A stretch of 20,226 nucleotides of DNA from a virus. The position numbers were made by a program, and so were the translations under genes. The notes under the pieces are model-generated. The model did not search any database, was not told the DNA's origin, and saw nothing but the letters and a program-made list of their open reading frames with translations. Below, one piece after another: positions 1 to 20,226 of the stretch (positions are counted from its first letter, which is position 1; every line of letters begins with the position of its first letter). The stretch covers positions 1 through 20,226 of IMG/VR virus record IMGVR_UViG_3300021599_003026. One strand, 5' to 3'.

Positions 1-271
1 CGTGTGCGGCCTCGTGAATTGCAGTGTCCACGTCCTTGGCGCACAAGATAATCTCATGCTCCTCTGAGATTGATACCCCCATAGGGTGATGGTACCCGTA
101 CGTCCTGCGTTCTTTTTCGTGGTGATGCAGTCTCACGAGCTCGACTTTTGACTTAAAGGTCTTGCACGAGTCAGCAATAACCTCGATGGCGTCCTTCCAC
201 TTCGACAGCTCGGATTTCGGCATGTTTACCGGCACAACTAATTCGAACGGGAGCTTTGAGTACCACTTCAT
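1..271 (-). CDS. HExxH metallopeptidase-like protein (partial, C-terminus beyond window)
   Basis: Read directly on the minus strand: an ATG at 271 opens a frame without stops to the window edge, giving 90 residues. The last visible residues include I-H-E-A-A-H, an HExxH zinc-binding and catalytic signature, preceded by a beta-strand-like stretch (EIILCAKDVDTA), the usual arrangement in zincin-type peptidases. A His-rich segment (LHHHEKERR, then YGYHHP) lies near residues 52-68. The ATG directly follows the stop codon of the ParB-like gene (TAA then ATG), so the two are almost certainly co-transcribed and translationally coupled. Because the gene is cut, its length and third zinc ligand are unknown. 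It could be a small WLM/SprT-like or anti-restriction-type peptidase, but the HExxH motif alone does not separate families. Confidence 0.7.
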   Translation of the reverse strand, partial: MKWYSKLPFELVVPVNMPKSELSKWKDAIEVIADSCKTFKSKVELVRLHHHEKERRTYGYHHPMGVSISEEHEIILCAKDVDTAIHEAAH

Positions 272-727
272 TTATCGACTCTTCTTGCGCTTAGAGCCGC
301 AGGTTGGGCAAACATCTCCATCTTCAGGTTCTGTACCATTTAGTTTTGCAAGCAGCTTCTGGATGTCGTCCTGGTCGAATGCCGTGTCAAGAAGGTAGTC
401 ATTGGCATCGGCCTCCTGGAGCAGCTCAAGTAGGGCGTGATCATTCCAGCTTGCAAGCTCTGAGGTCTTGTTGTCGGCCAGGAGAATTGCCTTTGCTCGC
501 TCGTTGTCGCAGTCGACCCAGAAAACCGGCACCTCTTTGATGCCGCAGATACGAGCGGCTTGTAGTCGATGATTACCAACAAGGACATATCCGGTAGAGG
601 TCTGTGCCACGATTGTTCCAAACCAGCCATTCTTCTTAATGCTGGTAACAATTGCGCCAATATCGCCCTCCCGAGCGTTCTCCGGGTGGAGCGCAAGCTT
701 ATCGACTGGCTCAATACTGATCTCCAT
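272..727 (-). CDS. ParB/Srx-fold nuclease-like protein with C-terminal CxxC tag
   Basis: 151 residues from the ATG at 727, preceded by GGAGGAG at good spacing. An upstream in-frame start at 823 adds 32 residues without family similarity and was not used. Residues 1-90 match the ParB-like domain: I-x-P-x-D near the start (SIEPVDKLALHPENAR), an I-x-x-S-I-x-x-x-G-W segment at 26-35, and the signature G-N-H-R-L-Q-A-A at 51-58, equivalent to GxRRxxA in ParB. Such stand-alone ParB domains are common in phages and can act as CTP-binding partition switches, nucleases or partners of base-modification enzymes; nothing here decides between these. The C-terminus is CPTCGSKRKKSR, a single CxxC knuckle with a basic tail, resembling the tail of the endolysin in this window. 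It is followed without a gap by the HExxH gene. Confidence 0.85.
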   Translation of the reverse strand: MEISIEPVDKLALHPENAREGDIGAIVTSIKKNGWFGTIVAQTSTGYVLVGNHRLQAARICGIKEVPVFWVDCDNERAKAILLADNKTSELASWNDHALLELLQEADANDYLLDTAFDQDDIQKLLAKLNGTEPEDGDVCPTCGSKRKKSR

Positions 728-828
728 GGCTCCTCCGGGGTTGTTTTTGGCTGGCAAATGCCGCAAGTCGATCCTACCTGACAAAGCCCTCACAAACAAC
801 GGGTTATTTTTTATGTGTAACAAATCAA

Positions 829-856
829 ATAATAAAATGTTGTATCACCTGGACAA
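829..856 (-). promoter_or_regulatory. Putative promoter for the ParB-like operon
   Basis: On the minus strand TTGTCC (856-851) is followed after 16 nt by TATTAT (834-829), a fair sigma70-type pair. It lies about 100 nt upstream of the ParB-like ATG at 727, within the 169-bp divergent intergenic region 728-896. No clear plus-strand promoter for the gene at 897 was recognised in the same gap. Confidence 0.4.
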
Positions 857-896
857 GAGCCCTCCGGGGTGCTAGGCTTCTTAGCAGGAGGTACCC

Positions 897-1595
897 ATGA
901 AGCTACCGGCACGCAGGGCTCACCGACGATTATGGACAGTGCTCGTTGCATTGGCCGTAGCTACGGTCCTTCTCTTCTCAATGGGTTTCTGGAATACGCC
1001 AGAACCCGCCCAGGAGCCACCGAGAGAGGTTTTCTCCGACCAGCCGCCCGTTCCTGCCAGTAGGCCCCAAAGCTGGGACCAGAAGTGGGACAGCGCTATC
1101 CGGGTAAACGGTTTCGGGACTCGCTATGACGCCTACCAGCATGCGCGCTCTTGGTATGACGCTCCAAAGACGTGGGTGTATGCAAACAAGGAAGAGTGCG
1201 CTAAGCGCCCAGAGTGGAAGTGCTATCGCCGCAACATGGGGGGCTGGACGTCGTTGGTCCGCCCGTGGAGCACGACGCTCGACAACATGTACGCTGCTCT
1301 TGGGCCTCGCCTTCGGAAATATTTGAATCTCCCTGCCTGGCACACAATTCCCACCCAAAAGCTTCTTATTATTTCAACGCACTCGGGTAAATGGGTTGAG
1401 GTGTGGATCGCCGACTATTGCTCCTGTCACGGTTCCGATAGGAAGCAAGGGACACGCGACGACAGCCTGATCGACCTGAGCCCGCAGGTCTGGGCAGCTT
1501 TGGGCGCATACAGGGGCGGCAAGATTCCCAAGTGGCCGTACGCCAACACAACGCCAGGATTTAAGAACACTATTGAAGTTCGCTTCATCCCATAA
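897..1595 (+). CDS. Membrane-anchored RlpA-like double-psi beta-barrel protein
   Basis: 232 residues; the ATG is preceded by AGGAGG. Residues 1-12 are basic (MKLPARRAHRR), followed by a hydrophobic segment at about 13-31, a signal anchor or uncleaved signal peptide, then a Pro-rich linker (34-58). The C-terminal part matches the double-psi beta-barrel pattern of RlpA/expansin-like and related wall-active proteins: V-E-V-W-I-A-D-Y-C-S-C (167-177), then L-I-D-L-S (191-195) and a hydrophobic helix. The Asp at 173 and the Asp at 193 occupy positions conserved in this fold. RlpA-like proteins bind or cleave denuded glycan strands in peptidoglycan. This suggests a wall-acting enzyme displayed outside the host membrane, although catalytic competence cannot be seen here. 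The long middle segment (about 60-150) is not recognised. Confidence 0.7.
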   Translation: MKLPARRAHRRLWTVLVALAVATVLLFSMGFWNTPEPAQEPPREVFSDQPPVPASRPQSWDQKWDSAIRVNGFGTRYDAYQHARSWYDAPKTWVYANKEECAKRPEWKCYRRNMGGWTSLVRPWSTTLDNMYAALGPRLRKYLNLPAWHTIPTQKLLIISTHSGKWVEVWIADYCSCHGSDRKQGTRDDSLIDLSPQVWAALGAYRGGKIPKWPYANTTPGFKNTIEVRFIP

Positions 1596-1609
1596 GTTGC
1601 CAGATCAGC

Positions 1610-1930
1610 GTGGGCCGAAAGAACGCCGTTACTTATAAGGAGCTTGCGCAACGCACCCGGTGGAATAGCCGGGCGATCCAAATGGCCGTTGAGGAGCTGC
1701 GAAATGTGTGGGAGCAGCCTATCTGCTCGGCTTCTGACTCCCCGGCTGGAATCTACCTGGCCACCAGCTCTGAGGAGCTTGAGGGGTGGGCCAACATGCA
1801 GCGAGAGCGCGCCCGGAGCCTCCTCCGATCTTCTTGGGCAGTTCGCAAGATTGCCAAGAAGTGGAAGATCCAGGAAGACCAGGCTCGACGCGACAACGCA
1901 ATGCCCGGAGAGGTGACGCTCGGTCTTTAG
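1610..1930 (+). CDS. Winged-helix DNA-binding protein, phage type
   Basis: 106 residues from a GTG at 1610; no convincing Shine-Dalgarno sequence precedes it, but it starts only 15 nt after the previous stop, so coupled translation is plausible. The N-terminal part (VTYKELAQRTRWNSRAIQM, then AVEELRNVW) reads as a helix-turn-helix, followed by a G-I-Y-L-A-T-S-S-E-E-L beta wing and a helix ending in R-x-R-A-x-x-L-L-R. This order (HTH, wing with a G-Y/I-x-x-A-x-T-x-E-E pattern, terminal amphipathic helix) is familiar from small winged-helix proteins of actinophage-type genomes that are usually annotated only as HTH proteins. Target sites are unknown. A promoter for the next gene begins immediately after its stop codon. 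Confidence 0.65.
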   Translation: MGRKNAVTYKELAQRTRWNSRAIQMAVEELRNVWEQPICSASDSPAGIYLATSSEELEGWANMQRERARSLLRSSWAVRKIAKKWKIQEDQARRDNAMPGEVTLGL

Positions 1931-1941
1931 CGTGTTATAGT
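1919..1941 (+). promoter_or_regulatory. Putative promoter upstream of the leader RNA and FmdB-like gene
   Basis: The -10 box TATAGT lies at 1936-1941 with TGT directly before it. Seventeen nt upstream is a TGAC-containing hexamer (GTGACG-like) matching four of six -35 positions. The expected start is at 1947-1949, exactly where the GGGGCCG arm of the folded leader begins. Confidence 0.55.
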
Positions 1942-1946
1942 CCCCT

Positions 1947-2018
1947 GGGGCCGAGTAAACGCCAAAGGTCATCATGCCTGAGGGTAACGGCGGGTGTAAC
2001 TCCCGCCCGGCTCCACCA
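1947..2018. ncRNA. Candidate structured leader RNA with tRNA-like acceptor end (plus-strand transcript)
   Basis: A 72-nt segment between the promoter and the FmdB-like gene. GGGGCCG (1947-1953) pairs with CGGCTCC (2008-2014) over 7 bp with one G-U, followed by ACCA (2015-2018), as in a tRNA or tmRNA acceptor stem. Directly inside the 3' arm is a 6-bp hairpin GGCGGG/CCCGCC (1989-1994 and 2002-2007) with a 7-nt loop TGTAACT, placed like a T-arm. No D-arm or anticodon arm can be drawn and the loop lacks the TTC of a T-loop, so it is not an ordinary tRNA. It may be a 5'-UTR regulatory fold: the Shine-Dalgarno AAAGGAG starts at 2018, four nt beyond the stem. Confidence 0.4.
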
Positions 2019-2029
2019 AAGGAGAAGCA

Positions 2030-2254
2030 ATGCCAGCCTACGATTACAAGTGCAAGAAGTGCGATATTGTCCGGGAGACCGTGCGCAAGATGAGCGACGA
2101 CTCTAAGGAGCTATGCCTTGTGTGTAACGGCGAAATGCAGGTTGTGTTTAACTCTCCGAAAATTACCTACAAGGGTTCTGGCTGGGCCTGGCAGGAAAAG
2201 ATTCCGCAGGAGACTCACGTAGTTATTGGCGCTGACCCTTCAAAGAAGAAGTAA
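2030..2254 (+). CDS. FmdB-type zinc-ribbon protein
   Basis: 74 residues; ATG after AAAGGAG with suitable spacing. It begins M-P-A-Y-D-Y-K-C-K-K-C (Cys 8 and 11), with the second pair C-L-V-C at 29-32, then VVFNSPKITYKGSGWAW. This is the classic FmdB/putative regulatory zinc-ribbon pattern (MPxYxYxCxxC ... CxxC ... F ... GSGW). The family is small, binds one zinc ion and is common in bacteria and phages; its function is thought to be regulatory but is not established. The gene has its own promoter and a folded leader. Its 3' end overlaps the convergent gene at 2223-2582 by 32 nt. Confidence 0.85.
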   Translation: MPAYDYKCKKCDIVRETVRKMSDDSKELCLVCNGEMQVVFNSPKITYKGSGWAWQEKIPQETHVVIGADPSKKK

Positions 2255-2582
2255 TCGCCGCAGCAAGCTGGTGAATTGCTTCTCCCGGATTTTCTCCTCG
2301 GCCGATTAAGCTGGCCTCGTCTGGAACAAGATCCCCAGGAAAACATTCGGCAACCCAATGCGCATCTCGCTGTGCAGTTTTTTCCCACCAAACAATTTGC
2401 ACCGGCGGAAGCTCGACTCGCTTGCCACATGCCTGCTCAAATGCTCGCCATCCACAATCCAAGCACTTCTCAACATCTGTGGGCAAGCCGTATGCTTTGG
2501 TCCCCTCTGGCCCGAGAATGATTGCCGCCGAATGCAAGCACTCTGCCTTCTCGCTCATCAACCTCAAATCTTTTCCGCTCAC
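2223..2582 (-). CDS. Small HicB-like protein with Cys pair
   Basis: 119 residues from a GTG at 2582, preceded on the minus strand by GGAGG. An internal ATG at 2558 (after GAGG) is the alternative start. The N-terminal part carries Cys 15, Cys 40, Cys 43 and Cys 52, with C-L-D-C-G-W at 40-45, a possible zinc knuckle. The C-terminal part (WWEKTAQRDAHWVAECFPG, then L-I-G-R-G-E-N-P-G-E-A-I-H-Q-L) resembles a HicB-type partial RNase H fold, whose strands end in a G-x-G-x-T/N-xx-E-A-xx-x-L pattern. No HicA toxin partner is visible next to it, so a toxin-antitoxin role is not supported. A good promoter lies upstream at 2646-2675. It converges with and overlaps the FmdB-like gene. Confidence 0.65.
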   Translation of the reverse strand: MSGKDLRLMSEKAECLHSAAIILGPEGTKAYGLPTDVEKCLDCGWRAFEQACGKRVELPPVQIVWWEKTAQRDAHWVAECFPGDLVPDEASLIGRGENPGEAIHQLAAAITSSLKGQRQ

Positions 2583-2599
2583 TTAACCTCCAATATCAG

Positions 2600-2620
2600 C
2601 CCGTCACCCGTCACCCGTCG
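2600..2620. repeat. Three tandem heptamers in a 5' leader
   Basis: CCCGTCA, CCCGTCA and CCCGTCG lie head to tail. They fall between the predicted minus-strand transcription start (about 2639) and the GTG at 2582, so the transcript would carry three TGACGGG-like units just ahead of the ribosome binding site. Confidence 0.6.
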
Positions 2621-2645
2621 CCCCATCCCCCCAGGAAGGAACCGA

Positions 2646-2675
2646 AGCATACGCTCCCCCGAATACAAAAGTCAA
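2646..2675 (-). promoter_or_regulatory. Sigma70-like promoter for the HicB-like gene
   Basis: On the minus strand TTGACT (2675-2670) is separated by 18 nt from TATGCT (2651-2646). This is one of the best -35/-10 pairs in the window. Transcription would start near 2639, giving a leader of about 57 nt before the GTG at 2582. The rest of the intergenic stretch 2583-2834 is very C-rich on the plus strand (2728-2776) and holds no gene that I can support. Confidence 0.6.
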
Positions 2676-2803
2676 GGTGAATCCTGTGTACTAACTACAA
2701 AAAGAAGTATTAGCCCAGATCCCGGAGCCCTGAGCCCCCATCCCCCCCTCTCCTTAAAGGTTCTCCCCCCCTTCCCCAAAAACGGCACCAAACGGCGAAA
2801 AAG

Positions 2804-2814
2804 TGTGGTATCTT
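2804..2814 (+). promoter_or_regulatory. Extended -10 promoter for the first glycosyltransferase
   Basis: TGTGG (2804-2808) followed by TATCTT (2809-2814); no clear -35 hexamer. The expected start at about 2821 leaves a 14-nt leader containing GAAGGAG just before the ATG at 2835. The same TGTGG-TAT-N-N-T arrangement occurs before the gene at 5708. Confidence 0.5.
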
Positions 2815-2834
2815 CTGTCCACGAAGGAGAACCC

Positions 2835-3653
2835 ATGAGCAAGAAAAAGCAGAAGCGAGAACCAAACTTTGTGAAGACAACGGCCCCCCAGCCGGAGCAG
2901 ATCTCACTGATTTCGGTTACGCCGATCATCGACGGCAAGTTGGATCACGGTTATACCCACTCGCTGCTTAACATCCAGCGGGCCTGCTTGCAGGTTGGGA
3001 TTAACTTCAACTGGGGCTTTGTGGTTGGCAGCTCAATGCTGCCTGCAGCTCGAAATCGTTGCGTTGCAAAATTTATGGAAGAGTCCACCGCAACGCACAT
3101 GTTGATGCTTGACGCAGACATCACTGTCGCCTGGGAAGACATCATGTTTGCCATTGCGGCAGACAAAGAGGTTGTTGCCCTGCCCTGCATCAAGCGACAA
3201 ATCCGTTGGGACCGGGCGGTGGAGCTTGTAAGACAGCGCCCGGAAGTTCCGGCGGAGGCCATTGAGGCCGTTCTTGGCAGGCCAAACTTTATCTTAGACA
3301 ATTCGTCGCCGCCGCCTACTCAGCAAGAAGCAGCCCTTGGCTTGATGAGCGCCACACATGCCGGTACGGGGTGTATGGTCGTCCAAAGAAGCGCCTTTGA
3401 ACGCTTCCAGAAGGCCTACCCGGACCGATGGTATCTTGAGCAATTAGATGAAAAAGAGGTAAGAACCGTTGAGTATTTCCGCTACGGTCGGAGAGATAAT
3501 TCTTTTATTGGAGAAGACTACAATTTCTGCGATGAGTTCCGTGCAATTGGCGGTAAGGTATGGGTGAAGGTCGACGGGCACACTCGTCACAGCACCTCTC
3601 TGGGGCTGCAATACGACCTAGCTGCGCTACATTCGCTTGAAGGAGATAAGTAA
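2835..3653 (+). CDS. GT-A-fold glycosyltransferase-like protein (paralogue 1)
   Basis: 272 residues from the ATG at 2835 after GAAGGAG. The frame is open for 477 nt further upstream, but that part has no coding character and contains the promoter. After a basic N-terminus (MSKKKQKREP), residues 23-60 form the first Rossmann-like half (SVTPIIDGKLDHGY). G-S-S-M-L-P-A-A-R-N-R (65-75) is followed by M-L-D-A-D-I (91-96), the DxD motif that binds metal and nucleotide-sugar. A-L-P-C-I-K-R-Q at 115-122 and G-E-D-Y-N-F-C at 226-232, with a late His (T-R-H, 250-252), fit the acceptor-side acid and third metal ligand. Soluble; no membrane segment. It is clearly homologous to the gene at 3879. The acceptor is unknown: DNA, virion protein or host glycan are all possible. 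Confidence 0.8.
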   Translation: MSKKKQKREPNFVKTTAPQPEQISLISVTPIIDGKLDHGYTHSLLNIQRACLQVGINFNWGFVVGSSMLPAARNRCVAKFMEESTATHMLMLDADITVAWEDIMFAIAADKEVVALPCIKRQIRWDRAVELVRQRPEVPAEAIEAVLGRPNFILDNSSPPPTQQEAALGLMSATHAGTGCMVVQRSAFERFQKAYPDRWYLEQLDEKEVRTVEYFRYGRRDNSFIGEDYNFCDEFRAIGGKVWVKVDGHTRHSTSLGLQYDLAALHSLEGDK

Positions 3654-3654
3654 C

Positions 3655-3879
3655 ATGGATCTTGCGGCAGTATTTCTTGGATTTGTTGTTGGCTTCTTGT
3701 TCAGCGGGCTTCTGCTTGCTGGTGGTATGGCCATGAAAGTTGCAGAGGGAGAGCGCCGTGCCTGGGGAGAGGCCATTGGTGTTTTTATTAACCTGCAGCG
3801 AGAGCATGCAAAGTGGCACGAAGACGAGCGCCAACAGAAGATGCCCGACTTGACTGGGCCAAAGCGCAAGGCCCATTGA
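3655..3879 (+). CDS. Small single-pass membrane protein
   Basis: 74 residues from the ATG at 3655, one nt after the previous stop, with GGAG inside the end of the glycosyltransferase gene as its ribosome binding site. Residues 4-26 form one hydrophobic segment with small-residue patterning (AAVFLGFVVGFLFSGLLLAG). The rest is a charged, helical cytoplasmic or periplasmic tail (GERRAWGEAI ... REHAKWHEDERQQ). Its stop overlaps the next ATG (TGATG). Sitting between two paralogous glycosyltransferases and co-translated with both, it may tether them to the membrane, but this is inference; the family is not recognised. An upstream in-frame TTG at 3637 was rejected because the ribosome binding site lies inside that extension. 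Confidence 0.7.
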   Translation: MDLAAVFLGFVVGFLFSGLLLAGGMAMKVAEGERRAWGEAIGVFINLQREHAKWHEDERQQKMPDLTGPKRKAH

Positions 3880-4694
3880 TGCCCGAGCCAAGGATTCAGT
3901 CAGCTCCAACCAAGAGGTTCCCAAAACTTTGGGTGTCAACGCCAACGCTTGATGGAAAAATTACCATTGACTATATGCGCGCGTACGACAACCTAAAAGC
4001 CGCGCTGTTTCAGCAAAAAATTAATACTAGAGTTGATTTTCTCCCAGGCAACTCTGTCCTTCCGCAGGCAAGAAACTATTTGGTAGACCGGTTCATGCAG
4101 TCTGATGCCGATTGGATTCTCATGGTCGACTCGGACATTAGCTACGGAGCGGCCGACATCCTGGCGTGCTTGCCCCACCTATCAGACGCAATTATTGGCT
4201 TGCCCTGCTGCAAGAAGTTCCCAAAATGGGAGCGGGTTGCCGAAACCCTTCGGTCAAACCCAGAATACGACCCAGAAGATATTCCGGCGATCATGTCTGA
4301 CGCAAATTTTGCCATTCCAGAAAGCGGCATTCTTCGACCAAACGACTACGGGCTGGCCGATGTTGAGTGGATTGGAACCGGCGCCATGCTTACCTCGAGA
4401 GAAGCGCTTATGAAAATTGTTGAATTCAACCCAACTGATAAAACTGAAGCAAATGCAAAAGTTGTACATCAGTTTTTTAAATACGAGTCTTTTGAGGGAA
4501 AACTGCGCGGCGCCGACGTGACTATGTATTACGGAGAAGACGTCTCGTTTTGCCGACTTGCAAGGCGTGCCGGTGTTTCAGTTAAGGCGAAGATTGACGC
4601 CAGAACCGGACACGCAGGGTTTATTGATTACCGATTTGACGCCGCTGCGGTTAATCGGCTGAAGAATATTCCGGCTCCGAAGCAAGAGGATTAA
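3879..4694 (+). CDS. GT-A-fold glycosyltransferase-like protein (paralogue 2)
   Basis: 271 residues from the ATG at 3879, which overlaps the stop of the preceding gene. It aligns by eye along its whole length with the protein at 2835: VSTPTLDGKITIDY for SVTPIIDGKLDHGY, P-G-N-S-V-L-P-Q-A-R-N-Y for G-S-S-M-L-P-A-A-R-N-R, M-V-D-S-D-I (82-87) for M-L-D-A-D-I, G-L-P-C-C-K-K at 107-113, W-I-G-T-G-A-M for a G-T-G-C-M equivalent, and Y-G-E-D-V-S-F-C at 218-225 followed by a His at 245. These are the DxD motif and the C-terminal acidic/His ligands of GT-A enzymes. The pair is a tandem duplication split by a small membrane-protein gene. It overlaps the convergent gene at 4651-5121 by 44 nt. Confidence 0.8.
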   Translation: MPEPRIQSAPTKRFPKLWVSTPTLDGKITIDYMRAYDNLKAALFQQKINTRVDFLPGNSVLPQARNYLVDRFMQSDADWILMVDSDISYGAADILACLPHLSDAIIGLPCCKKFPKWERVAETLRSNPEYDPEDIPAIMSDANFAIPESGILRPNDYGLADVEWIGTGAMLTSREALMKIVEFNPTDKTEANAKVVHQFFKYESFEGKLRGADVTMYYGEDVSFCRLARRAGVSVKAKIDARTGHAGFIDYRFDAAAVNRLKNIPAPKQED

Positions 4695-5121
4695 AGCGAG
4701 ACTCCTCTAGCGGGTAGGCGTACATTAGCCAGTTAGAGCGGATCTCCCTGCCAGGAATTTCAGCCCCTTCCAGCTTTGGAACGTAGGCAAGGACATGCTC
4801 CCGATTGCTAAATTGGCGCAAGTCGATGTGGGCAGTGTCGGGCGTAGAGCTGATAACGCAATCAAACTTTGGCAAGATCTTTGCCGCAGACCAATCCAGC
4901 ATTATGCTGCTGGCAACATCTCCAAAATTAAGCGCCACAACGTATGGGTCCGGGAGCGTAACTGTTGTAAAAGACTCTTCCGCTCGGATACCGAGCTTGT
5001 GGAGGATAAATGAGACGCGCTGCTTGCTGATGCTGTGCATCCTTCCGATTTCGTTGGCCGTGTAGCCATCCAAGAACAATTGCGCGATTTCTTCATTGCG
5101 TTCCTTTTTTCTAGACTTCAC
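4651..5121 (-). CDS. HTH protein with unknown C-terminal domain
   Basis: 156 residues from a GTG at 5121 that overlaps the end of the preceding small gene by 11 nt; no strong ribosome binding site, so translation is probably coupled. Residues 8-43 form a homeodomain-like or resolvase-like helix-turn-helix (RNEEIAQLFLDGYTANEIG, then R-M-H-S-I-S-K-Q-R-V-S-F-I-L). The remaining part (about 50-156) has alternating strands (VVALNFGDVASSIMLDWSAA, KFDCVISSTPDTAHIDLRQF) and is not recognised. It is the last gene of the three-gene minus-strand operon behind the structured leader, and overlaps the end of the second glycosyltransferase. A role as a phage transcription regulator is likely but not shown. 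Confidence 0.7.
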   Translation of the reverse strand: MKSRKKERNEEIAQLFLDGYTANEIGRMHSISKQRVSFILHKLGIRAEESFTTVTLPDPYVVALNFGDVASSIMLDWSAAKILPKFDCVISSTPDTAHIDLRQFSNREHVLAYVPKLEGAEIPGREIRSNWLMYAYPLEESRFNPLASEPEYSSAD

Positions 5122-5284
5122 GGCACAGCTCGCAAAGCATTACATAAGTTTCGTGATCATAGCAAGCAACAAACGTCTCGTCGCATGCCTCACAGATTCG
5201 CTCGGCAAGGGCAACTCCGCAACTATCGCCACACTCTTCTTCTGCAGACTCATCGTCCGGGTACGGTGTGACTAGCTGGCTCAT
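5111..5284 (-). CDS. Tiny Cys-rich zinc-finger-like protein
   Basis: 57 residues read directly from the minus strand: ATG at 5284 overlaps the stop of the preceding gene as ATGA, and the frame ends with TAG at 5111. After an acidic N-terminus (PYPDDESAEEE) come Cys 18 and 22, a C-E-A-C pair at 31-34, Cys 41 with His 44, and C-E-L-C at 51-54. Four paired Cys clusters in 57 residues strongly suggest one or two bound zinc ions. No family is recognised. It is the middle gene of a tightly overlapping operon with another CxxC/HxxC protein and an HTH protein, consistent with a regulatory or anti-host role. Confidence 0.7.
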   Translation of the reverse strand: MSQLVTPYPDDESAEEECGDSCGVALAERICEACDETFVACYDHETYVMLCELCREV

Positions 5285-5505
5285 CGCTTCTTACCCGCAT
5301 CGGCAGAGATGCTTGGAGCACACTTCTTATGGTACTTGCGAAAAATTGAGCGTCGAGCTGCGCCCTCCGGAAACCAGATGTGCTTCCAGGTGGTTACTTC
5401 GTTTGACATTATCCCATTGCTGCATGAATAGCAGACAAGGTCGGTTAGATGGGCAGGCTTTGCCGCCGCCTTAAGTACAAGCTTTGCGTTTGCTTTTCCG
5501 GCCAT
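5281..5505 (-). CDS. Small treble-clef-like zinc-finger protein
   Basis: 74 residues from the ATG at 5505, preceded on the minus strand by GGAGG at four nt. An upstream in-frame start at 5667 was rejected because it would run through the structured leader. The protein begins with an Ala/Lys-rich helix (MAGKANAKLVLKAAAK), then V-C-Y-S-C at 24-28, a Trp-containing strand (W-K-H-I-W-F-P) and H-K-K-C at 59-62. CxxC followed by HxxC suggests a single zinc site of treble-clef type, perhaps nucleic-acid binding. It is the first gene after the folded leader and overlaps the next gene by ATGA. Confidence 0.7.
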   Translation of the reverse strand: MAGKANAKLVLKAAAKPAHLTDLVCYSCSNGIMSNEVTTWKHIWFPEGAARRSIFRKYHKKCAPSISADAGKKR

Positions 5506-5523
5506 GTTGCCTCCATATTTCGG

Positions 5524-5629
5524 CGGTGGGGCCGGCATGAAATAAACCATGCCGACCCGTCCAACGCGGGTCACCCCACCGGCCCCTGGGAAAACGCCCA
5601 GAGACGCTACGCCCCGGTTGGAAGGGGGC
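5524..5629 (-). ncRNA. Candidate structured 5' leader RNA (three-way junction plus two hairpins)
   Basis: In the leader of the minus-strand operon. An 8-bp stem CGGTGGGG/CCCCACCG (5524-5531 with 5574-5581) encloses two perfect 6-bp hairpins: GGCATG/CATGCC (5534-5539, 5548-5553; 8-nt loop) and GACCCG/CGGGTC (5554-5559, 5567-5572; 7-nt loop). These leave a nearly gap-free three-way junction. On its 5' side in the transcript are two more hairpins: CTGGG/CCCAG (5586-5590, 5597-5601) and GCCCC/GGGGC (5611-5615, 5625-5629). An alternative 8-bp pairing, CCGGCCCC with GGGGCCGG (5579-5586 and 5528-5535), excludes the first stem, so two states are possible. No known riboswitch core was recognised. Confidence 0.5.
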
Positions 5630-5637
5630 AGTAACAC

Positions 5638-5667
5638 AAGATAGTGTTGATTTGACCCCGCGCGCAA
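5638..5667 (-). promoter_or_regulatory. Putative promoter for the minus-strand zinc-finger/HTH operon
   Basis: On the minus strand TTGCGC (5667-5662), 18-nt spacer, TATCTT (5643-5638). Transcription would start near 5631, just before the first leader hairpin, giving a leader of about 125 nt. The plus-strand promoter for the gene at 5708 lies back to back with it. Confidence 0.45.
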
Positions 5668-5671
5668 TCCT

Positions 5672-5700
5672 GTGAAAATCTACTCATGGTGTGGTATAGT
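5672..5700 (+). promoter_or_regulatory. Extended -10 promoter for a leaderless mRNA
   Basis: TGTGG followed by TATAGT (5695-5700). Seventeen nt upstream is GTGAAA (5672-5677), four of six matches to a -35 box. Only CCATCCT separates the -10 box from the ATG at 5708, so transcription should start at or within one nt of the start codon, and no Shine-Dalgarno sequence is possible. Confidence 0.65.
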
Positions 5701-5707
5701 CCATCCT

Positions 5708-5929
5708 ATGAACAACACGCCACCACCTAGCTCCAAGGCTGCGGCTATCTGGTATCTTTGGGCCTCGTCATTTAGCATGGCGATGGCTTATGCTCCGCGC
5801 TGGTCAAACGATATGGACCCGTACTCGGTGCATTTTCCAAACAATCTGCAAGGAGAAGATTTTGTGCGACTAAATGAAGAAGAAGCCCAGTGGCTGATCA
5901 CCATGAAGACGGCGGCAAAAAATGGCTAA
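5708..5929 (+). CDS. Small hypothetical protein on a predicted leaderless mRNA
   Basis: 73 residues from the ATG at 5708. It starts with a Pro/Ser-rich tip (MNNTPPPSSK), then a short aromatic hydrophobic stretch (AAAIWYLWASSFSMAMAY) that may associate with a membrane or form a buried helix, then an acidic C-terminal half (EDFVRLNEEEAQWLI). No family is recognised. The start is set by the promoter: the -10 box ends seven nt before the ATG. An in-frame upstream start at 5672 lies within the promoter and was rejected. It overlaps the next gene by 8 nt and heads the long plus-strand run that carries the glycosyltransferases and epimerase. Confidence 0.65.
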   Translation: MNNTPPPSSKAAAIWYLWASSFSMAMAYAPRWSNDMDPYSVHFPNNLQGEDFVRLNEEEAQWLITMKTAAKNG

Positions 5930-6578
5930 GACGCTGCTGATTGTTCCAACTCGACACCGGCCAACAGCATGCGACGCGCTTCTTAAGCAGTTTCAAGAAA
6001 CATCGGAAGACTGCGACATCTTGTTTGGAATTGACGAAGACGATTTTTCTCCATACTCGGATGAAGTTATGGCAAAGGCATCAGTCAACCCAAGGCTGCG
6101 CATGTGCGGGACGCTTAATCTCTTGGCGGCAAAGCACGCAAACGATTACGAGTACCTTGCGTTCATGGGGGATGATCACCGCCCAATGACAAAGGGGTGG
6201 GACACAGAGCTTGCCAGGTCAATTGGGGACCGCCCGGGCGTGGCGTACGGAAACGATTTGTTGCAACGCGAAAACCTGCCAACTGCCGTAATGATGTCTG
6301 CGTCTATTGTCCGAGCCATTGGGTACATGGCCCCGCCGACGCTTATCCACTTGTATATGGACAATTTTTGGAAGGCCCTTGGGCAAGAACTTGGAAACCT
6401 CGTATATCGTGGAGACATCATCATTGAGCACCTACATCCTATTGCCGGTAAAGCGGATAACGATGCCGGATACATTGAAGTAAATAGCGCTGAGGTTTAC
6501 ACGAAAGACGCCGTTGCCTTTGACCGATACCTTCGGGACCAGTTTGCGCAAGATTTGAGAAAAATCCTAAGCAAGTGA
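5922..6578 (+). CDS. GT-A-like glycosyltransferase (third)
   Basis: 218 residues; the ATG lies 8 nt inside the end of the previous gene. It begins T-L-L-I-V-P-T-R-H-R-P (4-14), the first strand and nucleotide-binding loop of GT2-type enzymes. After D-I-L-F-G-I-D-E-D-D and the helix L-N-L-L-A-A-K-H comes Y-L-A-F-M-G-D-D-H-R-P (78-88), where the DD replaces the DxD metal motif. A central P-T-A-V-M-M-S-A-S-I-V segment and a late H-L-H-P (positions in the 150s to 180s) match acceptor and metal-binding parts seen in phage glycosyltransferase-like proteins. It is shorter than paralogues 1 and 2 and not closely similar to them. The donor and acceptor are unknown. The stop overlaps the next GTG (GTGA). 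Confidence 0.75.
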   Translation: MAKTLLIVPTRHRPTACDALLKQFQETSEDCDILFGIDEDDFSPYSDEVMAKASVNPRLRMCGTLNLLAAKHANDYEYLAFMGDDHRPMTKGWDTELARSIGDRPGVAYGNDLLQRENLPTAVMMSASIVRAIGYMAPPTLIHLYMDNFWKALGQELGNLVYRGDIIIEHLHPIAGKADNDAGYIEVNSAEVYTKDAVAFDRYLRDQFAQDLRKILSK

Positions 6579-7351
6579 AAAGCCTTATTTCATATGTTCT
6601 GTACGGCAGCAGCAGGAGATACGTTGTTGGCGCGTTCATTAATGTTGTTCTTGCAAAAAAGATTTACCCAGAATTCACGGTGCGAATCTATATTGGCAAT
6701 GGTGTTCCGGCCTGGGTCGTTCAAGAGCTTAAAAAATTCCCTAACGTAGAAATTAAAAACGCCCCAGCTGGCAATGAATGGTTTTCCAGGGCGTGGAGAT
6801 TCCTTGCGTTCTCTGACCGCGACGTTGATATTGTGCTGATTCGAGACCTTGATGCCAGACTGACCGTTAGGGAGCGAAGGGCATACGACGAATGGTACGA
6901 GAGCGGACTAGACTTTCATGTGATGAAGGACCACGAAACCGGGCACAGGGAATGGGCGCTAAGCGCAGGGATGTGGGGCGGATACGCCGACAAGCTGCGC
7001 AACATGGCGACCATGATGGGGCTGTATATGCAGGAAACAAACAATAAAACCCCGCTTTATACGCACGCAAAATCTTTTGCCTATGTTTCTGATCAAAGAT
7101 TTCTTGCTGAAAGGGTGTGGGTTCGGGTTGAGAAGAGCTGCATGATTCATGACAGTTTTTTTAACACTAAAGTTCCAGCCCCAAGCATCACCAAGAAGTT
7201 TCCTATCGAGCTAGAGAACCCCGCAAACCACGTTGGGGCCGCCCTGGACGAGAACGACTATTTTGTTTTCTGGGAAGACGAGAGCCTATCCGTCAAAAAT
7301 GGCGGCATTGGCAAGTTTGAATATGACCTTGAGCTGTTGGAGGCGTACTAG
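6575..7351 (+). CDS. Glycosyltransferase-like protein (fourth)
   Basis: 258 residues from a GTG at 6575 overlapping the previous stop. Residues 1-60 form an alternating strand/helix half (LISYVLYGSS ... FTVRIYIGNGVPAWVVQEL). V-L-I-R-D-L-D-A-R-L (87-96) contains a D-x-D like those of sugar transferases that act on capsule or cell-surface glycans, followed by E-R-R-A-Y-D-E-W. Later H-R-E-W and I-H-D-S-F-F segments may supply acceptor-site residues. The protein is soluble. It is a different subfamily from the other three, so this locus encodes at least three kinds of transferase. It ends with TAG overlapping the GTG of the epimerase gene, indicating coupled expression of sugar-making and sugar-transferring enzymes. 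Confidence 0.7.
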   Translation: MKSLISYVLYGSSRRYVVGAFINVVLAKKIYPEFTVRIYIGNGVPAWVVQELKKFPNVEIKNAPAGNEWFSRAWRFLAFSDRDVDIVLIRDLDARLTVRERRAYDEWYESGLDFHVMKDHETGHREWALSAGMWGGYADKLRNMATMMGLYMQETNNKTPLYTHAKSFAYVSDQRFLAERVWVRVEKSCMIHDSFFNTKVPAPSITKKFPIELENPANHVGAALDENDYFVFWEDESLSVKNGGIGKFEYDLELLEAY

Positions 7352-8226
7352 TGAATATCCTGATTACCGGGCACCGTGGATTTGTGGGCCGGCACTTTCA
7401 GAAGTTCTATGAAAGCCAGGGGCACACCATCCTGGGCGTTGACATCGTTGACTCAATGGACGTCCGAAAGTTCTTTGCCTTGGCAAATCATACAAAGTTT
7501 GACCTGGTAATTCATCTGGCAGCCGTTGTCGGTGGGCGTGCAAAGATCGAAGGCAATCCCCTTTCGGTGGCGGTTGACCTTTCAATCGATGCGGAGATGT
7601 GGCAGTGGGCAATCCGGACTAAGCAGCCACGAGTTGTTTACTTCTCTTCGTCTGCGGCGTATCCGGTGGAGCTGCAAACAAAGCATTCCCATAAGAAGCT
7701 TACAGAGGCAGACATCAACCTTAGCAACATCCGCAACCCTGACCTCACGTACGGGTGGTCAAAGCTCACCGGAGAATACTTGGCGCAGTTTGCTGAGGCG
7801 GAGGGGGTGCGCACGCATGTGTTCCGACCATTCTCCGGCTATGGCGAAGACCAGGCGCTTGACTATCCGTTCCCGTCGTTTATCGAGCGTGGCCGCAATC
7901 GTGAAAATCCATTTGTTATCTGGGGAGACGGAACGCAGACCCGCGACTTTGTGCACATTAGCGACGTGGTTGGGTGCGTTGATGCGGCGGTCCAGCAAGA
8001 CTACCGCCAGCCACTCAACATTGGCACAGGACATGCCACGAGCTTCCGGGAGCTGGGCGAGATGGTGGCCAAAGCAGAAGGCTACTTCCCAAAGTTCCAA
8101 TTTCTAACAGACAAGCCAGAGGGCGTAAACTGGCGAGTTGCAGACATTTCATCTATGCTGCAGGTCTACACGCCAAAGATTGACCTTGAGACTGGAATTA
8201 AGCGCGCACTAAGCGCAAGGGGGTAA
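7351..8226 (+). CDS. NAD(P)-dependent sugar-nucleotide epimerase/dehydratase (extended SDR)
   Basis: 291 residues from a GTG that overlaps the preceding stop by one nt. Residues 7-13 (G-H-R-G-F-V-G) are the extended-SDR dinucleotide-binding glycine motif, followed by D31 at the end of strand 2 and V-I-H-L-A-A at 53-58. The catalytic set is complete: the Ser cluster S-S-S-A-A-Y (99-104) and Y-G-W-S-K (Tyr 134, Lys 138). The C-terminal third has F-R-P-F-S-G-Y-G and V-I-W-G-D-G-T-Q-T-R-D-F, typical of NDP-sugar epimerases and dehydratases. The family converts nucleotide-sugars in the cytoplasm. Next to glycosyltransferases it probably supplies their donor, but the exact product cannot be read from the sequence. 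Confidence 0.9.
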   Translation: MNILITGHRGFVGRHFQKFYESQGHTILGVDIVDSMDVRKFFALANHTKFDLVIHLAAVVGGRAKIEGNPLSVAVDLSIDAEMWQWAIRTKQPRVVYFSSSAAYPVELQTKHSHKKLTEADINLSNIRNPDLTYGWSKLTGEYLAQFAEAEGVRTHVFRPFSGYGEDQALDYPFPSFIERGRNRENPFVIWGDGTQTRDFVHISDVVGCVDAAVQQDYRQPLNIGTGHATSFRELGEMVAKAEGYFPKFQFLTDKPEGVNWRVADISSMLQVYTPKIDLETGIKRALSARG

Positions 8227-8227
8227 G

Positions 8228-8638
8228 GTGCAACCAAAAGACAAGGTGACCTATCTAGATTTAACAGTAGTTCCAGACTTGTTTGTGTCTGGCAGTTTTG
8301 AGGCGGAGTTTCAAAAGATTTACTCAGAAGCGTTCTCACTTCTTGTTGCAAAACAGCGCCGGTACGGAAACTCAAACATTGAGCAGCTTGGACTGCACGG
8401 CGTGATTGGCCGGATTTCTTTTGACAAAGTTTCTCGGGCGCTAAAGTTTATGAATGGCCGCGTTGTAAACGGCAAGGTTGAGCTTGACCAAATGGACGAG
8501 AGCACCGAGGAGTCCCTTGAAGATACGCTGCTTGACATTGCTAACTACGCGTTGATTGCGGTGGCCCTTCGTCGTGGGACTTGGGGAAAGCCGCTTGAAG
8601 AAGACCTTGTCCAACTAAGCACTGCGGACTCAGAATAG
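8228..8638 (+). CDS. DUF1599/Nmad1-like (nucleotide-modification-associated) protein
   Basis: 136 residues; ATG or GTG region at 8228 directly after the epimerase stop. Key segments are K-Q-R-R-Y-G-N-S-N-I (42-51), G-L-H-G-V-I-G-R-I-S-F-D-K-V-S-R (55-70), and E-S-L-E-D-T-L-L-D-I-A-N-Y-A-L-I (95-110). This is the all-helical pattern of small phage proteins annotated as nucleotide modification-associated domain 1 (DUF1599) or MazG-like pyrophosphohydrolases, with acidic residues E98, D99, D103 and N106 positioned like metal ligands. Such proteins are frequent near DNA-base-modification genes. In this setting it may act on a modified or canonical nucleotide. The assignment to Nmad1 rather than MazG is moderate. 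Confidence 0.7.
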   Translation: MQPKDKVTYLDLTVVPDLFVSGSFEAEFQKIYSEAFSLLVAKQRRYGNSNIEQLGLHGVIGRISFDKVSRALKFMNGRVVNGKVELDQMDESTEESLEDTLLDIANYALIAVALRRGTWGKPLEEDLVQLSTADSE

Positions 8639-9081
8639 TGTCGCTCCGCGAATCCGTCTCAATGACCTATCGCCAGCTCGAAGACGAGCTTGAGAAGATG
8701 TACCCTGGGCTCAACCGAGGAGAGGCCTCAAAGAAGCTTGCGGAAGAAATGGGCGGATACAGCCACAGGACAATTGCTGCATACGTTTATGGGCACCGAA
8801 GGATTGTTCCGCAGTTCATTGCGCGGTTTGTTGAGTTTTACTCCCTTAAGCATGGTCGAGAAGGCTCTGAGCTTTTGCAAAAGCTTGCTGTCGTGGAGAC
8901 AAAGTCAGGCAGTAAGCGTGTAGTCCTGGCTGAGAGCAAGATGCTTACCCGGCTGCAGCGAGCGGTTGACACCATGTGCTTAAACTGCGCTGGATCGACC
9001 GTCGAAGAGGGCGGATTCTGCTGGGACGGCGGTTGCCCCCTTGCGGAATTTACAAGATACCCAGCAAAGCCGGGTGCCTAA
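8638..9081 (+). CDS. HTH-like protein with C-terminal CxxC...CPL zinc module
   Basis: 147 residues from a GTG at 8638 overlapping the previous TAG; an ATG at 8662 is the alternative. Residues 10-60 resemble a helix-turn-helix (R-Q-L-E-D-E-L-E-K-M, then Y-S-H-R-T-I-A-A-Y-V-Y-G-H-R-R). The C-terminal module is C-L-N-C at 114-117, then C128 and C-P-L-A-E-F at 133-138. This four-Cys module, ending in CPLxxF/Y, is a recurrent tail on many phage proteins and probably binds zinc. It suggests nucleic-acid binding. The gene is part of the downstream run of overlapping small genes. Confidence 0.7.
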   Translation: MSLRESVSMTYRQLEDELEKMYPGLNRGEASKKLAEEMGGYSHRTIAAYVYGHRRIVPQFIARFVEFYSLKHGREGSELLQKLAVVETKSGSKRVVLAESKMLTRLQRAVDTMCLNCAGSTVEEGGFCWDGGCPLAEFTRYPAKPGA

Positions 9082-9261
9082 ATGAAGCGAGAAGACCTGT
9101 GGATTATTTTAGAAAACGACCGGGAGAATAATGTGGTATTCTGGGCCGTAATCAATCGAGTAGACCGGACCATCCTGGGGCAGGGCCTTTCAAACCAGAT
9201 TGATTTTGCTGCGGAGCGCGCAGAGGATCTTGTAAACCAGCTTGTTGGAGGTGTTGAGTGA
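9082..9261 (+). CDS. Tiny hypothetical protein
   Basis: 59 residues read directly: ATG at 9082 immediately after the previous stop, ending in TGA at 9259-9261. It begins MKREDLWIILENDRENN, has a beta-rich centre (VVFWAVINRVDRTILGQGL) and a C-terminal amphipathic helix (AAERAEDLVNQLVGGVE). It overlaps the next start as GTGA and supplies that gene's ribosome binding site (GGAGG). No cysteines, signal or membrane segment. The family is not recognised; the tight coupling on both sides and even codon use support a real gene. Confidence 0.65.
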   Translation: MKREDLWIILENDRENNVVFWAVINRVDRTILGQGLSNQIDFAAERAEDLVNQLVGGVE

Positions 9262-9590
9262 GCGGAACCGAGGGAAAGCTAAAGAGGACCAGCCACTCTA
9301 GCCTGGACAGCGCTCTTTTGATCTCCTTGTCAGATGAGATTGGCGAGTATCTTTCTACGGTTTCTAAGCAGATGGCAAAAACTCTTGGCGGCAAGGACAG
9401 CGAATACGAAGGCTTTTGCTTCATTGGCAGGGACCGGAAGACCAACAAGCTTCGCGCTCAGCTTGTGATGAACGTCCATAATGACCGCATCTCCACCACA
9501 TTTAACGGAAGCGACGTTGAGGACCTTGAGCGCTTCGTGCACGCGTGGGCAAACCACACGGTGATTAATAAGATGGTGCGTGTAAAGTGA
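9258..9590 (+). CDS. Hypothetical phage protein
   Basis: 110 residues from a GTG at 9258 in a GTGA overlap, preceded by GGAGG at suitable distance. The N-terminal third is Ser/Thr-rich, then a helix (ISLSDEIGEYLSTVSKQ). Residues 50-100 alternate strands and a helix (F-C-F-I-G-R-D-R, A-Q-L-V-M-N-V-H-N-D-R-I-S-T-T-F, E-D-L-E-R-F-V-H-A-W-A). A soluble alpha/beta protein of unknown family. It overlaps the next gene by four nt. Confidence 0.6.
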   Translation: MSGTEGKLKRTSHSSLDSALLISLSDEIGEYLSTVSKQMAKTLGGKDSEYEGFCFIGRDRKTNKLRAQLVMNVHNDRISTTFNGSDVEDLERFVHAWANHTVINKMVRVK

Positions 9591-9949
9591 TCGGAAAGAA
9601 CGCAAAGGTCGTTCTGACTGTTTTGCAGCGCTATCCCAACAGCTGGGTTGACGCCAAGCTGATTCAGGATGAGCTTCCGCAAGGGGAGCGCTTTGGAACT
9701 CTGGTAGCAGAACTTAGGACTGCTGGTCATGTTATTGATCACCAGCAGAACCAAGACCCAAAGCGCAAGTCTTGGCAATACAAGCTCGTTGTTGTAGATA
9801 AGAAGACGATCAGCGAGGGATGGATTTGCTCTCGCTGTGGAAGGATTGAGGCTAAGGATTCTGTCAGGTCCAATACGTTGTCGGAGCGACATGCGTCAAC
9901 GTACTGCATCTCCTGCAAGAAAAGGCAGGTCTTTGTATTTAGGAGTTAA
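9587..9949 (+). CDS. Winged-helix protein with C-terminal zinc ribbon
   Basis: 120 residues from a GTG at 9587 (GTGA overlap). Residues 5-70 look like a winged helix: V-V-L-T-V-L-Q-R-Y-P, V-D-A-K-L-I-Q-D-E-L, G-T-L-V-A-E-L-R-T-A-G-H-V-I (38-50) and a strand pair ending W-Q-Y-K-L-V-V-V. The C-terminal part has C-S-R-C-G (81-85) and C-I-S-C (107-110), a zinc ribbon. Together this is a DNA- or RNA-binding regulator. Function is not known; it sits in the same coupled run as the Nmad1-like and Cys-module proteins. Confidence 0.7.
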   Translation: MIGKNAKVVLTVLQRYPNSWVDAKLIQDELPQGERFGTLVAELRTAGHVIDHQQNQDPKRKSWQYKLVVVDKKTISEGWICSRCGRIEAKDSVRSNTLSERHASTYCISCKKRQVFVFRS

Positions 9950-9951
9950 TA

Positions 9952-10272
9952 ATGGCCTCAGTAATTGAAAAGATTGAAGGCGTTTTGTACGCCGATGGTT
10001 GGGAAGATTGCCTTATTGGACACGGAAACATCTTTCATGGGTCTAACGGACAGCTTACGGTAGCAATTTATGACCGAGATAAGATGGTCAAGAAGATGGC
10101 GCAAGAGATTATTGAGCAGGAACAGAGCCGCGACCAGGATCAGGCTGAAGACTTTGACCCGTACCTTGAGGCTGACGAGTACATCTCGTTTAACGTCGAG
10201 GGTGCGTATATTCAGCCCGGCATGCCGGTATACGCTACCGTAGGGGAAAACGCCGAACAGATCGGGGCGTAA
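9952..10272 (+). CDS. Acidic hypothetical protein
   Basis: 106 residues; ATG after TAGGAG at normal spacing. It begins MASVIEKIEGVLYADGWEDC, then strands (LTVAIYDRD) and a charged helix with many Glu/Gln/Asp (AQEIIEQEQSRDQDQAEDF), ending Y-I-S-F-N-V-E-G-A-Y-I-Q-P-G. No recognised family, signal or metal motif. It sits directly before the secreted S8 protease, three nt apart, so the two are probably co-translated. A role as a partner or inhibitor of that protease is only a possibility. Confidence 0.6.
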   Translation: MASVIEKIEGVLYADGWEDCLIGHGNIFHGSNGQLTVAIYDRDKMVKKMAQEIIEQEQSRDQDQAEDFDPYLEADEYISFNVEGAYIQPGMPVYATVGENAEQIGA

Positions 10273-10275
10273 CCA

Positions 10276-11238
10276 ATGTTTAACCTTATTGTTGCATTGG
10301 CCCTCATTATTGTCCCCTGCCCTCCCGCACCAGAATATTTCGCGCAAGCAGAAGACGACTGGGCCCGTGACCGCATCCTTGAGCCAGACGATTTTTGGCG
10401 CGGAGGATACGTCCGCGACGGGTTTGTTTGGGACGGCGCCGGCAAGGGCGCAGGCATTACCGTTTACGTGGTAGATACCGGGATTGCCGACAACGGATAC
10501 ATTGAGAATCTTGCTCCGGGATTCTACAGCTTTGGCAAGAACACGCTTGATTGTGGCAAGGGCCACGGAACCTCTGTGGCGTCGCTTATCGCCGGGGCCG
10601 GATATGGCGTTGCTGAGGCCGCAACGATTGTTCCGGTTCGCGTGCTTAACTGCAGCGGCGGCGGAACAAGGAAGGCAATCTTGGCCGGACTTAGCTGGAT
10701 TGCAAATAACGCCAGCCCAGACACCTCTATTGTAAACATTAGCTTTGGCGGAAAGGCCGACAAGGCGGTAGACAAGGCGGTGGCGGCAATTAGTGACCTT
10801 GGCATCCCGGTAATCATCGCGGCGGGGAACTACGGGGCAAATGCCGCCAAGTACTCACCATCTCGAACGGGCTGCGATGACGGGCTGATGGTTGCGGTGG
10901 CCGCAAGCACGTGGCTGGACCTTCCGTGGACAGGATCAAACTACGGAGATTGCGTCTGGCTTTATGCTCCTGGTGCCAACGTGCTGGCCATGGGACCAAC
11001 TGACGAGAAGCTGGTAACCGGAACTTCGTTTTCAGCTCCGTATGTTTCTGGGGCTATTGCAGCTTATGCAGCAGAGAACGGCGTCACTACCGAAGAAGCT
11101 TTGAGCATGGTAATGGAGGCGACTTCTAACGCCATGACCATTGCCCGGAGGCTTAACACCACCAAGGCTTTGTTGCAAATGTTCTCGGGAGATGAGTTTG
11201 CCCCGGATCTTTGCACCGATGATTGGTGGATGTGCTAG
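10276..11238 (+). CDS. Secreted subtilisin-like serine protease (family S8)
   Basis: 320 residues from the ATG at 10276. A short signal-like N-terminus (MFNLIVALALIIVPC) precedes the protease. The triad is complete: Asp 67 in V-V-D-T-G, His 97 in G-H-G-T-S-V-A-S and Ser 251 in G-T-S-F-S-A-P-Y-V-S-G, with the oxyanion Asn 185 in A-A-G-N-Y-G. N-I-S-F-G-G (154-159) forms the substrate cleft edge. Cys 93, 126, 200 and 226 could form disulfides, as in exported proteases. No I9-type propeptide is present between signal and catalytic domain, only about 40 residues. The likely place of action is outside the membrane. Prohead maturation is less likely because of the signal and Cys content. Its stop overlaps the convergent terminase stop. 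Confidence 0.9.
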   Translation: MFNLIVALALIIVPCPPAPEYFAQAEDDWARDRILEPDDFWRGGYVRDGFVWDGAGKGAGITVYVVDTGIADNGYIENLAPGFYSFGKNTLDCGKGHGTSVASLIAGAGYGVAEAATIVPVRVLNCSGGGTRKAILAGLSWIANNASPDTSIVNISFGGKADKAVDKAVAAISDLGIPVIIAAGNYGANAAKYSPSRTGCDDGLMVAVAASTWLDLPWTGSNYGDCVWLYAPGANVLAMGPTDEKLVTGTSFSAPYVSGAIAAYAAENGVTTEEALSMVMEATSNAMTIARRLNTTKALLQMFSGDEFAPDLCTDDWWMC

Positions 11239-12656
11239 TAGCGCTTGGCTGAGGTGAAGTAAAAACCGTCTCCGCCAAGATCAGATGCGTACACCAGGGC
11301 GTCCACAACGTCGTCGTGTGAGCCGTTTGGGAATGCCATAAGCTGCATCTCAAGATCGTCAATTCCGGGAGCGCCGTTAACATGGAACACTTTTCCGGCT
11401 TCGTACCTAGCCGCAAGGGCCCTAGATCGCGTAACTTTATCGCGGTCTGGTCGGACGGGTCGAGCCGGAAGAGTGGTCGTGGAGAGAATCTCCCGAACAA
11501 ATGTGCTCTGGTGCTGGACGGCCTCAATGTTGATCGACTCAAAGAATCGTGCGTCGTCAAGCTCTGGGTCAAGCCCTTTGATTCCAACCAGGCGCTGTGG
11601 CCATAGGGCACGCGGCCCAGAGTCGTAGTCAAGCCCACCGTTTGAGTCAATGCCCGTAAGCCAGGCCCTGTGCCCTTCTTGCAGCCGGGCTTTCCAGCTG
11701 CCAACGATATAAATGTTGTGTTGCTCATCAACCACAATCTCCACGGCGGCGGTGTAGTCGCTTCTTTGTGAAGCAGAGGATGCAAGGTCGACGCCAAGGC
11801 GGCGAGACCCTTCAGGGACTTTGTCTACCCGCTGGAAGTTGTCAAAGCGGAAGATGTTGCCGCCCATGGATGTGACGTCGTTCTGGAACTGCAACATGAA
11901 GATTGGCGTACCAAGCTCCATCTTCTTTTGCTCCATGTCGGCCATCGTGTACATCTCCGGCCAAAGAACCTGGTCGCCCTCTACCGCTCGCCTCTGATAG
12001 TGCGCAACATTCTTCTTGACAAGCTCTGCGTAGAAATCGTCTTCGTGCCATCGCGTGCCGATGTACCAGCGCTTAGCCTTTGGCACAAGCATCGGGTCAA
12101 CCACCTGCCAGTACGTCTCGCTTGCCTTCTGGCGCTGCACGGCGGTGGCGTTTTCCTTCATGCCCACCATGTCGTCCGCAAAAAGGATGTCCAACCGTGC
12201 ACCCGGCTTAATGGAGCCAAGGCCGTCGGCAAAGCACGTGGCATCCTTGCCCATGTTTGCGCCCTTAATCGTCCAAACCTCATCAGTCCACTTAGAGCCG
12301 ATCACGCCTTCTTTGGCCCAGGGGAAGACTTCGGCAAAGTACGGTGACTCAATCAGGGCTTTAATTGCCCGAGATCGAGCAAGGGCGTCAGACATGACGG
12401 CTGTCAGTACGCCAATGCGGACCTTGCCGTGTGTTACGCCAATCATTCGAGCCGCCCGGTGAATCAGCTGCGTAGTCTTGGCATGACCACGGGGCATGAG
12501 GACTAGGCCACGGTCGTTTTCGTCAAGGAACTGTTCCATTTCACGCAAGTGCCTAGGGAAGACAAGCCCGCTAACATACTCGGCAAAGGCGGCGTCGGAT
12601 GTCTGCGCCTTAACGCGCAACCACTCGCGGTAATTGTTATTGACGCTCACTGTCAT
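11235..12656 (-). CDS. terL: Phage terminase large subunit
   Basis: 473 residues from the ATG at 12656. A TTG at 12677 would add 7 residues, and a GTG at 12650 has better spacing from AAGGA, so the exact start is open. The motor domain has a Walker-A-like P-R-G-H-A-K-T-T (55-62) and Walker B D-I-L-F-A-D-D (156-162), followed by the T-R-W-H-E-D-D segment (201-207) typical of phage terminases. The RNase H-like nuclease domain starts with L-G-V-D-L-A-S-S (Asp 290) and ends with H-D-D-V-V-D-A-L (447-454), the metal-binding acids. TerL pumps DNA into the prohead and cuts it. It overlaps the small-subunit gene by 20 nt and converges on the S8 protease gene with interlocked stop codons. Confidence 0.95.
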   Translation of the reverse strand: MTVSVNNNYREWLRVKAQTSDAAFAEYVSGLVFPRHLREMEQFLDENDRGLVLMPRGHAKTTQLIHRAARMIGVTHGKVRIGVLTAVMSDALARSRAIKALIESPYFAEVFPWAKEGVIGSKWTDEVWTIKGANMGKDATCFADGLGSIKPGARLDILFADDMVGMKENATAVQRQKASETYWQVVDPMLVPKAKRWYIGTRWHEDDFYAELVKKNVAHYQRRAVEGDQVLWPEMYTMADMEQKKMELGTPIFMLQFQNDVTSMGGNIFRFDNFQRVDKVPEGSRRLGVDLASSASQRSDYTAAVEIVVDEQHNIYIVGSWKARLQEGHRAWLTGIDSNGGLDYDSGPRALWPQRLVGIKGLDPELDDARFFESINIEAVQHQSTFVREILSTTTLPARPVRPDRDKVTRSRALAARYEAGKVFHVNGAPGIDDLEMQLMAFPNGSHDDVVDALVYASDLGGDGFYFTSAKRY

Positions 12657-13161
12657 CTTCCTTGGCCGTCCCCTCAATCACCTTAAGGTTGTCTGTGACT
12701 TCGGTTGCCCACATTTGCAGGCGCTTGGCAAGCTCTGCCGGTGGCAAATTGTCAATCTCGTGCACGGTATTAATCTGAATGGCAACATTGGTTTGCCCTG
12801 CTCGGACAGAGTTTTCTGGGGTATAGGCTCCCGTAAGCTTGGCAAGCCGGTCGACGACCTCTAGCTGGAGCTTCAGGAAGATGGCCTCTTCCTTTGAGCC
12901 GCGCGCCCTGGCTGCTCCTCCGGCGGCCATTTTACCAATGAGGTTGGCCCGCTGGATTAGCTCAAGGCGACTCGCTGCCGCATCAGGACCCTCTTCAGAC
13001 CACTCTTTTCTGATAGCATAGATATGTTTCCGGACAGTTTCGGGCGAAAGGTCTACCGCAGTGGCGATTTCCGGCATCGGAACCCCCTGCAGGTGCAGGC
13101 CTTTAATCTTTTCTCGAAGTACGCCCAGTTGTTCGGCGCCAACGCGCCCACGCTTTGCCAT
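12637..13161 (-). CDS. Probable terminase small subunit (HTH DNA-binding)
   Basis: 174 residues from the ATG at 13161. Residues 28-50 form an HTH (V-P-M-P-E-I-A-T-A-V-D-L-S-P-E-T-V-R-K-H-I-Y) after a basic start (MAKRGRVGAEQ). A long helical region follows (SRLELIQRANLIGKMAAGG, then AIFLKLQLEVVDRLAKLTG), as in small terminases that recognise packaging sites and assemble into rings through helices. Position and a 20-nt overlap just upstream of terL support the call. A -10 box TATACT ends six nt before the ATG, so the mRNA is predicted to be leaderless. It could instead be another HTH regulator, but this is less likely. Confidence 0.8.
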   Translation of the reverse strand: MAKRGRVGAEQLGVLREKIKGLHLQGVPMPEIATAVDLSPETVRKHIYAIRKEWSEEGPDAAASRLELIQRANLIGKMAAGGAARARGSKEEAIFLKLQLEVVDRLAKLTGAYTPENSVRAGQTNVAIQINTVHEIDNLPPAELAKRLQMWATEVTDNLKVIEGTAKEDDSERQ

Positions 13162-13167
13162 AGTTGT

Positions 13168-13178
13168 AGTATACCAAA
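13168..13178 (-). promoter_or_regulatory. Extended -10 promoter giving leaderless terminase mRNA
   Basis: On the minus strand TTTGG is followed by TATACT (13173-13168), then ACAACT and the ATG at 13161. Start of transcription is therefore expected at the start codon, and no ribosome binding site fits in between. The promoter sits in the 27-nt gap shared with the divergent Cys-rich gene at 13189. Confidence 0.65.
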
Positions 13179-13188
13179 GGAAATCACC

Positions 13189-13425
13189 ATGATCAGTATC
13201 TGCGACACCTGCGAGCTTTCTAGTGAACGTACATGCAGGCTATGTAAAACTACGTTTAAACGCTGCCAAAACCATGCAGCCGAGGCAGAACTTTGCTATC
13301 CTTGCGACGCGGCGTCCGAGCTCATTGTGCTGCAGTGCGCCAACTGCGGGGCCCGGATGCAAGAGATGAAGTGCAAGCTTATCTGTGAGTGTGGCTATTT
13401 TGCCTCCTGCTCGGACTATTATTGA
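13189..13425 (+). CDS. Small multi-zinc-ribbon protein
   Basis: 78 residues from the ATG at 13189, preceded by AAAGGA; the frame is open upstream, but that part is antisense to the small terminase gene. Thirteen cysteines occur in 78 residues: C-D-T-C (5-8), C-R-L-C (16-19), C26 with H29, C-Y-P-C (36-39), C-A-N-C-G (50-54), C62, C-E-C-G (66-69) and C74. This gives two or three zinc sites. The C-terminal half has a zinc-ribbon look. Unknown family; probably nucleic-acid or protein binding. It is divergent from the terminase genes and leads the structural run. Confidence 0.75.
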   Translation: MISICDTCELSSERTCRLCKTTFKRCQNHAAEAELCYPCDAASELIVLQCANCGARMQEMKCKLICECGYFASCSDYY

Positions 13426-13432
13426 GGTGACT

Positions 13433-13774
13433 ATGCATCGAGTTCCCATTGACGGAGGCGATCTCCAACGTATGCTGGCCCGGGATTACCCGGAGTTTAA
13501 GTCCATTAAAGACGCATGCGCAGCTGCCGGCCCTAAATATGGCCTGACTGCCGAGACTATGCGGTGCTACGCATCTTCCGGAGTGCCCAAGCGAAGCAAG
13601 GCATACAACAAGATTCGTGCTCGACTTATGCAGATGGAGCAAGAAGAGGCAACTGCCATGCTTGGAATCCAGGTGGCAAACACAAAATTGCTTGAAGCTA
13701 TTGACAACCAGGTGCGGGCGTTTGAAAATGCGGTAGACAACCTTAAAAGGCTCCGATCCGGCCTTACCGGCTAA
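13433..13774 (+). CDS. HTH-like protein with C-terminal coiled coil
   Basis: 113 residues from the ATG at 13433, preceded by GAGGTG; an upstream in-frame start at 13385 would overlap the previous gene and lacks a ribosome binding site. The N-terminal part (G-G-D-L-Q-R-M-L, then E-F-K-S-I-K-D-A-C-A-A-A-G and T-A-E-T-M-R-C-Y-A-S-S-G-V-P-K-R-S) reads as a degenerate helix-turn-helix. Residues 55-110 form one long helix with heptad-like spacing (LMQMEQEEATAMLGIQVANT, LLEAIDNQVRAFENAVDNL). A small DNA-binding regulator is the best guess. A short hairpin ACCGG/CCGGT at 13766-13779 spans its stop codon but lacks a U-tract. Confidence 0.65.
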   Translation: MHRVPIDGGDLQRMLARDYPEFKSIKDACAAAGPKYGLTAETMRCYASSGVPKRSKAYNKIRARLMQMEQEEATAMLGIQVANTKLLEAIDNQVRAFENAVDNLKRLRSGLTG

Positions 13775-13803
13775 CCGGTGTAATTGTAACAATAGGACAA
13801 ATC

Positions 13804-14151
13804 ATGGCAAGTTCAACGTATGACATCACGGCTGAGCAGGGCGCAAACTACGCAGCTACTCTTACGTACCGCGATAGCGCCAACACAATTATCAATCTAA
13901 CCGGGTACTCGGCCAGGATGCAGGTTCGAAAGACGATTGGGTCAACAACCCCATACTTGTCGCTTACGCAAGCATCGGGGATTACCCTTGGCGGAGCTGC
14001 GGGCACAGTTGCCATTGCTATCTCTGCGGCGACGCTTGCGGCTGTTCCGGCGGGGAACTATGTCTATGATCTTGAGCTTATCTCTGGAGCTGGGGCTGTT
14101 ATTAGGCTGATCTCCGGGGACTTTGTTGTCACCGGAGAAGTCACACGATGA
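13804..14151 (+). CDS. Small virion/baseplate-associated Ig-like protein
   Basis: 115 residues; ATG after AGGA. It shows a common phage structural pattern: T-A-E-Q-G-A-N-Y near the N-terminus, I-N-L-T-G-Y-S-A-R-M-Q-V-R-K (30-43), a G-I-T-L-G segment, and Y-V-Y-D-L-E-L-I-S-G-A-G-A-V-I-R-L with S-G-D-F-V-V-T-G-E-V-T-R at the end. The arrangement of about eight beta strands and the final E-V-T-R are typical of small proteins encoded with tail fibres, often compared with the BppU-type N-terminal domain. It is probably a baseplate or fibre-attachment protein. Its stop overlaps the next start (ATGA), coupling it to the collagen-like fibre. Confidence 0.75.
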   Translation: MASSTYDITAEQGANYAATLTYRDSANTIINLTGYSARMQVRKTIGSTTPYLSLTQASGITLGGAAGTVAIAISAATLAAVPAGNYVYDLELISGAGAVIRLISGDFVVTGEVTR

Positions 14152-14600
14152 GCCCGGATGTAAATATTGTTGATATCAACCTAACAGTTACCGAAGAAGC
14201 AGATAACTCGGTAACGGTATCGCAGGCCAACAACTCTATTACGGCACCACAAACAACTAATAGCGTCACAGTTGGGACCCTTGGTCTGCAGGGCCCGCCA
14301 GGAAGCACTGGGGCAACCGGCCCTGCTGGCGCAACCGGAGAGCAAGGCCCCCAAGGTCCACAGGGGGCAACCGGAGCGCAAGGCGCCCAAGGCACTGGGG
14401 CCTCGCATACCACGTATACGCACAACCAGAACTCTGCTTCTGCCACCTGGAACGTCACGCACAACCTCAACTGCTTCCCGTCCGTCATGGTTGTAGATTC
14501 AGCGGGTAGTGTCGTGTACGGAAACATTGAGTATCTTGATGCAAACAGCCTGCGGCTAACCTTTGTTGCCTCTTTTGGCGGCAAAGCATACCTAAACTAA
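14148..14600 (+). CDS. Collagen-like tail-fibre protein
   Basis: 150 residues from an ATG in an ATGA overlap. Residues 1-45 are Thr/Val/Asn-rich beta (VTEEADNSVTVSQANNSI). Residues 46-82 are twelve Gly-X-Y triplets (G-L-Q-G-P-P-G-S-T, G-P-Q-G-P-Q), a collagen-like triple helix. Then comes a beta tip domain (TYTHNQNSASATWNVTHNL, then V-M-V-V-D-S-A-G-S-V-V-Y-G). The protein should trimerise and extend from the tail. The tip contains V-T-H-N-L and a V-x-V-x-D core that also closes the longer fibre encoded next, so the two share an end module. It probably contributes to host attachment. Confidence 0.85.
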   Translation: MSPDVNIVDINLTVTEEADNSVTVSQANNSITAPQTTNSVTVGTLGLQGPPGSTGATGPAGATGEQGPQGPQGATGAQGAQGTGASHTTYTHNQNSASATWNVTHNLNCFPSVMVVDSAGSVVYGNIEYLDANSLRLTFVASFGGKAYLN

Positions 14601-14609
14601 GGGGGCAAC

Positions 14610-16091
14610 GTGAAATTCCTAACAAACCTTGATCTCCAGAAAAATGAGCTGCAGAACGCGGCAATTCAGAATTTGGCGACCGATCCGGCCTCGCCGGTTC
14701 AGGGTCAGATCTACTACAACACTGCCTCTGACGCGATTAAGGTCTATGACGGAGCAGCGTGGGTAACGCTTGCTACCGGCGGCGGCACCGTCACGTCAGT
14801 TAGCGCCTCTAGCCCGCTTTCGTCAACCGGCGGGAACACGCCAACCATCAGCATTCAGGACGGCACAACCTCGCAGAAGGGCGCTGTCCAGCTAGAAAAC
14901 TCAACCTCCAGCACCTCAACAACCACTGCCGCTGTTCCTGCTTCCGTAAAGGCTGCGTATGACCTCGCTGCCGGCAAGGCCAGCACTTCAAACAAGCTTA
15001 GCGACTTTGCAGCTACCACATCAGCCGAGCTTGCCGGTGTTATCTCTGACGAGACGGGCACTGGCGCGCTGGTATTTGCTAATAGCCCAACGTTGGTGAC
15101 CCCAGCGCTTGGAACTCCGTCGAGCGCGACGCTTACAAACGCAACCGGACTGCCAATCAGCACCGGTGTTTCCGGTCTTGGAACTGGCGTTGCAACGTTC
15201 CTAGCCACGCCATCATCGGCCAACCTTATCAGTGCGGTAACCGACGAGACCGGAACGGGCGCCTTGGTATTTGCAAACACGCCAACACTTGTCACGCCAA
15301 ACATTGGCGCGGCAACCGGTACAAGCCTCGTGCTTTCTGGCGATCTGACGGTCAACGGGACCACAACCACCATCAACTCAACAACCCTATCGGTAGACGA
15401 CAAGAACATTGAGCTCGGCTCAGTCACCACGCCAAGCGATGCAACTGCTGACGGCGGCGGTATTACCCTTAAGGGCGCTACGGACAAGACAATTAACTGG
15501 GTTGACGCAACTGACGCCTGGACTCTTTCCGAGCATGTAAACATTGCTAACGGCAAGGTCTACAGAATCAATGGCACGGAGGTCCTTAGCGGCACTGCAC
15601 TTGGCTCAGGGGTTACCGGGTCAAGCCTAACCTCGGTTGGCACGATTGCCACCGGTGTGTGGAACGGCACCGCAATTGCCATTGCAAACGGCGGTACTGG
15701 CGCAACTGACGCCGGCGCTGCACGAACAGCCCTTGGCCTTGCAATCGGCACGAATGTCCAGGCCTACAACAGCACGCTTGCTGCGGTTGCTGGCGGAACC
15801 TACAGCGGTGATGACAGCATTACAACGGTCGGCACCATTGCGGCAGGAACTTGGCAGGGTACGGCTATCGCCTCGACCTACGGCGGAGCACTTCGCTACA
15901 ACACCAGCGCAACGTGGACGGCTGGCGAGGCCAAAACCGTTACCCACAACCTTGGCACCAAGGACGTAGTGGTATCCGTGTACGATTCGGGCGACGCTCA
16001 GGTGTTCTGTGATGTGGTAACGGCCACCACAAACACGCTGACGGTCACAATCAGCCTTGCAGGAACATACCGAGTCGTCGTTCTAGGGTAA
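14610..16091 (+). CDS. Long tail-fibre protein with internal repeats
   Basis: 493 residues from a GTG at 14610. The N-terminal motif (L-D-L-Q-K-N-E-L-Q-N-A, then D-P-A-S-P-V-Q-G-Q-I-Y-Y-N-T and Y-D-G-A-A-W-V-T) is widespread at the start of fibre proteins. A low-complexity Ser/Thr/Gly region follows, with two copies of a 19-residue unit (D-E-T-G-T-G-A-L-V-F-A-N, then P-T-L-V-T-P). Next come A-N-G-G-T-G-A-T-D-A-G-A-A-R-T-A-L-G-L and V-G-T-I-A-T-G-V-W-N-G-T, known fibre repeats. It ends in a V-T-H-N-L tip module like that of the collagen-like protein. It is expected to form a trimeric, beta-rich fibre that determines host range. Confidence 0.85.
   Translation: MKFLTNLDLQKNELQNAAIQNLATDPASPVQGQIYYNTASDAIKVYDGAAWVTLATGGGTVTSVSASSPLSSTGGNTPTISIQDGTTSQKGAVQLENSTSSTSTTTAAVPASVKAAYDLAAGKASTSNKLSDFAATTSAELAGVISDETGTGALVFANSPTLVTPALGTPSSATLTNATGLPISTGVSGLGTGVATFLATPSSANLISAVTDETGTGALVFANTPTLVTPNIGAATGTSLVLSGDLTVNGTTTTINSTTLSVDDKNIELGSVTTPSDATADGGGITLKGATDKTINWVDATDAWTLSEHVNIANGKVYRINGTEVLSGTALGSGVTGSSLTSVGTIATGVWNGTAIAIANGGTGATDAGAARTALGLAIGTNVQAYNSTLAAVAGGTYSGDDSITTVGTIAAGTWQGTAIASTYGGALRYNTSATWTAGEAKTVTHNLGTKDVVVSVYDSGDAQVFCDVVTATTNTLTVTISLAGTYRVVVLG
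15048..15299 (+). repeat. Duplicated 57-nt unit inside the tail-fibre gene
   Basis: Copies at 15048-15104 and 15243-15299 each encode 19 residues, identical except for one Ser/Thr change. Differences at the DNA level are mostly third-codon positions, indicating an older in-frame duplication kept by selection on the protein. Confidence 0.75.
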
Positions 16092-16100
16092 GATACCCCT

Positions 16101-16631
16101 ATGGTAAGAATTCTTAGCGACCTCGTTTTGCCCGCAACAACAGACGATCTAACCGTTGTTGGCGCGATTACTGGTGACGGCGTCACAACCGACCTTGTTC
16201 ACGGGATTACCCTGCAACGAACTACTACCCTGACCGTAAACACATCTACGGATGCATCCGCAACGGCAATTACTTGGTCTAGTGCAATCAAAAACACTGC
16301 TCTCTATGCCTACTGGTCCTCTGGCTCAACCATTACTATTCCATTGACTGGCTGGTACAGCATTACTTGCCACCTCGCCAGCGGCGGCGGCCTCGGTACC
16401 GGTTTTGCATTTAGGCTGTACGTTGTGGTGAACGGAACCGTAGTTGCGAGAAATGAGACGCAGGCACAAGCAAACACCAACAATGACACTCCTGCGATTA
16501 CTACAATCCAGTACCTAACTGCAGCGGACTCATTGGTTTTCCGAGCATCTGCGTCAACAACCGCCAAGACAATTGGTGGGTCAAGAATTTCCGCATGCTC
16601 GGTTGTCTATATGGGCAACATGAGTGCGTAA
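16101..16631 (+). CDS. Tail-fibre or head-fibre protein with jelly-roll-like end
   Basis: 176 residues from the ATG at 16101. A short N-terminal fibre-like start (VRILSDLVLPATTDDLTVVG) is followed by beta-rich sequence with G-W-Y-S-I-T-C-H-L-A-S-G-G and F-R-L-Y-V-V-V-N-G-T-V-V-A-R-N, then S-L-V-F-R-A-S-A and a final strand. The pattern G-x-Y-x-I ... x-L-x-V-x-x-N-G ... resembles C1q/TNF-like jelly-roll tips that end phage fibres. No ribosome binding site lies close upstream. A weak -10-like TAAGAT ends six nt before the ATG, so it may also be leaderless, but it may equally be read by coupling from the fibre gene ten nt upstream. Confidence 0.7.
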   Translation: MVRILSDLVLPATTDDLTVVGAITGDGVTTDLVHGITLQRTTTLTVNTSTDASATAITWSSAIKNTALYAYWSSGSTITIPLTGWYSITCHLASGGGLGTGFAFRLYVVVNGTVVARNETQAQANTNNDTPAITTIQYLTAADSLVFRASASTTAKTIGGSRISACSVVYMGNMSA

Positions 16632-16640
16632 GGAGTAAAC

Positions 16641-16781
16641 ATGAGTGAAGTTGTTGAGCTTAATTTCTGGCATTTAGTGTGCACCACAGAGGGGTGCGAG
16701 CTTGCCGGGATTAGTTTTCCTATCTCCGGCGAAGAGGCGGAATGCGGCGGTTGCAACACAATGTATGCAAGGCCAGAGTAG
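16641..16781 (+). CDS. Tiny four-Cys protein
   Basis: 46 residues read directly: ATG at 16641 after AAGGAG, TAG at 16779-16781. Cys 14, Cys 19, and C-G-G-C at 35-38 form two pairs suited to a single zinc site (sequence E-V-V-E-L-N-F-W at the start, C-T-T-E-G-C-E in the middle). No family is recognised. It lies between the fibre genes and a coiled-coil protein, both with good ribosome binding sites, and its codon use matches its neighbours, so it is probably real. Confidence 0.6.
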   Translation: MSEVVELNFWHLVCTTEGCELAGISFPISGEEAECGGCNTMYARPE

Positions 16782-16794
16782 TAAAGGAGTAATC

Positions 16795-16971
16795 ATGGAC
16801 CAGCGAGTAACAACCGAGCAGCTGATCTACAAGATTGGCGCGCTTACCCTAGAAAACGATATCTTGCGAGCGCAGGTTGAAAAGCTGCAGAAGCAGATTG
16901 CAAATCTTTCAAAGTCGGAAGAACATGTTTATCCAACAACAACAGTGAGCTTCAGCAGCATCAGCGATTAA
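16795..16971 (+). CDS. Small coiled-coil protein
   Basis: 58 residues from the ATG at 16795 after AAAGGAG. Residues 9-42 form a strong leucine-zipper-like helix (L-I-Y-K-I-G-A-L-T-L-E-N, then L-R-A-Q-V-E-K-L-Q-K-Q-I-A-N-L). The C-terminal tail is Ser/Thr-rich. It should form a dimer or trimer, perhaps as a fibre or holin accessory. It ends within an 18-bp palindrome that precedes the terminator. Confidence 0.65.
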   Translation: MDQRVTTEQLIYKIGALTLENDILRAQVEKLQKQIANLSKSEEHVYPTTTVSFSSISD

Positions 16972-16982
16972 TTAATTAATCG
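16965..16982. repeat. Perfect 18-bp palindrome over a stop codon
   Basis: CGATTAATTAATTAATCG reads the same on both strands, contains three overlapping TTAA/TTAAT units and places stops in several frames. It spans the TAA of the small coiled-coil gene. Confidence 0.7.
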
Positions 16983-16995
16983 TTTTGTATTAAAG

Positions 16996-17029
16996 AGTCT
17001 GTCGGTTTTTTCCGGCAGACTTTTTGTTT
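16996..17029 (+). terminator. Rho-independent terminator after the tail-fibre run
   Basis: AGTCTGTCGG (16996-17005) pairs with CCGGCAGACT (17012-17021) over 10 bp with one G-U; the loop is six T and a T-rich tract follows (17021-17029). It ends the plus-strand structural transcript just before the promoter at 17031-17059. Confidence 0.85.
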
Positions 17030-17030
17030 G

Positions 17031-17059
17031 TTGTTCGTTACGTTTTCATTATGTATATT
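17031..17059 (+). promoter_or_regulatory. Sigma70-like promoter for the late membrane/surface-protein genes
   Basis: TTGTTC (17031-17036), 17-nt spacer, TATATT (17054-17059) with TG just before the -10 box. Transcription would start near 17066, leaving a leader of about 37 nt with GAGG before the GTG at 17103. It follows the terminator directly, marking a new transcription unit. Confidence 0.65.
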
Positions 17060-17102
17060 GTGTACGTCAATCCCATTTGCGCAGAGTGTTTGAGGTACAG
17101 AT

Positions 17103-17288
17103 GTGACGACCAGCCAAGTTAATCAAATCCTAGATCGCCTTGAGAAAATTGAGGAAGAGCTTTCCGCTATGCGTGTTGAAATGGCGGAGACTCGTGGCGC
17201 CTATCGACTTGCAAAATTTGTTGTTGGCATCCTCGGCCTGACCGGCATTAGCAGCTTTGTTGCCTGGATGGCAGGGCAGGGCAAATGA
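17103..17288 (+). CDS. Holin-like coiled-coil membrane protein
   Basis: 61 residues from a GTG at 17103, preceded by GAGG. Residues 4-30 form an amphipathic coiled coil ([16 protein letters not shown]) and 37-57 one hydrophobic segment ([20 protein letters not shown]). This architecture (N-terminal coiled coil, one C-terminal membrane helix, about 60-80 residues) matches XhlA-type hemolysin/holin-like phage proteins. Its stop overlaps the ATG of the secreted surface-protein gene (ATGA). Lysis or membrane-anchoring accessory function is likely; which one is open. Confidence 0.65.
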
Positions 17289-18742
17289 ATACTAAGTTTG
17301 TCACTATCGCCGCAACGATTTGGCTTGTCCTTTCAACGTTGGTGTACAGCATTGTCGCTTCGCCAGCAGCCGGAGCCCAGAGCAACTATGTAGACGCAAC
17401 TAAGGACTTCTGGATTACCGTTCCAGAAGCTGGGTCACTGCACCTTTGGACCGACCTATGCGACGACACCACTGCTTCTTGGTGCCCGGGAACTGTCGAC
17501 TCCATGCTTTGGCTGTACGACAGCAACGGCACGCTTCTCGCTGCCAACGACGACTCGTACACAGATCACACTGGCGGCTACTCCCTGGCCTCGACCATTA
17601 TTATCACCGTAGACGCTGGCGAATATCGCGTGCGCGCCGGGGTGTGCTGCGGAGACCCAACGGCTGATCGCTTCTACGGCAATCACTACTACCTCATTAG
17701 CAACTTTGACGCCGAGCTTGCCCCTGGAACGCCGTCCGCAACGTGGACGCCAACGCCTGAGCCAACCCCCACGCCTACACCAACTCCTACCCCGACACCA
17801 GAGCCTACGCCCGTGCCAGACCCATACCTCAACGCCCCTACCGGCCTCATGGTCACCGTGTACACCGATGGCAACGTTTATTTGACATGGAATGCCCCGG
17901 AAGCAAGCGGTACCGACGTTGAGCGATACGGCGTGTTCTGGACTACAGGAAATCTATCGGGCTGGGGCGTTGCGTCTACGGAGACCAATATGGGCATTGC
18001 CAGTAACGTCTTTGTTATTACAGGCGGCGTTGATCAAACCTACACATTCTGGGTAAGGGCCGACAACGACACGCTGAGCGTGTACTCGCCTGCTTCAGAC
18101 ACGGTCTCCGTCTTTGTTCCGGCCCCGCCGCCACCGACCCCAAGCCCAACTCCTGAGCCAACGCCAACGCCGACCCCAGAGCCAACACCGACGCCGACAC
18201 CTACGCCGACACCAGAACCGCCAACACCAAGCCCCAGCGTGGCTCCTACCCCTACGCCAGAGCCCTCTGTGACGCCGACTCCGACGCCACAGCCAACACC
18301 TAGCCCGGAGGTAACAAATGAGCCGACACCGAACCCGACTGCCACACCCGAGCCGACGCCCGAGCCAACGGCCACCCCTACGGACTCTCCTTCCCCTTCT
18401 CCTGATCCCAGCCCTGTACCTACTGACACACCTGGACCAATTGATCCGGGCGCTGCAGTAGAGGCAGTCAGCGAGGCAATCGGGGAAGCTGCGGCGGCTA
18501 TTGCTAATACTATCGGTGATAGTGTAGAAAACGTTGGTAAAGCCGTCACTGCGGTTACCAATCTTGGCAAGGATCTCAGCCCAGAGGAGAAGAAGCAGGC
18601 TGCGCCTGTGGTTGTTGCTGCCGTAGTGGTAACGCAAGTGGCTCAGGCTGCGGCAGCAGCTGCGGCTGCGGCAAGTACATCAAGCTCAGGTGGGGGCGGC
18701 GCAAGTGGCTCGTCTTCCAGCGGAAGAAAAGGGAGGAGATAA
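17285..18742 (+). CDS. Secreted multidomain surface protein (PPC-like, FN3, Pro-Thr linkers, C-terminal anchor)
   Basis: 485 residues from the ATG at 17285. Signal peptide: hydrophobic 5-25, likely cleaved after A-G-A at 29-31. Residues 33-145 form a beta domain like PPC ([16 protein letters not shown], then [10 protein letters not shown]). A Pro-Thr-Glu linker follows (150-180), then an FN3 domain at about 184-278 ([23 protein letters not shown]). A second Pro-Thr-Glu linker spans about 280-388. The C-terminal part has an Ala/Val-rich helix (439-463), a Ser/Gly stretch and a basic end (R-K-G-R-R), similar to a membrane anchor. Cys 59, 67, 121 and 122 are outside the linkers. It is probably displayed on the host envelope. 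A virion fibre is the alternative, but the signal peptide argues against it. Confidence 0.75.
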
Positions 18743-18744
18743 AC

Positions 18745-18921
18745 ATGCTTAAGAACGCAATCAACGATGTTATCGCTGGGGGCTGGACGATCTTCGGATT
18801 GGCTATCGCCTGGGCGGTGCTCCCAGAGGGAGAGACCCGAGACGTAGTAGGTTCAATCCTGCTTGCGCTCTCCGGTGCATGGCTTGTGACCGGTCCGCTT
18901 CGCTGGCGCGAAGACGACTAA
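18745..18921 (+). CDS. Small two-helix membrane protein, holin candidate
   Basis: 58 residues read directly: ATG at 18745 after GGGAGGAG, TAA at 18919-18921. Two hydrophobic segments at about 9-26 (V-I-A-G-G-W-T-I-F-G-L-A-I-A-W-A-V-L) and 35-51 (V-V-G-S-I-L-L-A-L-S-G-A-W-L-V-T-G) flank a charged turn (P-E-G-E-T-R-D). The end is charged (R-W-R-E-D-D). Size and two-TM topology fit class II-type holins. It is the last gene before a bidirectional terminator and directly opposite the lysin/holin pair on the other strand. Confidence 0.65.
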   Translation: MLKNAINDVIAGGWTIFGLAIAWAVLPEGETRDVVGSILLALSGAWLVTGPLRWREDD

Positions 18922-18938
18922 TTAGTTCCTGGCAAACA

Positions 18939-18974
18939 AAAAGAGGAGGGGCCTCACGGGGCCCCTCCTCTTTT
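18939..18974. terminator. Bidirectional rho-independent terminator
   Basis: AAAAGAGGAGGGGCC (18939-18953) pairs perfectly with GGCCCCTCCTCTTTT (18960-18974) over 15 bp, with a six-nt loop. T-runs are present at the end on either strand. It lies between convergent transcripts ending at 18921 (plus) and 18994 (minus). Confidence 0.9.
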
Positions 18975-18993
18975 ATTTTATCAGACCTTCAGG

Positions 18994-19392
18994 CTAGGCC
19001 TTGTGGTCGTCTTCGTCTGGGAATGACTCACCTGCAAGGGTTCCAGCAAGCTCGTCGGCAATACCATCGCCGTCCGTGTCAATAGCTGTACCCTGAATGT
19101 GGGCCGTGCTCTCGGCAGCAGCCTTCTCATCAGCTCGGGCGACCTTTGCCTTGCCAACGCCAAACTTGGCATCTTCAGGGTTTAGGGCGCGGACGACAAC
19201 CTGCAAGCAGGCGGCCAGACCAGCCGATACTACGGTTCGGAAATCCCCGCCTGAAATATCAAGCAGCGGGATGCCAAGACCAAGCGCAACGGCAATCGAC
19301 GTTGCGATAAAGGCGCGTGCGGCCTCCAGGAGCATCTCGTCGATACCCGTGTTAGCCATGATCCATAGAACTGCGTTCTTAATGGCGCTCAT
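18994..19392 (-). CDS. r1t-like holin with C-terminal EF-hand-like motif
   Basis: 132 residues from the ATG at 19392 after AAGGAG. Membrane segments at about 25-44 (A-R-A-F-I-A-T-S-I-A-V-A-L-G-L-G) and 52-69 (T-V-V-S-A-G-L-A-A-C-L-Q-V-V-V-R-A-L), separated by the L-L-D-I-S-G-G-D-F turn, follow the pattern of r1t-type holins of actinobacterial phages. Residues 70-132 are unusual for a holin: a charged helix and D-T-D-G-D-G-I-A-D-E (105-114), a calcium-loop-like motif as in EF-hands or dockerins, then an acidic tail. It lies 15 nt after the endolysin on the same transcript. It should form the membrane lesion that releases the lysin. Confidence 0.8.
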   Translation of the reverse strand: MSAIKNAVLWIMANTGIDEMLLEAARAFIATSIAVALGLGIPLLDISGGDFRTVVSAGLAACLQVVVRALNPEDAKFGVGKAKVARADEKAAAESTAHIQGTAIDTDGDGIADELAGTLAGESFPDEDDHKA

Positions 19393-19406
19393 GTGTACTC
19401 CTTCTA

Positions 19407-20141
19407 TTACTTACCGCAAGTCGGGCACTTAGCCGGACTTACAGGCGCCTTTACGGGCGCTGGTGCTACTGGTGCCGCCGGGGGCACAGGAGCCGCCTCA
19501 GGCTTGGGAGCAACCCAACCCTTTGGTGCTGAGATGATAATAACATGCTTGTGGGGTGGCGCAACGTGCTTTTTGCTTACGCGCTTGGAGTCAGCAAGGA
19601 TCTTGAGGGTTGCCTCATCGATCTTGACGCCAAACTGTTCGGCACCTTTGCCGGAACGCGTTGGGCATACCCACTGCCAGCCGTCGATTGGATCGTATAC
19701 GGCTGAAGTCATGTGGCCATACGTGCGGGTAGGCTGCTTCTGCTTGACCCACCACCAGCGCTGCCACTTAGCGTGCCAGGCGGAAACTTCCAGGCCCTTA
19801 GGATAGCCAGCAGGCTGCTCAACCCACACGCCCAAGGCCGCGCCGGCCTTGGCAGAGTTGATAACGTCGTTCCAATCCGTTGCCCAGCGAGCTTCGGCAC
19901 CAAGAACCCGTGCGGTTTTGATCAGGTCCGCAAGCGTTGAGCCGTTGTCGCTGACGCCCTGCTTTTCAACAAAGCCGGTAGCCTTTGCCTTGGCGGCAAT
20001 GCCGTCTGCGGCGGAGAAATCCTTGCCTGGAGCGTACTTAAACGCCCAAGACACTGCTGCGGCCACAGAAGACGGACCGCAATCGTCGAGAATCCCACCC
20101 TTTTCCTCGTGGTCGAGCTGGGACTTAACCTTGTATTTCAT
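19407..20141 (-). CDS. Endolysin, C39-like papain-fold cysteine peptidase
   Basis: 244 residues from the ATG at 20141, preceded by AAAGGGG. The peptidase part has D-D-C-G-P-S-S-V-A-A-A-V (19-30), with nucleophile Cys 21 at the start of the catalytic helix. A late Y-G-H-M-T-S-A-V-Y-D (141-150) has the catalytic His 143, with Asp 150 or Asp 153 behind it: the C39-like papain fold used by many phage lysins to cut cross-bridge peptides. G-W-Q-W-V-C-P at 154-160 closes the fold. From about 200 there is a Pro/Ala/Val linker, ending C-P-T-C-G-K. No signal peptide, so export depends on holin. It is the first gene of the reverse-strand lysis cassette. Confidence 0.85.
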   Translation of the reverse strand: MKYKVKSQLDHEEKGGILDDCGPSSVAAAVSWAFKYAPGKDFSAADGIAAKAKATGFVEKQGVSDNGSTLADLIKTARVLGAEARWATDWNDVINSAKAGAALGVWVEQPAGYPKGLEVSAWHAKWQRWWWVKQKQPTRTYGHMTSAVYDPIDGWQWVCPTRSGKGAEQFGVKIDEATLKILADSKRVSKKHVAPPHKHVIIISAPKGWVAPKPEAAPVPPAAPVAPAPVKAPVSPAKCPTCGK

Positions 20142-20226
20142 GGGGTACCCCTTTCATATATGTGCCTCTCGGCTAGCACATCATACGGAAGATGGCAAGG
20201 TTAGGCACCGGTCTCGAGTTCTGCGA

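Follow-up and report, generated by a model that had tools for sequence, protein, structure and literature searches.

A predicted phage glycan cassette with an exchangeable slot between a glycosyltransferase gene and a sugar-nucleotide SDR gene

The locus at positions 2835–8638 of the virus record IMGVR_UViG_3300021599_003026 (the whole 20.2-kb stretch is referred to below as the window) is best read as a phage glycan cassette. The most likely acceptor, to which we assign a probability of about one half, is a protein of the virion, probably a tail or tail-fibre component, which would be decorated with sugar. Glycosyltransferases have been reported in freshwater actinophages, with DNA protection or cell-wall change suggested as their roles (PMC10202952). 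A cassette that recurs, a slot in it whose content is exchanged, and the failure to detect base-modification genes argue for a different role, virion glycosylation.

Genes of the locus

All six genes that a preliminary description of this DNA had placed in the locus are present (Table 1), and its view of a dedicated locus for remodelling and attaching a sugar is supported. The run 5922–8638 is tightly coupled, as had been claimed: GT_C overlaps the preceding small ORF by 8 nt, GT_C and GT_D overlap by 4 nt, GT_D and SDR by 1 nt, the DUF1599-like gene starts 1 nt after SDR, and it overlaps the next ORF by 1 nt. GT_A and GT_B are coupled too, through the 74-aa ORF, which overlaps GT_B by 1 nt. 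The genes are real: their order is kept in about 20 close relatives (GT_D is missing in a few), and synonymous change far exceeds amino-acid change in pairwise comparisons with relatives.

Table 1. Features of the locus and of other parts of the window
Feature	Position	Strand	Description
ParB-like ORF	272–823		Strong PHROG ParB matches, in agreement with the preliminary description
GT_A	2835..3653	+	GT-A-like glycosyltransferase, phrog_1574; DxD-type motif DAD, GED motif, invariant C-terminal His
74-aa ORF	3655..3879	+	One likely membrane segment; lies between the GT_A and GT_B genes, with TGATG as the stop/start overlap
GT_B	3879..4694	+	GT_A paralogue, phrog_1574; weak Anp1 match; DSD motif
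Two ORFs	4651–5121, 5281–5667	-	Between the GT_A/74-aa ORF/GT_B trio and the GT_C run
Small conserved ORF	5672..5929	+	Function not assigned
GT_C	5922..6578	+	Glycosyltransferase that marks the cassette, phrog_14945; PTRxR, GDD and EHxH motifs invariant
GT_D	6575..7351	+	GT-A-fold transferase in the exchangeable slot; RDxDAR motif
SDR	7351..8226	+	Extended short-chain dehydrogenase/reductase, predicted nucleotide-sugar substrate; Rossmann TGxxGFVG and YxxxK
DUF1599-like protein	8228..8638	+	Match under Pfam cut-off; probably adjacent to the sugar-pathway genes, not one of them
Collagen-like (Gly-X-Y) tail-associated protein	14148..14600	+	Candidate acceptor
Tail-fibre protein (Phage_fiber_2)	14610..16091	+	Candidate acceptor
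Pro/Thr-rich secreted protein	17285–18742		Hydrophobic start

GT_A and GT_B, described earlier as paralogous GT-A proteins, both match phrog_1574 and align with each other at ~31% identity; GT_B additionally matches a PHROG glycosyltransferase at 5.6e-7 and Anp1 at 9.8e-5, the latter under the cut-off. GT_C matches PHROG glycosyltransferase 14945 at 1.1e-55. No family match was found for GT_D. Structure prediction, proposed earlier as a check on all four transferases, was run for GT_D, and its confident AlphaFold model (pLDDT 87.9) adopts a fold of the GT-A type that matches GT-A transferases and IspD; glycogenin, LgtC, and IspD are among the top PDB hits (probability 1.00, TM ~0.45). Each transferase carries a DxD-type motif (DAD or DSD in GT_A and GT_B, GDD in GT_C, RDxDAR in GT_D) that is conserved within its own family. 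Profile–profile comparison revealed no link between GT_C, GT_D, and GT_A/GT_B, and no credible match was obtained when the transferase profiles were compared with the sequences of solved structures.

The SDR protein is a complete extended-SDR enzyme, with a match to Epimerase PF01370 at 8.9e-34 and invariant TGxxGxxG and YxxxK motifs. GDP-fucose synthase and GDP-mannose 3,5-epimerase have a catalytic Cys, which we take to lie at an SxxCxYP-like motif; the 13 aligned SDR sequences have Ala in its place. A GDP-fucose synthase is thus ruled out by the lack of this residue; the score against the corresponding NCBIfam model is 84.8, the cut-off being 500. The Asp-Glu pair typical of 4,6-dehydratases is also absent. 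Judged from these residues, our best guess is a C4 epimerase or reductase rather than a 3,5-epimerase or 4,6-dehydratase. Among the matches listed, none in a cultured phage exceeded ~31% identity to SDR.

When 13 genes were compared pairwise with those of ten close relatives, SDR was the most constrained, with a dN of 0.02–0.06 as against 0.04–0.10 for the large terminase and 0.08–0.48 for the four transferases, most comparisons being saturated or nearly so at synonymous sites. The strong constraint on SDR next to the weaker constraint on the transferases suggests a fixed sugar with changing targets or transfer steps, i.e., a sugar-making step that stays the same while the transfer steps change.

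The label DUF1599/Nmad1-like, given earlier to the last gene of the run, is weak: the ORF is present, but the match reaches 17.2 bits against a Pfam gathering threshold of 25 and covers only 24 profile positions, and the AlphaFold model (pLDDT 49.5) was unusable. A comparison with DUF6378 gave a probability of 28% and an E-value of 6e-4, which is suggestive only, and there was no match to the one MazG sequence tried. Two contigs of 26 and 31 kb, which may be fragments, carry the gene but lack GT_C and SDR, so it is not tied to the sugar cassette; in one of them, L240, it directly follows a MazG gene. The encoded protein is probably a neighbour of the sugar pathway rather than a part of it.

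A recurring cassette and its slot

GT_C and SDR co-occur in phage contigs, many of them from uncultured freshwater phages, whose neighbouring genes are quite different. Clustering at 95% identity yielded 57 SDR lineages, 54 of which were resolvable. GT_C lies directly upstream of SDR in 43 of the 54; the slot between the two genes is empty in 21 of these, holds GT_D in 18, and holds one or more SAM methyltransferases in 4. The other 11 lineages have no GT_C, and in seven of them a methyltransferase gene is directly upstream of SDR. By parsimony on a quick SDR tree the content of the slot changed at least nine times, some of the changes resting on weak forks. A methyltransferase of the slot family is also encoded ~10 kb upstream of GT_C in two relatives of the window (G001 and G007); it had no match in cultured phages. 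In one lineage (L321) genes for a GT2, a GT-B, GT_C, a methyltransferase, one protein without assignment, and SDR form a single run.

These data are consistent with a pathway in which SDR would alter a single position of a nucleotide sugar supplied by the host and GT_C would move the product onto the acceptor. GT_D, or a SAM methyltransferase in other lineages, could then extend or tailor the transferred sugar, and GT_A and GT_B, which are coupled and evolve fast, may attach further sugars; the acceptor would be a protein of the virion, with tail or tail-fibre proteins as the probable candidates. A broader proposal can be put forward tentatively, as a possibility below even odds: unrelated actinophages may share a modular one-sugar cassette in which a nearly frozen SDR sets the donor sugar, while a second transferase or SAM methyltransferases are swapped through the slot, so that every phage would bear a distinct glycan, in some cases O-methylated, on its tail fibres or other virion proteins.

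Candidate acceptors of the sugar

The cassette is often found beside tail-fibre, baseplate, or lysin genes. In L279, genes for a GT-B, a protein judged by eye to resemble GT-A enzymes, a methyltransferase, and the SDR lie between collagen-like/tail-fibre genes and baseplate-J genes. In a second phage group, tail genes, a CHAP lysin gene, and a DUF6378 gene come before the cassette; some members of this group encode WhiB, which points to actinobacterial hosts. A prophage-like locus of a Nonomuraea strain has the order GT_C–methyltransferase–methyltransferase–SDR downstream of tail-like genes, and in cyanophage S-SRM01 a GT_D homologue is located within a fucose-glycan island. The neighbourhood of tail and lysis genes, together with the failure to find base-modifying genes, makes coating of tail proteins likelier than modification of DNA. 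Two observations on gene position count against a virion acceptor: the GT_C homologue of the Streptomyces phage Annadreamy is surrounded by DNA-replication genes rather than tail genes, and in the window the tail genes begin ~5.2 kb downstream of the run, beyond oppositely oriented terminase genes.

The preliminary description had listed the virion and the host envelope as further possible targets beside DNA. Both are better supported than DNA by genomic context, the envelope less so than the virion. According to the envelope alternative, which we consider rather doubtful but worth keeping in view, the cassette alters a cell-surface glycan of the infected host, perhaps so as to block superinfection or to aid lysis and release. 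The CHAP lysin gene that precedes the cassette in the second phage group fits this explanation, and such a use of glycosyltransferases has been suggested for phages of freshwater actinobacteria (PMC10202952). However, a hydropathy scan detected no membrane segment in the four transferases or SDR, the product of the 74-aa ORF being the only one in the locus that looks membrane-anchored, and the window showed neither a Gtr-like flippase nor anything resembling a polyprenol-linked transferase.

It is improbable that the sugar is instead placed on a phage-encoded secreted protein or small molecule. One example of such a target, the Pro/Thr-rich protein of the window, begins with a hydrophobic segment, contains long PT-rich stretches, and is conserved among relatives, with 76% in G007. 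PT-rich stretches of this kind are O-mannosylated in actinobacteria. Yet its gene is not next to the cassette, and other cassette lineages contain only segments weakly similar to it.

Glycosylation of phage DNA, as a T4-like or TET-type hypermodification that allows escape from restriction, had been one option of the preliminary description, and as a leading option it is not supported. A search of the rest of the genome for base hydroxylases and thymidylate synthase homologues, recommended there, was made by way of three relatives of 81–86 kb (G001, G007, and G009), which share a single gene order, circularly permuted, and so are each near a whole genome. Neither in these three nor in some 15 other records was there a match to thymidylate synthase, ThyX, TET/JBP, or 2OG-FeII_Oxy_3, and eight further cassette-bearing contigs yielded no TET/JBP or thymidylate synthase. 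Pfam families of T4-type DNA glucosyltransferases were not matched by the transferases up to E = 1. A cytosine-C5 methylase is encoded by the same three relatives and by G028, but is absent from four large contigs that carry the cassette (G006, G025, G026, and G027). DNA glycosylation is therefore unlikely, and is the least probable of the targets considered, given the missing base-modification enzymes, the patchy occurrence of the C5 methylase, and a DUF1599-like gene that matches its family below the cut-off and occurs without the cassette, even though DUF1599-like and ParB-like genes are nearby, close relatives encode the methylase, and genome protection via glycosylation has been proposed for freshwater actinophages (PMC10202952).

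Comparison with known glycosylation systems

With the glycosylated-DNA systems (T4 AGT/BGT and TET-linked transferases) the locus shares phage-encoded glycosyltransferases, but it differs from them in that no hydroxymethylated-base pathway was found. It is likewise unlike the Gtr-type clusters for O-antigen modification and serotype conversion, which have a membrane flippase and polyprenol-linked transferase.

Closer counterparts are found in cultured actinophages. Streptomyces phages of the Stanwilliamsviridae type encode a GT_C homologue (~45% identity) that, as in the window, is coupled to a second transferase; in these phages, however, the second transferase is weakly GT25-like and is followed by a nucleotidyltransferase, and there is no adjoining SDR or GT_D homologue. 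In Actinoplanes phage phiAsp2, pas33–pas35 follow phage tail genes, and the N-terminal part of pas34 is a GT_C homologue with 31% identity. The transferase is here fused to a methyltransferase, and the stretch examined contains no SDR. The annotated function of pas34, "DNA methyltransferase", would favour DNA modification but is rejected, since the domain of pas34 is Methyltransf_24; the note in the record reads putative O-methyltransferase. Glycosylation of a virion protein can be tested in cultured relatives, namely phiAsp2, the Streptomyces phages, and the Nonomuraea strain with the prophage-like locus.

Virion glycosylation has been reported for mycobacteriophage Che8, together with its gene cluster gp108–110 (Freeman et al. 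2023, as cited in PMC12363180 and PMC11256854). GT_C, GT_D, and GT_A/GT_B have no detectable homology to gp108–110, with no significant profile match, which speaks against a virion acceptor. The likeness is one of organization: both are sets of several glycosyltransferase genes with overlapping starts and stops, that of Che8 in an actinophage. Moreover, Che8 gp108, a fusion of GT2 and Methyltransf_24, resembles phiAsp2 pas34, a member of the GT_C family that is also a glycosyltransferase–Methyltransf_24 fusion. The mycobacteriophage-type combination of coupled transferases with an O-methyltransferase-like domain thus occurs in related cassettes and in phiAsp2 rather than inside the window, and what sets the window cassette apart from the Che8 cluster is its dedicated SDR and the exchangeable slot between transferase and SDR.

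Secreted-looking proteins and the protease of the window

Both secreted-looking proteins of the window are kept in relatives. The C-terminal stretch of the shorter one (ADYCSCHG...DLSPQVWAALG) reads, from its residues, like a double-psi beta-barrel/3D domain, and the longer one is a possible glycan acceptor. The protease is conserved and adjoins the terminase genes; its closest NCBIfam model was mycosin, with a score under the cut-off.

Features and their coordinates
Source	Position	Feature
Window	897-1595	secreted-looking protein with membrane segment
Window	10276-11238	subtilase-family (S8) protease, hydrophobic N-terminal stretch
Window	17285-18742	long secreted-looking protein, Pro/Thr-rich repeats, glycine/serine-rich tail
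L179 (Actinoplanes phage phiAsp2)	6001-7791	pas34, GT_C-type transferase fused to Methyltransf_24 domain
L240	5496-6333	MazG pyrophosphohydrolase gene with the DUF1599-like gene immediately after it
L321	6192-7004	270-aa protein flanked by methyltransferase and SDR

Large relatives

Gene order was the same, though circularly permuted, in the three near-complete relatives (G001, G007, and G009; L084-L098). All three encode a cytosine-C5 methylase, and no DNA polymerase was found among the family matches listed for them.

Cassette genes in other loci

GT_C and SDR, the glycosyltransferase and nucleotide-sugar enzyme of the cassette, were sought in the L240 contig and not found. The 270-aa protein of L321, which belongs to a glycan run of six genes, had no Pfam match. 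A prophage-like locus of the cultured actinobacterium Nonomuraea basaltis (L099) carries GT_C, two methyltransferases, and the SDR consecutively. In phiAsp2, pas34 is labeled “DNA methyltransferase” in its record, as is PHROG 2675 by name, a label that the domain content of pas34 contradicts.
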